64,000 bases of DNA from Phyllobacterium bourgognense. GTDB lineage: Bacteria > Pseudomonadota > Alphaproteobacteria > Rhizobiales > Rhizobiaceae. Below, one piece after another: positions 1 to 64,000 of the stretch. How positions within the stretch are numbered: position 1 is the stretch's first letter; each line of letters begins with the position of its first letter. The notes under the pieces were generated by a model. That model saw only the letters and a list, made by a program, of their open reading frames with translations, searched no databases and was not told the DNA's origin. Location: contig NZ_QPJM01000001.1 of the NCBI RefSeq assembly GCF_003337575.1, forward strand, positions 682,001 through 746,000, read 5' to 3'. A program made the translations under genes and the position numbers.

Positions 1-47
1 GATCGATGGAAGATCCAAAGCTGACCGTTGACCTGTTTACCGCCCCA

Positions 48-1016
48 TTATGGAATCAACAGCAGCTTGCCGGTTGTGGTCCGGCTCTCCATGTCGAGAT
101 GCGCCCGAGCGGCTTCAGCAAGCGCATAGACGCCACCTATCTTCAACTTCAGCGAACCGTCCGCGACCCAGTCGAAAAGCTGCTGCGTACGACCGCGGAA
201 CAGCTCCGGGGTGTGGATATGGTCGAAAAAAGTCGCATAGCCGATTTTGATGCTTTTAGGCAGCTTCATGATATCCAATGGACCGGGCCCGCCGAGCACC
301 GGCCCGTACCAGCAAAATGTACCGCAGCGGCGGAGCGAATCGAGTGAGCCATGGAAGGTTTTTGGGCCTGAACCGTCATAGACAACATTAACGCCTTCCC
401 CCCCGGTCAGGTGGAGGACGCCCTCTGCGAACTGTCCCTCGGTATCGACGATGACGTGATCGGCACCAGCCTCCTTTGCTGCCGCGATCTTGTCTTCCGA
501 CGAGACGCGTCCGATCACGCGTCCGCCCTTCAACTTTATGATCTGGGTCAGGAGAAGGCCCAGCCCGCCGGCACCCGCATGAACGAGGGCGATGTCACCC
601 GGCTGCACAGGATAGAAATCGGTGGCGAAGTGACTGGCGGTCAGACCCTGCATCATGACTGATGTGGCCGTACGATCATCCAGGGCGTCGGGAATTCTAA
701 CAAGCGAATCTGCCAAAATGGAATGGCGCTCGGCGTAGCTTCCGGGTGCGTAGACCCAAGCAACCCGATCGCCGACTGCAAAACCATCGACCCCATCGCC
801 GACGGATAACACGCGCCCCGCGCCTTCAACGCCGAGAATTTTCGGGTTCGCCATCTCGGTCCACGCCATGCCTAGGCGCACACCAATGTCCATGAAGTTC
901 ACACCGGCCGCGGCGACTTCGACAACGGCATGTCCCGGCATCACCACCGGCTCTGCGCAATCGACGAAATCCATCACGTCGGTGCCTCCGACTTTTTTCA
1001 TAACCACGGCTTTCAT
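48..1016 (-). CDS. Quinone oxidoreductase / zinc-independent MDR alcohol dehydrogenase
   Basis: A 322-residue medium-chain dehydrogenase/reductase of the quinone oxidoreductase (Qor) branch, expected to reduce quinones or enones with NADPH in the cytosol. The N-terminal GroES-like fold runs to about residue 120, followed by a nucleotide-binding Rossmann fold with a glycine-rich HAGAGGLGLLLTQ segment near residues 146-158. The catalytic-zinc cysteines of alcohol dehydrogenases are not evident, which fits Qor. The ATG at 1016 is preceded by a good aaggaga ribosome site. It lies 50 bases after the TetR gene on the same strand, so that regulator probably controls it. The substrate cannot be told from sequence. 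Confidence 0.88.
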   Translation of the reverse strand: MKAVVMKKVGGTDVMDFVDCAEPVVMPGHAVVEVAAAGVNFMDIGVRLGMAWTEMANPKILGVEGAGRVLSVGDGVDGFAVGDRVAWVYAPGSYAERHSILADSLVRIPDALDDRTATSVMMQGLTASHFATDFYPVQPGDIALVHAGAGGLGLLLTQIIKLKGGRVIGRVSSEDKIAAAKEAGADHVIVDTEGQFAEGVLHLTGGEGVNVVYDGSGPKTFHGSLDSLRRCGTFCWYGPVLGGPGPLDIMKLPKSIKIGYATFFDHIHTPELFRGRTQQLFDWVADGSLKLKIGGVYALAEAARAHLDMESRTTTGKLLLIP

Positions 1017-1066
1017 AGCCTCTCCTTTTCTTGACTGATTGTTCCAAAAATGGCTAAAATTTTTAC

Positions 1067-1633
1067 CTACTCAATCGCGCGAAGCGCCAGGCGTCCGAGG
1101 GATTTCAATTGCTTTCGACTTGCGCCGCTGCGTGCGGCGATGCGGATGCCCGCGACGCTCGCAAAAAGGAAATCTGCCATCGCGTCGGAGGACAAAGTTC
1201 GGCTTATATCGCCTGCGGCTTGAGCCTCTTCCAAGCGCTGGCGCGTGGCGTGCATCAAACGTCGGTCTGCGGTTTGATAAATGTGTGTGAGTTCTGGTCG
1301 GCTTTGGCCGAATTCGCAAATCGAATTGATGCCGAGGCAGGCTTGCTCCGCTGTTTTTACCACGCGATCCACCATCGCCCGGATACTATCCACCGCGCGC
1401 GGTTCATTGCGCAGCATTATGAGGTGTGCATTGGTTTCTTCTGTCGAGTAGCGCTCCACGGCGAGGCAGTAAAGCTTCCACTTGTCGCCGAACGTGTCGT
1501 ATAGGCTCTGCCTCCCGATCCTCATGGCGCGCACAAGCATGTCCGTGGATGTGCCGTCGAAGCCATGCTCGCGAAACACGCCGATTGCTGCGTCCAGCAC
1601 CTGTTCTTTGTCGAATTCCTTAGTTCGTGCCAT
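1067..1633 (-). CDS. TetR/AcrR family transcriptional regulator
   Basis: A TetR-type repressor of 188 residues if it starts at the ATG at 1633 (MARTKEFD...); an upstream in-frame ATG at 1642 is also possible. The N-terminal helix-turn-helix spans about residues 8-55 (FREHGFDGTSTDMLVRAM and the recognition helix with SLYDTFGDKW). The C-terminal half, with cysteine-containing helices, would bind the ligand. It is co-directional with and directly upstream of the quinone oxidoreductase gene, so autoregulation plus control of that enzyme is the simplest reading. The inducer is unknown, probably an electrophile or quinone if the pairing is functional. Confidence 0.88.
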   Translation of the reverse strand: MARTKEFDKEQVLDAAIGVFREHGFDGTSTDMLVRAMRIGRQSLYDTFGDKWKLYCLAVERYSTEETNAHLIMLRNEPRAVDSIRAMVDRVVKTAEQACLGINSICEFGQSRPELTHIYQTADRRLMHATRQRLEEAQAAGDISRTLSSDAMADFLFASVAGIRIAARSGASRKQLKSLGRLALRAIE

Positions 1634-1788
1634 AAGCCTCATCTAGGAATAATGGAACGATCTGTCAAGAATGACGCTGTGAAATAAACTGGACCGGCAT
1701 GGAAAACGCGGCATGGCCCATCATCAGGCAAGTACAAGGGCAGCATCACAATGCTGCCCTTGTGAGACGGTTCGCGCCGGGAGGCCAG

Positions 1789-2568
1789 CTATTTGCCCAC
1801 GGCTGCGCTTTCAATCAGCCGCGCAACCGGTTCTGGATTTGAGACCATCACCACATGCGAAGCACCTTTGACGACGACGGTCTGGTGCGAATGCGCCCGC
1901 TCTGCCATGAATGCCAGAGACTGCGGCGGTATATTCTTGTCTTTGTCGCCGTAGATGAACCAAGACGAAATATGTTTCCAGGCTGGATCGCCCGATGCCT
2001 CATTCAGGGCCGATTCTGTCACCGGTCTTTGTGTTGCGGCCATTAGTTTGGCATCGACCTCGGGTAATTCTGCCGCAAACTGCTCGTGGAACTTGTCCTG
2101 CTGAATGTACAGGTCGGTGCCACCGCCGGAGAGCTTCACGGGCGGAGCGAGCGTCGGACCGAGCGTGCTCCCGGGGAATTTTCCTGTCAGTCCAACGGCG
2201 GTTTCGCCCGCTTCGGGCGCAAACGCGCTGACATAGACCAGGGCCTTCACGTTGTCATGGCCGTTTGCCGCCGAGCTGACGACGCTACCGCCATAGGAAT
2301 GGCCGACCAAAACAACGGGCGATTTTATGCTGTTCACGATATCGGAAATGTAACCCGCATCGCTAGCGACGCCGCGCAGGGGATTGGCGGCTGCCACTAT
2401 CGGATAGCCGTCTTTCTCAAGTATTTTGATGACGCCGTTCCAGCTCGACGTATCGGCGAATGCCCCATGCACAAGGACGATCGTTGGTTTAGCAGGCTGC
2501 TGTGCGTGCGCCTGCAAACCGCTCAACAGGACGCCCGCCATCGCGAGCGCCGCTAATAACTTGTTCAT
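1789..2568 (-). CDS. Exported alpha/beta hydrolase
   Basis: A 259-residue alpha/beta hydrolase with a Sec signal peptide (MNKLLAALAMAGVLLSG then AHA-Q, cleavage near residue 22). Visible fold landmarks are the oxyanion VLVHGAFAD segment, the nucleophile elbow GHSYGG (Ser nucleophile) and a C-terminal GASHVV histidine. The start at 2568 is chosen because aggaaa lies at proper spacing and the signal peptide starts there; an upstream ATG at 2607 would put a charged stretch before it. It is the last gene of the minus-strand hydrolase/reductase set that begins at the epoxide hydrolase. Substrate unknown; esterase or lactonase activity is plausible. Confidence 0.85.
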   Translation of the reverse strand: MNKLLAALAMAGVLLSGLQAHAQQPAKPTIVLVHGAFADTSSWNGVIKILEKDGYPIVAAANPLRGVASDAGYISDIVNSIKSPVVLVGHSYGGSVVSSAANGHDNVKALVYVSAFAPEAGETAVGLTGKFPGSTLGPTLAPPVKLSGGGTDLYIQQDKFHEQFAAELPEVDAKLMAATQRPVTESALNEASGDPAWKHISSWFIYGDKDKNIPPQSLAFMAERAHSHQTVVVKGASHVVMVSNPEPVARLIESAAVGK

Positions 2569-2635
2569 TTGAATTTTCCTTTTTGACATATTTACAGTGC
2601 CGCTCAAGTTTACTTACGCTCAAGTCGGTGGTGAA

Positions 2636-3475
2636 TCAGACTTGGGCCCGCGGATAGTCGGTGGATACACTAAGGGCCCGCCAGTGTTCCAGTTCTTCCA
2701 GCTTTGCCCGATCAGCCTGCTCGATGGCTGCCAGTGCATCGCTTCCAAGCGGCAGCCGCAACGGCGGCTTACCCATTGCGGCGACCTCAAGTATGACCTG
2801 GGCGGCGCGTGCTGGATCGCCTGGCTGCCGCCCGTTCAATTCACGCTGCATGCTCGCCGCTCGACCGACGACTGCTTCGTATTCGGGGCGCCCTTCACTC
2901 AGTTGGGTCGAAGATCCCGCGAAGTCGGTGCGGAAACCGCCGGGCTCGATGATGGTGACCTTGACGCCTATCAACTCCATCTCCCGGGCGAGAACTTCAG
3001 AGAAGCCCTCGACACCCCATTTGGCGGCGGAGTAGGATGCACGGCCCGGAGCGCCGATCCGGCCACCCACTGACGAGAATTGGATGATATGGCCGGCATG
3101 CTGTTTTCTCATTAAAGGAATAGCCGCTTTGGTAACGATGATCGTTCCGAACAAGTTGGTTTCGATTTGCCTGCGAAAGTCATCGAGGTCGGTGTCTTCG
3201 ACAGAATTGATGTTGCCGTATCCGGCATTGTTCACGAGGACATCGATCCCGCCGAAGTTATCGATGGCGATGCGCATGGCGGCCTCCGCGGCGACTGGAT
3301 CCGTCACATCGAGCGCGGCAGTTCTGACCGCATCTCCATAGCGCTCCTCAAGATCAGACAGCCGTGCGGGTTCCCGCGCGCTGGCGACAAGACGATGACC
3401 GGCGTTAAGCACGGCTTCTGACAGGGCCCGACCGAGACCGCGCGAGCTGCCGGTTATGAACCACCGTTGCGACAT
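2636..3475 (-). CDS. Short-chain dehydrogenase/reductase (SDR), classical type
   Basis: A 279-residue SDR. The cofactor motif TGSSRGLGRAL sits at residues 8-18, the NNAGYG structural motif near 88, and the active-site YSAAKWG (Tyr-x3-Lys) near 150-156 with the preceding Ser at SSVGG. Arg/Ser in the cofactor loop suggest NADP(H). The start has a strong gaggagaagg ribosome site. It belongs to the same-strand series of hydrolases, with a 33-base gap to the cytochrome P460 gene. It probably reduces or oxidises an alcohol/ketone intermediate released by the neighbouring hydrolases, but this role is inferred only from context. Confidence 0.88.
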   Translation of the reverse strand: MSQRWFITGSSRGLGRALSEAVLNAGHRLVASAREPARLSDLEERYGDAVRTAALDVTDPVAAEAAMRIAIDNFGGIDVLVNNAGYGNINSVEDTDLDDFRRQIETNLFGTIIVTKAAIPLMRKQHAGHIIQFSSVGGRIGAPGRASYSAAKWGVEGFSEVLAREMELIGVKVTIIEPGGFRTDFAGSSTQLSEGRPEYEAVVGRAASMQRELNGRQPGDPARAAQVILEVAAMGKPPLRLPLGSDALAAIEQADRAKLEELEHWRALSVSTDYPRAQV

Positions 3476-3508
3476 GAAATCCTTCTCCTCAGGTAAAGTC
3501 CGGCCTGA

Positions 3509-4018
3509 CTAGGGTGCAAGCCGCGTAAAGACAAAGTCGTGATCTTTTACGAGCGCCTCATGGCAGGCGAAACAGGTTTCATGCTGGGCTGAGTCGACGG
3601 GTTTGCCGTCCACAAACCGGCCAAATCCCCAGCCGCCGGTGGCCGGGTATTTCTTTGAATCTTTCACCATGATCTGGACAGTCGTCGCAGCACCGGGAAT
3701 GGAGGCTGGTGCGAATTCGGGCGACTGAACATGCTTCCAGGCGAGCTTCGTCAGGATGGTTCCGTCGGGGAAAGGAAGTTTCCCCTCGCGATAGGCATTT
3801 ACCGCAATCGCATTCCCGAGTACCGCCCGAAGCTCATTGAGGGGTTCGCCTTCCTGTGCTGGCGCGATCAGCTCCCATTGCCGATAGCCTTCGGGAATAG
3901 TGACGCCGTAGATCGGAGACGCTATCCGCGCATCCGGATCACCGTCTGCTGCGGCCGCAACTGCCGCGATTCCTGACCCCACTACGACGGCAAGAAACGC
4001 CAAATGACCAGCTTTCAT
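3509..4018 (-). CDS. Cytochrome P460 family c-type haem protein
   Basis: A 169-residue exported protein with a signal peptide (MKAGHLAFLAVVVGSG to about AAAADG) and a single haem-attachment motif CFACH near residues 151-155 close to the C-terminus, as in the cytochrome P460 fold. The central part (YREGKLPFPDGT...AWKH) matches the usual P460-domain layout. It overlaps the upstream alpha/beta hydrolase by four bases (ATGA), so the two are translationally coupled. The family includes periplasmic hydroxylamine/NO-oxidising and general haem proteins; no nitrification genes are nearby, so a redox partner or peroxide/NO-related role is a guess. Confidence 0.8.
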   Translation of the reverse strand: MKAGHLAFLAVVVGSGIAAVAAAADGDPDARIASPIYGVTIPEGYRQWELIAPAQEGEPLNELRAVLGNAIAVNAYREGKLPFPDGTILTKLAWKHVQSPEFAPASIPGAATTVQIMVKDSKKYPATGGWGFGRFVDGKPVDSAQHETCFACHEALVKDHDFVFTRLAP

Positions 4019-5094
4019 GGGGCAGTCTCCTCAAAACCGTCGACGTCGATGATAGCCTCGGCGAAAGGGTGGGGCGCTTCTTGAGGCAGATTGTGGCCGA
4101 TGCCACCTGTTATTACGCGGTGTTCATATTTGCCGGAAAACTTCTTGAAATAGATGCTGGCGTCGGGATGCGGAGCTCCATTGGCGTCGCCTTCTAGGGT
4201 TATGGTTGGCACCGTGATGATTGGACCCCGGGCCAGCTGCTTTTCAAGATCGTCATACTTGGACTCGCCTTCAGCCAGGCCAAGCCGCCAGCGATAATTA
4301 TGCACTACGATGGCGACATGATCCGGATTGTCAAAGGCAGCGGCGCTGCGATCAAAGATGGCATCGTCGAACTTCCACTGCGGCGATGCGAGCCGCCAGA
4401 TAAGCTTGGCAAAATCCCGCGTGTATTTCTCGTAACCGTCCCTGCCTCGCTCGGTGGCAAAGTAGAACTGATACCACCATGCGAGCTCGGCTTCGGGCGG
4501 CAGCGGGATCTTGTTGGCCTCCTGGCTCCCGATGAGATAACCGCTGACGGAGACCATGGCCTTGCAGCGCTCGGGCCAGAGCGCCGCCACGATGTTGGCC
4601 GTCCTTGCACCCCAATCAAAACCGCCGATCACCGCTTTTTTAATCGCGAGTGCGTCCATCAAGGCGATGATATCGGCGGCGATCACCGCTTGCTGGCCGT
4701 TCCGGACCGTTTCAGCCGATAGAAAGTGTGTGGTGCCATGGCCGCGCAAGTGGGGGACGATGACCCGGTATCCAGCCGACGCCAGAATTTCAGCGACATC
4801 GACGTAGCTGTGGATGTCGTATGGCCAGCCGTGCAGAAGAATGACCGGAGACCCGTCGGCGGGGCCGTCTTCGGAATACCCTACGTTCAAGTCACCGGCC
4901 TCGATCTGTTTCAGCGAGCGGAAAGATGTGCGCGGCGGAGGGACGGTTGCTGAGAGCTTCCGCGGTGTCTTCTCGGTCTGGGCGGTTGCAGTCCCGGTGA
5001 TGGCGAGTTCGGCAATGGCAAAAGCTGCGGCCGTTGTCCCAAGAAAGCGTCGGCGAGTGTGATCGATAGGTTCATAGGTTTTTCTGGTGGCCAT
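4015..5094 (-). CDS. Tat-exported alpha/beta hydrolase (haloalkane dehalogenase/epoxide hydrolase-like)
   Basis: A 359-residue protein with a twin-arginine signal (TRRRFLGTTAAAFAIAEL, residues 13-30), so it should be exported folded. The hydrolase core has the oxyanion motif LLHGWPYD near 85-92 and the nucleophile elbow GGFDWGART (Asp nucleophile, near 157-165). An Asp nucleophile points to dehalogenase/epoxide-hydrolase chemistry rather than a serine esterase. A GIGHNLPQ histidine lies near the C-terminus. The ribosome site aagga precedes the ATG at 5094. It overlaps the cytochrome P460 gene by 4 bases and sits 24 bases after the OsmC gene. Confidence 0.87.
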   Translation of the reverse strand: MATRKTYEPIDHTRRRFLGTTAAAFAIAELAITGTATAQTEKTPRKLSATVPPPRTSFRSLKQIEAGDLNVGYSEDGPADGSPVILLHGWPYDIHSYVDVAEILASAGYRVIVPHLRGHGTTHFLSAETVRNGQQAVIAADIIALMDALAIKKAVIGGFDWGARTANIVAALWPERCKAMVSVSGYLIGSQEANKIPLPPEAELAWWYQFYFATERGRDGYEKYTRDFAKLIWRLASPQWKFDDAIFDRSAAAFDNPDHVAIVVHNYRWRLGLAEGESKYDDLEKQLARGPIITVPTITLEGDANGAPHPDASIYFKKFSGKYEHRVITGGIGHNLPQEAPHPFAEAIIDVDGFEETAP

Positions 5095-5118
5095 ATCTGG
5101 ATTTCCTTCAAGTATGTA

Positions 5119-5562
5119 TCAGGCTTGATTGGGGGTAATTTTGACCAGATTGATTGCGACATCGATGTTGCCGCGCGTAGCCTTGGAATACGGGCACGTC
5201 TGATGGGCGGCATTCAGCAAGGCGCGGGCGACGTCGTCCTCGATGCCAGGCAGGATGACGTTCAGGCGGACACGGAGAAAATATGCGCCGCCCGAGACAT
5301 TCAAATCCACCTCGGCCTCAACCGCCAGGTCTGCCGGAAGTGCGATCTTCGTCCGCTTGGCTTCAATCTGAATCGCCCCTTCGAAACAAGCCGACCAGCC
5401 GGCGGCAAACAGCTGTTCGGGATTGGTGCCGCTGCCTGGGATACCGGGAACCGAAAGCCTGATGTCCAGCCGGCCATCAGAACTGCGGGACTTGCCGTTT
5501 TCACGCCCGCCGGTAGTGCGGACCTTGGCGGTATAGAGTAGCGTCGCATGCTCGTTCATCAT
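5119..5562 (-). CDS. Organic hydroperoxide resistance protein (Ohr/OsmC family)
   Basis: A 147-residue Ohr-type thiol peroxidase that reduces organic and lipid hydroperoxides in the cytosol. The two redox cysteines are visible at Cys59 (AAGWSACFEGA) and Cys123 (AHQTCPYSKATRG), with the catalytic Arg near residue 20. Length and motif spacing match the Ohr subgroup. Tandem ATGs at 5562 and 5559 follow gaggaaatcat. It lies inside the hydrolase operon between the epoxide hydrolase and the Tat hydrolase rather than beside an OhrR regulator, which suggests control by the operon's own regulator. Confidence 0.92.
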   Translation of the reverse strand: MMNEHATLLYTAKVRTTGGRENGKSRSSDGRLDIRLSVPGIPGSGTNPEQLFAAGWSACFEGAIQIEAKRTKIALPADLAVEAEVDLNVSGGAYFLRVRLNVILPGIEDDVARALLNAAHQTCPYSKATRGNIDVAINLVKITPNQA

Positions 5563-5587
5563 ATGATTTCCTCAGAGATACCGGTCA

Positions 5588-6862
5588 TCAGCGCAGCGAC
5601 CTGAACGCGTTCCGCACCTCTTCGGTGAAGAGCCGTGGTTGCTCCCAAGCGGCAAAATGACCGCCGTCCTCGACCTCGTTGAAATAGATCAGGTTGTGGT
5701 AACAACGCTCAGCCCAAGTCCGCGGCGCGCAATAAATCTCACCGGGAAATACGCTCACGGCCACAGGCATCGTTGCTATGTCGACGGCGTTGAAATTGTT
5801 GGAATGGTCTTCCCAATAGATTTGCGCGGCTGAGGCTCCGGTACCAGTCAGCCAATAAAGCGAGATGTCATCGAGCATTTCGTCGCGGGTTAAGACATTC
5901 TCCGGATCCCCGTCGCTGTATGTCCATGTAGCGAATTTCTCATAGATCCATGCAGCGAGGCCGGCGGGTGAATCCACCAGCGAATAACCGATCGTCTGCG
6001 GCCGCGTCACCATCATGGCCGCATAGCCGGAGCTGTCTTTGTAGAAGGTATCAAGCGCCTTGAAAGCTGCTTTTTCCTTGTCAGTCAGATTATCCGGGGC
6101 CGGTCCGCCTGCGGTAAGGATGGACGCAATTTCTTTTGGGACAGTCCCGGGCATATTGACGTGAATGCCAATTAGCCCGGCGACATTCTGCAACGCCATG
6201 CGGTGCGAGATGACGGAGCCGCAGTCACCGCCCTGTGACACGTAGCGGTCATATCCCAATCGCTGCATGAGCATTCCCCATGCCCGGCCGATATGATCCG
6301 AGCCCCAACCCGTCGCAGTTGGTTTTCCGGAAAAGCCGAAGCCGGGGATCGAGGGCACGACAAGATGGAATGCGTCGTCGGCGCTGCCGCCATGCGCTGT
6401 TGGGTCAGTGAGTGGCTCGATCACCTTGATCATCTCCAGGATCGACCCGGGCCAGCCGTGCGTCATGATCATCGGCAGGGCGTTCTCATGCGGGGAACGG
6501 ACGTGGATGAAATGAATATCGAGGCCATCGATTTCGGTCACGAACATGGGGAGGGCGTTGAGCTTCGCCTCAATCTTCCGCCAGTCGTAGTCCGTTGCCC
6601 AGTAGTGCAGCATCTCCTGAAGCTTGGCGAGTTGCACGCCTTGGGACTGGTCAATGACGGTCTCCCGGGCAGGTAAGCGTGTCATCACCAGTCGCTGGCG
6701 CAGATCGGCAAGCGCCTGGTCCGGTACGTGAACCCGGAAAGGACGGATCGCATCGTTCTTGACCGCTGCGCGCACGCGGGCCGGAAGTATGCTCAGGGCC
6801 CCCGCGGCAGCTGAGCCGATCAAAAAACGACGCCGCGTCGGCAATAGTGATGATACGGGCAT
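5588..6862 (-). CDS. Epoxide hydrolase with N-terminal EHN domain, Tat-exported
   Basis: A 424-residue epoxide hydrolase of the microsomal-EH-like family. After a twin-arginine signal (TRRRFLIGSAAAGALSI) comes the EHN domain (PFRVHVPDQALADLRQRL) and then the alpha/beta hydrolase core. Its oxyanion motif is MTHGWPGS, the Asp nucleophile is in SQGGDCGS, and the late acid/His are in FNEVEDGGHFAAW. The ATG at 6862 is preferred because gaggag lies 7 bases upstream; the longer frame would need a TTG. It heads the minus-strand operon and is divergent from the large winged-helix ATPase regulator, the natural candidate to control it. The export signal is unusual for this family. Confidence 0.9.
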   Translation of the reverse strand: MPVSSLLPTRRRFLIGSAAAGALSILPARVRAAVKNDAIRPFRVHVPDQALADLRQRLVMTRLPARETVIDQSQGVQLAKLQEMLHYWATDYDWRKIEAKLNALPMFVTEIDGLDIHFIHVRSPHENALPMIMTHGWPGSILEMIKVIEPLTDPTAHGGSADDAFHLVVPSIPGFGFSGKPTATGWGSDHIGRAWGMLMQRLGYDRYVSQGGDCGSVISHRMALQNVAGLIGIHVNMPGTVPKEIASILTAGGPAPDNLTDKEKAAFKALDTFYKDSSGYAAMMVTRPQTIGYSLVDSPAGLAAWIYEKFATWTYSDGDPENVLTRDEMLDDISLYWLTGTGASAAQIYWEDHSNNFNAVDIATMPVAVSVFPGEIYCAPRTWAERCYHNLIYFNEVEDGGHFAAWEQPRLFTEEVRNAFRSLR

Positions 6863-7052
6863 GACGATACTCCTCAAAAAGCGATTTCTGTGAAAACATT
6901 TAGATCGGGGCCACAGGAAACGCCCGTTATGCGCTGTTATGTTCTGTTAGCTGCTGCGAGCAGCAGCATTCCGGATGATCCTGAATTCCGACGCTTCGGC
7001 GCGGATGTCCTGTGAACCATGGGGCGATGAGTTGTTGGCTGTGAGGGATGGC

Positions 7053-9905
7053 ATGAGAGACGAGACGGTGACGAGTGGGGATGAAATAATATTTGGCCCT
7101 TTCATCCTGGCCGCAAGGAAACGGCTTCTCACCAAAGACGGTGTCCCCGTCGAGCTTGGCGCGCGTGCCCTCGACATCCTGATCGCTTTGACCTCCCGGC
7201 CCAACGTAACTCTCAGTAAAAAAGACCTGTTAGCCCGCGCCTGGCCCGACGTCACGGTGGAGGAAGGCAGCCTGCGGTTTCATATGGCCAACCTGCGCAA
7301 AGCGCTGGCTGACGGAAAGGAGGGGGCTCGATATATCGCAACCCTGACAGGACGCGGCTACTGTTTCGTCGCATCGATTTCGCGTTCAAGCGATCAGAGC
7401 GCAATAGGCGGTGGGAGTTCCGATGATTTCACTCGTGCCAACCTGCCAAGCCGATTGAATCGAATGGTGGGGCGGGACGATGAGACGCGTACCCTGTCAG
7501 CTCAAGTGCTGGCTACGCGTTTTGTCACAATACTGGGAGCCGGCGGCGTCGGCAAAACCACCGTTGCAGTGGCCCTGGGACATGATCTGGCCGAAGCTTT
7601 CGCGGGTGCTGTCCATTTCATCGATCTTGGAGCGCTGAGCGACCCGGCCTTTGTGGCGACGACGGTAGCTTCCATATTGGGATTATCAGTGCAGTCTGAT
7701 GACGTCATATCCAGTTTAAGTGCCTATTTGGCAGACAAGCGGGTCCTCCTGATCCTCGATACCTGCGAACATGTCATAGAGTCAGTCGCTGCATTGTCGT
7801 CCCGCATCTACACGGTTGCCCCACAGGTCCACATTTTGGCAACCAGTCGCGAAGCCATGAGAATCGAAGGGGAACACGTCCACAAACTGACAACGCTCAC
7901 CTGCCCACCGGACGATCCGGGGCTCACCGCAGCCGTTGCCGAAACGTTCGCTGCAACCCAGTTGTTTGTGGAGAGGGCGAATTCCAGCGGTGCCCGGCTC
8001 GAGCTCAGCGACGAGGATGCAGCAATCGTAGCAAGTATCTGTCGGAAGCTCGATGGAGTTCCGCTGGCGATTGAACTAGCCGCTGCGCGGGTTGGCGGCC
8101 TTGGTCTCGAAAAAACGGCCGCGCTTCTCGATCATCGCCTGACATTGTGGTGGCAGGGACAGCGCACCGCACCTCAGCGCCAGCAGACGTTACAGGCCAC
8201 CATCGAATGGAGTTATCAGCTCCTCTCCCAAATGGAGCGTACGGTGCTTCACCGCCTTGCCGTGTTCGTCGGGCATTTTTCAATTGAGGCTGCCTTGGCG
8301 GTTGTGACAAGTCCGATGATCGATGAAACCCTCGTTTTTGGTATTGTCGATAGCCTTGTGGCCAAGTCGATGGTCGCGACTGCGCCGGTTGGGGCCACAA
8401 TGCGGTACCGTCTCCTGGACACAACGCGGGCCTACGCCCTCGAAGCGAGCACTGACGAGACAGAACTGTCTGACCTGACGGAACGCCACGCGACCTACTA
8501 CCTTTTGTGGCTGGAGGAAACCGGGGCCGAGTGGCCGACTTTGGGTAGCGCGGCACAGCGGGCGCTGTATCTGGCTGGCCTTTCCAATGTGAGAGCGGCT
8601 CTCGAATCCTGTTTCGATGGTGACGGCATTGAAATCGGGATACGACTTGCCGTGGCGGCCGCTCCGGTTTTTCTGTCAATGTCTCTTCTTACCGAGTGTC
8701 ATCGCTGGTCGGAGCGGGCGATTCTGGCCCTGGAAGGCACCGTTGGCCACGAACGGGATGAGATGCATCTTCATGCAGCCTCGGGAGTATCCTTGATGTT
8801 CACCCGAGGAGGAAAGGATGCGGCGCGAGTTGCTCTGAAACGGAGCTTCGCGATTGCCGAAGAATGCGGTGGCCCGCTTGATCAGCTCCAGGTGTTAGGC
8901 CCGCTTCAGATGTTCCACCTGCGCACGGGAGAATTTAAAGCCGCGCTAAACTATGCGCACCACTACTCGACTGTAGCCGGAATGCTTGACGACAGGGTCT
9001 CCATCACACTGGCTCATTCCTTGATGGGGATTTCCCTTCATCTTGGCGGACAGCTTGACGCAGCCCGCGCAGAGCTTGAGGCTGCATTGCAGCCTGGGCC
9101 GCCCTTTTCGCGTGCCACCATCTATCTTGGCTTCGACGGCAGAACTCTGGCGGGTGCTATCCTTGCGAGGAACCTGTGGCTGCAAGGGTATTCCGACCAG
9201 GCAGGGGAACTGGTTCGCCAGACTATCGCGGAAGCTGCAAACAAAGACCATCCGTTGACGCTATCCATAGCTTTGATATGGGCTGCTTCATTGTTGCTGT
9301 GGACAGGGGACCTCGAGGGTGCAGATCAATACGTCGATTGGCTCTTTTCTCGTGCCAGGCCGAATTCGCTCGGGCCGTATCTCGCTGTTGCACGTGGTTT
9401 GAAGGGGGAACTGGCGATACGTCGGGGCAAGGCAAATGCAGGTGTAGAAAGCCTGCAGGCGGCGCTGGACGAGCTTCACGCAGCACCATATGAACTTCTC
9501 ACTACGCCCCTTAATATCGCTCTCGTTCACGGCCTTGCCGCTACGAACCGGTTTGCTGAAGCCTTCTCGCTCACAGAAACGACGATCGCATTGGTCGAGT
9601 CACGGGGCGATCTTTGCTATATGCCTGAGTTGTTACGCGTGAAGGGCAATCTTTCTCTGACAACTCCGCAAGCCAGCGTGGATGACGCGGAGCGGTGTTT
9701 CCAGTCATCAATACAACTAAGCCAAAGTCAGGGCGCGCGTGCGTGGGAACTGCGTGCCGGAACCGAATTGGCTCAGCTTTATGTCGACCGCGGCCAGACC
9801 GACCGCGCGCGAGCGTTGTTGCAGCCATTATGCCAACAGGCTGTCGAGGGTCTCGCCACTGCTGATGCAAGAGCGGCGAGCGACCTTTTGGCTACGCTGC
9901 GATAA
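7053..9905 (+). CDS. Winged-helix / P-loop ATPase transcriptional regulator with TPR-like C-terminus
   Basis: A regulator of about 950 residues. Residues 10-95 form an OmpR/PhoB-type winged helix (IIFGPFILAARKRLL ... GRGYCFVA). Then comes an NB-ARC/STAND-like ATPase with Walker A GAGGVGKTTVA near 160 and Walker B VLLILDTCEH near 232. The rest is a long helical TPR-like region. The start at 7053 has gaggg 5 bases upstream; ATGs at 6975 and 7005 lack a ribosome site. It is divergent from the epoxide-hydrolase operon and probably activates it. STAND regulators typically oligomerise on binding a small ligand; the ligand here is unknown. Confidence 0.87.
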   Translation: MRDETVTSGDEIIFGPFILAARKRLLTKDGVPVELGARALDILIALTSRPNVTLSKKDLLARAWPDVTVEEGSLRFHMANLRKALADGKEGARYIATLTGRGYCFVASISRSSDQSAIGGGSSDDFTRANLPSRLNRMVGRDDETRTLSAQVLATRFVTILGAGGVGKTTVAVALGHDLAEAFAGAVHFIDLGALSDPAFVATTVASILGLSVQSDDVISSLSAYLADKRVLLILDTCEHVIESVAALSSRIYTVAPQVHILATSREAMRIEGEHVHKLTTLTCPPDDPGLTAAVAETFAATQLFVERANSSGARLELSDEDAAIVASICRKLDGVPLAIELAAARVGGLGLEKTAALLDHRLTLWWQGQRTAPQRQQTLQATIEWSYQLLSQMERTVLHRLAVFVGHFSIEAALAVVTSPMIDETLVFGIVDSLVAKSMVATAPVGATMRYRLLDTTRAYALEASTDETELSDLTERHATYYLLWLEETGAEWPTLGSAAQRALYLAGLSNVRAALESCFDGDGIEIGIRLAVAAAPVFLSMSLLTECHRWSERAILALEGTVGHERDEMHLHAASGVSLMFTRGGKDAARVALKRSFAIAEECGGPLDQLQVLGPLQMFHLRTGEFKAALNYAHHYSTVAGMLDDRVSITLAHSLMGISLHLGGQLDAARAELEAALQPGPPFSRATIYLGFDGRTLAGAILARNLWLQGYSDQAGELVRQTIAEAANKDHPLTLSIALIWAASLLLWTGDLEGADQYVDWLFSRARPNSLGPYLAVARGLKGELAIRRGKANAGVESLQAALDELHAAPYELLTTPLNIALVHGLAATNRFAEAFSLTETTIALVESRGDLCYMPELLRVKGNLSLTTPQASVDDAERCFQSSIQLSQSQGARAWELRAGTELAQLYVDRGQTDRARALLQPLCQQAVEGLATADARAASDLLATLR

Positions 9906-10057
9906 AAGAGTACTTCTCTTCCGACACGGTATCGGTCTTTTCATCCGATCTTACTTAGCCGACTATACTCAGCAGTCCGGTTGAAATATCGGGCTTATCC
10001 AGCTATGACAGAATAAGCCGCCGCGGATCAGAATGTCACCAATGGGAACGTGTCGCC

Positions 10058-10702
10058 ATGCTGAAATGGTTTCGCGCTTTATTACCACGTGAGGACCGTT
10101 TCTTTGATCTTTTTGCGCACCATTCGCGCGTTGTCGTAGAGGCAGCCAAATCTCTCAAAGCACTTCTCGCCGGTGAAGGCGAAATCGAACATCACTGCAA
10201 TCGCATCATCGAACTTGAAAACGAAGCGGACGCGATCACGCGTGAAGTATTGCTAGCTGTGCGCCGCAGTTTCATTACACCATTCGACCGCGGCGACATC
10301 AAGGATCTGATCCAGTCGATGGACGATGCCATCGACATGATGCACAAGACAGTCAAGACAATACAGCTTTTCGAGCAAACAAGCTTTGATCCTCGCATGC
10401 GCGAAATGGGCGCGCTCATCGTTGAAGCTTCGGGTTTGATCGCAGAAGCAATTCCGCTTCTCAACCGCATGGGAACGCACTCTGCGCGTCTTGGTGCCAT
10501 TGCCGAAGAAATCGTGCGCGTCGAAGGCCGCGCCGATGATCTGCACGATGAGGGATTGAAAGATCTGTTCCAACGCTATGGCAAATCCGATGCCATGGCT
10601 TACCTCATCGGCAGCGAGATTTACGGTGAACTGGAAAAGGTGGTCGACCGCTTCGAGGACGTTGCAGATGAAATTAGCGGCATCGTGATCGAGAACGTTT
10701 GA
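10058..10702 (+). CDS. PhoU-like DUF47 protein, accessory to PiT phosphate transporter
   Basis: A 214-residue all-helical protein of the DUF47/PhoU-like group, about the usual length. PhoU-type metal-binding acidic motifs are visible (ELENEADAITRE near residues 50-61; EKVVDRFEDVADEI near 197-210). Proteins of this family sit at the membrane beside PiT permeases and modulate phosphate uptake. The stop overlaps the start of the transporter gene (TGATG), indicating coupled translation. No clear Pho box was found in the 150 bases upstream. Confidence 0.9.
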   Translation: MLKWFRALLPREDRFFDLFAHHSRVVVEAAKSLKALLAGEGEIEHHCNRIIELENEADAITREVLLAVRRSFITPFDRGDIKDLIQSMDDAIDMMHKTVKTIQLFEQTSFDPRMREMGALIVEASGLIAEAIPLLNRMGTHSARLGAIAEEIVRVEGRADDLHDEGLKDLFQRYGKSDAMAYLIGSEIYGELEKVVDRFEDVADEISGIVIENV

Positions 10703-11706
10703 TGGATACAGCGCTCAGCTTTCCCCTGCTGGCGAGTCTGATTGCGGTTGCCTTGTTCTTTGATTTTCTCAATGGCCTGCACGATGCGGCCAACTCAATC
10801 GCTACCATCGTTTCAACACGCGTGCTACGCCCGCAATATGCCGTGCTGTGGGCTGCATTTTTCAATTTTATCGCCTTCCTTTTCTTCGGTCTGCACGTTG
10901 CCGAGACATTGGGGACCGGAATTATCGATCCGACTATCGTTACACCCCGGCTGATCTTCGCCGCTCTCATGGGCGCGATTGTCTGGAACATCGTCACCTG
11001 GATATTCGGGATTCCGTCGAGTTCGTCGCACGCACTTGTCGGCGGTCTCGTCGGTGCCGGTCTGGTCAGGACAGGTTTTGACGCTATCGTCTGGACCGGG
11101 CTGTTAAAAACGGTCGGTGCAATCTTCATGTCACCAATGATCGGTTTTTTCTTGGCACTGATGCTCATTTTGATCGTATCCTGGATTTTCGTCCGGCAGT
11201 CCCCTTTTGCCGTCGACCGGACATTTCGTGGTTTGCAATTCATCTCCGCTTCGCTGTATTCGCTCGGCCATGGCGGCAATGATGCGCAGAAGACCATGGG
11301 AATCATTGCGGTGTTGCTGTTTTCGCAGGGTTATCTCGGAACCGAATTCAATGTGCCGTTCTGGGTCGTCATTGCCTGTCAGTCGGCGATGGCGCTTGGC
11401 ACACTCTTCGGCGGCTGGCGTATCGTCCATACCATGGGATCTAAAATCACCAGGCTCAATCCGATGCAAGGCTTCTGTGCTGAAACCGGCGGCGCCCTGA
11501 CGCTGTTCGCCGCAACATGGCTCGGCATTCCCGTCTCCACGACCCACACTATTACGGGAGCGATCATTGGTGTTGGCGCAGCGCGGCGCGTCTCGGCGGT
11601 GCGCTGGGGACTAGCTGGGAACATCGTCATTGCCTGGCTGATCACCATGCCGGCGGCCGCAATCATTTCAGCGTTCTTTTATGTCGTCGTCGGGTTTACC
11701 CTGTAA
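10702..11706 (+). CDS. pit: Inorganic phosphate transporter, PiT family
   Basis: A 334-residue low-affinity phosphate permease with about ten membrane segments. The two PiT signature repeats are seen as DFLNGLHDAANSIAT near residue 17 and the second copy GHGGNDAQKTMGI near 190, with PSSSSHAL and PVSTTHT serine/threonine motifs. It is co-translated with the upstream DUF47 protein; the ATG at 10702 shares a base with that gene's stop. The pair is common in rhizobia (the orfA-pit operon of Sinorhizobium is the known example). Confidence 0.93.
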   Translation: MDTALSFPLLASLIAVALFFDFLNGLHDAANSIATIVSTRVLRPQYAVLWAAFFNFIAFLFFGLHVAETLGTGIIDPTIVTPRLIFAALMGAIVWNIVTWIFGIPSSSSHALVGGLVGAGLVRTGFDAIVWTGLLKTVGAIFMSPMIGFFLALMLILIVSWIFVRQSPFAVDRTFRGLQFISASLYSLGHGGNDAQKTMGIIAVLLFSQGYLGTEFNVPFWVVIACQSAMALGTLFGGWRIVHTMGSKITRLNPMQGFCAETGGALTLFAATWLGIPVSTTHTITGAIIGVGAARRVSAVRWGLAGNIVIAWLITMPAAAIISAFFYVVVGFTL

Positions 11707-11792
11707 TCGTTCTGCGGAATGACAGACCATTATACGGAGCGTCAAGGCCCTTGGTTGTAGCTGTTTATAAGACAGTGAAAACAGGATTCTTT

Positions 11793-12812
11793 TTAAGCCC
11801 AAGGTGTTTTGTTCCGGATGGATTTTCTCCAGATCAGCGGTGCGTGGAGATTGACGGATCGAATCTCATCATTGTCCGGCTCGCGTTGCAACCAGGCGAC
11901 ACTGCTCTTTACGATCTCGTCCACCGGCTGCGAGAATGTCGTCAAGGCATAGGACGTCCACGCCGACTGCTCGATATCGTCAAAGCCGACCACGCAGAGG
12001 TCTTCCGGTATGCGCAGCCCAAAATCGTGACGTGCGCCATCCATAAGTCCGAATGCCATTAGATCGTTCACGCAAAACACAGCATCCGGCGGCTTTCGTC
12101 CGGTGAACAGCGTCTGGGCGATCGTACGACCGCTGTCATAGACTGTGTTGCCGTGCCGCGTGACTGTCACCTCAAGTCCGAATTCTGCTGCGGCTGCAAC
12201 GAAGCCCCGCTCTCGTGCCATCAGGCTTGGCGTTCCGACTTCGGAGTTGGCGAAGGCGAGATGGCGGCATCCCGCGCGCACAAATGCATTCACCGCCACC
12301 CGTGCCGCTTGGCCATCGTCGAGATTGATGCGGAAGGGCCCATCAATATCATCGTCGCGATTGATCAGCACGATGCGCTGGCCGCTATCGAGACAAAGCC
12401 TGGTGATTGCCTTGTCGGGTAGGCCGGAAAGCAAAATAGAGGCGTCGGCGCGGTAGTTCAGAGTCTGCCGGAGCGCCGCGTCCACACTGCGGTCCGAACG
12501 ATCCGTATTGATAAGCATTGAGATCTTGCCGGCCTTCTGCAACTCATGTGTGAGGGCGCGCACGAGCCGGGCGCGGTAGGGCGTATCCAGCTCCGACACG
12601 ACGAGGCAGACGATGCCACTCTCACTGCGCATCAGACCGCGGGCAAGTTGGTTGACGTGATAGCCAAGCGCTTGCGCGGCCTCCATGACCCGCTGGCGTG
12701 TTTCCTCCGAAACACTCGCGCCGGGCGTAAACGTGCGGGATACAGCCGAGCGCGAAACGCCCGCCCGCTTTGCCACGTCATCAGCGCTGACGAATGATTT
12801 GTTCAACTGCAT
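11793..12812 (-). CDS. LacI family transcriptional regulator
   Basis: A 339-residue LacI/GalR repressor. The N-terminal helix-turn-helix (SADDVAKRAGVSRSAVSRTF, residues 9-28) and hinge (YHVNQLARGLM) are followed by a periplasmic-binding-protein-like sensor domain with VVGFDDIEQS near residue 282. The start at 12812 puts the HTH at the usual distance from the N-terminus; the open frame extends upstream without homology. It is divergent from the ABC importer operon, and a 20-bp palindrome lies in the shared control region, so it most likely represses that operon until its sugar-type inducer appears. Confidence 0.92.
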   Translation of the reverse strand: MQLNKSFVSADDVAKRAGVSRSAVSRTFTPGASVSEETRQRVMEAAQALGYHVNQLARGLMRSESGIVCLVVSELDTPYRARLVRALTHELQKAGKISMLINTDRSDRSVDAALRQTLNYRADASILLSGLPDKAITRLCLDSGQRIVLINRDDDIDGPFRINLDDGQAARVAVNAFVRAGCRHLAFANSEVGTPSLMARERGFVAAAAEFGLEVTVTRHGNTVYDSGRTIAQTLFTGRKPPDAVFCVNDLMAFGLMDGARHDFGLRIPEDLCVVGFDDIEQSAWTSYALTTFSQPVDEIVKSSVAWLQREPDNDEIRSVNLHAPLIWRKSIRNKTPWA

Positions 12813-12904
12813 GAATCCATAATTGTTCACGGCATCTTGCACGCGTTTGCGTGCTACTGCAACCACCAGACCGCTAATTTTATTGAAGGAACGCAATAGT
12901 CCGC

Positions 12905-12951
12905 TTGACAGGAAGACACGACGTGTGAAACTTTTGCACACGCTTGCAAAA
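12905..12951 (+). promoter_or_regulatory. Promoter and LacI-type operator for the ABC importer operon
   Basis: TTGACA (-35) stands at 12905-12910 with a weak -10 about 17 bases on. A palindrome with 7-base arms, ttttgca at 12932-12938 and tgcaaaa at 12945-12951, covers the expected start of transcription. Its size and AT-rich arms around a CG-containing centre fit LacI-family operators. It lies between the divergent lacI-type gene and the binding-protein gene. Confidence 0.55.
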
Positions 12952-12993
12952 AGCGTGCGGCATGGAGGTGCCGCTTTTTCAGGGAGGAAAATC

Positions 12994-14022
12994 ATGCGTT
13001 CTGTATTCGCAATTGCAGCCGCTTTTGCTGTTGGTCTTCAAATGATGCCAACCGAGGCGCGCGCAGCGGACAATCTCAATCTGATCTGTTCGGCCGATGT
13101 CGTTATCTGTGAGTTGATGAAGGGCACGTTCGAGAAGGAGACGGGTATCCAGGTCAATATGGTCCGCCTGTCATCGGGCGAGACCTATGCCAAAATCCGC
13201 GCCGAGGCACGCAATCCGAAGACCGATATCTGGTGGGCAGGTACTGGTGATCCGCATTTGCAGGCCGCTTCCGAAGGGCTGACCCAGGAATATAAGTCAC
13301 CTATGCTAGACCAGTTGCAGGATTGGGCGAAGAAGCAGGCCGAGAGCGCAGATTATAAGACCGTCGGCGTTTATGCGGGGGCGCTTGGCTGGGGCTATAA
13401 CACCGAGATCGTCAAGAAAAAGGGCCTGAAGGAGGCCAAGTGCTGGGCTGACCTCGTCGATCCATCCTTCAAGGGCGAAATCCAGATCGCCAACCCGAAT
13501 TCGTCCGGCACTGCCTATACCGCACTGGCTTCCCTGGTTCAGATCATGGGTGAAGACAAGGCTTTCGACTACCTGAAACAGCTGAACGCGAATGTATCGC
13601 AATATACAAAATCAGGTTCGGCGCCGGTTAAGGCAGCGGCGCGCGGCGAAACGGCGCTCGGTATCGTCTTCATGCACGATGCTGTTGCCCAGATTGCTGA
13701 AGGCTTCCCCGTCAAGGCCGTTGCTCCTTGCGAAGGTACCGGTTACGAAATCGGCTCGATGTCGATCATCAAGGGTGCGCGCAATCTCGACGCGGCCAAG
13801 AAATGGTATGACTGGGCTCTCTCCGCCGAAGTGCAGTCGCATATGAAGGACGCGAAGTCCTTCCAGCTGCCATCGAACAAATCTGCCACCGTTCCGCCTG
13901 AAGCTCCGAAATTCGAGGATATCAAGCTCATCGACTATGACTTCAAGACTTATGGCGACCCCTCCAAACGCAAGGAACTGCTTGATCGCTGGGACAAGGA
14001 GATTGGTGCAAGCGCCAACTGA
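12994..14022 (+). CDS. ABC transporter substrate-binding protein, AfuA/FbpA-like
   Basis: A 342-residue periplasmic binding protein with a signal peptide (MRSVFAIAAAFAVGLQMMP to ARA-A). It resembles the Fe(III)/hexose-phosphate (FbpA/AfuA) cluster: CSADVVICELM near residue 32, SSGETYAKIRAEARNP near 61 and TGDPHL near 84. The adjacent tyrosine pair that binds ferric iron in FbpA is not seen, so an anionic organic ligand such as a sugar phosphate is more likely. The start at 12994 follows an ideal ggagg site. It leads an operon with a fused permease, an ATPase and an IMPase-family phosphatase, under a LacI regulator. Confidence 0.85.
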   Translation: MRSVFAIAAAFAVGLQMMPTEARAADNLNLICSADVVICELMKGTFEKETGIQVNMVRLSSGETYAKIRAEARNPKTDIWWAGTGDPHLQAASEGLTQEYKSPMLDQLQDWAKKQAESADYKTVGVYAGALGWGYNTEIVKKKGLKEAKCWADLVDPSFKGEIQIANPNSSGTAYTALASLVQIMGEDKAFDYLKQLNANVSQYTKSGSAPVKAAARGETALGIVFMHDAVAQIAEGFPVKAVAPCEGTGYEIGSMSIIKGARNLDAAKKWYDWALSAEVQSHMKDAKSFQLPSNKSATVPPEAPKFEDIKLIDYDFKTYGDPSKRKELLDRWDKEIGASAN

Positions 14023-14041
14023 TCTAGCTTGTGTCTGACGC

Positions 14042-14069
14042 GATATGTCCGGATTGTTCCGGACATATC
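14042..14069 (+). promoter_or_regulatory. Intercistronic stem-loop after the binding-protein gene
   Basis: A perfect 11-bp stem (gatatgtccgg at 14042-14052 pairing with ccggacatatc at 14059-14069, loop attgtt) lies between the binding-protein and permease genes and has no T-run. Such hairpins commonly protect the binding-protein mRNA 3' end so that it is made in excess over the membrane subunits. Confidence 0.6.
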
Positions 14070-14113
14070 TCCAGCGCAAGTAACTTCTGCGATGAACGAG
14101 GGCGGGTGGCGTT

Positions 14114-16342
14114 ATGGAACGTAGCGACCGGAGATTGAATATTGCGCTCGGCATCGGGCTCGCCGGGTTGAGCCTCGTGCCGTGGTACAGGATCGAAAGC
14201 GGTTTTTTCGGATTCGATTGGCTGGGCAACTTTCCGAACGGTTCTAACGAAGCGCCTGCTCTTCTGCAAATATTCGCACACGGCCGCTGGACACTTGCCG
14301 TCATCGCGCTGCTCTTCGCTGTGGGCCTATGCGCGCGGGCTTTCAAAGTCTCGTCGCTTCGTTCAAATTTGTTGATCGCGGCCGGCGCCGCTGGAATTGT
14401 TTTCCTTGTGCTGCAGGGGCTCGCTGTCGGGTTTACGGGCTGGACCTGGACGATGACTGAAGCGCTGTTCGGACCGCTTGCCGATGGCCAGCCTTCGATG
14501 GGTGCAGGCGCGGGGCTCGTGGCGCTTTCCTTCGTCCTGATGTTTTCCTTCGGACTTGCTGAGCGCGGCGTGCTGCGGGGCGATGCCTTCGTAGTCGCTT
14601 CAATCGCGTTACTCGTCTTCCTTGTCAGCATCTTTGTGTTCTACCCCGTGGGCAGCATGTTCATCGGTGCCTTCCAGAGTTTCGACGGCTCGTTCGATCC
14701 CTCCGGATTTGTCCGCAACATTCAGGATCCATCGATCTGGAGCCTGGATTGTCTTGTTGGGGGTAATCGCTGTGGTGTCGCCTGGCGCACGCTAATGCTG
14801 GCTATCCTTTCGGCGTTCGGCTCCACATTGCTCGGGCTCTGCTTCGCGCTGGTTGCCACCCGCACCCGTTTTCCATTCAAGAAGGGACTGCGGCTGCTGA
14901 CGATCCTTCCGATCATCACGCCTCCCTTCGTCATTGGCCTCGCGCTCATTCTTCTCTTCGGCCGCGCCGGTGTCGTGACCCATCAGCTTTCCAACCTCTT
15001 CGGGATCGAGCCTGGCCGATGGCTCTATGGCCTGACCGGCATCTGGATTGCACAGGTCCTGTCTTTCACGCCGATCTCGTTTCTCGTGCTCATCGGCGTT
15101 GTCGAGGGTGTCAGCCCGTCGATGGAGGAAGCGTCGCAAACCCTGCGGGCGGATCGCTGGCGTACGTTCTGGAAAGTCTCGTTGCCTTTGATGAAGCCCG
15201 GTCTTGCCAATGCCTTTCTGATTGGCTTCATCGAGAGCATGGCGGATTTCGGTAACCCTCTGGTGCTCGGCGGTAGCCATGGGGTGCTCTCGACGGAAAT
15301 CTTTTTTGCCGTTGTCGGCTCGCAGAACGATCCTTCGCGTGCCGCAGTACTGGCGATCATCCTTTTGTTTTTCACGCTCTCTGCCTTCCTTGCGCAGCGA
15401 CTATGGTTGGCGGGCAAGAGCTTCGCGACCGTGACCGGCAAGGGCGATTCCGGTGCGCATATTGCCTTGCCGCGATCGCTGTCCATTGGCGTCCATGCCA
15501 TCGTCATTCCCTGGATACTGTTCACGCTGGTCATCTACGGTATGATCCTGTTCGGCGGCTTTGTCCGCACATGGGGCCTCGACAACACCCTGACCTTCGA
15601 GCATTACCAGCGAGCATTCTCGTTCAGCTTCGAGAACGGCGCTATCGCCTGGACAGGTGTCGCGTGGAACTCATTCTGGACGACGATCAAGATCGCGCTG
15701 ATTTCGGCACCGCTGACGGCTGCTGTCGGGTTGCTGACCGCCTACCTGATCGTCAGGCAGCGATTCGTCGGACGCAACATATTCGAGTTCGCACTGATGA
15801 TGAGTTTTGCCATACCAGGCACTGTCATCGGTATCAGCTACATCATGGCATTCAACCTTCCGCCGCTGGAAATGACCGGCACGGCGCTGATCCTCATAGC
15901 CTGCTTTGTCTTCCGCAACATGCCGGTCGGCGTGCGCGGCGGCGTGGCGGCGATGAGCCAGCTCGACAAGAGTTTGGATGAGGCATCGCTGACCTTGCGG
16001 GCAACGAGCTTCCGGACAATCCGCAAGGTCATCCTGCCCTTGCTTCGTCCGGCGATCGTTGCTGCGCTGGTCTATTCGTTCGTCCGCGCCATCACATCGA
16101 TCAGCGCTGTCATATTCCTGGTCAGTGCCGAATATAACATGGCAACTTCCTACATTGTCGGCCTTGTCGAGAACGGCGAATACGGCGTTGCCGTCGCGTA
16201 CTCGTCAATGCTCATTGTCGTCATGATCGTTATCATTACCTGTTTCCAGCTGCTGGTGGGTGAACGGAGATTGCGCCGCGAGAATCGCGTTGCAACGGCC
16301 TTTATTCCGTCTGCCGCACCACAAGAGAAGGCCGCATCATGA
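14114..16342 (+). CDS. ABC transporter permease, fused two-domain type
   Basis: A 742-residue permease with two fused binding-protein-dependent transport domains (as in FbpB/AfuB) and about 12-14 membrane segments. Each half has an EAA coupling loop: EEASQTLRADRWRTFWKV (near 337) and DEASLTLRATSFRTIRKV (near 620). The first ~190 residues form an additional set of membrane helices not usual for the core family. It follows the binding protein after a stem-loop and overlaps the ATPase start by four bases. It would carry the ligand of the upstream binding protein across the inner membrane. Confidence 0.9.
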   Translation: MERSDRRLNIALGIGLAGLSLVPWYRIESGFFGFDWLGNFPNGSNEAPALLQIFAHGRWTLAVIALLFAVGLCARAFKVSSLRSNLLIAAGAAGIVFLVLQGLAVGFTGWTWTMTEALFGPLADGQPSMGAGAGLVALSFVLMFSFGLAERGVLRGDAFVVASIALLVFLVSIFVFYPVGSMFIGAFQSFDGSFDPSGFVRNIQDPSIWSLDCLVGGNRCGVAWRTLMLAILSAFGSTLLGLCFALVATRTRFPFKKGLRLLTILPIITPPFVIGLALILLFGRAGVVTHQLSNLFGIEPGRWLYGLTGIWIAQVLSFTPISFLVLIGVVEGVSPSMEEASQTLRADRWRTFWKVSLPLMKPGLANAFLIGFIESMADFGNPLVLGGSHGVLSTEIFFAVVGSQNDPSRAAVLAIILLFFTLSAFLAQRLWLAGKSFATVTGKGDSGAHIALPRSLSIGVHAIVIPWILFTLVIYGMILFGGFVRTWGLDNTLTFEHYQRAFSFSFENGAIAWTGVAWNSFWTTIKIALISAPLTAAVGLLTAYLIVRQRFVGRNIFEFALMMSFAIPGTVIGISYIMAFNLPPLEMTGTALILIACFVFRNMPVGVRGGVAAMSQLDKSLDEASLTLRATSFRTIRKVILPLLRPAIVAALVYSFVRAITSISAVIFLVSAEYNMATSYIVGLVENGEYGVAVAYSSMLIVVMIVIITCFQLLVGERRLRRENRVATAFIPSAAPQEKAAS

Positions 16343-17400
16343 CCACTCATCACACCGGCTCTGTTGTTTTCACCAATGTCAAAAAGCAGTTCGGCACGTT
16401 TACGGCCATCCACGATCTGTCTCTGGACATCGAACCTGGCACACTTGTAACGCTGCTGGGCCCATCAGGCTGTGGCAAGACGACGACCCTGCGCATGCTC
16501 GCCGGGCTCGAGCATCCAACTGCAGGCCGCATTCTCATCGGCGGCAAGGATGTCACCATGCTTCCCGCCAACGAGCGGGATGTCTCAATGGTGTTCCAGT
16601 CCTACGCACTGTTCCCGCATATGTCAGTGCTGGAGAACGTCGCTTATGGACTTGAATCATCGAAGATGAAAAAGAATGAAGCGCGGGAACGGGCCGAAGA
16701 GGGCCTGAAACAGGTCGGTCTTGCCGGGTACGGCCGGAGGCTGCCTGCTGAACTCTCCGGCGGACAACAGCAGCGCGTTGCCGTGGCCAGAGCTCTGGTG
16801 CTCGAGCCGCAGGTGCTCTTGCTGGACGAACCCCTTTCCAATCTCGATGCGCGCCTGCGGCGCCGTGTGCGCACGGAAATCCGTGAACTGCAGCAGCGCC
16901 TGGGGTTTACTGCAGTCTATGTCACCCATGACCAGGAAGAGGCACTTGCAGTCTCGGACAAGATTATCGTCATGCAGGATGGCCTGATCGCCCAGCAGGG
17001 TTCGCCGCGCGATCTTTACGAAGCCCCGGCCTCATCGTTCATTGCCGACTTCATCGGCGAGGCGAACGTCCTGCCTTGCGAGGTCCTGCGTAGCGATGGG
17101 GGGCAGGCGATCATTCGAGTCGGAAAGCTGGAACATTCTGTGCCAGGCCGGAGCGCCCGCCCGGGACCGGCAAGGATCGCAGTCAGGCCCAATGCGATCA
17201 CGCTCGAGGCGGCTGAGAGCGGGGCGTTTCCCGGTAGCATCAGGCATGCGGCCTATCTCGGGGATCATGTGGAATATGAAGTCGAGACGGAGGCGGGCAC
17301 ATTATTCGTCGTAGATCCGGCCATCGACAGAACGCTTCCACCGGCGACCAATGTCAGCATCGGCTTTCACCAGCGCGGCATCGCCATCATCAACAATTGA
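16339..17400 (+). CDS. ABC transporter ATP-binding protein
   Basis: A 353-residue importer ATPase. Walker A GPSGCGKTT is at 41-49, the Q-loop at SMVFQSYALFPH, the signature LSGGQQQR near 139, Walker B VLLLDEPLSNLD near 157 and the H-loop VYVTHDQ near 194. A C-terminal TOBE-like regulatory domain follows from about 240. It overlaps the permease stop (ATGA) and energises that permease. Twenty-eight bases separate it from the phosphatase gene, consistent with a single operon. Confidence 0.93.
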   Translation: MTTHHTGSVVFTNVKKQFGTFTAIHDLSLDIEPGTLVTLLGPSGCGKTTTLRMLAGLEHPTAGRILIGGKDVTMLPANERDVSMVFQSYALFPHMSVLENVAYGLESSKMKKNEARERAEEGLKQVGLAGYGRRLPAELSGGQQQRVAVARALVLEPQVLLLDEPLSNLDARLRRRVRTEIRELQQRLGFTAVYVTHDQEEALAVSDKIIVMQDGLIAQQGSPRDLYEAPASSFIADFIGEANVLPCEVLRSDGGQAIIRVGKLEHSVPGRSARPGPARIAVRPNAITLEAAESGAFPGSIRHAAYLGDHVEYEVETEAGTLFVVDPAIDRTLPPATNVSIGFHQRGIAIINN

Positions 17401-17428
17401 AATCTGCATTCATATCTAAGGAAAGAAC

Positions 17429-18229
17429 ATGACATCCGACGTCACCGTTGATCTTCAGGATCGCTTTGCCCTGGCCCAGAAGATGGCGATTGAGGCGGGG
17501 GCCGTGGCTCTTGCGCATTTCAACGCGCGCGAAAGGCTGGTTATTGAAACCAAGGCGGATCCCCACGACGTCGTTTCGATTGCCGACCGCGAAGTTGAAG
17601 ACCTTATTCGGACCCGAATTGCGGCAGCTTTTCCAGGCGATGCGATCCTTGGCGAGGAGTATGGTGTCAGCTCGGGTACATCGGATTACACCTGGGTAGT
17701 CGATCCGATCGACGGCACAAGCCCATTCGTCAATGGCATGCCGACGTGGTGCATTTCCATTGCTGCCCTGCATGGGGAGGAAATAGCCATCGGGGTCATT
17801 TATGTGCCCTGCAACGACGAGCTTTACGCTTCCGCCGCCGGGATGGGAGCGACGCTCAACGGCAAGACCCTGAAGCTCGATGGAAGCCGAACAATCCGTA
17901 ACGCCGTGACTGGTATCGGCGCCAACAATCATGTGACGCCAGCCGTCGTTGCATCAATTGTCGAAAAACTGCTCGACGCGGGCGGAAATTTCATCCGCAA
18001 CGGGTCTGGTGCTCTGATGCTGGCCTATGTCGCCGCGGGTCGTCTTGTCGGCTATTACGAGCCTTATATGCACGCGTGGGATTGCATGGCTGGCTATTGT
18101 CTCGTCAAGGAAGCAGGCGGCTGGCATCATCCCTTCCCGATCAGGGGCGACGGCCTTACGAAAGGATCGCCGGTGCTTGCCGCCGCTAGTGGTGCTGTAA
18201 GCGATCTGCGGATAATCGCGGGACTCTAA
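17429..18229 (+). CDS. Inositol monophosphatase family phosphatase
   Basis: A 266-residue Mg-dependent phosphatase of the IMPase/HisN/FIG superfamily. Metal and catalytic residues are visible: GEEYG (75-79), DPIDGT (92-97) and HAWDCMAG (near 212). The family dephosphorylates inositol phosphates, histidinol phosphate, sugar phosphates or PAP. Position as the last gene of the LacI-controlled importer operon suggests that it removes phosphate from the imported ligand in the cytoplasm. This links transport to entry into metabolism and is an inference from context. Confidence 0.9.
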   Translation: MTSDVTVDLQDRFALAQKMAIEAGAVALAHFNARERLVIETKADPHDVVSIADREVEDLIRTRIAAAFPGDAILGEEYGVSSGTSDYTWVVDPIDGTSPFVNGMPTWCISIAALHGEEIAIGVIYVPCNDELYASAAGMGATLNGKTLKLDGSRTIRNAVTGIGANNHVTPAVVASIVEKLLDAGGNFIRNGSGALMLAYVAAGRLVGYYEPYMHAWDCMAGYCLVKEAGGWHHPFPIRGDGLTKGSPVLAAASGAVSDLRIIAGL

Positions 18230-18281
18230 GCTTGCCCGCTGAAGAACCAGCATTTGCGAATGATCTGTTCCTGGTGGCTGT

Positions 18282-18728
18282 CTAATTGCCAAACAGAGCC
18301 GCACCCTTTCTTTGCCTCTGCCTGCGCATGCGGGATTGATGCTTTGTCCCTACGCGCAACAATTTTTGAAAGGTAGAGCATTCCAGGTGTGAGGGGGCAG
18401 GGCAATCTGCCACATGACGCATCATAGCTGCCAAAGCCTTAATCTCTTGAGCCTTTTGATCCAGAGCATCGGCGCGGGCCCGTAGCTCCTCACGTGGGAT
18501 TGCGATTTCCCTGTTGCGACCAAAAATCTTTGCGACATCACTTAACAGAAATCCTGCTGCGCGAGCCATATTGATCAACGCAAGCCGGTTGAGTACTTCC
18601 GGCTCATACTGGCGCCGCAATCCGTGTCTGCCTACTGAAGCGATAAGCCGCTGCTCCTCATAGTATCGCAGGGTCGAGGCAGGCAGGCCGCTTGCCATAG
18701 CCACCTCGGCTATATCCAGAAATTTCAT
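18282..18728 (-). CDS. MerR family transcriptional regulator with CX7C loop
   Basis: A 148-residue MerR-type activator. The winged HTH (residues 4-70, with STLRYYEEQRLI and RRQYEPEVLNRL) is followed by a dimerisation helix and a loop with Cys109-x7-Cys117 (CPAPSHLEC). That spacing equals the metal-binding loop of CueR-type sensors and differs from the four-Cys iron-sulfur motif of SoxR. The C-terminus is very basic (RMRRQRQRK). ATG 18728 gives a standard N-terminus. It is divergent from an MFS efflux gene across a SoxR-box-like palindrome, so it probably induces that exporter on sensing a metal, redox agent or drug. Confidence 0.88.
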   Translation of the reverse strand: MKFLDIAEVAMASGLPASTLRYYEEQRLIASVGRHGLRRQYEPEVLNRLALINMARAAGFLLSDVAKIFGRNREIAIPREELRARADALDQKAQEIKALAAMMRHVADCPAPSHLECSTFQKLLRVGTKHQSRMRRQRQRKGAALFGN

Positions 18729-18730
18729 GC

Positions 18731-18761
18731 TTGACCTCAAGTTAACTTGAATTCGTATCGT
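18731..18761 (+). promoter_or_regulatory. MerR/SoxR-type promoter with 19-bp spacer and perfect operator palindrome
   Basis: TTGACC (-35, 18731-18736) and TATCGT (-10, 18756-18761) are separated by 19 bases, the overlong spacer typical of MerR-activated promoters. The spacer holds the perfect palindrome tcaagttaacttga (18737-18750), which matches the core of the known SoxR operator. It reads towards the MFS gene and sits directly upstream of the MerR gene on the other strand. Confidence 0.75.
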
Positions 18762-18799
18762 GGCAGCTGGTGATTAAAAACGCAACGGAGATGATGCGA

Positions 18800-19996
18800 A
18801 TGCGACTAACCAATGAACTTGAAGATCGGCCAATCTGGCGCGACCCGCGCGCAATCGCTCTTATGATGGCGGCGTCTCTTACGGTGATGACGGCCGCCAC
18901 AATTAGTCCCGCTTTGCCCGGCTTGGAAAGGCAATTTGCAGGCAATGAAACCAATGCGCTTCTTATCCGCCTATTGGTCCCGGCTCCGTCATTGGCAGTC
19001 GTCCTTGTTGCTCCTTGGTGTGGGGCTATTGCTGATCGATCAGGTCGACGACGGATGCTTTTGGCGGGGTTGATCTTGTTTATTATCTCCGGAAGCGCTG
19101 GGCTGGTCTTACCGACGTTGCCATTGATCATGGTCAGCAGGGTGTGCCTGGGTGTTGCGCTTGCCATGATCATGACAGCGCAATCGGCGCTAATCGGGGA
19201 CTATTTCTCGGGCCGAACACTGCATGCTATCTCGAGCGGCCAGGTCTCTGCCCGGAATTTTGGCGGGTTTGTTTTCATTCTCGTCGCTGGCCTTCTTGCG
19301 ACGGTCGAATCAAGGCTGCCCTTCGCAGTATATGTTCTGCCAGCACTCGCTTTGCCGTTTTTCTGGCGTGTAATTGTCGATCTACCGTCGAGCATGCCTG
19401 CTGAACAAAGTTCCACTACCTCCTCCTCTGGCAGGTTCCGGCCAGTCGTATATCTCCTCGCTTTCGGTCAGATGGTCATAACGACGCTGTTTTTCGTTAT
19501 GCCGACCCAACTACCCTTCTTTCTATCAGGACAAGGTTATTCCTCTCCCGCGGTGACCGGAACTGCACTCGGCACACTCATGCTCGCGGGCGGGTGCGCG
19601 GCTCTTTGCTACCCTCATCTTCGCGAGGCGATTGGCCATGCTGGCAATTGGGCCTGTGGCTTTGGGTTAATGGCTACTGGGTTCGCGACCCTCGTGACAA
19701 TTGAGGCGGGAACGGCGGTCTTTATCGGTTGCGCAGCCATTGGTGCAGGTTACGCGTTGGCCACACCAGGGTTTATAGCAATCTCCCTTGGCTTGACCCC
19801 TCCCAGCCGACGCGGAAAGACAGGAGCCCTGCTGACGGCATCGGTCTTTCTCGGCCAATTCCTATCGCCTCTTGTCAGCAGTCCCGCAATATCCGAATGG
19901 GGATGGCGCGTCAGCGGTATTGGACTTGCTGCAGTTCTGGGTACTTTAGCACTGATCTCGGGGTTGGCGTTCCGGCACTTGGTGCGCGAGGTATAG
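18800..19996 (+). CDS. MFS transporter (DHA1-like efflux)
   Basis: About 398 residues with 12 predicted membrane segments and the MFS motif-A loop GAIADRSGRRRML between helices 2 and 3. General shape is that of drug:H+ antiporters. The start at 18800 is preferred because ggag lies 9 bases upstream and the MerR-type promoter would start RNA near 18768; a GTG at 18770 would be nearly leaderless. It is paired divergently with the MerR regulator, which suggests inducible efflux of a toxic compound. The substrate is unknown. Confidence 0.85.
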   Translation: MRLTNELEDRPIWRDPRAIALMMAASLTVMTAATISPALPGLERQFAGNETNALLIRLLVPAPSLAVVLVAPWCGAIADRSGRRRMLLAGLILFIISGSAGLVLPTLPLIMVSRVCLGVALAMIMTAQSALIGDYFSGRTLHAISSGQVSARNFGGFVFILVAGLLATVESRLPFAVYVLPALALPFFWRVIVDLPSSMPAEQSSTTSSSGRFRPVVYLLAFGQMVITTLFFVMPTQLPFFLSGQGYSSPAVTGTALGTLMLAGGCAALCYPHLREAIGHAGNWACGFGLMATGFATLVTIEAGTAVFIGCAAIGAGYALATPGFIAISLGLTPPSRRGKTGALLTASVFLGQFLSPLVSSPAISEWGWRVSGIGLAAVLGTLALISGLAFRHLVREV

Positions 19997-20145
19997 AAGC
20001 CTTCTTGGGTGATGCCCCGCAATCCAACATTCTGAGTGCTCCAAATCGCCAGGACGATCAGCAGAAGTTGCACGAGCACCATGGCGAACAAGAGCACGCG
20101 GTGCTGACGTCGCATCAGCCTGCGAAACTCGCCCGCATATAACAT
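19997..20145 (-). other. Possible small membrane-protein ORF or gene remnant (weak)
   Basis: In the 206-base gap after the MFS gene, the minus strand reads from an ATG at 20145 through about 50 codons with a clear hydrophobic helix (LLFAMVLVQLLLIVLAIW) after a basic N-terminus (EFRRLMRRQHR). The frame then continues antisense into the MFS gene, where it no longer looks like protein. It could be a tiny inner-membrane protein with a lost stop, a gene remnant or chance. The ggaag before the ATG is a passable ribosome site. I do not recognise a family. Confidence 0.25.
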
Positions 20146-20202
20146 CTTGTGCTTCCAGCCGGTGGAAGCTTTACCATCGGGTGACGGAGTCGAAAAAGTA
20201 AG

Positions 20203-20802
20203 ATGCGGATTTGGATTATTGCCCATGGCAGCCGTGCAAGACCGCCGGGAATTGTGATCCTGCTCGCGGTCTGCTGCGCGATGCTTGGTCCAGTCCCTTC
20301 GATTGGGTCTGACACGCTACCGGACGTTGTCAAAGGGCGTCGGGAGGCCATGAAGGCCATGGCCAATGCGTGTAAGAAAATCGCCGGAATGTTTGAAGGC
20401 AAGCTTCCTTATGATGCCCCGGCCTTCAAGCGATGGGCAGATACGATAAAAGCACATTCCGGCGCTGCGCTGATGGCGGAATTTCCTGCCGCGTCGCTGG
20501 GCCCGCCCTCCGGAGCAAAATACGAGATAGACAAGTCGCGCGACGAATTCGATGCCCTGGCCCGCAAGGTCGCCTCATTCGCGTCGGTCATCTCGGCCGC
20601 AGCAGAACAGGCACCGGACGACATCACGCCGCAGATGCGGATGGGAGCGGGCATGTCCACCATCGGCAGCAGCCTGCTGGGTAAGCGTAAGATTGCGGCA
20701 GGTGAAGAAGATATCTCGAAACTTCCCGCCGAACACGCCTTTCATCTGCTGCTGCAGGAATGCTCTGCCTGCCATGCCAAGTTCAGGGAGGAAATCCACT
20801 AG
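20203..20802 (+). CDS. Cytochrome c' (class II cytochrome c)
   Basis: A 199-residue exported cytochrome of the c' / c556 four-helix type. A basic N-terminus and hydrophobic stretch (GIVILLAVCCAMLG) form the signal. The helical body follows, and the haem motif ECSACHAKF near residues 186-194 is at the extreme C-terminus, as expected for class II. These periplasmic proteins bind NO or carry electrons. The next gene, 51 bases downstream on the same strand, is a membrane-tethered multicopper oxidase, so this cytochrome could be its electron partner; that link is inferred from adjacency only. Confidence 0.85.
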   Translation: MRIWIIAHGSRARPPGIVILLAVCCAMLGPVPSIGSDTLPDVVKGRREAMKAMANACKKIAGMFEGKLPYDAPAFKRWADTIKAHSGAALMAEFPAASLGPPSGAKYEIDKSRDEFDALARKVASFASVISAAAEQAPDDITPQMRMGAGMSTIGSSLLGKRKIAAGEEDISKLPAEHAFHLLLQECSACHAKFREEIH

Positions 20803-20853
20803 GCATGGCACGGTGCCGTCGAATGCAACAACCAGTGTAGGGGAAATCCGTCA

Positions 20854-22788
20854 ATGTTCGTCCAACCGATCGATTACATTCTCGTTGTCTGGTTTATCCT
20901 GGCCGCGTTGAGCACAGCCTACGTCGCTCGGGACCAGTTCAAGAACAATCCAGAGCCTGCGGTAATGAAGTGGGGCTTCATTCTGGTCACGCTCTATCTC
21001 GGACCGGTGGGCCTTCTGCTGTACGTCCTTGCCGACAAGGAACCGCGGCCCGGAACACATGAAGAATTCATCCAACCCGTATGGAAGCAGGGCATCGGCA
21101 GCACCATTCACTGCGTCGCTGGCGATGCCACAGGTATCATCATCGCCGCTGTCATTACGGCAGTGATCGGTTTTCCGATGTGGGTCGATATCATCATTGA
21201 GTATATCGCGGGGTTCGCGGTGGGCCTGTTTATCTTCCAGGCGCTGTTCATGAAGAACATGATGGGCGGAACCTACTGGCAAAATGTGCGCAACTCTTTC
21301 ATGCCGGAATTTATCAGCATGAACGCCATGATGGCCGGCATGGCACCGGTGATGGCTGTCCTGATGATGGGGCGGGACATGCGCGCAATGTGGCCTGGTG
21401 AACTCTTGTTCTGGGGCGTTATGGCCCTCGGCGTCGGTGTCGGCTTCCTGACAGCCTATCCCTTTAATGTCTGGCTCGTGTCCAAGGGCCTCAAGCACGG
21501 CCTGATGACCGAACGGAACGAGCCGAAGACGGAAGCAGCTCATGGCCACCCCTCGCAGGCAAAGGAAAACGCACACGAAGGGCACGGAAACCGGTCCCAC
21601 GATAACGGGCATCACGAATCTGCTCACGGGGAGCATCAGCAGAAAGACGGTGGTCACAGCCAGCACGGCCAACTTTCCCCGGCTTTCGCCCCGACACGGA
21701 CACAGGTCGTTGCGGTTGCGACCTTCACGACCTTGATGCTTGCCGGCGGGTTCGCCTATCCCTTCACCAAGGTTAACATGCAGCTTACCGCACATGAGGT
21801 CGGTGACGTCATCATGGCTCCCGGGATGATCATGGATTTCAACACCCCGGCCGGCTCCATGCGTGACATGGCTGCGGTCGATCCGCGGTTAACCGCCTTC
21901 AAGGCCGATGCAGACGCTCAAGGTGGTAAGGTGCTGGAACCCCGCATCGAGAACGGAGTGAAAGTGTTTGATCTCGAGGCGTCGGTAATCCGCTGGTCAA
22001 TCCTGCCAGGGGAAACGGTCGAGGCCTATGCCTATAACAATGAGGTGCCGGGCCCGACTCTGCGGGTCACCGAAGGAGACAGGATCCGCATCAATGTTAC
22101 CAACAAGCTCCCCGAAAGCACAACGGTCCACTGGCACGGACTGATCCTGCCGAATGAAATGGACGGTCCTGCAGAAATCACACAGGAGCCGATCCAGCCA
22201 GGCAAGACATTCGCTTACGAATACACGGTCGGACAGCACGGCACTTATTTCTATCACACCCATGATCACGTCGACCGCCAGCAGTCGCTCGGCCTTTACG
22301 GCGCGCTGATCATTGATCCGAAGGACCCGGCTGATGAAATCAAGGCCGATCTTGAATATACCATTCAACTGCAGGAATGGCTGAAACGGGAATGGCTGAC
22401 GTACCCGTCAATGCCGATGGAGGGCGGCCTTCCAAACTTTTTTACGATTAATGGCAAGTCCTTTCCGGCGACCGACACTATAAAGATGAAGGTAGGGCAA
22501 CAGCTGAAAGTGCGCTTCATCGGATCCCATACCACGGCGATTCATCCGATGCATATTCATGGCGGACCCTTTCAGGTTGCGGCGATTGACGGCGAGACGT
22601 TGCAGGGCTCGGCCGGGTACATGGCGGACACAGTCAATGTCGCCCCCGGTCAACGTTACGATGTTCTCTGGCGTGCGCAGCGTCCCGGCAGATGGCTCGT
22701 CCACTGTCACATCCCGCATCACACGACCAACAACAATATTGAGACGAAGGGTGGCGGGGGGCTGATGCTGGTCATTGAGGTAGAATAG
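20854..22788 (+). CDS. DUF4396 membrane domain fused to a two-domain multicopper oxidase
   Basis: A 644-residue fusion. Residues 1-220 are a DUF4396-type membrane domain with about six helices. Residues 229-271 form a His/Gly-rich linker, 283-305 another membrane helix, and 375-644 hold two cupredoxin domains. Copper ligands are complete: HWH (426-428) and HTH (468-470) in the first domain, HPMHIHG (564-570) and HCHIPHH (617-623) in the second. This gives a type-1 site in the second domain plus a trinuclear site. The methionine usual as axial type-1 ligand is absent. With only two cupredoxin domains it resembles small laccases, but anchored to the membrane. The likely role is copper or phenol oxidation. 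Confidence 0.87.
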   Translation: MFVQPIDYILVVWFILAALSTAYVARDQFKNNPEPAVMKWGFILVTLYLGPVGLLLYVLADKEPRPGTHEEFIQPVWKQGIGSTIHCVAGDATGIIIAAVITAVIGFPMWVDIIIEYIAGFAVGLFIFQALFMKNMMGGTYWQNVRNSFMPEFISMNAMMAGMAPVMAVLMMGRDMRAMWPGELLFWGVMALGVGVGFLTAYPFNVWLVSKGLKHGLMTERNEPKTEAAHGHPSQAKENAHEGHGNRSHDNGHHESAHGEHQQKDGGHSQHGQLSPAFAPTRTQVVAVATFTTLMLAGGFAYPFTKVNMQLTAHEVGDVIMAPGMIMDFNTPAGSMRDMAAVDPRLTAFKADADAQGGKVLEPRIENGVKVFDLEASVIRWSILPGETVEAYAYNNEVPGPTLRVTEGDRIRINVTNKLPESTTVHWHGLILPNEMDGPAEITQEPIQPGKTFAYEYTVGQHGTYFYHTHDHVDRQQSLGLYGALIIDPKDPADEIKADLEYTIQLQEWLKREWLTYPSMPMEGGLPNFFTINGKSFPATDTIKMKVGQQLKVRFIGSHTTAIHPMHIHGGPFQVAAIDGETLQGSAGYMADTVNVAPGQRYDVLWRAQRPGRWLVHCHIPHHTTNNNIETKGGGGLMLVIEVE

Positions 22789-22913
22789 CTTGCCTCCTAA
22801 ATGAGGTTTTAACGTAGAAGACGCATCTACAGGCGGCGATTAGAGTGGCCCGGCCAACGATTGGTTGGCGCGCGACCATTTCTCGGCGTCGATCACACAC
22901 TGTCGTAGATTGA

Positions 22914-23513
22914 TTACTGCTCCTTCTTGAACAAATCCTGGAAGATGAGCTGACCCCAGGTGCGGCCGCGTGCGTGCACCAGCGCGCCGCCCTCGTTGAG
23001 CTTTCCCAGCTTGACGGGTGCGAATCCGAGTTGTTTGGCCAAGGCCGCCACGGGAGCGATCGCGTCCTCGTCGTCGCTCGACAGAAAGACGACCCGGTGC
23101 CCGCCGTCGACGATCGGATCGGCAGCCAGGGTGGCCGCAACCAGGTGATTGAAACCTTTCACCAGCTTGGCGCCGGTGAACGCTTTCGCGACGAAGGCGG
23201 AGGACGGGAGGCCGTCCAGCTCTTCAGGCACTGGAAACGCGTTCGTCGCGTCGATGACTGTCTTGCCTTCCCAGCCCCGCAGGGCCTTCGCAACCTCGCG
23301 ATGCTCCCCGAACGGGATCGCCAAGATGATTGTGTCGGCCTCGAGTGCATCCCGCAGTGACTTGGCCACGACCGTGGGGCCAATCGCCCGAGCCTGCGGC
23401 GCCAACGCCTCGGGCGGCCGGCGGCTTGCGACGGTCACGTCGATGTCTTTACGGGCGAAAGCCTGGGCGAGGGCCTGGCCAATCTTACCGAATCCTACAA
23501 TCGCATAGCTCAT
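22914..23513 (-). CDS. NADP-dependent reductase, F420-reductase-like (NAD-binding) family
   Basis: A 199-residue single-domain protein with a Rossmann motif at the N-terminus (AIVGFGKIGQALAQAF, residues 4-19) and VASRRPP after the second strand, which favours NADP. It matches the F420-dependent NADP oxidoreductase domain (IDATNAFPVP, VKGFNHL). Whether it really uses F420 is doubtful, as no F420 genes are visible and many bacterial relatives use other partners. It is convergent with the copper oxidase gene. Codon use is more G+C-rich than its left neighbours, as in the next two genes. Confidence 0.82.
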   Translation of the reverse strand: MSYAIVGFGKIGQALAQAFARKDIDVTVASRRPPEALAPQARAIGPTVVAKSLRDALEADTIILAIPFGEHREVAKALRGWEGKTVIDATNAFPVPEELDGLPSSAFVAKAFTGAKLVKGFNHLVAATLAADPIVDGGHRVVFLSSDDEDAIAPVAALAKQLGFAPVKLGKLNEGGALVHARGRTWGQLIFQDLFKKEQ

Positions 23514-23640
23514 AATACTTCTCCGATACGTGTTGATATTGATTCCCCGGCCTTCAACGGCGCTGGGTTATCCGTGTGGCGACCTGATCATGGACATGCT
23601 AGTCCCGCCGATCAGCCGCCTCCAGCGATCCGGCGCGATT

Positions 23641-24375
23641 TCAGATGGCCGAGAAGCCGCCGTCGACAGATAATTCCACCCCATTCACGAAGCTTGAATC
23701 GTCTGAAGCAAGAAACAGCGCGGCCGCTGCAATTTCCTCAGGACGACCCATCTTTCCCCGCGGGATCAGGGATTCGAACATCTGCTTCGCCTCCTCGGTG
23801 AGGACCTGGTCCTGCATCGGTGTGGCGATCGGCCCCGGGTGCAGCACGTTCACCCGGATATTCCGGCCCTTCAGCTCATTGAGCCAACCGCGTGCGAATG
23901 CGTGCAACGTCGCCTTGCTTGCCGCATAAACGCTGTAACCAGGAAAACCTTTGATCGAAGCAACTGACCCGGTCATGAAGATCGATCCACCATCGTTGAA
24001 CAGCGGCAACGCCTTCTGAACCGTAAACAGCGTGCCGCGCGCATTCAGGTTGAAGGCCGCATCGAAGTGCTGCTCGGTAATCTCGCCCAACGGGACAGCT
24101 TCCCCCGTGCCAGCGCTCGCGTACAAGATGTCGATCTTGCCCTTTTCCCGCTTGACTGTATCGAACAGGCGGTCGAGGTCGTCGAGATTGGCCGCGTCGC
24201 CGCGCACGCCGGTCACGTTCCGGCCAATCAGCTTGACGGCCTCGTCCAGCGCCTCCTGTCTCCGGCCCGTGATGAAAACATAGGCGCCTTCTTCAACGAA
24301 CCGCCTGGCACTCGCCAGCGCCATGCCGCTCGATCCGCCCGTGATGACTGCAACCTTACCTTCTAGCTTTCCCAT
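23641..24375 (-). CDS. Short-chain dehydrogenase/reductase
   Basis: A 244-residue SDR starting at ATG 24375 (MGKLEGKVAVITGG). The cofactor motif is TGGSSGMALA: the third glycine of the usual TGxxxGxG is alanine here. The active site YSVYAASK (Tyr-x3-Lys) is near residue 158, and the C-terminus VNGVELSVDGGF is typical of the family. The open frame extends 243 codons upstream of the ATG but there it is only antisense to the LysR gene. It is divergent from that LysR gene, which probably controls it. Confidence 0.9.
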   Translation of the reverse strand: MGKLEGKVAVITGGSSGMALASARRFVEEGAYVFITGRRQEALDEAVKLIGRNVTGVRGDAANLDDLDRLFDTVKREKGKIDILYASAGTGEAVPLGEITEQHFDAAFNLNARGTLFTVQKALPLFNDGGSIFMTGSVASIKGFPGYSVYAASKATLHAFARGWLNELKGRNIRVNVLHPGPIATPMQDQVLTEEAKQMFESLIPRGKMGRPEEIAAAALFLASDDSSFVNGVELSVDGGFSAI

Positions 24376-24633
24376 GACTTTTCCTTTCGTCGTATCGGAC
24401 AGCGTCTGCCTCCGAGAACCTCGAAATGGGTCCGCCGGCGTCCGTTGTTGAGTGCGGAAGCGCGCACATCGGTGGTGCAAAATCGATCCGGCTGAACAAC
24501 TGACGCCAGCCGCGACGAACGGTGTCCGCCGTTCGGAATTGGGCAGCACTCGTTGACACAAGCCAGCCGTACTGCTGTACGATGCGTCAGATACGGGGTT
24601 TGAAAGGCGCACCGCGTGGTGCGGGATTGCACC

Positions 24634-25530
24634 ATGATCGACTGGGATGACATTCGCTACTTTCTTGCCGTGGCGCGCGGAGGCTCGGTGCGGGCTGCCG
24701 CCGAGGGCCTCGGGGTGTATCATTCGACCGTGCTGCGACGCATCGCACAGCTCGAGGAACGCCTCGGGGCACAGATGTTCGAGAAACTGCCTTCGGGCTA
24801 CCGCCTGACGGCTGCAGGCGAGGAGGTCCTCGAGCTCGCGAACCAGATGGAAGCGTCGTCGCACCAGCTCGAGACGCGCGTCTTCGGGCGCGACCAGAGC
24901 GTGCGCGGGCTTCTGCGGGTGACGTTGGCTCCGCCCCTCGCAACACACCTGCTTATGCCGGACTTCGCCGATTTCGCGCGTCTGCATCCGGACATCGAGA
25001 TGGAAATCTTGTCGTCCGGCGAGCTGGCAAATCTGACCAATCGAGAGGCCGACGCGGCGATCCGCGTCGTCTACGACCGCAAAACCCTGCCGCTCAATCT
25101 TCACGGCCTGAAGGGACCGGAGCTGTACGGCGGGGTCTACATGTCCCGCGATCGACTAGCCGCATGGCGTGCGGGCGCGCCTGATTCCATCCGGTGGATC
25201 GTCATAAGCATTCATGGAATTCCGGATTGGGCCAGCGAGGGTGAGGTTCGCACCACGGGGGTTCCATTCAGGACCACGGACGGCGAGGCGCAGATCGTTG
25301 CTGTACGGCAAGGGCTAGGGATCACGACACTGCCGTGCTTCGTCGGAGATGCCGACCCGCTGCTGGTGAGGGTGCCGGGCACCGAGCTGCACATGTACGG
25401 AACGCTCTGGCTTCTCACACAGGGGGAGACACGCAAGACGAAGCGCGTGCGGCTCTTCACGGAGTTCGTATCCCGCAGGCTCGGCGCGTACGCTCCGCTT
25501 CTCACGGGACTGTCCATATCGCGCGACTGA
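24634..25530 (+). CDS. LysR family transcriptional regulator
   Basis: A 298-residue LysR regulator. The HTH runs from MIDWDDIRYFLAVARGG to LVEKL-like residues near 60 (GSVRAAAEGLGVYHSTVLRRI). The effector domain starts near 88 (GLLRVTLAPPLATHLL). The start at 24634 gives the canonical N-terminus; the open frame begins six codons earlier with GTG. It is divergent from the SDR gene with a 258-base control region, the usual LysR arrangement. The high third-position G+C of this block hints at separate origin. Confidence 0.9.
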   Translation: MIDWDDIRYFLAVARGGSVRAAAEGLGVYHSTVLRRIAQLEERLGAQMFEKLPSGYRLTAAGEEVLELANQMEASSHQLETRVFGRDQSVRGLLRVTLAPPLATHLLMPDFADFARLHPDIEMEILSSGELANLTNREADAAIRVVYDRKTLPLNLHGLKGPELYGGVYMSRDRLAAWRAGAPDSIRWIVISIHGIPDWASEGEVRTTGVPFRTTDGEAQIVAVRQGLGITTLPCFVGDADPLLVRVPGTELHMYGTLWLLTQGETRKTKRVRLFTEFVSRRLGAYAPLLTGLSISRD

Positions 25531-25629
25531 CACCGGCAGCGACGCTTGCCAGCCGTGCAAGGTTATCAAGATTGTTGGTGAAATGAGAAGCTGGTTTGAT
25601 GTGTCAAACCCGCTGTCACCAGGCACGAA

Positions 25630-26286
25630 CTACTCGGGCGTCTTCAGGTAACTGAGCACTGCATCCGCGATCATGTTGCGATGACGCTCCATGGTCTCGG
25701 GTTTTGAAAGATCGCGCCGAAATATTGTTCCGAATGTGTAGCGGTTTGAAACGCGGAAGAAGCAAAACGCGCTAATCATCATATGCACGTCAATCGGGTC
25801 GGCGTTTCGCCGGAAAACATTATCTCGTATGCCGCGCTCCAGGATTCCGGCAATGGTTTCGATTACGGAGACATTCAGATCGCGGATTGCCTCGGACCGG
25901 AGCATATGGGCTGCGTGATGAATATTCTCGATACTGACCAATCGAACGAAATCCGGATTGGCCTCATCATGATTGAACGTGGTTGAGATCAATGTTCGCA
26001 ACGCCGCTTCCGGTGGTAGGTTCGTAAGTTCCAAATCCGCTTCAAGTGTTCGGATTTTTCGGTACGATCTCTCTAAAACAGCGAGGTACAGACCCTCTTT
26101 GCTGCCGAAATAATAATAGATCATGCGTTTGGAAGTTCGGGTCCGTTCCGCGATGGCATCGACGCGGGCTCCGGCAAGACCATGCGTTGAAAACTCCTCG
26201 GTCGCCACGACCAGGATATCCTCCTGCGTTCTCTGAGGATCGTTCTTTCTTGCACTCGCCGAACTGTCGGTCAATTCAAGTCCCAT
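25630..26286 (-). CDS. TetR family regulator next to TRAP/quinate-shikimate genes
   Basis: A 218-residue TetR-type repressor. The HTH is at about residues 22-68 (ILVVATEEFSTHGLAGARV, then TSKRMIYYYFGSKEGLY), and a C-terminal TetR_C-type ligand domain includes the FRVSNRYTFGTIF segment. It is divergent from the TRAP transporter / shikimate dehydrogenase / dehydroshikimate dehydratase operon, so it most likely responds to quinate, shikimate or a breakdown product. No clear ribosome site precedes the ATG at 26286, so the exact start is uncertain. Confidence 0.9.
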   Translation of the reverse strand: MGLELTDSSASARKNDPQRTQEDILVVATEEFSTHGLAGARVDAIAERTRTSKRMIYYYFGSKEGLYLAVLERSYRKIRTLEADLELTNLPPEAALRTLISTTFNHDEANPDFVRLVSIENIHHAAHMLRSEAIRDLNVSVIETIAGILERGIRDNVFRRNADPIDVHMMISAFCFFRVSNRYTFGTIFRRDLSKPETMERHRNMIADAVLSYLKTPE

Positions 26287-26407
26287 CGCATCAAGCTGTT
26301 GAATGTAAAAGTGAAAATCCAGGACGTGTGAAATATTCGCCCCCGAATACCTGTCTCCGCGTCTACGAAGTCATATTCACCTTCAACCGATCTTTCAATA
26401 GAAGCGC

Positions 26408-26436
26408 TTGACATCCGAACTGGTTAGTACATTTTA
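26408..26436 (+). promoter_or_regulatory. Likely promoter of the TRAP / shikimate operon
   Basis: A perfect TTGACA stands at 26408-26413 and a weak A+T-rich -10 (attttaa) follows after 17 bases. The short inverted sequence ACTggttAGT lies in the spacer, where a TetR dimer could block polymerase. It lies in the 268-base region between the TetR gene and the TRAP genes. Confidence 0.4.
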
Positions 26437-26554
26437 AGGCAATATGCAATTTGGCCTGTGCTGGAGGAGCGCAGATCATGCGGGCATGGTGTCGGGGCTT
26501 TCAGACGGCGCATGCCCTTCGCATGTAGAAAAGACTGTCCTCGCGGAGGAGCGA

Positions 26555-27130
26555 ATGGCGCGCATAATCGAATTCTGCTTTCTCATGCTGAAGGTTGCGA
26601 TTGCACTGTTGCTGGCGGGCATGGTGGTACTGGTTTTCGGCAATGTCGTCCTGCGCTACGCGTTCAATCAGGGCATCACTTACTCCGAAGAACTCGCGCG
26701 GCTGTTTTTCGTATGGCTGACATTCCTTGGCGCTGTTGTCGCCATGCATGAACATGGTCACTTGGGCGTCGATTCTGTTATCCGGCGTTTACCGCCCAAT
26801 GTTGCCAAGGCGGCCGTTTTGGCCGGTCATTTCCTTATGCTGGTGGCGACATGGTTATTGATCACCGGCAGCTGGGATCAGACACTGATCAACTTGCATG
26901 TCAAAGCGCCTGCAACCGGTATTTCCATGGCATTCTTCTATGGTGCAGGCCTCGCGTTCGGGGTTCCCGCCTTCCTGATCCTTCTTTGGGATGCCTTTTG
27001 CGTTGCGACCGGCCGCATCGATCTGGCGACTGCCGAGCTTGTCCGTGACTCCGAAGAGCAGATCGCTGACGATGACCATTCAAGCACGGGCCTCGTCCGT
27101 CCCGTGAATACGCTGGGGAGCCAGCGATGA
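26555..27130 (+). CDS. TRAP transporter small permease (DctQ)
   Basis: A 191-residue DctQ subunit with four membrane helices; the family motif region FFVWLTFLGAVVAMHEHGHLG sits between helices 2 and 3 (shown here as its landmark). The ATG at 26555 is chosen for its ggagga site four bases upstream; the frame remains open for 37 more codons with no protein-like character. It overlaps the large permease gene by four bases and works with it and the binding protein for sodium-driven uptake of an organic acid. Confidence 0.92.
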   Translation: MARIIEFCFLMLKVAIALLLAGMVVLVFGNVVLRYAFNQGITYSEELARLFFVWLTFLGAVVAMHEHGHLGVDSVIRRLPPNVAKAAVLAGHFLMLVATWLLITGSWDQTLINLHVKAPATGISMAFFYGAGLAFGVPAFLILLWDAFCVATGRIDLATAELVRDSEEQIADDDHSSTGLVRPVNTLGSQR

Positions 27131-28407
27131 CGGTAGCAATCTTCCTTGGTGCACTACTTGGGCCCATGGCGCTGGGCGTCCCGATCGCCTTCGCCCTGAT
27201 CGTCAGCGGCGTCGCGCTCATGATGTATCTCGGCATGTTCGACGCGCAGATCGTTGCGCAAAATGTGTTGAACGGTGCGGACAGCTTTCCATTGATGGCG
27301 GTCCCGTTCTTCATGCTTGCTGGCGAAGTGATGAACACCGGGGGCCTGTCGCGGCGCATCGTCGCTCTGGCCATGGCTTTGGTCGGTCATATCCGCGGCG
27401 GCCTGGGTTTCGTGGCGATCTTTGCCGCTTGCGTGCTGTCGAGCCTTTCAGGATCCGCCGTGGCTGATGCGGCCGCGCTGGGCACCCTGCTGTTGCCGAT
27501 GATGCTGAAATCGGGCCATGACCCGGCGCGAGCAGGTGGACTGCTTGCCTCCGCGTCGATCATTGGACCGATTATCCCGCCTTCGATTGGTTTCATCCTC
27601 TATGGCGTCGTCGGCGGCGTGTCGATTACCAAGCTGTTTCTTGCCGGGATATTTCCTGGTCTCTTGATCGCCACGGCGTTGTGCGTCACGTGGCTGATTG
27701 TTGCCAGCAAGGAGCAATTCAGCCTGCCCCCACGACAATCCGGCGCTGTCCGGTTCAAGGCATTCCTCGACAGCATCTGGGCTCTCATGCTGCCGCTCAT
27801 CATCATCGTCGGGTTGAAATTTGGTGTGTTCACGCCTACCGAAGCAGGAGTGGTCGCGGCCGTTTATTCGCTCTTCGTCGCCATGGTGGTCTATCGCGAA
27901 TTGCCGCCAGCACAACTTTTCCATGTTTTCGTCGCCGCTGCGAAGATTACGGCTGTCGTCATGTTTCTGGTCGCGGCGGCCGCGGTGTCCGCGTGGCTGA
28001 TCACTGTGGCCGACGTGCCGGGTGATCTCGCCGCTCTCATCGAACCATTGATGGGCAATCAGACATTGCTCCTTCTCGCCATCATGGTTCTCGTGGTGCT
28101 CGTCGGTACCGCAATGGATATGACGCCGACCATTCTCATCATGACGCCTGTGCTCATGCCCATTATCAAACAGGCGGGGATCGATCCCGTGTACTTCGGC
28201 GTCCTTTTCATCATTAACAATTCGATCGGCCTGATCACGCCGCCGGTCGGCACCGTGCTCAACGTCATCTGCGGAATATCGAAACTTTCGATGGAAGAGC
28301 TGATGAAGGGCGTCATGCCATTTCTCATCGCTGAACTCATCGTGCTGCTCCTGCTTGTTCTGTTTCCGCAACTGGTAATGGTGCCGGTGAGCTGGCTGGG
28401 ACATTGA
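27127..28407 (+). CDS. TRAP transporter large permease (DctM)
   Basis: A 426-residue DctM subunit with about 12 membrane helices. Family landmarks are VPFFMLAGEVMNTGGL (near 60), SGSAVADAAALG (near 109), IGPIIPPSIGFILYG (near 140) and TPPVGTVLNV near 370. It starts in the stop of the DctQ gene (ATGA) and is followed by the binding-protein gene. Acting with an operon that degrades shikimate/quinate, it probably imports one of those hydroxy acids. Confidence 0.95.
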   Translation: MTVAIFLGALLGPMALGVPIAFALIVSGVALMMYLGMFDAQIVAQNVLNGADSFPLMAVPFFMLAGEVMNTGGLSRRIVALAMALVGHIRGGLGFVAIFAACVLSSLSGSAVADAAALGTLLLPMMLKSGHDPARAGGLLASASIIGPIIPPSIGFILYGVVGGVSITKLFLAGIFPGLLIATALCVTWLIVASKEQFSLPPRQSGAVRFKAFLDSIWALMLPLIIIVGLKFGVFTPTEAGVVAAVYSLFVAMVVYRELPPAQLFHVFVAAAKITAVVMFLVAAAAVSAWLITVADVPGDLAALIEPLMGNQTLLLLAIMVLVVLVGTAMDMTPTILIMTPVLMPIIKQAGIDPVYFGVLFIINNSIGLITPPVGTVLNVICGISKLSMEELMKGVMPFLIAELIVLLLLVLFPQLVMVPVSWLGH

Positions 28408-28478
28408 AGCGCAGGTGGCACGTGACGAAAGAATTCAACCGGCCGTGGGGAGACACCGGCCAACACTGGGAGGAAAAA

Positions 28479-29495
28479 ATGCTCAATAAATTGATGAACG
28501 TCCTTGTAGGAGTGGCCCTGCCGCTCGCACTGTTGACGACTGGACCGGCCATGGCCGAGCTCCGGGAGCATCAGCTCAAATTTGCATCGGCCAACAACAA
28601 GGGCCACCCGCAGGTCATGGGTATGGAGAAGTTCGCCGATCTCGTGAAGGAAAAGAGCAGCGGCAAAATTACCGTAAAGCTTTTCCCGGGAGGCGTGCTG
28701 GGCGGAGACGTTCAGACAGTTTCCGCCCTTCAGGGCGGGGTGATCGAAATGACAGTACTGAACGCCGGGATATTGGCCGGCAATGTCAAGCAGTTCGGCG
28801 CGGTCGATCTGCCCTTCCTGTTCAACAGCGGTGAAGAAGCCGACAAGGTCATGGACGGTCCGTTCGGCACAAGCCTCATCAAATTGCTGCCGGATACCGG
28901 CCTTGTCGGGCTTGCCTATTGGGAGCTCGGTTTTCGAAACCTTACCAACAACCGGCATCCCGTAGCAAAGCTGGAAGATATCAAGGGTTTGAAAATCCGT
29001 ACGATCCAGTCGCCAATCCCCATCGAGCTCTTCAACAGTCTCGGCGCGAATGCGGTGCCCATGCCATATACCGAACTCTATACCGCGCTCGAAACAGGAA
29101 CGGTGGACGGTCAGGAAAATCCTGCGGCGAATATCGTGAACGCGAAATTCTATGAAGTTCAGAAGTACATGACGATTACGCGCCACCAGTACAATCCGCA
29201 GATCGTGCTGATCAGCAAGAAGTTCTGGGACGGGCTGAATGATGAAGAAAAGGGCGTACTGCAGTCGGCGGCAGACGAAGCGCGCGATTATCAGCGAAAG
29301 GTTTCGCGTGAGCAGGATGCCGCATCGATCGAGCAGATCAGGAAGACCGGGATGGAAATCACTGAACTCAGCCCGGAGGAAACACAGAAACTTCGCGATG
29401 CGGTCAAGCCGATGATCGACAAGTTCAGTGCGGACATTGGTGCAGAAACCGTGACGGAACTCTTCAAGCAACTGAACGCAGCACGCGGCCAGTAG
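28479..29495 (+). CDS. TRAP transporter substrate-binding protein (DctP)
   Basis: A 338-residue periplasmic DctP-type protein with a Sec signal (MLNKLMNVLVGVALPLALLT to AMA-E). The ligand-binding arginine region lies in KGLKIRTIQSP (near 172-182), and the contact region NAVPMPYTELYTALETGTVDGQ follows in the usual place. The start at 28479 follows ggaggaaaaa; the four-base overlap of the longer frame with dctM is spurious. The specific ligand is inferred from neighbours: quinate, shikimate or dehydroshikimate. Confidence 0.93.
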   Translation: MLNKLMNVLVGVALPLALLTTGPAMAELREHQLKFASANNKGHPQVMGMEKFADLVKEKSSGKITVKLFPGGVLGGDVQTVSALQGGVIEMTVLNAGILAGNVKQFGAVDLPFLFNSGEEADKVMDGPFGTSLIKLLPDTGLVGLAYWELGFRNLTNNRHPVAKLEDIKGLKIRTIQSPIPIELFNSLGANAVPMPYTELYTALETGTVDGQENPAANIVNAKFYEVQKYMTITRHQYNPQIVLISKKFWDGLNDEEKGVLQSAADEARDYQRKVSREQDAASIEQIRKTGMEITELSPEETQKLRDAVKPMIDKFSADIGAETVTELFKQLNAARGQ

Positions 29496-29503
29496 GGCTA
29501 CAA

Positions 29504-29536
29504 GTCAGCCCGCGCTCCGCAGCGGGCTGACTTACT
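29504..29536 (+). promoter_or_regulatory. Stem-loop between TRAP binding-protein gene and dehydrogenase gene
   Basis: A perfect 10-bp G+C-rich stem (gtcagcccgc at 29504-29513 with gcgggctgac at 29522-29531) has an 8-base loop and only a short T stretch. It may be a partial terminator or an mRNA-stabilising hairpin that separates high transporter expression from the downstream enzymes. Confidence 0.55.
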
Positions 29537-29564
29537 CGATGGTCCAAGGTCGCGCCGAGCTCGA

Positions 29565-30443
29565 ATGAGCGGAATGGAAATGATGAGCGAGACATTGTTG
29601 AAGCCGATAAAGGCAGGGCTCATTGGGGCAGGCATCCAGGCTTCGCTCACGCCCGCCATGCACATGAAAGAAGGCAGGGCTCAGGGGCTCTCCTATGAAT
29701 ATGACCTGATTGACCTTGATCAGCTCGGTGCATCGATCGACGATCTTCCTCGGCTGCTTTCTGAAGCAGAGGAACGCGGCTTTTCAGGTCTCAACATCAC
29801 GCATCCCTGCAAGCAGGCGGTCATGCCTCACCTCGATGAACTTTCCGCCGATGCCAGATCGATCGGTGCCGTAAATACAGTGGTTCTGAAGGATGGTCGG
29901 CGCTACGGCCACAATACCGATTGGTGGGGCTTTGCGCAGAGCTTCCGTCGAGGCCTTCCCGGGGTCGACACGTCCTTTGTGGTTCAGCTCGGCGCGGGAG
30001 GTGCGGGGGTCGCTACCGCATATGCAGCTTTGTCCCTGGGAGCGGCGAAGCTTGCTGTATTTGATCGCGAACAACAGCGCGCCATTGCGTTGAGCAGGTC
30101 AATGCAGGAGATATTCCCCGACGCGCAGATCACCGCTGGAGGTGACCTCGTGGAAGCGATGCAGCGGGCGTCCGGATTGATCCATGCCACACCTACTGGA
30201 ATGTCTGGATATCCTGGCTTGCCATTACCGGCGGATTTGCTTGATCGACGCCATTGGGTAGGGGAAATTGTCTACTTTCCCCTTGAGACGGAATTGCTGA
30301 GGCAGGCGCGCCAGCGCGGCTGTCCAACACTCGATGGCGGGGGTATGGCAGTGTTCCAGGCTGTCGGAGCCTTTCAGCTTTTTACTGGCCTGCAGCCTGA
30401 TGCGAACCGGATGCTCGACCATTTCAAGTCCATGACCGCGTAG
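29565..30443 (+). CDS. Quinate/shikimate 5-dehydrogenase (AroE superfamily)
   Basis: A 292-residue AroE-fold enzyme. The catalytic pair is Lys83 in GLNITHPCKQ and Asp119 in GHNTDWWGF. The cofactor loop is QLGAGGAGVATAYA (near 142-155) and FDREQQRA after it lacks the basic NADP pocket, which favours NAD as in catabolic quinate/shikimate dehydrogenases. The NITHPCKQ form is typical of that catabolic branch, not of biosynthetic AroE. Start codons at 29565, 29574, 29580 and 29583 are all possible. It would turn quinate/shikimate into dehydroquinate/dehydroshikimate for the next gene's enzyme. Confidence 0.88.
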   Translation: MSGMEMMSETLLKPIKAGLIGAGIQASLTPAMHMKEGRAQGLSYEYDLIDLDQLGASIDDLPRLLSEAEERGFSGLNITHPCKQAVMPHLDELSADARSIGAVNTVVLKDGRRYGHNTDWWGFAQSFRRGLPGVDTSFVVQLGAGGAGVATAYAALSLGAAKLAVFDREQQRAIALSRSMQEIFPDAQITAGGDLVEAMQRASGLIHATPTGMSGYPGLPLPADLLDRRHWVGEIVYFPLETELLRQARQRGCPTLDGGGMAVFQAVGAFQLFTGLQPDANRMLDHFKSMTA

Positions 30444-30476
30444 AACGCTTTCCTTCATAGATGTAAGGACCCGGCA

Positions 30477-32366
30477 ATGAAGACGTCAATTGCAACAGTT
30501 TCAATCAGTGGCGACCTCCCTGAAAAGCTGGATGCGATCGCAAAGGCAGGTTTCGGCGGCGTTGAGATTTTCGAGAATGACTTTCTGGCTTTCGATGCAA
30601 ATCCGCGTGATGTCGGCAGGATGGTCAGGGATCACGGGTTGGCGATCACTCTGTTTCAGCCCTTTCGTGATTTCGAAGGAATGCCCGAACCACATCGATC
30701 CCGTGCATTCGATCGAGCCGAGCGCAAATTCGATGTGATGCAGGAATTGGGAACGGACATCGTGCTCGTCTGTTCGAACGTATCGCCAATTGCGTTGGGT
30801 GGATTGGATCGAGCTGCGGATGACTTTCGCGAGCTTGGCGAACGTGCAAAAAAACGCGGACTACGCGTTGGATACGAAGCGCTCGCCTGGGGACGGCACA
30901 TCAATGATCATCGAGATGCGTGGGAAATCGTTCGCCGCGCTGACCACACCAATGTCGGGCTGATCCTTGACAGTTTTCATACGCTGGCGCGAAAGATCGA
31001 TGTCAATTCGATCCGCTCTATCCCCAAGGAGAAAATATTAATTGTTCAGCTTGCTGATGCCCCGCTGATCGACATGGATCTTCTGTACTGGAGCCGCCAC
31101 TACCGCAACATGCCCGGGGAGGGGGATCTGCCGGTCGTGGACTTCATGCGAGCGGTCGCTGCAACCGGCTATGATGGATTTCTGTCCCTGGAAATTTTCA
31201 ACGATCAGTTTCGCGGGGGCTCGCCCCGTTCGATTGCGCTGGATGGCCATCGATCGCTCATCTATCTCGGCGACCAGATACAACGCCTTGAACCGGAGGT
31301 GGCTATGACGCTGCCAAGGATGCCGGACCGCATTCAGGTCGATGGTGTGGCATTTGTTGAGTTTTCTGCCAGCGAGGAAGAGGCCGAAGACCTCGGCGGG
31401 CTTTTGCGCGCACTGGGTTTCCAAGTCGCTGGCCAGCACAAAACGAAGCTGGTGACGCTTTACCGGCAAGGTGGCATCAATCTGGTCATCAACACCGAGC
31501 ATGAAGGATTTGCTCACTCCTCGTATCTGGTCCATGGCACATCGGCCTACGCGATCGGTCTCGAGGTAGATGAAGCTAAAGCGACCGCGGAACGTGCACG
31601 CGCGCTTATGGCAGAGCCTTTCGAGCAAACCGTTGGGCCGGGCGAGCTGACGATTCCGGCGATCCGCGGGGTCGGTGGGGGCATTATCTATTTTATCGAT
31701 CAGAAGTCTGATCTCAAAAATATATGGGAGATCGAGTTCAACATCATTGCCGGCGGAGAGCCATGGGATGGTGTAGGGCTCCGGCGCGTTGACCATGTCG
31801 CCCAGACCATGAAGTACGACGAGATGCTGACTTGGGTCCTGTTCTACACTTCGATCTTCAAGACGCATAAAACGCCGATGGTCGACATCGTCGATCCTGC
31901 AGGCATCGTGCGCAGTCAGGTGATTGAAAACGATGACGGCCGGTTCCGCCTGACACTTAACGGTGCGGAAAATCGCACTACCCTTGCGGGACATTTCATC
32001 ACCGAAAATTTCGGATCCGGCGTCCAGCATCTGGCGTTTGAGACCAATGACATCTTTGCGACAGCGTCTGCGCTCCATGAAAATGGCTTTACGCCACTCC
32101 AGATATCTTCCAACTACTACGATGATCTGGAAGCCCGATTCGGGCTCGATATAGAACTTTCCGACAGGCTGAGGTCCGCAAACATCCTTTATGACCGCGA
32201 TGAAAACGGTGAATATTTTCAGCTGTACAGCCCGAATTACGGCGAGGGTTTCTTTTTTGAAATCGTTCAACGTAACGGCTATCGAGGTTACGGTGCCTCC
32301 AACTCAATCTTCAGAATCGCTGCACAAAAGCGCCATTTAAGGCCAAAGGGCATGCCGCGGGTTTGA
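30477..32366 (+). CDS. quiC: 3-Dehydroshikimate dehydratase, QuiC type (TIM barrel + HPPD-like fusion)
   Basis: A 629-residue fusion. The N-terminal xylose-isomerase-like barrel (1-275) has the expected metal ligands Glu134 (GYEAL), Asp165 (LILDSFH), Gln191 (VQLADAP) and Glu239 (LSLEIF). The C-terminal part (280-629) resembles 4-hydroxyphenylpyruvate dioxygenase and keeps its iron triad as His440 (RVDH), His518 (GVQHLAF) and Glu595 (FFFEIVQR). The barrel makes protocatechuate from 3-dehydroshikimate; the role of the dioxygenase-like half in this family is unclear. It follows the shikimate dehydrogenase gene by 33 bases, completing the catabolic step. Confidence 0.92.
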   Translation: MKTSIATVSISGDLPEKLDAIAKAGFGGVEIFENDFLAFDANPRDVGRMVRDHGLAITLFQPFRDFEGMPEPHRSRAFDRAERKFDVMQELGTDIVLVCSNVSPIALGGLDRAADDFRELGERAKKRGLRVGYEALAWGRHINDHRDAWEIVRRADHTNVGLILDSFHTLARKIDVNSIRSIPKEKILIVQLADAPLIDMDLLYWSRHYRNMPGEGDLPVVDFMRAVAATGYDGFLSLEIFNDQFRGGSPRSIALDGHRSLIYLGDQIQRLEPEVAMTLPRMPDRIQVDGVAFVEFSASEEEAEDLGGLLRALGFQVAGQHKTKLVTLYRQGGINLVINTEHEGFAHSSYLVHGTSAYAIGLEVDEAKATAERARALMAEPFEQTVGPGELTIPAIRGVGGGIIYFIDQKSDLKNIWEIEFNIIAGGEPWDGVGLRRVDHVAQTMKYDEMLTWVLFYTSIFKTHKTPMVDIVDPAGIVRSQVIENDDGRFRLTLNGAENRTTLAGHFITENFGSGVQHLAFETNDIFATASALHENGFTPLQISSNYYDDLEARFGLDIELSDRLRSANILYDRDENGEYFQLYSPNYGEGFFFEIVQRNGYRGYGASNSIFRIAAQKRHLRPKGMPRV

Positions 32367-32509
32367 TCAAAATCCAGCAAGCGCCAGCCGCTTATCGGGC
32401 CGCCGAGAGGCACGTGTCGCAACGCTGCCCACTTTCCAGCGTTAGCTGCTAGAAATAGCTAGTGTATCAGCATTGATTCAACCGATCGTGCCAGGACGAA
32501 AGCGGCAAT

Positions 32510-33136
32510 ATGACAGATGAACGGGTGGATACCAGACCTCAAGGTGCGACTTCTACACACCTGAAAAATGTGGTTGAGCGGGCGGAAAGCATGGGGAGCA
32601 TCACCATTGAGGAGATGATGACCGTGATGGGAAGCTCGAGCATCGCGTTCTCGATCCTTATTCTTGCTTTGCCAGCACTGACACCGCTCCCCGGGCCGTT
32701 CGGAATGGTCTTCGGCAGCTGTCTCGCTCTTATCTCTTTGCAGATCGCCGCCGGGGCTGAGCATCTGCAGCTTCCACGCTTCATCCGCAAACGCAGGCTC
32801 TCCGCCGCAACGGTCGCCCTTACAGTGCGCTATACCGCTCCGATGATTGCACAGGTAGAGCGAGTGCTGCGCCCTGACAGGCTGAGCGCGCTGACCGGTC
32901 GCAAAGCTCAGATGCTGCTGGGCATTCCCATCTTTTTTCTAGCCATCGCCATTGCGCTGCCGATTCCATTTGGCAATATCCTGCCTGTCCTCGCGCTGGT
33001 CATCATTGCGGCGGCATTGCTCGAACGGGATGGACTGGCGACACTCATAGGCGTAGGCGTTGCCGTTCTCGCACTGGGTACCACGGCGGGACTGATCTAT
33101 GGCGTCGTTTCGGCAACGGACCTGCTCGTTGGCTGA
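32510..33136 (+). CDS. exoD: ExoD family exopolysaccharide-related membrane protein
   Basis: A 208-residue protein with several membrane helices after an acidic, soluble N-terminus (1-35). Typical ExoD landmarks are seen: GSSSIAFSILILALPALTPL near residue 41 and a PGPFGMVFG turn near 62. ExoD of Sinorhizobium meliloti affects exopolysaccharide production, alkali tolerance and nodule invasion; the biochemical function is unknown. It stands alone, about 140 bases after the quiC-type gene, on the same strand. Confidence 0.88.
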   Translation: MTDERVDTRPQGATSTHLKNVVERAESMGSITIEEMMTVMGSSSIAFSILILALPALTPLPGPFGMVFGSCLALISLQIAAGAEHLQLPRFIRKRRLSAATVALTVRYTAPMIAQVERVLRPDRLSALTGRKAQMLLGIPIFFLAIAIALPIPFGNILPVLALVIIAAALLERDGLATLIGVGVAVLALGTTAGLIYGVVSATDLLVG

Positions 33137-33352
33137 CGGTTGCTTATTGTTTGGTGCGGTCTTCGTCCGGAGATGGGTAATGCATACAATCCCCGACGTG
33201 CTTGCTCATGGCCGTGCCTGGAATCATCGTGTTGATGTTGAATGGCTATGCTGCGCTGCACATATAGAGGTGATGACGTCTGTTCTGTTGATCCAATGCA
33301 TCTCCATGTCGATCCGCTTTTATCTGAAATCTTTAAGGTCCCGGGGAGTGGC

Positions 33353-34225
33353 ATGACCGCTAATTGTGCACTCCTTCTGGTCAATCCGAACTCGCGGCGG
33401 GGCAGGGAAAGCCTTCCCGTTGTTCGCCAATATTTATCACGAGCGGGTATCGCGTATCTCGAACTTCCACCAGACAACACGGAATCGCCTTCGGCTGCGA
33501 TAGTACGCCTAGCAGATCAGGTGAACAGTGTTATCGTTGGTGGCGGCGACGGTAGTTTGAACTCCGCTGCAAAAGGGCTGCTCGACACAGGGCTACCGCT
33601 CGGTGTCCTGCCGTTGGGAACAGCGAACGATTTTGCGCGAACCATGGGTTTACCATTAGACCTCGCCACGGCCATCGACGTCATTGCCAAGGGCAAGACT
33701 GCACCGATTGATCTTGGCGAAGCCAACGGCCACCCGTTTTTTAATGTCGCCAGCATCGGCTTCAGCGCCGATCTGGCAATGTCGCTTACCGAGAAAGCGA
33801 AGAAGCGCTGGGGCAAGCTGGGATATGGGCTGGTGGCTGCCAGGCTCCTTGCAAGCTCACGGCTTTTTACCGCCACCCTGGATCATGACGGAAGAACCGA
33901 GGAGCTGCGAACCTTACAGTTAGCAGTTGGTAACGGTCGTTTTTATGGTGGCGGCATGACTGTTCAAGCCGATGCCACCGCCACCGATGGAATGCTCGAC
34001 TTCTATAGCCTGGAAGTTGATCATTGGTGGAAGCTCCTGAGACTGCTTCCGAGTTTGCGGAAGGGGACGCAGGGTGACTGGGACGACGTCCGAGCGTTTT
34101 CCACCAAGGACCTTACAATCCATACAAGCAAACCACGTGCCGTGAACCTGGATGGCGAATTGAAGACCGAGACACCGGTAAGGTTTAAAATCCGCGAGAA
34201 CGCGGTGCCGGTCTTCGTTCCCTGA
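33353..34225 (+). CDS. Lipid (diacylglycerol/sphingosine-type) kinase, YegS-like
   Basis: A 290-residue kinase of the DAGK catalytic family. It begins ANCALLLVNPNSRRGRE and has the nucleotide loop VGGGDGSLNSAA near residues 60-71 and LPLGTANDFARTMGLP near 86-101. The C-terminal domain carries GNGRFYGGGM. The start at 33353 follows gggga and gives the canonical N-terminus; the upstream in-frame extension of 37 codons is not protein-like. Such enzymes phosphorylate membrane lipids at the inner leaflet. The next gene is convergent. Confidence 0.9.
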   Translation: MTANCALLLVNPNSRRGRESLPVVRQYLSRAGIAYLELPPDNTESPSAAIVRLADQVNSVIVGGGDGSLNSAAKGLLDTGLPLGVLPLGTANDFARTMGLPLDLATAIDVIAKGKTAPIDLGEANGHPFFNVASIGFSADLAMSLTEKAKKRWGKLGYGLVAARLLASSRLFTATLDHDGRTEELRTLQLAVGNGRFYGGGMTVQADATATDGMLDFYSLEVDHWWKLLRLLPSLRKGTQGDWDDVRAFSTKDLTIHTSKPRAVNLDGELKTETPVRFKIRENAVPVFVP

Positions 34226-34322
34226 TCTCGGGAGATCGGAAGAATCCTGAACCCCGATACCGTGGCGCGTCACAGCATCGATACCATAGCCTGATCCGTA
34301 AATGAGCGGCTCAACGAACAAG

Positions 34323-34754
34323 CTAGATCGTCTGGCTGTGCTCTCCGCCTGGACGTGATATCCCGCTCAGCGCCTCGCCGGCCTGGCCATCGCCTGTCAG
34401 TGCGATATCAGCCAATGACAGGATCCCAACCAATCGCTTGTCGCGGTTGATGACGGGCAGACGGCGAACCTGAATATCGGCCATGTTTTCGGTAACCTCG
34501 TCAATCTCTTGGTCATCATAACAATATTGAACATCAGAGGTCATGACCTCTGAGACCTTGGCATCGGGGCCTTTGCCTTCGGCAATACCGCGAATGGCAA
34601 TATCCCGATCCGTAATCATGCCGACGAGGCGATCATTTTCACCAACTGGTAATGCTCCAATATCAAGACCAGCCATGATTTTGGCCACAAACTGGATTGC
34701 TTCATCTGGATTAGCTACGCGGACATCCCGCGTCATTGCTTCACTCACTTTCAT
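34323..34754 (-). CDS. Tandem CBS-domain protein
   Basis: A 143-residue protein made of a CBS pair: first domain about residues 1-60 (MKVSEAMTRDVRVANPDEAIQ ... GMITDRDIAI, here the landmark ends) and second about 65-130 (VMTSDVQYCYDD ... RLVGILSLADIA). Stand-alone CBS pairs bind adenine nucleotides and act as energy or stress sensors; rhizobial and Brucella homologues are often stress-induced. An ideal aggaggcag site precedes the ATG, and that site lies inside the preceding small gene, whose stop overlaps this gene by 14 bases. Confidence 0.9.
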   Translation of the reverse strand: MKVSEAMTRDVRVANPDEAIQFVAKIMAGLDIGALPVGENDRLVGMITDRDIAIRGIAEGKGPDAKVSEVMTSDVQYCYDDQEIDEVTENMADIQVRRLPVINRDKRLVGILSLADIALTGDGQAGEALSGISRPGGEHSQTI

Positions 34755-34965
34755 TTCTGCCTCCTATGCTTGGAACTTTTGATAGCACCATGAAAACGGC
34801 CCGGATTGCATCTTTCGGGTCGGCCGGTCGCGTATCGACCAGCCACTGCGCGATATCGGTTACAAAGCTCTCAAGCGTATCCTCGGTTGGTTGCTTCGTC
34901 GGGGTGAACTGGTCGAACCTCCTGTGTGTTTTTATCGCGGGATCTTCACGTAACCGCGAAAGCAT
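34741..34965 (-). CDS. Hypothetical small soluble protein upstream of the CBS gene
   Basis: A 74-residue charged protein (MLSRLREDPAIKTHRRF...). The central part (ESFVTDIAQWLVDTR, residues 32-46) looks like an amphipathic helix. I do not recognise the family. Support for it being real comes from protein-like composition and the 14-base overlap with the CBS gene, which suggests translational coupling. The ribosome site (cggaac) is weak. Confidence 0.5.
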   Translation of the reverse strand: MLSRLREDPAIKTHRRFDQFTPTKQPTEDTLESFVTDIAQWLVDTRPADPKDAIRAVFMVLSKVPSIGGRNESE

Positions 34966-35137
34966 GGATTTGTTCCGCGTTGATTACCCTCGAACGAGAG
35001 GAACGAGAAAATGCGCCCGGACAGTGCAATCAGAGGCGCATCGGGCTCGCGCACCAAAATTCAGCGTCCTGGCGCGCCATCAGATTGACAGATTTATGAC
35101 AGTTTTATGAATATCAGACGAATGCGAGAACGAACCA

Positions 35138-35854
35138 ATGATGAGCCGAGAGAATCAAGTGTTTGTCACTGCGCTTTGCGCAATCACGTTCGCGCTGTTC
35201 GTCATAGGCTTGTCCACACCGGCTCTATTGGTCGAAGACGGGCTCGTGGAAGATTTGAGTGCCACGGGTTTTGCCATTGCCGCGCTACTCGCGCTGAATA
35301 CAGCTCTTCTCAAGAATGTCTCCTTGACCTTCAGGGAAAAGGGCCTCCTGATCGGGACAAGCGTGCTGTCTTTGGTGCTCTTCCTCAGCGAGATCAGTTT
35401 TGGTGCCCGCATCTTCCATGTCCAGATGCCGAAGATGAGAGGTGGCGGAGAGTTCGACGGCGGGCACGACATTGCCATTCTTGTCTTTCGTATGATCAGA
35501 GATGCGGGATTCGCCGGCATCGTCACTGCCCTCATTGGCGCCGCAATTCTTCTGGCCGTTGCGGTCGCGCTTCTGTTCCGGTTTCGGCAGGAGGGGGCGA
35601 TGGTGCGGGATATCATTTCGCGAACGTTCGAGTTCCGCCTGCTATTGGCGCTCTGCTGGCTCGCGAGCGCAGTGGTTCTCGATCTCATACCGTCGTACAA
35701 AGCAGCGACCCTGGAAGAAACTCTGGAATTTGCCGCAAGCGGCGTTTTGATTTTGGCCGTTGTCGGGCTTTTTTGGCGTAAACGCCTAAGCGGAGATGGG
35801 CCGGCCGTCGGAACCAAGAATACGGTTCGTCCGCACTGGCCCCGGCAGCTTTAA
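35138..35854 (+). CDS. Hypothetical multi-pass membrane protein
   Basis: A 238-residue protein with about six hydrophobic helices (around residues 8-28, 44-58, 70-88, 120-148, 165-182 and 197-212) and an acidic segment EDGLVEDLSATGF after the first helix. The central loop HVQMPKMRGGGEFDGGHD would face the periplasm or cytoplasm. No catalytic motif stands out and no family was recognised. It is flanked by stress-type genes; the longer overlapping frame in +1 is a shadow. Confidence 0.65.
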   Translation: MMSRENQVFVTALCAITFALFVIGLSTPALLVEDGLVEDLSATGFAIAALLALNTALLKNVSLTFREKGLLIGTSVLSLVLFLSEISFGARIFHVQMPKMRGGGEFDGGHDIAILVFRMIRDAGFAGIVTALIGAAILLAVAVALLFRFRQEGAMVRDIISRTFEFRLLLALCWLASAVVLDLIPSYKAATLEETLEFAASGVLILAVVGLFWRKRLSGDGPAVGTKNTVRPHWPRQL

Positions 35855-36010
35855 CCGGCTGTCTGCCGCTGCGGTCACAGGAGGTCGAAGATTTTTCGCT
35901 AAACAATGACGGCCGAACCGGAATGATCTATGGCCCGACCGTCTGAAGTCAGAGGCGGGGTTATAAGTCCGAGAAACGCCGCTCCCGCTCAAATGGCGCG
36001 TCTTTCATAT

Positions 36011-36054
36011 GTGGCTTGGCCGCCCCTCTCCCAGAAATCACGCGGCCAAGCCAC
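36011..36054. repeat. Perfect 13-bp inverted repeat (hairpin)
   Basis: Arms gtggcttggccgc (36011-36023) and gcggccaagccac (36042-36054) are separated by 18 bases. There is no T-run on either side. It lies past the 3' end of the minus-strand DUF1236 gene, so it could end or stabilise that transcript. The rest of the 253-base gap from 35855 shows no gene. Confidence 0.6.
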
Positions 36055-36107
36055 GGCTGATACCAAGGATCAGCCATTCCACCACCAGAACACACTCTGA
36101 CGGCAAC

Positions 36108-36395
36108 TCACTTCGACATGTAAACGACCTTGCGGTCCTTCATCGTCACGATAACCGGTTGCTTGTCCACATAGATGTAACCGTAGTCCGGATTATCGGG
36201 GATCGGCACCAGCTTGACGTCCTCCGGCACAGCGGTGCCAATTGCAACATCGCCTTCTATGACGACAGGATCTGTCGGATGCGCGATAACATATTCGCGG
36301 GTCGGCTGCGGAACATCAACGACAACTGCATCCTGCGCGTAGATGCTACCAGACATCGCAAGCACCACGGCTGTGGCAAGCAAAATCCGTCTCAT
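36108..36395 (-). CDS. DUF1236 exported protein
   Basis: A 95-residue protein with a clear Sec signal peptide (MRRILLATAVVLAMSGSIYA-Q) and a DUF1236 C-terminal domain (PIPDNPDYGYIYVDKQPV ... KVVYM), which occurs in one or more copies in rhizobial periplasmic proteins of unknown function. An ideal aaggagag site precedes the ATG at 36395. A promoter of EcfG type lies upstream, so expression under general stress is likely. Two more DUF1236 genes follow on the opposite strand. Confidence 0.85.
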   Translation of the reverse strand: MRRILLATAVVLAMSGSIYAQDAVVVDVPQPTREYVIAHPTDPVVIEGDVAIGTAVPEDVKLVPIPDNPDYGYIYVDKQPVIVTMKDRKVVYMSK

Positions 36396-36435
36396 CGTTA
36401 CTCTCCTTTTTGAAATCATTCCCTTCCGTTGCCAC

Positions 36436-36460
36436 AACTTGTGGCCTTGAGCTTTGTTCC
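36436..36460 (-). promoter_or_regulatory. EcfG-like promoter of the minus-strand DUF1236 gene
   Basis: On the minus strand GGAAC (36460-36456) is followed after 16 bases by AGTT (36439-36436). This is one mismatch from the rhizobial general-stress consensus GGAAC-N16/17-CGTT. The ATG is about 40 bases on, a normal leader length. Confidence 0.5.
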
Positions 36461-36572
36461 GCCGGCTGCCCTTTGCCAAAAGATTTCAGACCTTTGCCGT
36501 GTCTCCATCAGACTTTCGTCCGATGCTCAATCGGCCCAAGTCCCTGCCTTCATCAGACTGAAGCCCAAATTC

Positions 36573-36598
36573 GGAACAGCGCCACTTGCGATGACGTT
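36573..36598 (+). promoter_or_regulatory. EcfG-type promoter (perfect match) reading to the DUF1236 pair
   Basis: GGAAC at 36573-36577 and CGTT at 36595-36598 are separated by 17 bases, an exact match to the EcfG/sigma-EcfG general stress consensus. Transcription from here would give a leader of about 130 bases with a large stem before the gene at 36734. Confidence 0.65.
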
Positions 36599-36628
36599 TG
36601 CCTTTCAGCTTTGCCGTCCACGTAGGAC

Positions 36629-36711
36629 GAGCCAAGGCGGCGGACAGCAAAGCCGGACAAAGACGATGTTGTCTCTTCTCACGGTATGTCCGGGAGGCTC
36701 CGCCTTGGCTC
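36629..36711 (+). promoter_or_regulatory. Long stem-loop in the leader of the DUF1236 gene
   Basis: A perfect 12-bp outer stem joins gagccaaggcgg (36629-36640) and ccgccttggctc (36700-36711), with an inner pairing of ccggaca and tgtccgg. The 83-base structure ends about 20 bases before the ATG at 36734. It may regulate translation or stability, or mark a small mobile palindrome. It occupies most of the 338-base gap from 36396 to 36733. Confidence 0.6.
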
Positions 36712-36733
36712 TTACTGTTGAAAGGAATTGATC

Positions 36734-37129
36734 ATGAACAGGAAACTGATCGTAGCTGGGGCATTGGTGCTCGGTTTTGCAACCGCTGCCTCTGCGCAGG
36801 AAGGCACAGTCAACGGCGCCGCGGGCGGTGCTGTGACGGGAGCGATTGTAGGTGGCCCCGTCGGCGCCGCAGTCGGCGGCGTTGCCGGTGCAGTCGTTGG
36901 TACCGTGCTCGCTCCGCCTCCACGGAGAGTCGTTTCATATGTGGAACAGCAACCGATCCCGGAGAGTGAGGTGGTTGTTAAACAGAAAGTGGTTGTCGGC
37001 AAGCCATTGCCCGACAGGGTCAGGATAATGCGTATCCCGCAAGATCCGAAATACGCCTACGCAGTGGTCAACCATCAACGTGTGATCGTCGATCCTTCCA
37101 ACAGGACCGTGGTTCGCGTCGTTGATTAA
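36734..37129 (+). CDS. DUF1236 protein with glycine-zipper N-terminus
   Basis: A 131-residue exported protein: Sec signal (MNRKLIVAGALVLGFATAASA-Q), then a Gly/Ala/Val-rich segment of GAVxGAIVGGPVG type (residues 25-58) that resembles glycine zippers inserted into membranes, then a DUF1236 domain (RIPQDPKYAYAVVNHQRVIV). The ATG at 36734 follows aaagga. It is the first gene after the perfect EcfG-type promoter at 36573, and a second DUF1236 gene follows after 65 bases. Confidence 0.87.
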   Translation: MNRKLIVAGALVLGFATAASAQEGTVNGAAGGAVTGAIVGGPVGAAVGGVAGAVVGTVLAPPPRRVVSYVEQQPIPESEVVVKQKVVVGKPLPDRVRIMRIPQDPKYAYAVVNHQRVIVDPSNRTVVRVVD

Positions 37130-37194
37130 CAAAGGAAGTGGGAAGGGCGCTCGGGGGGCGTTCTCCACAAATTAAAACTGGAGGAGACAATCCC

Positions 37195-37893
37195 ATGAAG
37201 AACATCATTTTGAAAAGTGCCCTCGTCCTTGCGCTTGGCGTAGCGCCCGGAGCAGGACTTGCACAAACCGAAATGCTGAAAAAGAAACCTGGCCAGCAGA
37301 CTGAAGGCCAAACGCAGATGCCGGCAGAAACGGGGACGGGTGCAACAACCAAGTCCCAGACCGAAGGCCAGTCTGGCACTCAGATGAAGAAGAGCCAGCA
37401 AACGGAGGGACAGGCACAAGCTCCCGCCGGTCAGGACACGAAGAGTGAGCAGACTCAGGACAAGGCACAGGTCCCTGCAGATCAAGGAACGGAACAACAG
37501 GGCGCTGCCAGCAAAAAACAGACACAGGAGCAAACTGGCGCGACCACTTCAGAAGGCACAGCCAAGACCAGCAAGCCAGTGCCGGGCGACGATACGGCCA
37601 AGACTACAAACCAGCCTTCGAGCGAAACGACCGGTAGCATCAATGTAACGGCCGAGCAGAAGACAGAAATCAAGCAGGTCATAACCGAAACGAAAGCTGA
37701 ACCGGTTCGCGACGTGAACTTTGAAGTGAACGTCGGCGTGGCCGTGCCGCGAACGATCGAGCTACAGCCGTTGCCGCCACGCATCGTCAAGCTTGTGCCC
37801 AGATATGAAGGCTATCGCTATTTCTTGCTGGCCGACGGCAGGATCGTCATCGTCGATCCAGACTCGCTGGAGATCGTCGTCATTATCGCGTGA
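37195..37893 (+). CDS. DUF1236 protein with long Gln/Thr-rich low-complexity linker
   Basis: A 232-residue exported protein. A signal peptide (MKNIILKSALVLALGVAPGAGLA-Q) is followed by about 130 residues of Gln/Thr/Lys/Glu-rich repeats with the recurring unit QTEGQ. A DUF1236 domain at about 175-232 contains LPPRIVKLVPRYEGYRYF. It starts at 37195 with ggaggag upstream and probably shares the transcript of the previous DUF1236 gene. The disordered linker may hold the domain away from the membrane or cell wall. A strong terminator follows. Confidence 0.85.
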   Translation: MKNIILKSALVLALGVAPGAGLAQTEMLKKKPGQQTEGQTQMPAETGTGATTKSQTEGQSGTQMKKSQQTEGQAQAPAGQDTKSEQTQDKAQVPADQGTEQQGAASKKQTQEQTGATTSEGTAKTSKPVPGDDTAKTTNQPSSETTGSINVTAEQKTEIKQVITETKAEPVRDVNFEVNVGVAVPRTIELQPLPPRIVKLVPRYEGYRYFLLADGRIVIVDPDSLEIVVIIA

Positions 37894-37916
37894 TAGCATC
37901 AAACGAAGTTAAATCG

Positions 37917-37949
37917 GGGACGGCTGCCGTCGCGAGCCGTCCCTTTTTT
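37917..37949 (+). terminator. Rho-independent terminator after the DUF1236 pair
   Basis: A perfect 9-bp stem (gggacggct at 37917-37925, agccgtccc at 37935-37943) is followed directly by six T residues (37944-37949), 24 bases after the stop codon. Confidence 0.9.
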
Positions 37950-38060
37950 GCACGTTGCTCTGGCGGAGGTCGCCAAGGCGGTCATTGGCAAGGCGCTGAC
38001 GACGGATCCAAAAGTCCTGCTGATGGACGAACCGAGCCGGGGTATCGACGAGCTGAGGCC
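37950..38060 (+). pseudogene. Remnant of a sugar ABC transporter ATPase
   Basis: One frame reads VAKAVIGKALTTDPKVLLMDEPSRGID, the Walker B region of RbsA/XylG-type sugar ABC ATPases, then loses similarity. There is no start, no Walker A and no signature upstream, so it is a decayed fragment of about 100 bases. It follows the DUF1236 terminator and precedes an IS-flanked orphan gene, marking a rearrangement site. Confidence 0.6.
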
Positions 38061-38105
38061 ACGGAAGAAGTCGTGGTCACCGCATCGATTCGCGGAGTTG
38101 GCGTG

Positions 38106-38816
38106 TCAGCTCACAGTTGAGGGTTCGAACTGCCTTCGCTCAGCGCCACTCAGCATATGATCCGCCAGGCTGTAGCAGTGGCTTGCCTGATAGGCGTTCC
38201 GGCCCCGGTTCATGTGCGTCAGGTTGAACGCCCGGACGGCCCGCAGCGCACGGGGCGCCGCGAGGAATTTGTCGATCGAGGAGCAGCCGCGAACCTTGAT
38301 GCCGAAAATATCCTCGCCGCGGGGGAAGAAATAGCCGACGTCTTCCGGCGTCATGACACAGCCCTCAAGGAACGCTTCGTCCACCCGGCCCTGATCGAGT
38401 GAATGGTCGGTGGTGAAATCGGAAAGGTGCACCAGGAATAGCGCGCGGATGCCCCCGCCGTCGGCATAGAGCGAGAAGAGCTCCATCCAGCTCGCATTGA
38501 TGCGCACGAGCGCCTTGCCCGGAGTCGACGGCAGACAGGAAACCGACCAGTAATATCGCTCGGTCTGGCGCGGGATCGGAATGCAGTCGCGGCCGTAGCG
38601 CCTGAGAATCTCCAGCACCTCTTGCGCCTGCGGTCGGGTTAGCAGCTTCTCAAACCGCGCAACGTATCTGAGACGCAGTTCCAGGGACTCCGGGCGCTCG
38701 TCGGCGTCGCGCAGGATGGTCTTGCCGTGCATCCAATCGCGCTGCTGCTGGAGATCCAGGAATCGGCGCAGACCGGTGGTTTTTGGGCGGCGATTAGCGC
38801 TCACTTCGGATACCAT
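38106..38816 (-). CDS. Hypothetical protein next to an IS21-type end
   Basis: A 236-residue protein with a basic N-terminus (SANRRPKTTGLRRFLDLQQQ) and mixed alpha/beta composition. Features seen are RRYGRDCIPIPRQTERYYW (near 85-103) and EGCVMTPEDVGYFFPRGED (near 150-168). No family recognised and no membrane helix. Its ATG lies only four bases from an IS21-like terminus, so its promoter may come from the lost element or the gene may be a cargo or survivor. Codon use looks like normal coding sequence. Confidence 0.65.
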   Translation of the reverse strand: MVSEVSANRRPKTTGLRRFLDLQQQRDWMHGKTILRDADERPESLELRLRYVARFEKLLTRPQAQEVLEILRRYGRDCIPIPRQTERYYWSVSCLPSTPGKALVRINASWMELFSLYADGGGIRALFLVHLSDFTTDHSLDQGRVDEAFLEGCVMTPEDVGYFFPRGEDIFGIKVRGCSSIDKFLAAPRALRAVRAFNLTHMNRGRNAYQASHCYSLADHMLSGAERRQFEPSTVS

Positions 38817-38819
38817 GTC

Positions 38820-38880
38820 TGTTGATTTCCACTGAGAATTGACCCGGAATTTCAGCCGAGAATTGCTCCGCCTTTATGTA
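38820..38880. mobile_element. Solo end of an IS21-family element
   Basis: The stretch starting tgttgatttccactgagaa at 38820 contains two copies of a gagaattg core (around 38834 and 38859). It matches my memory of the terminal, multi-repeat ends of IS21-family elements in rhizobia. No istA or istB gene is present, so only an end is left. The rest of the gap to 39046 holds no gene I can support. Confidence 0.5.
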
Positions 38881-39046
38881 TGTTCTGGTCTGGCGTGGTG
38901 GTCAAGCTCCTGCTTTTCTCCTTCGTGTTTTTCATTTTGGGCACTGAACTGTTTTGGATCGGAAGTTGTGTTTCAGCCAACAAATGACAAGGCTCCTTGC
39001 TCGGCATTCGTCCTTCGTGTTCCAGACACCATAGTCGCTGCACCAC

Positions 39047-39943
39047 TCAGAAAGGAGCAGGTCCCGCGAGGTGAGGAGCAGGTTCGCAATACTCGATCAG
39101 CAGTTCGGTGAGGACCCGTATCTTCCTTGCTGGATGCTGACCTGGCGGGCGGATGACATATGCACCTGCCGGAGGTGGTGGATAACGCTTCATGACCGGC
39201 AAGAGCGCGCCGGAGGCTATATAGTCATGGGTAAGGCAATCGGGCAGGTAAGCGATCCCGAGTCCTGCTGCCGCGGCGGCGACCAGAGCAGCGCCGTTGT
39301 CAGCTTTGAACCGCCCCCGCGGACGAACCGTTATTACCTTGTCGCGATCCATGAGTTGCCAGGCTTCGGTGCCCTGCATGAGGGCCTCATGAGCGACGAG
39401 CTCCTCCGGCGTTTCGGGCGACCCATGCGCCTTGATGTAGTCCGGGCTCGCGACGAACTTCCCATATATGGGGCCGACGCGTCTTGCGATCAGGTTGGAG
39501 TCCTGAAGATAGCCTACCCGTATCGCACAATCGTAACCCTCTGTGATGAGATCGACGAAGCGATCACTGTAGCAGGTGTGGATTTGCAGCCGGGGATGGC
39601 GTCGCGCCATTTCCGCGAGGATGGGAGCGAAGTGGCTCTGTCCGAAAGAAAGCGGCACGGCAACCCGCAAGCGTCCGCGAAGGTCACCTGCGGGCAGGAT
39701 CGTTTCCTTGGCCACGTCGATCTCGGCGCAGACGCGTGCTGCATAGTCTCGGAAAGTGGCCCCGGCTTCTGTGAGAGCAGCCCCGCGGGTCGTTCGAGCA
39801 AGCAGCTGGACGCCAAGTTCCGATTCAAGCCGGAAAAGCCGACGACTGACAATCGACTTGGAAACGCCGAGCCGGAGCGCGGCGGCCGAAACGCCCCCGG
39901 CATCAGCAACTTCTACGAATGTCCGTAGCTCTTCAATGTCCAT
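39047..39943 (-). CDS. LysR family transcriptional regulator
   Basis: A 298-residue LysR regulator of the CrgA-like group: HTH at residues 1-60 (MDIEELRTFVEVADAGGVSAA ... SKSIVSRRLFRLE, quoted in parts) and effector domain from about 88 (DLRGRLRVAVPLSFG). The ATG at 39943 has aagggga upstream and gives the canonical start. It is divergent from the isochorismatase-family gene with a 151-base control region, and probably regulates it. Confidence 0.9.
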   Translation of the reverse strand: MDIEELRTFVEVADAGGVSAAALRLGVSKSIVSRRLFRLESELGVQLLARTTRGAALTEAGATFRDYAARVCAEIDVAKETILPAGDLRGRLRVAVPLSFGQSHFAPILAEMARRHPRLQIHTCYSDRFVDLITEGYDCAIRVGYLQDSNLIARRVGPIYGKFVASPDYIKAHGSPETPEELVAHEALMQGTEAWQLMDRDKVITVRPRGRFKADNGAALVAAAAAGLGIAYLPDCLTHDYIASGALLPVMKRYPPPPAGAYVIRPPGQHPARKIRVLTELLIEYCEPAPHLAGPAPF

Positions 39944-40094
39944 CGGCGTTCCCCTTTTTGCGACACAGCTTGCCACAAATCGACACTACCGCATCGCGCC
40001 TGGGAACGGCAATGTCTCCTTTAGGCAACGTCGCCGCTGGCGCATGTCTTCCTGCAAACCAACCTTACTAACCACGACAGTATAGGAAGTAATA

Positions 40095-40748
40095 ATGACC
40101 TTTCGTAACGGCCTTGATTCTCTTCTACGTCCCGAAGACTCCGTACTTGTTCTGATCGACCATCAACCTTACCAGCTCGCGAACCTCAATAGCCACGATC
40201 CTCAGGCAGTCGTCAACAACGCGACCGCGCTGGCAAAGCTGGCAAAGACTTTCAATGTTCCGACGATCCTCACCAGCGTGATAGCGGATCGTGGTGGCAA
40301 GCTCTTCAAGCAAATCACTGACGTCTTCCCGGGGCAGGAAGTGATCGATCGGACCTGGGTGAATACTTGGGAGGACGACAAGGTGGTGGACCTGGTCAAG
40401 GCGACCGGCCGCAAGCAATTGCTCATCGCAGGTCTGTGGACCGAAGTTTGCGTAGCGATGCCTGCGATTCAGGCAGCCGGCGAAGGCTGGGACGTGACCG
40501 TCATTACCGACGCATCGGGCGGAAGTTCAACCGAGTCTCACCAGGTCGCCATACAGCGGATGATCGCGGCCGGCGTTAACATGATGACCTGGATGGCTCT
40601 TGCTGGCGAATGGCAGCGTGACTGGGCTCGCACCGAGCACGTCGAAGAGCTGACCGAAGTGCTCATCTCGCACATGAGCGGCAGCGGCATCGCGTATCTT
40701 TGGGAGCAGCAGCTGCTCAACACGCCGGTGCCTGGCAACGCAGGATGA
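40095..40748 (+). CDS. Isochorismatase-family cysteine hydrolase (YcaC-like)
   Basis: A 217-residue hydrolase of the isochorismatase/nicotinamidase superfamily, most like the YcaC group. The acid Asp22 is in VLVLIDHQPYQL and the nucleophile Cys119 in LLIAGLWTEVCVAMP; a Lys of the triad falls between. Members cleave C-N bonds in small amides, but YcaC-type substrates are unknown. The ATG follows taggaagtaata. It is divergent from a LysR regulator. The 204-base gap after it has no gene. Confidence 0.9.
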   Translation: MTFRNGLDSLLRPEDSVLVLIDHQPYQLANLNSHDPQAVVNNATALAKLAKTFNVPTILTSVIADRGGKLFKQITDVFPGQEVIDRTWVNTWEDDKVVDLVKATGRKQLLIAGLWTEVCVAMPAIQAAGEGWDVTVITDASGGSSTESHQVAIQRMIAAGVNMMTWMALAGEWQRDWARTEHVEELTEVLISHMSGSGIAYLWEQQLLNTPVPGNAG

Positions 40749-40952
40749 TCTGAGCGGGGATGTAGAGGATCTCGAGCGACCGTCGGAAAAACCGGCTTAT
40801 CGAGCCTCGTCATCCCCTCTCTACAGGGTATGCTTTCGACAACGCCGAAATTTGCCAGTGTTGCTGCTGTCCTCCGTGACCCGACGGGATGGCGGCGCTG
40901 CTGGCACAGGTGTATGATGGTGGTTTAATATTTCGAGATCAGGGAGGACAGC

Positions 40953-41585
40953 ATGACTTCTTGGGAGATCAAGGGACGCGAACTCGTCAACTGCACCTGC
41001 GAGTATGGCTGCAACTGTCAATTCAATGCGCTGCCCGACAAGGGCCACTGCCATGCCGTTGCGGGCATCCAGATCGATGAGGGTCATCACGGCGAGACCG
41101 TTCTCGATGGCCTCCGGCTGGCGGCGATCTTCAAATGGCCCGGCGCCATCCACGAAGGCAACGGCGAAGCCATCGCTTTCGTCGACGAGAGCGCAACCGA
41201 CGAGCAGCGTCAGGCGCTGCTACGCATCATGACCGGCCAGGACACCGACCCGTTCGCGACGATGTTCGCCGTCTATGCCTCGACCGTGACAAAAATGAAT
41301 GAGCCGGTTTTCACGAAGATCGATCTCGAACTCGATATCGATGGCCGCAGGGGCCGCATCTTCGTCAAGGACTATATCGAAACGGTAGGCGAACCGATCC
41401 GCAACAAGGTGACCGGCGCGGACTCGCGTGCGCAGATCGTGTTGCCGAACGGCTTCGAATATGCAGTCGCCGAGATTGGCAGTGCTTCGAGCAGCACCAC
41501 CGGGCCGGTACAGGTGAACATGAAGGACAGCTACGGCCAGTTCGCGCGGTTGCATCTCAACAATCACGGGGTCGTGCGAGTCTGA
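40953..41585 (+). CDS. DUF1326 protein (Cys-rich N-terminus)
   Basis: A 210-residue protein of the DUF1326 family. The hallmark is an N-terminal Cys cluster: CTCEYGCNCQF (residues 10-20) followed by GHCHAVAG near 32, a possible metal site. The remainder is mostly beta-rich and unknown. It starts at 40953 with ggaggac upstream. The next gene, eight bases downstream, encodes a DUF2182 membrane protein; the two families are a recurrent pair, suggesting a common complex at the inner membrane. Confidence 0.88.
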   Translation: MTSWEIKGRELVNCTCEYGCNCQFNALPDKGHCHAVAGIQIDEGHHGETVLDGLRLAAIFKWPGAIHEGNGEAIAFVDESATDEQRQALLRIMTGQDTDPFATMFAVYASTVTKMNEPVFTKIDLELDIDGRRGRIFVKDYIETVGEPIRNKVTGADSRAQIVLPNGFEYAVAEIGSASSSTTGPVQVNMKDSYGQFARLHLNNHGVVRV

Positions 41586-41593
41586 CGCGCCGC

Positions 41594-42454
41594 ATGGACA
41601 GGGCGCCGCCACTCGAACGTTTGCTCAGACGCGACCGGCTCATCACGATCGCGGGTCTGGTTGTGCTGTGCCTGCTGGCTTGGCTGTATATAGTCGCTGG
41701 TGCAGGGCTCGGCATGAGTGCGTGGGAGATGTCGAAGCTCGCACTATTTCCACATCAGCAAACATCCGACATGACCTCCGGCATGCCCGGCATGGATATG
41801 ACCGGGATGGCCATGGAGGCGGAACCGCGAATCTGGGGGCTGCCAATCTGGACGCTGATGATCGCCATGTGGTGGATCATGATGGTCGCCATGATGTCGC
41901 CGAGCGCCGCACCGACTGTTCTGCTCTACGCGCGCGTGCACCGCCATGCGCTCACACAGGGTCAGATCCAGGACAAGCTGGCGCCCACAGGCGTATTTGT
42001 GACGGGCTATCTCCTGGTCTGGCTGGGATTCTCCGTTTTGGCAGCCACCCTGCATTGGCTGCTCGAACGCGAGGCATTCGTCTCAACGACGATGAGTTCG
42101 CAGAGCCGCTGGCTTTCGGGCATCGTGCTCATCGCCGCGGGCCTGTATCAGTTCTCGCCGCTCAAGAACGCCTGCCTGTCGCATTGCCGGGCGCCAACGG
42201 CATTCCTTTCCAGCCACTGGCGCCCTCACGCACTTGGTGCGTTGCGTTTGGGCGCACTGCACGGGGCCTTTTGTGTCGGATGCTGCTGGATGTTGATGGC
42301 GTTGTTGTTCGTGGGTGGCGTGATGAATCTGGTGTGGGTTGCCGCGCTTTCCATTCTTGTACTGGTTGAAAAGGTATTTCCTGCCGGCCAGTGGGTTGGT
42401 CGCGCAGCCGGCATCGCGCTGATCGCCTGGGGCAGCGCAACGCTTTTCATCTGA
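41594..42454 (+). CDS. DUF2182 metal-binding integral membrane protein
   Basis: A 286-residue membrane protein with about six helices. A Met-rich loop (SDMTSGMPGMDMTGMAME, residues 57-74) recalls copper-binding Met motifs, and WTLMIAMWWIMMVAMMSP near 86-103 is the family hallmark. Cys/His residues CLSHCRAP (near 195) and FCVGCCWMLM (near 222) may also bind metal. Paired with the DUF1326 gene, a role in copper handling is a reasonable guess but unproven. Confidence 0.87.
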   Translation: MDRAPPLERLLRRDRLITIAGLVVLCLLAWLYIVAGAGLGMSAWEMSKLALFPHQQTSDMTSGMPGMDMTGMAMEAEPRIWGLPIWTLMIAMWWIMMVAMMSPSAAPTVLLYARVHRHALTQGQIQDKLAPTGVFVTGYLLVWLGFSVLAATLHWLLEREAFVSTTMSSQSRWLSGIVLIAAGLYQFSPLKNACLSHCRAPTAFLSSHWRPHALGALRLGALHGAFCVGCCWMLMALLFVGGVMNLVWVAALSILVLVEKVFPAGQWVGRAAGIALIAWGSATLFI

Positions 42455-42568
42455 CGACCATCGGCGCTCTGGAGCTCGCTGAAAGGTCGTGCGCAGCGTC
42501 GATCCCACGTGTTCGAGGATCCCAGCCAGCAGCTTTCAACTCGGCTCCAGCAAAAAGGAGTCCCCGCA

Positions 42569-43039
42569 ATGGGTGATTTGACAGACAACGCCAATGTCAT
42601 CATTCGGCCGCCGATCGCCTGGGCGCTCGCAGTACTCGCTGGGCTCGCCCTGCAATGGATCGTGTCATTGCCGTTCATGCCAGCCCCGGTACCTGCGACG
42701 TGGATCGGAGGAGTGGTGTTCCTTCTCGCGCTGGCGCTTGTCGTCTGGGCGCTCGATACGATCACCAGGGTTGGCTCGAACGTGCCCACCAACATGCCGA
42801 CCACCACAATCGTCCAGACCGGACCCTACGCCTTCACGCGCAATCCCATCTACCTCGGAATGTTTCTTGGGCTCGTCGGTCTCGCCATTGCCTTTGACAG
42901 TCTTTGGCTGCTCGGAACGCTCGTGCTCTTTGCTCTCGTAATTCGCTACGGAGTGGTGGCCCGAGAAGAAGTCTATCTCGAGCGCAAGTTCGGCGACGGT
43001 TATCGCCAATACCGCGCGCGTGTGCGGCGCTGGCTGTAG
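42569..43039 (+). CDS. Isoprenylcysteine carboxyl methyltransferase (ICMT)/PEMT-like membrane protein
   Basis: A 156-residue membrane methyltransferase-like protein with about four helices. The family core is clear: QTGPYAFTRNPIYLGM (near residues 92-107) and REEVYLERKFGDGYRQYRARV at the C-terminus (near 132-152), which bind S-adenosylmethionine in ICMT-type enzymes. The start at 42569 follows aaaggag. It lies 114 bases after the DUF2182 gene on the same strand. Substrate unknown; bacterial members are mostly uncharacterised. Confidence 0.87.
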   Translation: MGDLTDNANVIIRPPIAWALAVLAGLALQWIVSLPFMPAPVPATWIGGVVFLLALALVVWALDTITRVGSNVPTNMPTTTIVQTGPYAFTRNPIYLGMFLGLVGLAIAFDSLWLLGTLVLFALVIRYGVVAREEVYLERKFGDGYRQYRARVRRWL

Positions 43040-43090
43040 CGCCTGACATCGTGCGTCAATGTTATCGCACGAGGCTCCAGTGGCGCTGCA

Positions 43091-43480
43091 TCAGTTTAAA
43101 AGTGTCTCGCTATGGGCGTGACACTCCCATCCATTTGACCCGCGAATCCAGACGGAACTATCGGCTGCTCTCATATTTTGCGATTTGCCGTCCATCGAAA
43201 CGTTCTGCCGAACTGTATATGCGATGAGGGCAATGTCGGGTGAAGGCGTGCTTACTTCAACGTCTTCGAGCGAATAGGATTCGAGGCGCCAGTTTCCCTC
43301 CTCGGTCATCTTACCCATTCTCTCTTTTCCGATACGCATAACGCCTTGTGCGCCGGTGACGAGGGCGATCTTGCCCGAAAGTTTTGAAGTTCGGCGGCCG
43401 TCTTTCGCCTTCATCGCGTCCCAGTAGGATTTCTCGAGAGCCACGATTTCGTCCTTTGTCGGCATGGCTTGAGCGTTCAT
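43091..43480 (-). CDS. NTF2-like (SnoaL/DUF4440) small protein
   Basis: A 129-residue protein of the NTF2-like fold (alpha/beta cone), seen from EIVALEKSYWDAMKAKD at the N-terminus to DSSVWIRGSNGWECHAHSE near the end. Catalytic residues cannot be assigned. The ATG follows gaggacctc. An exact EcfG-type promoter lies 32-56 bases upstream, so this is a probable general-stress gene. Confidence 0.85.
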   Translation of the reverse strand: MNAQAMPTKDEIVALEKSYWDAMKAKDGRRTSKLSGKIALVTGAQGVMRIGKERMGKMTEEGNWRLESYSLEDVEVSTPSPDIALIAYTVRQNVSMDGKSQNMRAADSSVWIRGSNGWECHAHSETLLN

Positions 43481-43511
43481 GAGGTCCTCCTACGATGTTG
43501 TGTCACCGGAA

Positions 43512-43536
43512 AACGCTCACATCTGCCCTAAGTTCC
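43512..43536 (-). promoter_or_regulatory. EcfG-type promoter (perfect match) of the NTF2-like gene
   Basis: On the minus strand GGAAC (43536-43532) and CGTT (43515-43512) are 16 bases apart, exactly the general-stress consensus. Predicted transcription start near 43505 leaves a 25-base leader with the ribosome site. The rest of 43481-43728 shows no gene. Confidence 0.7.
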
Positions 43537-43728
43537 CGCCATGGACAACTGGTCCAGATCAAGTTTTGTCTATTCAGAGTCGTTCTCCCGGCCGATCGGG
43601 TTCTCGGCTGGCGGACACCCACTTGGTCAGGCGGCTTTGTCCGATGGATAAACATCGGCCTCGCCACCTTCCTCGTGGATTGTCTCGCCATACGTGAAAC
43701 AGAACTGGTTCTGAACACAAAATTTGCT

Positions 43729-43914
43729 CTAGATGTCCACGGCCTCCAATTCTCTCTCGATTTCCTTACGGCTGCGATTATGTTTGATGATCAGTTCGAG
43801 GGCACGGTTTCTGCTCAAGTCATATTTTGTCATAAGGTACTGGACCTCATATTCCTCATTGGACGAGACTTTCGAGCGATCCCGATTATCCTGTTTTGAT
43901 TTGTCGTCTGCCAT
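43729..43914 (-). CDS. DUF3606 small protein
   Basis: A 61-residue charged protein (MADDKSKQDNRDRSKVSSNEE ... KYDLSRNRALELIIKHNRSR, landmarks only). It matches the DUF3606 family, short alpha-helical proteins common in rhizobia that are often stress-induced. The start at 43914 follows ggagg; the longer open frame upstream is unsupported. An EcfG-like promoter lies just upstream. Confidence 0.82.
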   Translation of the reverse strand: MADDKSKQDNRDRSKVSSNEEYEVQYLMTKYDLSRNRALELIIKHNRSRKEIERELEAVDI

Positions 43915-43942
43915 TTGAGTAAGCCTCCATTGGCCGATCTCT

Positions 43943-43974
43943 GCAAAACAGTGTTCAGTCATTTTCGTTCCATA
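43943..43974 (-). promoter_or_regulatory. EcfG-like promoter of the DUF3606 gene
   Basis: On the minus strand GGAACg starts near 43970 and TGTT follows after 16 bases (one mismatch to CGTT), about 30 bases from the ATG at 43914. The remainder of the 420-base gap from 43915 to 44334 is comparatively A+T-rich. The only long frame there (plus strand, no ribosome site) does not look like protein. Confidence 0.45.
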
Positions 43975-44334
43975 TTCTTCTCGCGTATTGGTCTACGACG
44001 GTTCGAATTTGAGCCGACGCAACGATACTACGAGGGTAGAAAGGAAAAACTCGCGGAGAGAAGCACAATAAGGATGATTGCAAACGCAATGATTTCGAGA
44101 AGCCAGGTTCTATTGTTGTGCATTATCGTTTCTCGGGCGATGGTTCCACTACACCGCCCATTGCTGACCCGTATAATCTACCTTCTCGTGTTCCCGTGCA
44201 CCTTAATTTTCTGCCTTGTCTCCAATGGTCTCCGCGTTCAACATGAAGGGCAATACAAGCGTCTGTTCATTTCCCGTTCATGTCGACGACTTATTTTTTA
44301 AGGTACGGGGCATGTTGAAAAGGAGGTATCTCGC

Positions 44335-44655
44335 ATGTCACTTAAATCAGGACTTTCTGCACTTGTTTTAATCGGTGGATTGTTCTCCTTCGGCGCGCCC
44401 GCCATGGCGTCTCCGGTCACTCCTGCGAGCGGGTCACCTGAAGTATCAACGCCAGTGGAGCAGGTTGGTTGGCGTTGCGGCCGTGGTTGGCACATGAACC
44501 GATGGGGACGCTGTGTTCCTAACCGGAGAGTTATGCGGTGCGGCCCCGGTTGGCATGTCAACCGCTACGGAAATTGTGTTCGGAATCGTCCGGTATACCG
44601 GGCATGCCCGCGCGGATTCCACTTGACGCGGCGCGGATTCTGCGTACCCAACTGA
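44335..44655 (+). CDS. Exported Cys-repeat protein (GCG/CRPN-like repeats)
   Basis: A 106-residue exported protein with a signal peptide (ALVLIGGLFSFGAPAMA-S) and three repeats of about 21 residues. Each has a Cys pair spaced exactly 12 apart: Cys48-60, 69-81 and 91-103, in the pattern C-G-x-G-[WF]-H-x5-G-x-C-[VR]-x-N. These look like GCG_CRPN-type repeats. Each pair probably forms a disulfide. An aggaggt site precedes the ATG. Function unknown; cell-surface or periplasmic. Confidence 0.85.
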   Translation: MSLKSGLSALVLIGGLFSFGAPAMASPVTPASGSPEVSTPVEQVGWRCGRGWHMNRWGRCVPNRRVMRCGPGWHVNRYGNCVRNRPVYRACPRGFHLTRRGFCVPN

Positions 44656-44750
44656 CAAATATCCTGCGGCTGGCGTCCTGCTGAAGGGCGCCAGTAATCA
44701 TCGCGTGTCGATGGAATTGGATTTGATATTGCGGGCAGCCCACCTTTCGG

Positions 44751-44775
44751 GGAACCATATCGTTGTTGATCGGTT
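44751..44775 (+). promoter_or_regulatory. EcfG-like promoter of the small membrane-protein gene
   Basis: GGAAC at 44751-44755 is followed after 16 bases by GGTT at 44772-44775, one mismatch from the CGTT consensus. The ATG at 44803 is 27 bases on. Confidence 0.5.
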
Positions 44776-44802
44776 CATCTTTTGCAGTGAAAGGATGCCG
44801 CA

Positions 44803-45117
44803 ATGGACAATAAACCTTCAGAATCCCCGGTCCGTGAAACAACGAACGAAGCGCGCCAGGGGCCACTCGGACGGCCAGTACTAAACGTGCTCATCGTAGC
44901 GCTGCTCCTCGCACTTGTCGCATGGGGCGCGGCCGAGCTCTATGGCGAGCGTGTCGACAACGTCCCGGGAAACACCGGCACCTCAGGGGAAAACGCACCC
45001 CCGCCGGCACCGTCAACGAACCAGCCCGTCACGAACACTCCGGTCGACCGCGACCCCACGCCCCAAACGGGCTCGGGCGGAGATACTCAAACGAAAAACC
45101 CGGCCCCGGCAAATTAA
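44803..45117 (+). CDS. Single-pass membrane protein with Pro/Thr-rich tail
   Basis: A 104-residue protein with one membrane helix (VLNVLIVALLLALVAWGAA, residues 26-44) after a short soluble N-terminus. A Pro/Thr/Asn/Gly-rich disordered tail of about 55 residues is predicted to lie in the periplasm. No family recognised. Gtgaaagg precedes the ATG. The EcfG-like promoter upstream suggests stress induction. Confidence 0.75.
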   Translation: MDNKPSESPVRETTNEARQGPLGRPVLNVLIVALLLALVAWGAAELYGERVDNVPGNTGTSGENAPPPAPSTNQPVTNTPVDRDPTPQTGSGGDTQTKNPAPAN

Positions 45118-45185
45118 TCCAGGTGCGATTGTTGATCGATGGTCGGTCAGACGAAACGATCGCTTCGCTTGTGCAGGAATGATCG

Positions 45186-45551
45186 ATGACGAAGGATATA
45201 ACCGAGATTGCCCGAGCCAGCTACGAAGCCTATGTCGCAAAGGACCGTGCGGCGATAGAAGCGCTGATTGCCGAGGACTTTCACTTCACCAGCCCACTCG
45301 ACAACCGGATTGACCGCGCCACCTATTTCGCGCGTTGCTGGCCAAATAGCGGGATGGTGGATGGTTTCGAGTTCATCCATCTCTTGTCTCACGCCGACAA
45401 GGTCTTTGTTACTTACGAAGGACGCAACACCGATGGCCATCGGTTTCGCAACACGGAGATCCTGGTGGTGCGCGATGGCCAAATCACTGATGCGGAAGTC
45501 TATTTCGGCTGGTCAATTCCGCACGAGGCAAGGCTGGGTGAATCCATTTGA
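45186..45551 (+). CDS. NTF2-like (SnoaL-type) protein
   Basis: A 121-residue NTF2-like protein: helical N-terminus with EIARASYEAYVAKDRAAIEALI (quoted in part, residues 6-27), then FHFTSPLDN and HLLSHADKVFVTYEG strands, ending in AEVYFGWS. Members include small-molecule isomerases and hydrolases and many of unknown role. The ribosome site gaatgatcg is poor. It is the second NTF2-like gene in this stress-flavoured stretch. Confidence 0.85.
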   Translation: MTKDITEIARASYEAYVAKDRAAIEALIAEDFHFTSPLDNRIDRATYFARCWPNSGMVDGFEFIHLLSHADKVFVTYEGRNTDGHRFRNTEILVVRDGQITDAEVYFGWSIPHEARLGESI

Positions 45552-45582
45552 CGGCGCGCAGGCTTGAACAGAGATCTGCCTG

Positions 45583-45696
45583 TCAATGCAATAACCAGCC
45601 GAGACCTACGGCAAGTGCAACGCCGATAAGGAACACGGTGCCATAGACATGATACGGCCAGTCATTGTCTTCCCTATTGTCATTTGAATTGCGCAT
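45583..45696 (-). CDS. Very small membrane protein (37 residues)
   Basis: From the ATG at 45696 (MRNSNDNREDNDWPYHVYG...) the frame encodes a hydrophilic N-terminus and a single helix (TVFLIGVALAVGLGWLLH) that ends the protein. A gggaag site precedes the ATG. It overlaps the end of the zinc-ribbon gene by 17 bases, which suggests coupled expression. No family recognised. Confidence 0.5.
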   Translation of the reverse strand: MRNSNDNREDNDWPYHVYGTVFLIGVALAVGLGWLLH

Positions 45697-45916
45697 CTCT
45701 TGCCACTTCCCCAATGATCGGAGCATCGCGCATTCCGAACCCGTCATTTTGACCGCTATCCGCAATAAAAGACGCCGCCGTTTGGAGCCAGGTTCCCAGC
45801 GTGCTGCCGCACGTGCTGCAGTGGATGACCGTCGAGTTCGTTATACCATGAGGTATATGGAGGTAGATTTCTCCACAATGAGCGCATGAAAGCTTGAAAT
45901 TGGGTCTCTGGGGCAT
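45680..45916 (-). CDS. Small zinc-ribbon protein
   Basis: A 78-residue protein with two CxxC knuckles: CAHCGEIYLHIPH near residues 11-23 and HCSTCGSTLGTW near 32-43, a zinc-ribbon layout (Cys4). The C-terminal half (FIADSGQNDGFGMRDA) is likely flexible. The start at 45916 is preferred over the ATG 15 bases upstream. A stable hairpin covers the ribosome-binding region. Small zinc ribbons of this kind may bind nucleic acid or other proteins; function unknown. Confidence 0.6.
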   Translation of the reverse strand: MPQRPNFKLSCAHCGEIYLHIPHGITNSTVIHCSTCGSTLGTWLQTAASFIADSGQNDGFGMRDAPIIGEVARDAQFK

Positions 45917-45918
45917 GT

Positions 45919-45950
45919 CCCGTGCTCCCACCTTGGCGGGAGCACACGGG
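45919..45950 (-). promoter_or_regulatory. Hairpin covering the ribosome site of the zinc-ribbon gene
   Basis: An 8-bp perfect stem (plus strand gtgctccc 45922-45929 with gggagcac 45938-45945) with an 8-base loop can be extended by ccc/ggg across a small bulge. The only purine-rich ribosome site of the gene (gggag) is in the stem, 5 bases from the ATG. This resembles a translation switch or thermosensor. The rest of the 315-base gap 45917-46231 shows no gene. Confidence 0.45.
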
Positions 45951-46231
45951 CTCTCAATCGCCGGTATGCCGTTGATCAGTCCAGCGACAGTGCCATTAAA
46001 AAACTCATTTCCGCGCGCGTCAATGGCATGTCTTCCAGCGGACTATTACTTGGCGAAAGCGATGGCGACTGACAGCGTATAGCATGTAGTGAATGGCGAT
46101 ACTGGAAGAGACTGTTCGCGCCGTGGACCTTAACGACCGAAAAAAATGCGAGGACGATGTCGATTTCCGAAACTCCCGTTCGTCCTTCTCATGTCAGGCT
46201 ACGAGCCCGGCTCAAACAAGGAGGACAGACG

Positions 46232-46654
46232 ATGCGTGTGATGGTGTTGGTGAAGGCCACCGATGAAAGCGAAAAGGGCGTGCTCCCCACGACCGAGCTG
46301 CTGGAGGCCATGGGCAGATATAATGAGGAGCTGATCAACGCGGGCATCATGCTCGCTGCCGATGGCCTCAAGCCCTCGTCAGAGGGCAAGCGTATTGCAT
46401 TCGATGGTCCTGGCCGTACGGTCATCGACGGACCTTTCACCCAGACCCGGGAGCTGGTCGCTGGCTTCTGGCTCTGGCAAGTCAAGGACATGGACGAGGC
46501 GGTCGCCTGGGTAAAGCGCTGCCCCAATCCCATGCCAGGACCGAGCGAGATCGAAATCCGGCCGGTGTACGAGGTGGCTGATTTTGGTGAGGTGCTGACG
46601 CCGGACCTCACGGAAATGCACGACCGGATGCGCGAGAAGCTGAGCGGCAACTGA
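46232..46654 (+). CDS. YCII/DGPF-domain protein
   Basis: A 140-residue protein of the YCII-related (DGPF) family. It begins MRVMVLVKATDESEKGVLPT and carries the hallmark TVIDGPFTQTRELVAGFWL near residues 68-86, then SEIEIRPVYE. These proteins often lie beside ECF sigma-factor genes; none is present here. The start at 46232 follows aaggagga; the longer frame lacks a site. Function unknown, possibly a small enzyme or regulator. Confidence 0.88.
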   Translation: MRVMVLVKATDESEKGVLPTTELLEAMGRYNEELINAGIMLAADGLKPSSEGKRIAFDGPGRTVIDGPFTQTRELVAGFWLWQVKDMDEAVAWVKRCPNPMPGPSEIEIRPVYEVADFGEVLTPDLTEMHDRMREKLSGN

Positions 46655-46717
46655 GTACCAATCGCGCTGACAGCTTTTCGTGCCGATTTTTGCTTTGAAA
46701 GCAACAGGAGTGGCGAT

Positions 46718-46729
46718 AGTGTCGACACT
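46718..46729. promoter_or_regulatory. 12-bp palindrome upstream of the hydroxyacid dehydrogenase gene
   Basis: The perfect palindrome agtgtcgacact lies 38 bases before the ATG at 46767. It may be an operator. No regulator gene is adjacent. Confidence 0.3.
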
Positions 46730-46766
46730 CTGCTGACCAGCAGGGATTCAATCCCGTCAATCAAAT

Positions 46767-47786
46767 ATGAAGATTATGAAGAGTTCGCACAGACGCGTTG
46801 TTGTTACCTCGCCCTTCTTCGATGAAGAGGCGCACGCCTACCTTAAACAGCATGGGTGCGAGGTTGATATCGTCCAATGGCAAAAGGGCGATGGCAGCTT
46901 GGCAACACCGCAATTGGCCAGCCTGCTCGAAGGCGCATCCGGATGGATCGTCGGTCAGGCTTATGTCACACGCGAACTGCTGGCCATTTTGCCGGATCTG
47001 CTGGTCCTGGCAAGGCGCGGGGTGGGTTATGACCGGGTCGATGTCAATGCCGTCCGGGAGCTCGGCCGTGTCCTCACCATCGGCGCAGGCGGGAACGATG
47101 CTTCCGTCGCCGACCATACCATCGGCTTGATGCTGGCGGTTGCCCGTCGCCTGCGCGAATCGCAAAACCGGATGCTGGCCGGCAACTGGTCCATTCTGAC
47201 AAGCTCCGACCTATCTGGGAAAACCGTCGGCATCATCGGCCTTGGCCGTATAGGCAAGAGCCTCGTGCAACGCCTGAAAGGTTTTGAAGCGCGCATTCTT
47301 GTCTGCCACCCGCGTCCTGACCGGGAATATGGCGAAGCCAACGGCATCACCTATGTCGACATGCAGACGCTGCTAAGGCAGAGCGACATCGTAAGTGTGC
47401 ACGCCCCCTTATCCCCGGAAACGCGTTTTCTCATCGATAGTGCCGCGCTTGCGCTCATGAAGCCTACGGCCATTCTGGTGAATACGGCGCGTGGGGGGCT
47501 TGTCGATGACCGGGACCTTCTGGATGCGTTGAAGAGTGGCCGGATCGCCGGGGCAGGCCTGGATGTCTATGTCAGCGAAAGCGATCCCGCCTTCAAGCCG
47601 GTTTCGGACGAACTTGTCGCACTGCCCAATGTGATCGCCACGCCACATTCAGCCGGCTCGTCGGTGGAGGCTCTCGCCCGAACCAACATGATAGCGGCCA
47701 AAACCGTCATTTCAGTCTTCGATGGCGAAAAGCTGCCTGAGGCATGTGTCATCGCCGATGGGCGAAAACCCCCGGCAGCAGGGTGA
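46767..47786 (+). CDS. D-isomer-specific 2-hydroxyacid dehydrogenase
   Basis: A 339-residue dehydrogenase of the SerA/LdhA superfamily. The NAD loop KTVGIIGLGRIGKSLVQRL (near residues 151-169), VNTARGGLVDDRDLLDAL with the catalytic Arg (near 236-253), and a TPHSAGSS histidine near 292 are all seen. Without the C-terminal ACT domain it is more like a catabolic or detoxifying hydroxyacid/phosphoglycerate-type dehydrogenase than serine-synthesis SerA. It stands alone, with no ribosome site of note before ATG 46767. Confidence 0.9.
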   Translation: MKIMKSSHRRVVVTSPFFDEEAHAYLKQHGCEVDIVQWQKGDGSLATPQLASLLEGASGWIVGQAYVTRELLAILPDLLVLARRGVGYDRVDVNAVRELGRVLTIGAGGNDASVADHTIGLMLAVARRLRESQNRMLAGNWSILTSSDLSGKTVGIIGLGRIGKSLVQRLKGFEARILVCHPRPDREYGEANGITYVDMQTLLRQSDIVSVHAPLSPETRFLIDSAALALMKPTAILVNTARGGLVDDRDLLDALKSGRIAGAGLDVYVSESDPAFKPVSDELVALPNVIATPHSAGSSVEALARTNMIAAKTVISVFDGEKLPEACVIADGRKPPAAG

Positions 47787-47940
47787 GGCGTGCCGTAGGT
47801 TCGGGCGTGGGCCGCGCCTTCTCGCAGTTGGCAACTAATTTCATGTGCAGTTGCAAAAAGCCGTAATATTCGCGCAATTGGAGTTGCTGATGCCGTACCG
47901 CCGGCCGAATCAGGCAGTGAGCGTGGTGGGGACAATTTTC

Positions 47941-48531
47941 ATGACGACAAGCGACGTGTGGACCTTCATTCGGGCCTTTGTCACCAATCCATCCAGAGTC
48001 AGCGCGATTGCGCCCTCTGGCGCGGCATTGGCAAGGCTCATCACCAGCGAAATCGGCGCGGCATCCGGTCCCGTCCTCGAACTCGGCCCGGGCACAGGCG
48101 TCTTTACAGATGCCCTGCTGGCGCGGGGTGTGAGCCCTGGCGACCTGACGCTGATCGAATATGGCGCTGAATTCGCGAGATTATTGCAGGCGCGGTTCCC
48201 GGGTATGCGAATCCTGCAGATGGATGCCTCACAGCTCGGCGGACAGGATCTGTTCGAGGCTGAACCAGCGGGTGCAGTCGTCAGCGGACTGCCGTTCCTG
48301 AGCATGCCCGACAAGGTCGCGGCTATTCTCAACGGGGCCTTCGGCAATCTGCGCAACGACGGCGCATTTTACCAATTCACCTATGGCTTTCGCTGTCCGG
48401 TTCCGACATCTGTATTGGATGAACTGGACCTTGAGGCGGTGTGCATAGGCCGCGCCTTCTGCAATCTGCCCCCGGCGGCTGTGTACCGCATCACGCGCCG
48501 CGGTGTGGAGATCAGGCAGACGATTGGATAA
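47941..48531 (+). CDS. PmtA-like phospholipid N-methyltransferase
   Basis: A 196-residue class-I SAM methyltransferase. Motif I is VLELGPGTGVFTDALLARG (near residues 42-60), followed by LTLIEYGAEFARLL and VVSGLPFLSMPDK (near 120, a GLP motif in place of NPPY). This layout matches the Sinorhizobium-type PmtA that converts phosphatidylethanolamine to phosphatidylcholine. The N-terminal amphipathic segment (WTFIRAFVTNPSRVSAIAP) fits membrane association. The start at 47941 follows gtgggga; an earlier ATG at 47890 is possible. Related small methyltransferases of different substrate exist. Confidence 0.8.
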   Translation: MTTSDVWTFIRAFVTNPSRVSAIAPSGAALARLITSEIGAASGPVLELGPGTGVFTDALLARGVSPGDLTLIEYGAEFARLLQARFPGMRILQMDASQLGGQDLFEAEPAGAVVSGLPFLSMPDKVAAILNGAFGNLRNDGAFYQFTYGFRCPVPTSVLDELDLEAVCIGRAFCNLPPAAVYRITRRGVEIRQTIG

Positions 48532-48545
48532 ATAGCAAATCGCTG

Positions 48546-48712
48546 GTGCGTGGTTCGCCCTTCGACAAGCTCAGGATGAGGCTCTTCATGAGGGAAGTGA
48601 GGGGGCTGCAACGCTAATCTCCAACGTTGCAATCGCTGGCTCTCTCCAATCAAACCACCTCCCTCATGGTGAGAAACCACCTCCCTCATGGTGAGCTTGT
48701 CGAACCACGCAC
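48546..48712. repeat. Inverted-repeat element, copy 1
   Basis: The left end gtgcgtggttcg...cgacaagctca and right end tgagcttgtcgaaccacgcac form a long inverted pair, with internal copies of ccctcatggtgag. It is a REP/BIME-like palindromic intergenic element. The same sequence recurs at 49995-50159 on the other side of the MFS gene. Confidence 0.75.
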
Positions 48713-48803
48713 AACAAATCTTCCCCCAACCAATCACCCGAAATAACGTAACCATCAAATTTATTGGCTTGTCACCAGACGGCGCGGCGATAATGTCCCG
48801 CGC

Positions 48804-49964
48804 ATGAATCCAGCCGCTACATCTCCCGTTCGTTTCGCTCTCGGCGGCCTCGTGGCCATGGCGGTCGGCATGGGCATCGGCCGGTTCATTTTCACGCCGA
48901 TCCTCCCCGGCATGATGAGCGATCTTGGCCTGACACCGGGCGATGCCGGCCTTATCGCCTCGGCCAATTATTTCGGTTATCTGCTCGGCGCGATCATTGC
49001 AGGTTTCGGCTGGGCGTCGGGCATCGAGCGACCTCTGGTCTATGCGTCTCTCATCGCAAGCGCCGCGCTTTGTTTCGCCATGAGCGTCACCGACGGGGTA
49101 ATGCTCTTTTCCGTCATCCGTTTCTTTGCAGGCGTTGCGAGCGCGTTCATGCTGGTATTCACCGCAACGATCGTCTTCAGTCATCTCGCCGCTGCAAACC
49201 GGCAGGATTTGCAGGCGATGCATTTCGGCGGCGTTGGCACCGGCATAGCGATTTCATCTCTGCTCGTTGCCGCAAGTTCCGCCACCGGCCATGGCTGGCG
49301 GGAAGACTGGATCGGCGCGGCCGTTCTTTCCGCTCTCGGCCTCATCGCCGTCTTCGCGCTGATACGACAAGGCCCGGTGCGCAGTGGTTCGGCTGCAGCG
49401 GAGCCGCCCATCGTCTGGACGCCGGAATTCATCAAGATCAACATTGCCTATGGCCTGTTCGGCTTCGGCTACATCATTACCGCAACATTTATCATCGCCA
49501 TCGTGCGCTCAAGCCATGGCAGCCCATGGATGGAAGCGCTGGTCTGGTTCGTGACAGGCACTGCAGGCGCCATATCCGTCTGGCTCTGGACACCGCTCTT
49601 GCGGCGCGCCGGTCCCTTTGTTGCGCTGGCGCTGGGGTGTGCGGTCCAGGCTGTCGGCGTCGCGGCGAGCGTCGTCCTGCCATCGCCGGCCGGACCCTTG
49701 CTGGGCGGTCTCCTGCTCGGGCTCACCTTTATCGTCATCACCGCCTTCGGCTTTCAGGCGGGACGGGTACTTCTGCCGCATTCACAGCGCCGCGTCATGG
49801 CGGTGATGACCGCGGCATTCGGTATCGGCCAGATCATCGGACCGCTGATCGGCGGCTATGTCGCCAACATCACCGGCGACTTCACAATTGCCACGCTTGC
49901 TGCGGCAGCGGGTCTGGTGATCGCCGCCCTTTTTGCGTTTTCAGCGGGGCGGCAAAAGCGTTAA
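48804..49964 (+). CDS. YbfB/YjiJ family MFS transporter
   Basis: A 386-residue MFS protein with 12 helices. It starts with GMGIGRFIFTPILPGM (residues 24-39), a landmark of the YbfB/YjiJ family, followed by ANYFGYLLGAI. The C-terminal helix-rich half has ITAFGFQAGRVLLPHSQRR, and the protein ends with basic GRQKR. Substrate unknown. It is bracketed on both sides by copies of the same inverted-repeat element, about 90 and 30 bases away. Confidence 0.88.
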   Translation: MNPAATSPVRFALGGLVAMAVGMGIGRFIFTPILPGMMSDLGLTPGDAGLIASANYFGYLLGAIIAGFGWASGIERPLVYASLIASAALCFAMSVTDGVMLFSVIRFFAGVASAFMLVFTATIVFSHLAAANRQDLQAMHFGGVGTGIAISSLLVAASSATGHGWREDWIGAAVLSALGLIAVFALIRQGPVRSGSAAAEPPIVWTPEFIKINIAYGLFGFGYIITATFIIAIVRSSHGSPWMEALVWFVTGTAGAISVWLWTPLLRRAGPFVALALGCAVQAVGVAASVVLPSPAGPLLGGLLLGLTFIVITAFGFQAGRVLLPHSQRRVMAVMTAAFGIGQIIGPLIGGYVANITGDFTIATLAAAAGLVIAALFAFSAGRQKR

Positions 49965-49994
49965 GTAGCTGATTTGCCTGATTGCATGAGCATT

Positions 49995-50159
49995 GTGCGT
50001 GGTTCGACAAGCTCACCATGAGGGTCGTGGTTGGATTGCAGAGAGCCAAGAGGTTGCAGGTTGCAATTATCGCGTTCATGCCGGTTGTCCCTGCGATCAA
50101 CCAACGTCCCTCATGGTGAGCTTCTTCATTGTGAGCTTGTCGAACAACGAACCACGCAC
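49995..50159. repeat. Inverted-repeat element, copy 2
   Basis: Gtgcgtggttcgacaagctc at 49995-50014 continues to accatgaggg (50024) and is mirrored by ccctcatggtgagctt from 50108 and gaaccacgcac ending 50159. It is close to the copy at 48546-48712. The rest of the 348-base gap 49965-50312 is A+T-richer and holds no gene; it should contain the bacA promoter. Confidence 0.75.
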
Positions 50160-50312
50160 AGCTGTTGTGCAGCAGTGTCAGGCGCCAACATCTCCAAATC
50201 ATTACAGCAATTTAATTACCACGGTTCCCTCTTTGCCCTATTCATGCTGTTAAAGTCGTGCAACTCGTAACACTGCAAAATTGCAAGACTTTTCACTCGA
50301 GGAACCTGCCAC

Positions 50313-51563
50313 GTGTTTGTCTCATTTTTCCCCAGGCCAAAGCTTTTCTTCACCTCCGCCGTGCTTTGGGCGCTAGCGGCTGTCCTGTTCTGGTTCTTCA
50401 TTGGCGAACGTTTGGGTGCCTACATCGGTTTGCCCCCGGCAGCACCCGACGCCCCACCTATTATCGGCATAGCTAGCTTTTGGTCACCGGCCTTCGTCTG
50501 GTTCTACATCTACTTTGCAATCGTGGTCGCAATCTTTGCGAGTTTCTGGGCTTGGTACTCTCCGCACAGATGGGAGCGCTGGTCTGTTCTTGGATCAGCG
50601 TTCATTCTTTTCGTCACATATTTCCAGGTTCAAGTCAGCGTTGCGGTCAACAATTGGTATGGACCGTTCTACAACCTGATTCAAACTGCGGTGTCCAAGT
50701 CAGCACCTGTCACCTACGAACAGTTCTATGAAGGTGTCAGCCAATTTCTTGGCGTGGCGCTTGTCGGCGTTACGGTCAGTGTCCTGCTGGCGTTCTTCGT
50801 CAGCCACTATATCTTCCGCTGGCGCACGGCGATGAACGAATTCTACATGTCCCACTGGAGCCAGTTGCGGCATATCGAAGGTGCTTCGCAGCGTGTTCAG
50901 GAAGACACGATGCGCTTTGCCGAAACGATGGAAGGCTTGGGTGTAAGGCTCATCGACTCCTTCATGACCCTGATTGCTTTCGTACCCGTCCTGATCGCCC
51001 TGTCTGCCAATATTACTGAATTGCCAATCGTCGGGGAAGTACCGCACCCGCTTGTATTCGCCGCCGTGTTCTGGTCGATTTTCGGCACGGTGGTACTTGC
51101 CGGTGTGGGCGTGAAATTGCCCGGATTGCAATTTCGCAATCAGCGTGTGGAAGCGGCATACCGCAAGGAACTGGTATACGGCGAAGATCATGAAGACAGA
51201 GCTCAGCCACCGGTTGTGGCGGATCTTTTTGCCAACGTCCGTCGCAATTATTTCCGGCTCTATTTTCACTATATGTATTTCAACGTCGCTCGATATCTCT
51301 ACCTGCAGACCGACAACATCTTCTCGCTGATCGTACTCATACCGTCGATCGTCGCAGGCAAGATCACCCTCGGTACCATGAACCAGATCAGCGGAGCGTT
51401 CGGACAGGTGACGTCATCGTTCCAGTATCTCGTGAACTCATGGACGACGATCGTCGAGCTCATCTCGATCTACAAACGTCTACGCGCATTTGAAGCAGTG
51501 ATCTACGATGAGCCACTACCAGCCATCGATGAGCATTATCTGCAGACGCAAGCCGAAACATGA
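50313..51563 (+). CDS. bacA: SbmA/BacA-family peptide antibiotic transporter
   Basis: A 416-residue membrane protein with about seven to eight helices and no ATPase domain. Landmarks of BacA/SbmA are [12 protein letters not shown] (near 112-123), [15 protein letters not shown] (near 170), [18 protein letters not shown] (near 194) and [12 protein letters not shown]. It starts with GTG at 50313 after gagga. BacA takes up proline-rich and NCR-type peptides, affects lipid A very-long-chain fatty acids and is needed for chronic host infection in Sinorhizobium and Brucella (established for the family). Confidence 0.93.
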
Positions 51564-51601
51564 TTATCGCATAGCGGGCGGCGGCCAGAGCAAAACTTGC
51601 T

Positions 51602-52639
51602 CTAGAGCCCGCCGCTCGCGGCCGGTTTCACCAGTTCCGCGCCGGCGAAGGGCATTGTCCCGCCGGTCTCTTTCAGATATTCGCTATAGGTGGTGCAGCG
51701 TACGTCCGCCTTGACGCAAACCTCGCTGGTAAAGCGCTCCAGCGCGCGCCAATAGGCATCGCCATTCATCAGTGTGAAGTGCAGGCCGATCTGGAACGGA
51801 ATGCGCTTTCCCTCATATTGGCGCTCGAAAGCACCCTTGAATGCGTCATAGGCGCGGTTCTCGAATTCATCGAGGTGATCGGGGCGCTCGACGGCCCCCG
51901 AATGGCGCACGAAGAGGTTGTAGTCCATGGCAATGACCGGTTTGTTTTTCGGCCCCTCGTCGATAGTCGGCAGTCCGAATTGATAGAGACCGCCGGCGTG
52001 CAGCGGCAGAGCCGGACCGCGCGATACACCGCTGCCGTCGAAGACATAGCCCTTGTCCTTCAACGCTGAAAGCAGGGCGGGACTTTCCGAAAGGTAAGGC
52101 GCGCGGAACCCGCGTATTTCCGTATCGACGAACTGCTTCCAGCCGGCTGGCTCCGGGTCGCTGCCATATTTGCTCCAGGCATCGCCAAGCACCTGTTTGT
52201 ATGTCGTCAATTCATGTTCCCAGTCCGCCTTCGACCAGGTCTTGCCGTCGAAATGCCCGCAGGCATGGCTGGCGATCTCGTTGCCCTCGTTGCGGGCCCG
52301 CCAGATATTGTCGAGGCGCTGGGCAATATTCTCCTTCGAGGTGGCAAAGCCGATATTGGAACGTCCTGCCGGTTGGTTCGGTGCCTGATAGGACTTGCGG
52401 TCATCGCTGTCGATCAGGAATACGCAGGACAGGAAATAGGTGAATTTGGCGTTTGAACGTTGTGCCAATGCACGGCTGCGGTCCCAAAGCGCATTGCTGC
52501 CCGAATTGTCGAACGAGATCAGCACGTATTGCGGCTTGGCGCCAATCGAACCGCGCAGCTCCACTCCACTTGTTGCCAGGGCAGGCACGGATAGTGAGAA
52601 CGCAAGGGACGCGGCGAGAACGGTACAGATCGAACGCAT
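51602..52639 (-). CDS. Exported polysaccharide deacetylase family protein
   Basis: A 345-residue protein with a signal peptide (AASLAFSLSVPALA-T). The NodB-like motifs are partly seen: motif 1 is ISFDNSGSNALWD (Asp44, but Asn45 in place of the second Asp) and motif 2 is SHACGH (the usual H-x3-H zinc pair). Loss of the second Asp, normally a zinc ligand, may lower or change activity. It is convergent with bacA and separated by a short hairpin. Likely acts on a periplasmic glycan; substrate unknown. Confidence 0.83.
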   Translation of the reverse strand: MRSICTVLAASLAFSLSVPALATSGVELRGSIGAKPQYVLISFDNSGSNALWDRSRALAQRSNAKFTYFLSCVFLIDSDDRKSYQAPNQPAGRSNIGFATSKENIAQRLDNIWRARNEGNEIASHACGHFDGKTWSKADWEHELTTYKQVLGDAWSKYGSDPEPAGWKQFVDTEIRGFRAPYLSESPALLSALKDKGYVFDGSGVSRGPALPLHAGGLYQFGLPTIDEGPKNKPVIAMDYNLFVRHSGAVERPDHLDEFENRAYDAFKGAFERQYEGKRIPFQIGLHFTLMNGDAYWRALERFTSEVCVKADVRCTTYSEYLKETGGTMPFAGAELVKPAASGGL

Positions 52640-52795
52640 GGCAGGGATGGGGTGGCTCCGGGAGGGACGCTAGCTCCAATAGGCGCTACAAGTGAAATGT
52701 GGCGATGATCGGACGCGGCGATCCACCGCAAGCGATACACCTTCTAACCCGTGCCGCATGGGTCTATCTTCCCGCCAGCATTGAGGGAGGCGGTC

Positions 52796-53377
52796 ATGCT
52801 GATACTGATTCTTGGGATCATCGTTTTTCTTGGAATTCATTCGGTACGCATCGTTGCGCCGGAGTGGCGTCTCGCCAAGATGGAGCAGTGGGGCGAGAAC
52901 ACGTGGAAAGGCCTTTACTCGGTCATTTCGCTCGTCGGTTTCGTGCTTCTCGTATGGGGCTATGGCATGGCGCGCCCCGACGCTCCGGTGCTCTACGAAC
53001 CGCCGGTCTGGATGAAACACGTCACAGCGCTGCTGATGCTGTTCGCCTTCATTTTCCTCGGCATATTCATCGCAAAAGCCGGACGCATGAAACCCGCGCT
53101 GAAGCATCCGATGCTGATCGCCATCAAGACCTGGGCGCTGGCGCATCTGCTCGCCAATGGCGATCTTGCGTCGCTCATCCTGTTTCTGTCGTTCCTGGCC
53201 TGGGCTGTCGTCGATCGCATCGCCATCAAACGGCAGGAGCGGGCAGGGCTTGCGGCGCCCTATATCGTTCCCGGCCCGGTCTCCAACGATGTGATCGGCA
53301 TCGTCATTGGTCTCGTGCTATACGTGCTCTTCGTATGGAAATTGCATGCGCTTTTGATTGGCGTTCAGCCGATGTAG
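52796..53377 (+). CDS. NnrU family membrane protein
   Basis: A 193-residue protein with about five to six membrane helices. NnrU landmarks: FLGIHSVRI (near 12-20), RIVAPEWRLAKM, and ALKHPMLIAIKTWALAHLLANGDLAS (quoted in part, near 100-125). NnrU was named from denitrification clusters, and related proteins include carotenoid isomerase homologues, but its function is unsettled. No denitrification genes are nearby. Start at 52796 has ggagg; the longer frame is not supported. Confidence 0.87.
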   Translation: MLILILGIIVFLGIHSVRIVAPEWRLAKMEQWGENTWKGLYSVISLVGFVLLVWGYGMARPDAPVLYEPPVWMKHVTALLMLFAFIFLGIFIAKAGRMKPALKHPMLIAIKTWALAHLLANGDLASLILFLSFLAWAVVDRIAIKRQERAGLAAPYIVPGPVSNDVIGIVIGLVLYVLFVWKLHALLIGVQPM

Positions 53378-53520
53378 GCTCAATTCGAGGGCTATTTTGA
53401 AGTTAGCCCTTACATCGCGTAACTTTTCCGACTAAAAGCCCCTGAACTCCATGCGCGGACGGCGAGAGCTGCACCGCGTTTTATCAATTGATCCGGTGGC
53501 ACAAGCTACCCAGAGGCACC

Positions 53521-54201
53521 ATGACTGACGACGGCTTTTTCCGTGAGGTAAATGAAGAACTGCGCTCCGACAAGGTGAAGGCATTCTGGAAGCGCTATGG
53601 CTCGCTCCTGATTGGCGCGGTTGTGGCGCTTGTTGTCGGCACTGGCATCTTTGCCTTCTACGAGTACTGGACGGAAAAGCAGGCCTCGCAGTCCGGTGAT
53701 CAGTTTCTCGCTGCGCTCAACCTTGTCCGCGACGGCAAGAACGACGAAGCGTTGAAGACCCTCGACCAGCTTGAAAAGGATGGCTACGGCGCCTATCCGG
53801 TGTTGGCCCGCATGCGTGCAGCCGGTGTCATAGCCCAGAAAGGCGATCTCGCCGGTGCGGTCGCCGCATTCGACAAGGTCTCCGCCGACACGTCCATACC
53901 GCAGGCAATCCGCGATCTCGCCAAGCTTCGCGCCGCCTTCATCCTCGTCGATACCGGCTCCTATGATGACGTGGCGTCCCGCGCCGAGCCGCTTTCATCC
54001 GACAGCAACCCTATGCGCCACTCCGCCCGCGAAGCGCTTGGTCTTGCCGCCTGGAAGGCTGGCCGCGGTGCAGATGCGACCAAACTGTTCCAGCAGATTT
54101 CCGACGATCAGGCTGCACCCGCCAATGTGCGCCAATTTGCCGATACCATGCTTGATCTGTTGAAGAGCACCGGCGCCACTCCTGCCGCTGCCGCCGGCTG
54201 A
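53521..54201 (+). CDS. TPR-type membrane protein, YfgM-like
   Basis: A 226-residue protein. The N-terminal soluble part (MTDDGFFREVNEELRSDKVK) is followed by a single helix (SLLIGAVVALVVGTGIFAFYE, residues 30-50 approx.) and a TPR-like region that fits the YfgM/ancillary SecYEG subunit domain. It precedes der by 22 bases, a conserved order in Hyphomicrobiales (in E. coli yfgM also lies near der). It probably helps export or outer-membrane assembly. The ATG at 53521 follows agaggcacc. Confidence 0.85.
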   Translation: MTDDGFFREVNEELRSDKVKAFWKRYGSLLIGAVVALVVGTGIFAFYEYWTEKQASQSGDQFLAALNLVRDGKNDEALKTLDQLEKDGYGAYPVLARMRAAGVIAQKGDLAGAVAAFDKVSADTSIPQAIRDLAKLRAAFILVDTGSYDDVASRAEPLSSDSNPMRHSAREALGLAAWKAGRGADATKLFQQISDDQAAPANVRQFADTMLDLLKSTGATPAAAAG

Positions 54202-54223
54202 ATAGAACAGGAATTCTGAGCCG

Positions 54224-55693
54224 ATGAGCTTTACCGTCGCAATAATCGGCCGTCCGAATGTCGGTAAGTCCACGCTGTTCAACCGGCTTGTCGGCCGCAA
54301 GATTGCGCTCGTCGACGACCTTCCGGGCGTCACCCGCGATCGCCGCGTCCATGGCGCCAAGCTTTACGATCTGAAGTTCGATGTCATCGATACTGCTGGT
54401 CTCGAAGAGGTCGACAGCGAATCGCTCGAAGGCCGTATGCGCGCCCAGACAGAACTAGCGATCGGCGAAGCGGATCTCGTCCTCTTCCTTGTCGACGCCA
54501 AGGCCGGCATCACCCCTACCGACGTGACCTTCGCCGATCTCGTGCGGCGTTCGGGCAAGAAGGTCATTCTGGTCGCCAACAAGGCGGAGGCTCGCGGCGC
54601 CGAATCCGGCATGTACGATTCCTACGCGCTCGGCCTCGGCGAGCCGACGCCGATTTCCGCAGAACATGGCCAGGGTTTCCCCGATCTGCGTGATGCCATT
54701 GTCGAGATCATGGGCGAAGAGCGTGTCTTCCCCGATGAGCACAGGAAGGATGATGCGGACGATAGCGTCGCCGTCACCATCCCTGCGGTTCCGCGCTCGC
54801 TCGATGAACTGATCGGCGACGATATCGATGATCCCGACGCCGACGACATTCCGGCCTATGATGCGTCGAAGCCGTTGCGCATCGCGATTGTCGGCCGCCC
54901 CAACGCCGGCAAGTCCACTCTCGTAAATACCATGCTTGGCGAAGACCGGCTGCTGACCGGTCCCGAAGCCGGTATCACCCGTGATTCCATCTCTGTCGAT
55001 TGGGAATGGAACGGCCGCAAGATCAAGCTTTTCGACACCGCTGGCCTGCGCCGCAAGTCGCGCGTTCAGGGCAAGCTCGAAAAGCTTTCCGTCGGCGACG
55101 CGCTGCGTGCCATCCGCTTTGCCGAAGTCGTCATCATCGTGCTCGACGCGACGATCCCCTTTGAGAAGCAGGATCTGCAGATTGCCGATCTGATCATCCG
55201 CGAAGGCCGTGCGCCGGTCATCGCATTCAACAAGTGGGACCTCGTCGAAAACCGTCAGATGGTTCTGGCTGACCTGCGCGAAAAGACCGAGCGCCTCCTG
55301 CCGCAGATCCGGGGCATCCGCGCGGTGCCGATCTCGGGTGAGCGCAACCAGGGCATTGACAAACTGATGGCCGCCGTTGCCTCGACGGACGAAATCTGGA
55401 ACCGCCGCATTTCGACCGGCCGTCTAAATCGCTGGCTGGAAGGCGTCCTGGCGCATCATCCGCCACCCGCTGTCGCCGGCCGGCGCCTCAAGATCAAGTA
55501 CATCACACAGGTCAAGACGAGGCCCCCGGGCTTCGTCATTTCCTGCTCGCGTCCCGATGCGTTCCCGACATCCTATGTGCGCTATCTCGCCAATGGGATT
55601 CGCGAGACGTTCGATATTCAGGGTGTTCCTATCCGTCTTGTGCTCCGCACCTCGGACAATCCCTTCGCCGGACGAGCAAAGAAGAAGCGGTAG
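54224..55693 (+). CDS. der: GTPase Der (EngA)
   Basis: A 489-residue tandem GTPase essential for 50S ribosome assembly. The first G1 GRPNVGKST is at residues 9-17 and the second GRPNAGKST at 224-232. Each G domain has its DTAGL (56-60; second near 270) and an NK-type G4 (ANKAE; FNKWD near 333). A KH-like domain forms the end, with [15 protein letters not shown] near 430. The acidic linker between the G domains (DDPDADDIP) is longer than in E. coli, as usual for the order. Confidence 0.97.
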
Positions 55694-55797
55694 TGGAAGG
55701 ATTTTCCCTACCATTCTCCGCACTCCGTTAACCCTCCATCAAGGTTAATGCTTCATTTTTACGACCAGAATTGTTCGGTTGTGAGTGGGGTATCGGC

Positions 55798-56985
55798 GTG
55801 CGTTTCTCTGGATTGTTGCGGGCGTGTTCCCGGCTGAGAGCTCGAACAGATCGAAATATCATTGGTCCACTGGTCATCGGCGCGGCGATTTATCTGCTCT
55901 CCCCGACCGTCACCGCCTACCAGGATATGGCAAGCATGCTGTCGGGTTCTGAGTCCGGGCAAGGCCGCTGGACTTCCTATCTCGAAAAATCGCCCGCCGG
56001 CTCGATCCAGAAGGCCAACATGTCCTTCGTCGACGAAAAGGCGATCACGTCCAGCATTCCCGCCAGTGGTATCAATGCGCCCGGTATTGGCCCGATCGTC
56101 ATCAATGGCTCGCAAAAAGCACCTGGCGCGACGCCCGACGAAGATCGTATCAATCGCGCCGAAAAGCAGGGGCGCATCGTCACAATCTCTAAAAAAGCCC
56201 CGCCCAAGGCCTTCAGTGCAGGTTCTATCCTGCAGCGCCAAAGCATGCTGATTCGCCCGACCCATGGCGTTGAGGTCGAAATGGCTTTTGCCAAGCCGAA
56301 GATCGCCGGCAAGGAAATTCAGATCGCACTCGCGTTCCATAATCGCGCGCAGGAGAATCCAGAGCAGGACCTGCCGCCGATGCTGGCGAGCCTCGTCACC
56401 AACAATCAGCCGGACGTTCTCGCGCTCGGTTATGCGCCTGCAGCGCCGGATTATTCCAAGACATCTCCGTTCGACACGATCTTGAATGAGCCGAAGCTTT
56501 CCGGCCGCTTTATCCCGCAGCTCGGTGCCGGCGACCATGACTGGCTTGCGACCCCCTTGCCTCCAGTCGTTTTCACTAAAGAAGAACAAAAATGTCTGGC
56601 AACCGCCATTTATTTTGAAGCGAGGAGTGAAAGCGTCAAGGGCCAGGCGGCCGTGGCGCAGGTCATTCTCAATCGCGTGCGCAATCCGGCCTATCCAAAA
56701 ACCGTTTGCAAGGTCGTCTACCAGAACGATGACTGGATTAACCGCTGCCAGTTTTCCTTTGCCTGCGAGGGACGCAAACTCAATGTAACTGAGCCCAAGC
56801 AATGGAAAGTGGCGCAGGAAGTCGCTATGGCCGTCACATCGGGGCGGATTTTCCTGCCAGAGATTGGCTCGGCCACGCACTACCACGCAGTCTATGTCCG
56901 GGCGATGTGGGCGCATACGATGAAGCGCATCGACAGGATTGGCCAGCACATATTTTATCGCACCTACGGTGGCGGCTGGATTTGA
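55798..56985 (+). CDS. Cell wall hydrolase, SleB type
   Basis: A 395-residue protein with an N-terminal membrane anchor (IIGPLVIGAAIYLLS, near residue 22). A long Ala/Ser/Pro-rich region runs to about 260, and the C-terminal Hydrolase_2 (SleB) domain contains AIYFEARSESVKGQAAVAQV (quoted in part). Glu in FEAR is the expected catalytic residue. Cys pairs CKVV...CQFSFACEG are present. GTG at 55798 is preferred over TTG at 55771. Acts on peptidoglycan in the periplasm. Its last four codons are repeated 388 bases downstream in a duplication. Confidence 0.85.
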   Translation: MRFSGLLRACSRLRARTDRNIIGPLVIGAAIYLLSPTVTAYQDMASMLSGSESGQGRWTSYLEKSPAGSIQKANMSFVDEKAITSSIPASGINAPGIGPIVINGSQKAPGATPDEDRINRAEKQGRIVTISKKAPPKAFSAGSILQRQSMLIRPTHGVEVEMAFAKPKIAGKEIQIALAFHNRAQENPEQDLPPMLASLVTNNQPDVLALGYAPAAPDYSKTSPFDTILNEPKLSGRFIPQLGAGDHDWLATPLPPVVFTKEEQKCLATAIYFEARSESVKGQAAVAQVILNRVRNPAYPKTVCKVVYQNDDWINRCQFSFACEGRKLNVTEPKQWKVAQEVAMAVTSGRIFLPEIGSATHYHAVYVRAMWAHTMKRIDRIGQHIFYRTYGGGWI

Positions 56986-57325
56986 TCCTCGGGCGCTTGG
57001 AAACAACGGGAAAGCTGCTATATTCGTTCTGGAGTGGAGAACGAGCTTTCGCCCGTCCCCCGTTCCTGATTATGCGAAATGAACCCGGACGGTCCATGAC
57101 CAGCTCGTCCGGGTTTTTCTAACAATCAGTGCAATACTAAATGGCTTGTACCACATAGATTACCTCCAGATTTGAGGGCAGGGCCTTTGCCCAAAGGTCG
57201 AAGCGGCCATCCCTTCGATGCACCGGCTGGCTCGGTGCTTTCTGCTCTAGTCCTCAAATCGCATGATGCTGTCCGCTTTTCATTTATGGTTGGAATGATG
57301 CGACCCGCAAGAAACGCAGGGTTGA
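56974..57325. repeat. Tandem duplication, copy 1 (~350 bp)
   Basis: This copy runs from the last codons of the SleB-type gene (ggctggatttgat) through a promoter, hairpin and terminator to a second hairpin-rich block (cctccagatttgaggg ... cgcagggttga). The second copy lies 388 bases on. The two halves differ mainly in the middle. The block from 57163 onwards has nested hairpins such as gggcaaaggccctgccc and contains only short spurious frames. It occupies the 1-kb gap between the SleB-type gene and atpI. Confidence 0.85.
56997..57118 (+). ncRNA. Putative small RNA gene, twin copy 1
   Basis: TTGGAA (56997-57002) and TATATT (57019-57024) at 16-base spacing form a promoter. RNA would start near 57031 (ggagtgg). 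It has a hairpin gaacg...cgttc with the C-rich loop agctttcgcccgtcccc and ends in a Rho-independent terminator (acccggacg 57083-57091, cgtccgggt 57106-57114, T-run to 57118). About 88 nucleotides. The same gene is repeated downstream. No known Rfam family recognised. Confidence 0.65.
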
Positions 57326-57361
57326 GTGAATGCAATCGGTGAGTACGGATCATAGATGGCG

Positions 57362-57712
57362 GGCTGGATTTGATGTTCGGACGCTTGGAAACCACGGGAA
57401 AACTGCTATATTATTTCTGGAGTGGGGAACGAGCTTTCGCCCGTCCCCCGTTCCTTAGGTGAAGAATTGGACCCGGAGCGTGACTTGCCAGCCAGTCCGG
57501 GTCCTTTTCAACATAAGGGCGATGCTAAACGGAAATCTCCGCATAGTTCACCTCCAGATTTGAGGGCAGGGCCTTTGCCCAAAGGTCGAAGCGGCCATCC
57601 CTTCGATGCACCGGCTGGCTCGGTGCGTTCTGCTCTAACCCTCAAATCGCATGATGCTGTCCGCTTTCATTTACGGTTGGAACGATGCGACCCGCAAGAA
57701 ACGCAGGGTTGA
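57362..57712. repeat. Tandem duplication, copy 2 (~350 bp)
   Basis: Second copy of the block at 56974-57325, offset by about 388 bases, beginning with the same last codons of the SleB-type gene and ending with cgcagggttga. The region around 57440-57470 is the most diverged. After it, up to 57905, I see no gene. Confidence 0.85.
57385..57508 (+). ncRNA. Putative small RNA gene, twin copy 2
   Basis: Promoter TTGGAA (57385-57390), 16 bases, TATATT (57407-57412). The RNA would start near 57419 and end after the terminator ggacccgga (57469-57477) / tccgggtcc (57496-57504) with TTTT. The 5' hairpin and its C-rich loop are identical to copy 1. The linker and terminator loop differ, yet the terminator stem stays fully paired by compensating changes. 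Confidence 0.65.
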
Positions 57713-57905
57713 ACCAGACTGCGCGACATCTGAAATTTGTCGTGTTTCCCCACTTGATTGGGCTCCGTTCAAGTGCCCCACATCTGCACGATCCGCAGGG
57801 ATTCGACCGCAAAACTTCGATCAAGAGGTGAGACATATAGTCATATTTGGCTAACATATTGAATTTCACCACGAAAATTACCCTTGAGAGTCTCGGCTAT
57901 GCGCC

Positions 57906-57934
57906 TTGACTAGCGTGGACCGTAACAATATGTT
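57906..57934 (+). promoter_or_regulatory. Promoter of the F0 ATP synthase operon
   Basis: TTGACT (57906-57911), 17-base spacer, TATGTT (57929-57934). It stands about 50 bases before atpI and is the best sigma-70-type promoter in the region. Confidence 0.65.
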
Positions 57935-57991
57935 GCGCGCGACTTCGAAGCGGGGGTGAAGCCTCGCATTCAGCGTGTAAAGGACATGCCA

Positions 57992-58402
57992 TTGGCCACG
58001 GGTAAGGATCCCGATAAGTCAGGTTCTGTCGGTAGCACGCCGGGTGCCGGGAAGATGCTGACTTCGGAGGAACTGGAGAGCCGTCGTCGTGCTTTGGGAG
58101 CAAAACTTGCTTCTAGAGGTGCAGCGCGAAAATCCGGTTCAGACGACAAGGGGACGGAAACCGCCTCCGGTGTCGCGCAGGCCATGAAGCTGTCGAGCGA
58201 GTTTATCGCCGGCGTTCTGGTTGGTGCGGGGTTGGGCTGGTTAGCTGACCGATTTTTGGGTACTTCACCTTGGGGGCTTATCATTCTGCTCCTCCTTGGT
58301 TTTTGTGCTGGAACGCTGAATATCCTGCGCTCTGCGGGACGTGTGGCGGAAAACCGTGGTTTGCAGTCCATCAAGGATGCCGAGCGCGACAAACCGGAAT
58401 AG
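57992..58402 (+). CDS. atpI: ATP synthase protein I
   Basis: A 136-residue AtpI: charged N-terminal half rich in Lys/Ser, then two membrane helices (SSEFIAGVLVGAGLGWLAD near residue 75 and GLIILLLLGFCAGTLNIL near 100). It helps assemble the c-ring and opens the F0 operon. The TTG at 57992 (MATGKDPDK) has aaagga at ideal spacing, while the ATG at 57986 has the site almost touching; either could be used. Confidence 0.88.
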   Translation: MATGKDPDKSGSVGSTPGAGKMLTSEELESRRRALGAKLASRGAARKSGSDDKGTETASGVAQAMKLSSEFIAGVLVGAGLGWLADRFLGTSPWGLIILLLLGFCAGTLNILRSAGRVAENRGLQSIKDAERDKPE

Positions 58403-58451
58403 CCTTGCGGGCTGATGCTTGCGGGAATGATGCGAGAGAGACGAGGTTACA

Positions 58452-59204
58452 GTGTCCAACGATCCGATTCATCAATTCCATATCACCAAGTGGATTCCCA
58501 TTGACCTGGGTGGAATTGATCTATCCTTCACCAATTCGTCTGCCTTCATGGTTGCAACGGTTGGCGTTGCATCGGCATTTCTCTATTTGACCTCCTCCAA
58601 TCGCGGTCTCATTCCAACCCGCCTGCAATCCATTTCAGAAATGGCCTATGAGTTCGTTGCCTCGACCTTGCGCGAATCGGCAGGCAATGCCGGAATGAAG
58701 TTCTTCCCGTTCGTTTTCTCGCTGTTCATGTTCGTGCTCGTTGCCAATATGCTCGGTATGTTTCCTTATTTTTTCACTGTCACCAGCCAGATCATCGTCA
58801 CCTTCGCGCTTGCTCTTCTGGTGATCGGAACTGTCCTTGCCTATGGTTTTGCCAAGCATGGCTTCAAATTTCTCGGCGTGTTCATTCCGTCTGGGGTGCC
58901 TGCTCCACTGCTTTTGCTGGTGGTGCCGATCGAGATCATCTCGTTCCTTTCCCGCCCGATCAGCCTTTCAGTTCGTCTCTTCGCCAACATGCTTGCTGGG
59001 CACATCACGCTGAAAGTGTTTGCTGGTTTCGTCGCTTCCCTGAGCGCGCTCGGCGCGCTCGGTATAGGTGGCGCCGTGCTGCCGCTTGCGATGACAGTGG
59101 CGCTGACCGGTCTCGAATTTTTGGTGGCTTTCCTTCAGGCCTACGTCTTCACCGTGCTCACCTGCATGTATCTGAACGACGCAGTCCATCCCGGCGGTCA
59201 CTAG
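58452..59204 (+). CDS. atpB: ATP synthase F0 subunit a
   Basis: A 250-residue subunit a with about five to six helices. The essential proton-channel Arg175 lies in [14 protein letters not shown] (residues 171-184), and [20 protein letters not shown] (near 222) is the conserved last helix. GTG start at 58452 with gagg upstream. Second gene of the F0 operon; forms the proton path with the c-ring. Confidence 0.97.
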
Positions 59205-59239
59205 CTTCCAGAATTGGACCGTGGTCCGGCTTGGAAGCT
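59203..59239 (+). promoter_or_regulatory. Hairpin between atpB and atpE
   Basis: Outer stem agcttcca (59203-59210) with tggaagct (59232-59239) and inner stem ggacc/ggtcc (59216-59220, 59223-59227). No T-run. It may protect or favour the atpE message, whose product is needed in about ten copies per enzyme. Confidence 0.55.
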
Positions 59240-59320
59240 GGACCCGTGCCAAAGACTTCACCGGCGGGTTTCCGCCAAACGCAATCTATCAATGATGAAT
59301 CGATCTAAAAGGAGTTTAAT

Positions 59321-59548
59321 ATGGATCCGGTAGCAGCAAAGTACATCGGTGCAGGTCTTGCCTGTTTTGGTATGGCCGGAACGGCCCTCGGCCTCGGCAA
59401 TATTTTCGGCAGCTATCTCTCCGGTGCGTTGCGCAACCCTTCAGCAGCTGATGGCCAGTTCGGCCGTCTGGTATTCGGCTTTGCCGTTACCGAAGCTCTG
59501 GGCATCTTCTCGCTGCTCATCGCTCTTCTGCTTCTCTTCGCTGTTTAA
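59321..59548 (+). CDS. atpE: ATP synthase F0 subunit c
   Basis: A 75-residue c subunit of two helices joined by the polar loop RNPSA (38-42). The proton-binding Glu58 is in [13 protein letters not shown]. Aaaggag precedes the ATG. Forms the rotating ring in the inner membrane. Confidence 0.97.
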
Positions 59549-59654
59549 TCTGAACGGCGCTTGATACTGGCTGCGCTTTGCGCGGCCAGTTTCGTATCTG
59601 CAGCAAACCGAGTTTGCTGATTTTGGGAAACGCCCGACTTCAAGGGGATTACAT

Positions 59655-60293
59655 ATGTTTGTGTCTTCGGCCCACGCCGCATCCACAACGGAAACGATCG
59701 CTCAGACCGACACGCATGGTGCAGCCGAAACGGCCGCGCCGGGCGCGACGCCTGACGCTCATGCTACCGATACGCACACCGAAACCGGTGTGCCGCATCA
59801 GCAAGGTGTTTTCCCGCCCTTCGACTCCAGCCATTTTGCATCGCAGATTCTCTGGCTGGCGGTGACATTTGCCGCATTTTATCTGTTTCTGTCGCGGGTG
59901 GTTCTGCCACGCATCGGCGGTATCATCGAAACCCGTCGTGATCGCATCGCGACCGATCTCGATCAGGCTGCCCGCATGAAGCAGGACTCGGATGACGCCT
60001 TTGCTGCCTACGAGCAGGAACTGGCCGACGCCAAGAAGAAGGCCGGTGGTATTGCCCAGACCGCCCGCGATGAAGCCAAGGCGAAAGCCGACGCCGAACA
60101 GGCGGACATTTCGGCTGCTCTCGAGAAAAAATTGAGCGACGCCGAAGCCAGCATTGCCGCCATCAAGGACAAGGCGATGAAGGAAGTCGGAACGATTGCG
60201 GAAGATACTGCAAGCGAGATCGTCAAGAAGATCCTCGGCGGTAGCATCGACAAGGCAAGCATATCCGCCGCGGTCAAAGCTGTTCGGGGCTGA
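59655..60293 (+). CDS. atpG: ATP synthase F0 subunit b'
   Basis: A 212-residue b' subunit. It has an unusual Ala/Thr/His-rich N-terminal extension of about 50 residues ([20 protein letters not shown]...), then one membrane helix ([18 protein letters not shown], near 66-83) and a long charged helix to the end that would form the stator with b. Names atpG or atpF' are both used for this gene in Hyphomicrobiales. Confidence 0.94.
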
Positions 60294-60304
60294 GGAGAAC
60301 CACA

Positions 60305-60790
60305 ATGGAATTCGACGCAACATTCTATGCCTTGGTCGGTCTCGTCATCTTCCTGGCGCTGATGATCTATCTCAAGGTTCCGGCAGTCGTTAACAAATCG
60401 CTCGACGGGCGCGCTGATAAAATTCGCGACGAGCTTGAAGAAGCTCGCCGCCTGCGCGAGGAAGCCCAATCCCTCCTTGCGGAATTCCAGCGCAAGCGTA
60501 AGGAAGCCGAAAAGGAAGCGGGCGAGATCGTCGCCGCTGCCGAACGCGAAGCTCATGGCCTTCTCGAAGAAGCCAAGCAGAAGACCGAAGAATATGTAGC
60601 GCGCCGCAAAAAGCTCGCCGAACAGAAGATCGCTCAGGCCGAGACCGAAGCCGTCAACGAAGTTCGGGCCTCCGCCGTCGATATCGCTGTCGCCGCGGCC
60701 AGCCATATTCTTGGCAACAAGGTGGACGCCAAGACATCTGCTGACTTCTTCAAGTCATCGCTGACCGAAGTAAAATCCCGCCTCAACTAA
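60305..60790 (+). CDS. atpF: ATP synthase F0 subunit b
   Basis: A 161-residue b subunit: an N-terminal helix (FYALVGLVIFLALMIYLKVP, residues 7-26) and a long Lys/Glu/Ala-rich coiled coil. It follows b' after 11 bases with gaggag, and is the last gene before a strong terminator. Pairs with b' as the stator stalk. Confidence 0.95.
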   Translation: MEFDATFYALVGLVIFLALMIYLKVPAVVNKSLDGRADKIRDELEEARRLREEAQSLLAEFQRKRKEAEKEAGEIVAAAEREAHGLLEEAKQKTEEYVARRKKLAEQKIAQAETEAVNEVRASAVDIAVAAASHILGNKVDAKTSADFFKSSLTEVKSRLN

Positions 60791-60821
60791 AGCAAGCACG
60801 GGAATTTAGAACGTTCACGAA

Positions 60822-60846
60822 GCCGCCGAAAGGCGGCCTTCTTTTT
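60822..60846 (+). terminator. Rho-independent terminator of the F0 operon
   Basis: Stem gccgcc (60822-60827) and ggcggc (60832-60837) with a GAAA tetraloop, then a T-rich run ttcttttt, 30 bases after the atpF stop. Confidence 0.88.
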
Positions 60847-61014
60847 AATTCTCACTTTGATCTGAATCCCGTAGATATTTTACGCAGGAATCCTTGAATC
60901 TCGCACAAGAGTTCTCGATTCCGATGCAAGAAAGTGCGAATCTGGCGCAAGAATTTCAATCGATGAGTGAAATTTGGTGGTGCCGAGTTGAAATACGAAG
61001 GCCTGTTGAGTTCA

Positions 61015-61125
61015 TATCAGGGCAAGGCGAAAACGGTGGTTTTCGAGCACTGGAGCGCAGCGCCCATTTTGGTACGTGAGCACCGGAGCGCAGAAGAACG
61101 CCGTTTGCAGGCCGCCATGGCGTGA
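61015..61125. repeat. Palindromic/direct-repeat intergenic element
   Basis: Contains the near palindrome cgaaaacggtggttttcg and two direct copies of gagcac[t/c]ggagcgcag about 37 bases apart, then ggcggcc-like sequence. Looks like a rhizobial intergenic repeat. Together with imperfect repeats of gcaagaa-type sequence at 60895-60970 it fills the 292 bases between the atp terminator and rnhB; no gene is visible. Confidence 0.5.
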
Positions 61126-61138
61126 ATATTAACAGACC

Positions 61139-61798
61139 TTAGGCTTGGCGCTCTTTCAGCGGCGAGAAGCTGAAGCGGTGCAGGCCGACCACAGGACCAT
61201 GCGCCTCCATCGCATTGCGATGATATTCCGTCGCATATCCCGCATGCATTTCCAGACCATAAAGCGGAAAGTATTCGCCGGTCTGCGCCATCATCCGGTC
61301 GCGCGTCACTTTGGCGATTATGGAGGCCGCCGCGATCGATACGGAACGCTGGTCGCCCTTGATCAGCGCCGTTGCCGGGCAAGGAAGCCCAGGAGCGACG
61401 TCGCGGCCATCGATGAGCGCATGACCTGGAAGGATCGCCAGACCGCATACAGCTCGGCGCATCGCCTCGAGTGCGGCTTTCAGAATATCGGTTGCATCAA
61501 TCACCGGCGCAGAAATGCTTGAAACAGCGCAAGCGAGCGCTGTTTCCGTAATAATATCAAATAGTTCTTCGCGGCGTTGCGATGTCAGCCGCTTGGAATC
61601 GTCAAGACCTTCGGGGATTTTCTTCGGGTTCAGAATAACCGCGGCGGCCACCACTGGCCCCGCCAGCGGACCACGCCCGGCCTCATCTATACCGGCGACA
61701 AGCTCGATCCCGCTGCGCATAAGCTTTCGCTCGCTGGCAAAATCCGGTTTGCCAGGTTCGATAGGAAGAAGCAGAGAATCAGAACGCGATCGAGCCAT
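61139..61798 (-). CDS. rnhB: Ribonuclease HII
   Basis: A 219-residue RNase HII that removes ribonucleotides from DNA. The hallmark [13 protein letters not shown] is at 36-48 (catalytic Asp38, Glu39), then [12 protein letters not shown] near 65 and an IDGRDV Asp near 130, with the [17 protein letters not shown] helix near 153. Length and motifs normal. It is downstream of, and on the same strand as, the radical SAM gene. Confidence 0.95.
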
Positions 61799-61963
61799 GT
61801 TGCGACGAGCCTCGCATTCGCTCTGATTCTCTGCAAGCCCCTGGGTAGCTGATGGGGTGGGCTACCCAAGGTCACGTCAGGCTAGAGGGGGCACGCCTGA
61901 CGGAAATAACTCGTTGATTTTGCTGATAATCCACCCGAAATGTCACACCTGTCGCGTTAAGGT

Positions 61964-63115
61964 TTACAATAGCGACAATTGTTCGCTTCCGGGTGTGGGC
62001 ACGAACAAGTCCGTCCGCAGTCGGCGCTTGTCCACATTGATGCCGAGGCGCTTGGCTGCTATCTCAAATCGCCTGCCGATCTGCCAGGCATAAGGTCCTT
62101 CACCGCGCATGCGTTTACCCCATTCCGCATCGTAATCCTTGCCGCCTCGCATTGAACGGACAAGCGAAAGAACGTGGCGATAGCGGTCCGGATAATTGCG
62201 TAGCAGCCAGTCTTTGAAGATCGGGCTGACCTCCAGTGGCAGGCGCAAAAGCACATAACCAGCCTCCCTGGCGCCCATGGCGTGGGCACTGTCGAGAATA
62301 CGCTCGATCTCATGATCATTGAGGCCGGGAATGATCGGGGCAACCATCACGCTCACTGGAATACCGGCATCCGAGAGACTGCGAAGGGCCTGCAAGCGCC
62401 GCGTCGGCGTCGAGGCGCGAGGCTCCATCGTACGTGCAAGCTTGCCATCGAGCGATGTCACCGAAAGCGCTACCTTGGCGAGGCCTTTCTCGGCCATGCG
62501 TGCAAGAATGTCCTGATCTCGCATAACCAATGCGGATTTCGTAACGATTCCAACGGGATGTTGGTGTGCCTCCAGCACCTGCAGGATGTCCCGCATGATG
62601 CGCCATTTCTTTTCCACAGGCTGATAAGGATCAGTGTTCGTGCCGATCGCAATCGTCTTTGCCGTATAGCCGGGCTTGGACAATTCCTTGTCCAGCATCT
62701 TCGCAGCATCGGGCTTGGCAAACAGCTTGGATTCGAAATCCAACCCTGCCGAAAGACCCATATAGGTGTGTGTAGGGCGGGCGAAACAATAGATGCAGCC
62801 GTGCTCGCAGCCGCGATAAGGATTGATCGAACGGTCGAAACTGATATCCGGCGAGTCATTGCGGGTAATGATCGTGCGTGGCTTTTCCACCTGAACTTCG
62901 GTCTTGAAAGGCGGCAGATCCTCGATGGTTTCCCAGCCATCGTCATAGACATGGCGTGTTTCTGCTTCGAACCTGCCGGTTGGATTGATGCCAGCCCCGC
63001 GGCCGCGCCGCCGTTGATGGTCAACCCTCAGGCCAGCTTCCTCGATCAGCGCGTTCGCATGTTGTGCACGGCCCTGCACAAAGGCGGCCTTGTCTGCTTG
63101 CACCACAATGTTCAT
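61964..63115 (-). CDS. PA0069-family radical SAM protein (SplB-like)
   Basis: A 383-residue radical SAM protein. The [4Fe-4S] motif is CEHGCIYCF (Cys-x3-Cys-x2-Cys, near 87-95), preceded by SINPYRGCEHGC-type sequence shared with spore-photoproduct-lyase-like proteins, then TNTDPYQPVEKK (near 142). PA0069-family members are widespread and uncharacterised. The ATG at 63115 has a near-perfect aaggaga; the extra 15 codons upstream are not needed. Confidence 0.9.
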   Translation of the reverse strand: MNIVVQADKAAFVQGRAQHANALIEEAGLRVDHQRRRGRGAGINPTGRFEAETRHVYDDGWETIEDLPPFKTEVQVEKPRTIITRNDSPDISFDRSINPYRGCEHGCIYCFARPTHTYMGLSAGLDFESKLFAKPDAAKMLDKELSKPGYTAKTIAIGTNTDPYQPVEKKWRIMRDILQVLEAHQHPVGIVTKSALVMRDQDILARMAEKGLAKVALSVTSLDGKLARTMEPRASTPTRRLQALRSLSDAGIPVSVMVAPIIPGLNDHEIERILDSAHAMGAREAGYVLLRLPLEVSPIFKDWLLRNYPDRYRHVLSLVRSMRGGKDYDAEWGKRMRGEGPYAWQIGRRFEIAAKRLGINVDKRRLRTDLFVPTPGSEQLSLL

Positions 63116-63266
63116 TTGCCTTGTCTCCTTTGGCAGGGAGCGAAACGAGTCGCTCGTCATAGCCGCAACATGAATCTATTCCTAGCAAACTCTGAGAACA
63201 AAGCAAGAACAATCTTCGCCGAAAGGAGTGATGGAAATTCTTATAATAATACTATATTGGCTCCTG

Positions 63267-63779
63267 ATGATTTCCGTCCTGATTGAAACCCAAAATTCGG
63301 ATGAGGCGTTGGCGAGGACGCTCGGCGGTCTGGTCGGCGGCGCCGTCGAAGGTATTTTGAGCGATGTGATCATCATCGATCAAGGCTCTGACGATCAGAC
63401 CCATCGCGTTGCCGATGCTGCCGGATGCATCTTTCTGCAGGACCAGGCTTTGATCGATGGTTTCAGGAGGGCCCGCAGCGAATGGTTCCTGTTTCTCGAG
63501 CCCGGCGCGCGATTGTTGGATGGGTGGATCGAACCCGTTGCTGTTCATGCGGAACGCATGCAGGGTCCCGCTTGCTTTACTCGCTCGCACACTCATCGCA
63601 GGCCGTTTCTGAGCCGCGTATTCTCGCCTGGCAACCCGTTGGCCGATGGATTGCTCATTTCCAAGCGCCAATCAATGGCACTGTTCACTCCCGGGAAAAA
63701 GGCCGCCGATATTGCGCGCGGGCTCGCCATGAAACGGCTTCGGGCGGAGATTATTCCGGCCCCGTCAAAGAAGACCTAG
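63267..63779 (+). CDS. Small glycosyltransferase family 2-like protein
   Basis: A 170-residue GT-A-type protein. It begins MISVLIETQNSDEALARTL and has the acidic motif DVIIIDQGSDDQTHRVAD near residues 32-49, then EWFLFLEPGARLLDGW near 74, which matches the nucleotide-sugar binding half of GT2 enzymes. It is short, with no acceptor domain. ATG 63267 gives the family-like start but has no ribosome site; the ATG at 63231 after aaagga is the alternative and would add a hydrophobic stretch. It overlaps moaB's stop by four bases, convergently. Confidence 0.78.
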   Translation: MISVLIETQNSDEALARTLGGLVGGAVEGILSDVIIIDQGSDDQTHRVADAAGCIFLQDQALIDGFRRARSEWFLFLEPGARLLDGWIEPVAVHAERMQGPACFTRSHTHRRPFLSRVFSPGNPLADGLLISKRQSMALFTPGKKAADIARGLAMKRLRAEIIPAPSKKT

Positions 63780-64000
63780 CCCTTGCCGCCGCGCGTCAGA
63801 TGTTCATTCAGCCGTGGCATGATCTCGACGAAATTGCATGGCATATGCCGGTAATCCAGCTGGTATTGCAGAATATTATCCCAAGCGTCCCTGCAGGCGC
63901 CGGGCGAACCCGGCAGCACGAAAACGAAGGTCGCATTGACGACGCCACCGGTTGCCCGTGATTGGATGGTCGAAGTGCCGATCTTGTCGTAGGAAATGCG
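63776..64000 (-). CDS. moaB: Molybdenum cofactor biosynthesis protein B, partial (C-terminus)
   Basis: Only the last 74 codons lie in the window; the 5' part is beyond 64000. The visible frame reads ATGGVVNATFVFVLPGSPGA and then AWDNILQYQLDYRHMP, matching the MoaB/MogA C-terminus including the GSPGA loop, which binds molybdopterin. It is convergent with the glycosyltransferase gene. Confidence 0.85.
   Translation of the reverse strand, partial: RISYDKIGTSTIQSRATGGVVNATFVFVLPGSPGACRDAWDNILQYQLDYRHMPCNFVEIMPRLNEHLTRGGKG

What the first reader, a model, noticed from the sequence alone, without database searches (positions are those of the whole stretch)
56997..57508. Twin small-RNA genes with a compensating terminator stem
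Seen directly: two units 388 bases apart, each with TTGGAA-N16-TATATT, an identical hairpin (gaacg...cgttc, loop agctttcgcccgtcccc) and a Rho-independent terminator. The terminator stems differ (acccggacg/cgtccgggt against ggacccgga/tccgggtcc) but both pair perfectly, and the linkers are diverged. Conservation of an unpaired C-rich loop plus covariation in the stem is what a selected RNA looks like. Rhizobia are known to carry multi-copy sRNAs with C-rich anti-Shine-Dalgarno loops (CuckooRNA/alpha-r14 kind); I cannot place this one in a family. Inference: paired trans-acting RNAs of about 90 nt just upstream of the F0 operon.
Basis: partly seen in the sequence, partly recalled or inferred. Interest (0 to 1): 0.7.

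Follow-up and report, generated by a model that had tools for sequence, protein, structure and literature searches.

The report
Antisense-controlled small-protein gene, tandem copies
The two "small RNA genes" look like the antisense half of a many-copy genetic module of rhizobia and their relatives, in which an RNA on one strand overlaps and probably silences a gene for a 28-residue peptide on the other strand, an arrangement like the RNA-controlled toxin pairs of other bacteria.

Summary
The + strand features are real, but they are half of the story. On the MINUS strand each 388-bp unit encodes a conserved 28-29 residue peptide whose ORF runs through the "sRNA terminator". In mRNA order: a structured leader with a kissing-loop pseudoknot, Shine-Dalgarno (SD), ORF, 3' hairpin, anti-SD. 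The host genome (probably Phyllobacterium) has ten full copies and one truncated. The module is scattered through Hyphomicrobiales, often in tandem, and occurs on plasmids and phages. Leader and ORF go together (66 of 69 leader hits). Leader, antisense hairpin, ORF-embedded terminator stem and SD::anti-SD contact all covary. Searches of Rfam, Pfam, NCBIfam, PHROGs, PADLOC and PDB found no family for it. Best reading: a type I toxin-antitoxin-like module, its mRNA closed by a 5'-3' long-distance interaction as in hok and aapA and opposed by a cis-antisense RNA. Transcription, translation and toxicity are untested. The peptide is predicted to be a cationic amphipathic beta-hairpin, unlike the usual transmembrane-helix type I toxins.

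The parts
56974..57325 (.). Unit 1 of the tandem duplication (repeat D1+D2)
57362..57712 (.). Unit 2 of the tandem duplication
56997..57024 (+). Promoter of antisense RNA, unit 1 (TTGGAA-N16-TATATT)
   Evidence: family consensus CTTGaAA-17-tgCTATATT
57031..57119 (+). Antisense RNA 1 (about 89 nt; start inferred from the -10 spacing, end from the U-run)
   Evidence: covarying 5' hairpin
57081..57116 (+). Intrinsic terminator stem of antisense RNA 1, embedded in the minus-strand ORF (U-run 57114-57118)
   Evidence: third-codon-position covariation
57070..57156 (-). ORF 1: MWYKPFSIALIVRKTRTSWSWTVRVHFA, stop included
57162..57167 (-). Shine-Dalgarno GGAGGU of ORF 1
57031..57036 (-). Anti-SD CACUCC in the 3' UTR of mRNA 1
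   Evidence: minimum-energy fold
57151..57266 (-). Leader RNA 1 (P1-P4 plus kissing loop), model R1 71.1 bits; R1 includes the SD and start codon
57385..57412 (+). Promoter of antisense RNA, unit 2
57419..57509 (+). Antisense RNA 2 (about 90 nt; ends inferred)
57455..57544 (-). ORF 2: MRRFPFSIALMLKRTRTGWQVTLRVQFFT, stop included
57550..57555 (-). Shine-Dalgarno GGAGGU of ORF 2
57419..57424 (-). Anti-SD CACUCC in the 3' UTR of mRNA 2
   Evidence: minimum-energy fold
57539..57654 (-). Leader RNA 2, model R1 68.9 bits

Best explanation
A multi-copy, type I toxin-antitoxin-like module. Supported by sequence: the minus strand encodes a short mRNA with a pseudoknotted leader, an SD, a 28-29 codon ORF, a 3' hairpin and an anti-SD that pairs back to the SD over a long distance; the plus strand has a promoter, a structured ~90-nt RNA and a terminator lying inside the ORF. 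Inferred: the mRNA is made translationally inert by the 5'-3' closure, the antisense RNA duplexes with its 3' half and exposes it to RNase III (as RatA and SR4 do), and the peptide, predicted to be a cationic amphipathic beta-hairpin, is harmful or growth-modulating when the antisense RNA is lost or titrated. Tandem and dispersed copies, plasmid and phage carriage and degenerate copies fit toxin-antitoxin biology.
For: ORF: P5, R16, W19 and R24 invariant in 39 aligned peptides; pN/pS 0.49 in 10 host copies and 0.57 in 53 units, with P5 in 52 of 53 at a free third position; second codon positions least variable in codons 2-12 (0.64 bits against 1.41 at third positions, 45 units). Leader: 26 sequences, 90.5% of cells paired, 19 of 25 pairs changed on both sides, 0 of 500 shuffles as good; in 79 distinct leaders not used to make the model, 95.3% paired, 21 of 25 pairs changed on both sides (3 of 500 shuffles), covariation score 0.543 against 0.220 (0 of 500), kissing loop 90.6%. 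G-U 54 against A-C 11 points to the mRNA strand. Linkage: 66 of 69 leader hits sit directly upstream of an ORF hit and 67 of 75 ORF hits have a leader. Antisense 5' hairpin: 8 of 8 pairs changed on both sides in 47 sequences, score 0.607 against 0.162 shuffled, 0 of 500. ORF stem: third positions of codons 16-23 and 15-24 form standard pairs, or C-A (G-U on the antisense strand), in 55 of 55 units. SD::anti-SD: flanking base paired in 86 of 115 distinct contexts against 55.0+-3.9 shuffled; duplex energy -9.95 against -8.38+-0.29 permuted in 35 diverse units, 0 of 5000; unprompted folds of both window mRNAs show the contact, z -6.73 and -6.87. Carriage: 46 of 72,556 plasmid records and 16 of 50,697 phage records at E<=10, of which 41 and 14 are at E<=0.1.
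Against: No transcript, peptide or toxicity was tested. The peptide has no transmembrane helix (mean GRAVY 0.17; mean net charge +4.9). The mRNA promoter is only weakly conserved: 26 TANNNT occurrences at -13 to -10 from P1 in 125 regions, and a promoter model fitted to those regions gave no positional cluster. The 3' hairpin shows no strand preference (G-U 195, A-C 199). Leader loss with the antisense part kept (L131, L145, L150) against antisense loss with the leader kept (L147) is too few cases to show the asymmetry expected of a lethal toxin. Because the antisense RNA covers the anti-SD, pairing could in principle open the SD rather than silence it. Relatedness of sequences inflates shuffle-based significance, and the alignment was fitted to the structure (the kissing pairs were not part of that fit).
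Confidence: 0.66

Rival explanations
1. Antisense-regulated small regulatory or structural protein that is not a toxin: the same mRNA/antisense architecture tunes a beta-hairpin peptide that binds RNA, ribosomes or envelope.
For: No membrane helix; amphipathic cationic hairpin with a basic turn; strands 7-14 and 19-26 at mean pLDDT 77.7 but pTM 0.29; one unit (L147) has lost the antisense 5' part but keeps the leader.
Against: Many copies per genome, tandem arrays, patchy distribution (26 of 121 family genomes), plasmids, phages and decayed copies look like toxin-antitoxin modules rather than a housekeeping regulator.
Confidence: 0.22
2. One reading: paired trans-acting C-rich anti-SD sRNAs.
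For: Promoter, hairpin and terminator on the + strand are real and conserved.
Against: C-rich arm is paired and covaries as a stem; no Rfam match above cut-off; antisense overlap with a codon-conserved ORF and a co-inherited leader.
Confidence: 0.05
3. Leader is the main actor: a ligand-binding RNA (riboswitch-like) that gates a small peptide, the antisense RNA being secondary.
For: Compact four-helix fold with covarying kissing loop and strongly conserved unpaired motifs.
Against: In the family scan 66 of 69 leader hits precede this one ORF; of the other three, two read as broken ORFs and one lies about 190 nt from a weak ORF hit. No Rfam match above cut-off in the window or in 20 related loci.
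Confidence: 0.07

Closest known systems
aapA/IsoA type I toxin-antitoxin (Helicobacter pylori; PMC6733600, passages seen)
   Same: Small ORF mRNA whose SD is occluded by an anti-SD far downstream through a 5'-3' long-distance interaction; cis-overlapping antisense RNA; several chromosomal copies.
   Different: AapA1 is an amphipathic transmembrane helix (PMC8309996, passages); here a predicted beta-hairpin. Here the antisense RNA overlaps the 3' half of the ORF and the 3' UTR, and the leader is a pseudoknotted domain.
txpA/RatA and bsrG/SR4 (Bacillus subtilis; PMC8464778, passages seen)
   Same: Antisense RNA overlaps the 3' end of the toxin mRNA by ~120 nt; RNase III-dependent decay; SR4 also refolds the ribosome-binding site; location on prophage or skin element.
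   Different: Those toxins have a transmembrane domain (38 and 59 aa). Here the antisense terminator lies inside the ORF and the partner mRNA has an upstream pseudoknotted leader.
Ibs/Sib and Ldr/Rdl tandem type I systems (recalled)
   Same: Tandem chromosomal copies of very short ORFs with antisense RNAs.
   Different: Hydrophobic peptides (recalled); no direct sequence comparison was made here.
alpha-r14 / CuckooRNA sRNAs
   Same: Multi-copy rhizobial RNAs of similar size.
   Different: No Rfam match above cut-off (whether Rfam holds these families was not checked), C-rich arm paired, antisense to an ORF.
BjrC68 (RF02353)
   Same: Weak match to one hairpin (16.9 bits).
   Different: 12 BjrC68-type loci (5 above the cut-off) hold neither leader nor ORF.

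Membership tests
Type I toxin-antitoxin system | Small protein gene under selection | tested here: met
   Conserved ORF, pN/pS 0.49-0.57, codon-position pattern; translation itself not shown
Type I toxin-antitoxin system | Protein is toxic when unrepressed | not testable with these tools
   No experiment; retention asymmetry inconclusive
Type I toxin-antitoxin system | Antitoxin is an RNA complementary to the toxin mRNA | tested here: inconclusive
   Promoter, covarying hairpin and terminator on the opposite strand overlap ORF and 3' UTR; transcription and repression not shown
Type I toxin-antitoxin system | Primary mRNA with occluded ribosome-binding site | tested here: met
   Covarying SD::anti-SD contact and minimum-energy folds; at sequence level only
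Type I toxin-antitoxin system | Toxin is a hydrophobic transmembrane helix (usual, not universal) | tested here: not met
   Alternating hydrophobic pattern, GRAVY 0.17, predicted beta-hairpin
alpha-r14 / CuckooRNA | Match to a described sRNA family | tested here: not met
   Rfam 15: 0 matches at cut-off in the window; only RsaE and BjrC68 up to E 5 in 56900-57960. Whether Rfam holds alpha-r14 was not checked
alpha-r14 / CuckooRNA | Unpaired C-rich anti-SD loop (feature recalled) | tested here: not met
   C-rich arm paired in the fold of copy 2 and in relatives
BjrC68 (RF02353) | Covariance-model score above 39 bits | tested here: not met
   16.9 bits

The most novel reading that the evidence does not exclude
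A new class of type I toxin-antitoxin module in Hyphomicrobiales and their plasmids and phages, whose toxin is an amphipathic beta-hairpin rather than a membrane helix, and whose toxin mRNA carries a dedicated pseudoknotted leader domain that senses a signal (ligand, ribosome or temperature) and sets when the long-distance SD lock opens.
Probability: 0.25. Interest if true: 0.9.

Novelty: new variant of a known kind. Interest (0 to 1): 0.7.

Why it matters
The literature searches made here listed no type I toxin-antitoxin family of Hyphomicrobiales. In the 46 plasmid records no listed gene lies under the ORF (45 "none", one record without annotation; PLSDB's gene table is incomplete). The module couples three overlapping constraints in about 90 bp: a protein code, a terminator on the opposite strand and a lock on translation. 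It offers a compact system for studying antisense control, and its presence on phages and plasmids suggests roles in plasmid maintenance or phage-host conflict in symbiotic and environmental bacteria.

Tried and rejected
Rfam at gathering and at E<=5: nothing above a cut-off. BjrC68 as a relative: rejected. Pfam, NCBIfam and PHROGs with four peptides, PADLOC with three, PDB with the profile: nothing up to E 1. A strand test on the ORF stem (A-C 68, G-U 16 on the mRNA strand) points to the antisense strand but is not relied on: most of those units were fetched by a pattern that fixes the stem letters, and V-to-I changes confound it. Leader-lost against antisense-lost counts: inconclusive; L156 and L207 (no leader hit, low promoter score) and L132 (leader hit of only 30.9 bits) were left out of that count as degenerate or unclear, and L133 because the locus ends there. 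In one search L183 looked antisense-less, but one search showed that a late stop had shifted my window and its hairpin is present. One search placed sites in 130 of 154 units and chose some wrong anti-SD sites inside the hairpin; one search repeated the test with better sites (148 of 154 placed, 140 distinct; a few still look misplaced). The unit list V (154) includes L145, whose reading frame holds a stop; it was dropped for hydropathy (153) but not for length and charge. In some searches units were aligned on the tryptophan, so its conservation there is by construction; one of 54 units (L059) has no tryptophan and was dropped. One search's note says 122 scored units; the rows give 121 (127 minus 6 truncated). 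One search stopped with an error after printing lengths and charge. Parts given to calls: 39 of 41 full-length peptides, 26 of 51 dereplicated leaders, chosen as easy to align (the independent count was added for that reason), 47 of 54 antisense regions, 30 of 68 peptides, 80 of 117 pattern loci.

Full report
Observation. The + strand features exist at the stated places: two promoters of the form TTGGAA-N16-TATATT (56997-57024, 57385-57412), each followed by a hairpin and a terminator. The repeat is a tandem duplication of a whole unit, 388 bp apart: 300 nt at 84% plus 48 nt at 96% identity.

The other strand. The host genome has 8 DNA matches to the unit, and a search with the block downstream of the "sRNA" found much the same places; aligning nine copies showed that block to be conserved. 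On the minus strand the copies read as SD, start codon and an ORF of 28-29 codons. Window copies: ORF 1 57070-57156, ORF 2 57455-57544. Profile search finds 11 ORF matches in the genome; ten have the leader and the eleventh (C17:17862) is truncated.

Distribution. Family sample: 26 of 121 genomes with the ORF at E<=0.01, one of them (G078) with an internal stop and no leader hit, and 27 of 121 with the leader. Order: 14 of 297, host included. Class: 2 of 289 for the ORF, the host genome and one weak hit with an internal stop, and 1 of 190 for the leader, the host genome. 111 of 117 hold an ORF hit and six do not. The leader is found in 71 of the first 80 and 34 of the other 37 loci. Phyllobacterium sp. 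KW56 has sleB at 90.5% identity beside two units, OV277 beside one, so the host genome is probably Phyllobacterium and copy number at this locus varies. Arrays of three or four units occur. Plasmids: 46 of 72,556 records at E<=10, 41 of them at E<=0.1. Phages: 16 of 50,697 at E<=10; two Myxococcus records (E 5) are chance-level, and of the other 14 two phages appear under two accessions each. Of the units I read from four phage-collection records and one S. meliloti plasmid, all five have ORF and antisense features and leader hits of 76.6 bits or more, except that the L120 unit read has an insertion in its leader (40.9 bits; a second L120 hit scores 91.7). A sixth locus, a Roseibium plasmid (L121), has lost the start and adjoining leader.

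Selection on the protein. Over 53 aligned units pN/pS is 0.57, and 0.49 within 10 host copies. Proline 5 is kept in 52 of 53, with all four codons in use. Tryptophan 19 is present in 53 of 54 units, but units were aligned on it. In codons 2-12 the mean entropy is 1.15, 0.64 and 1.41 bits at positions 1, 2 and 3 (45 units). Hydrophobic residues alternate at 6, 8, 10, 12 and 19, 21, 23, 25, 27 (0.95-1.00 of the tryptophan-anchored peptides among 153), and AlphaFold2 gives two strands (7-14, 19-26; mean pLDDT 77.7, pTM 0.29): a predicted amphipathic cationic beta-hairpin, not a membrane helix.

Selection on the RNAs. Leader: P1-P4 plus a P3-P4 loop-loop helix. In 26 sequences chosen as easy to align, 90.5% of 650 cells are paired, 19 of 25 pairs change on both sides, 0 of 500 shuffles are as good, and slid controls pair 36-49%. 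Independent count: 79 distinct leaders from the pattern-fetched loci, aligned with the model, give 95.3% of 1928 cells paired, 21 of 25 pairs changed on both sides (3 of 500 shuffles reach that), covariation score 0.543 against 0.220 (0 of 500), and 90.6% for the loop-loop helix, which was not part of the model. G-U exceeds A-C 54 to 11, which points to the mRNA strand. Antisense RNA: the eight pairs of the 5' hairpin all change on both sides in 47 sequences (11 of 500 shuffles reach that), 85.2% of cells paired, score 0.607 against 0.162 (0 of 500); the number of pair types does not exceed shuffles (120 of 500). The terminator stem inside the ORF covaries at third codon positions: pairs 16.3-23.3 and 15.3-24.3 are G-C/C-G in 31, C-G/C-G in 10, G-C/G-C in 7, G-C/C-A in 5, A-T/C-G in 1 and G-C/T-A in 1 (55 units not fetched by the pattern). 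The 3' hairpin shows no strand preference. The antisense promoter scores above the shuffled 95% level in 111 of 121 scored units of the pattern loci.

The lock. The mRNA 3' end carries CACUCC, complementary to the SD. The base before GGAG and the base after CUCC pair in 86 of 115 distinct contexts (shuffled 55.0+-3.9, 0 of 2000), and three flanking bases in 29 (shuffled 6.4+-2.3). With better site choice, own duplexes average -9.92 kcal/mol against -8.24 permuted (140 distinct contexts), and -9.95 against -8.38+-0.29 in 35 diverse units; 0 of 5000 permutations reach either. The minimum-energy folds of both window mRNAs, with ends chosen by me, contain this contact unprompted.

Reading. Passages of PMC6733600 state that an untranslatable primary transcript is a hallmark of type I toxin-antitoxin loci and describe a 5'-3' long-distance SD::anti-SD contact in aapA, likening its 3'-end activation to hok. 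Passages of PMC8464778 describe RatA and SR4, antisense to the 3' end of the toxin mRNA, acting through RNase III and, for SR4, refolding of the ribosome-binding site. Passages of PMC8309996 say most type I toxins are hydrophobic peptides with a predicted transmembrane helix, with RalR and SymE as cytosolic ones. The module here works like these in layout; its peptide differs, and toxicity is unknown. I therefore call it type I toxin-antitoxin-like and do not file it as a proven member.

Against. No transcription, translation or toxicity data. The mRNA promoter is weak in sequence: 26 TANNNT occurrences at -13 to -10 in 125 regions, and a fitted promoter model gave no positional cluster. Pairing of the antisense RNA with the anti-SD could in principle free the SD, so repression would need to come from duplex decay or from structure. 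Loss patterns are too few to judge: leader lost with antisense kept in L131, L145 and L150; antisense lost with leader kept in L147.

Literature. Searches (search listings, some capped at 20 rows) named no such family; others ("type I toxin" with Hyphomicrobiales; Phyllobacterium, small RNA, toxin-antitoxin) returned none. Passages of PMC10469942 and PMC10117765 found by my terms do not mention it. Most subscription papers are outside the library.

Noticed in passing
L121 1449-3084 (Roseibium aggregatum plasmid NZ_CP045620.1): A group II intron reverse transcriptase gene (ltrA, 1449-2927) ends just upstream of the ORF, which has lost its normal start and adjoining leader, while the antisense promoter and hairpin remain; an R1 leader hit lies at 979-1094, on the other side of ltrA, suggesting insertion into the module.
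   Followed up: partly
G000:C17:17862-17930 (locus L027): Host genome copy with only the C-terminal half of the ORF; the antisense hairpin region is still recognisable.
   Followed up: partly
L120 (phage-collection record MW462191.1): This 'Bacteriophage sp.' contig carries ETF-ubiquinone oxidoreductase, AMP nucleosidase and glutathione S-transferase genes and at least two units, so it may be a bacterial contig; one unit has a hairpin-rich insertion in the leader.
   Followed up: no
window 57308-57324 and 57695-57711, minus strand: CAACCCTGCGTTTCTTG upstream of each leader; several other host and Phyllobacterium-type copies have CAACCCTGCATTCGTTG or similar here, dyad-like, a possible operator for the mRNA promoter.
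   Followed up: no
L150 about 955-1110: Leader and N-terminal ORF replaced by a stretch with a long inverted repeat, like an insertion-element footprint, with the antisense part intact.
   Followed up: no
L130 (Alkalicaulis satelles NZ_VWOJ01000001.1): An intact-looking unit (leader 63.7 bits) in a genus that, from recall, lies outside Hyphomicrobiales, suggesting horizontal transfer.
   Followed up: no
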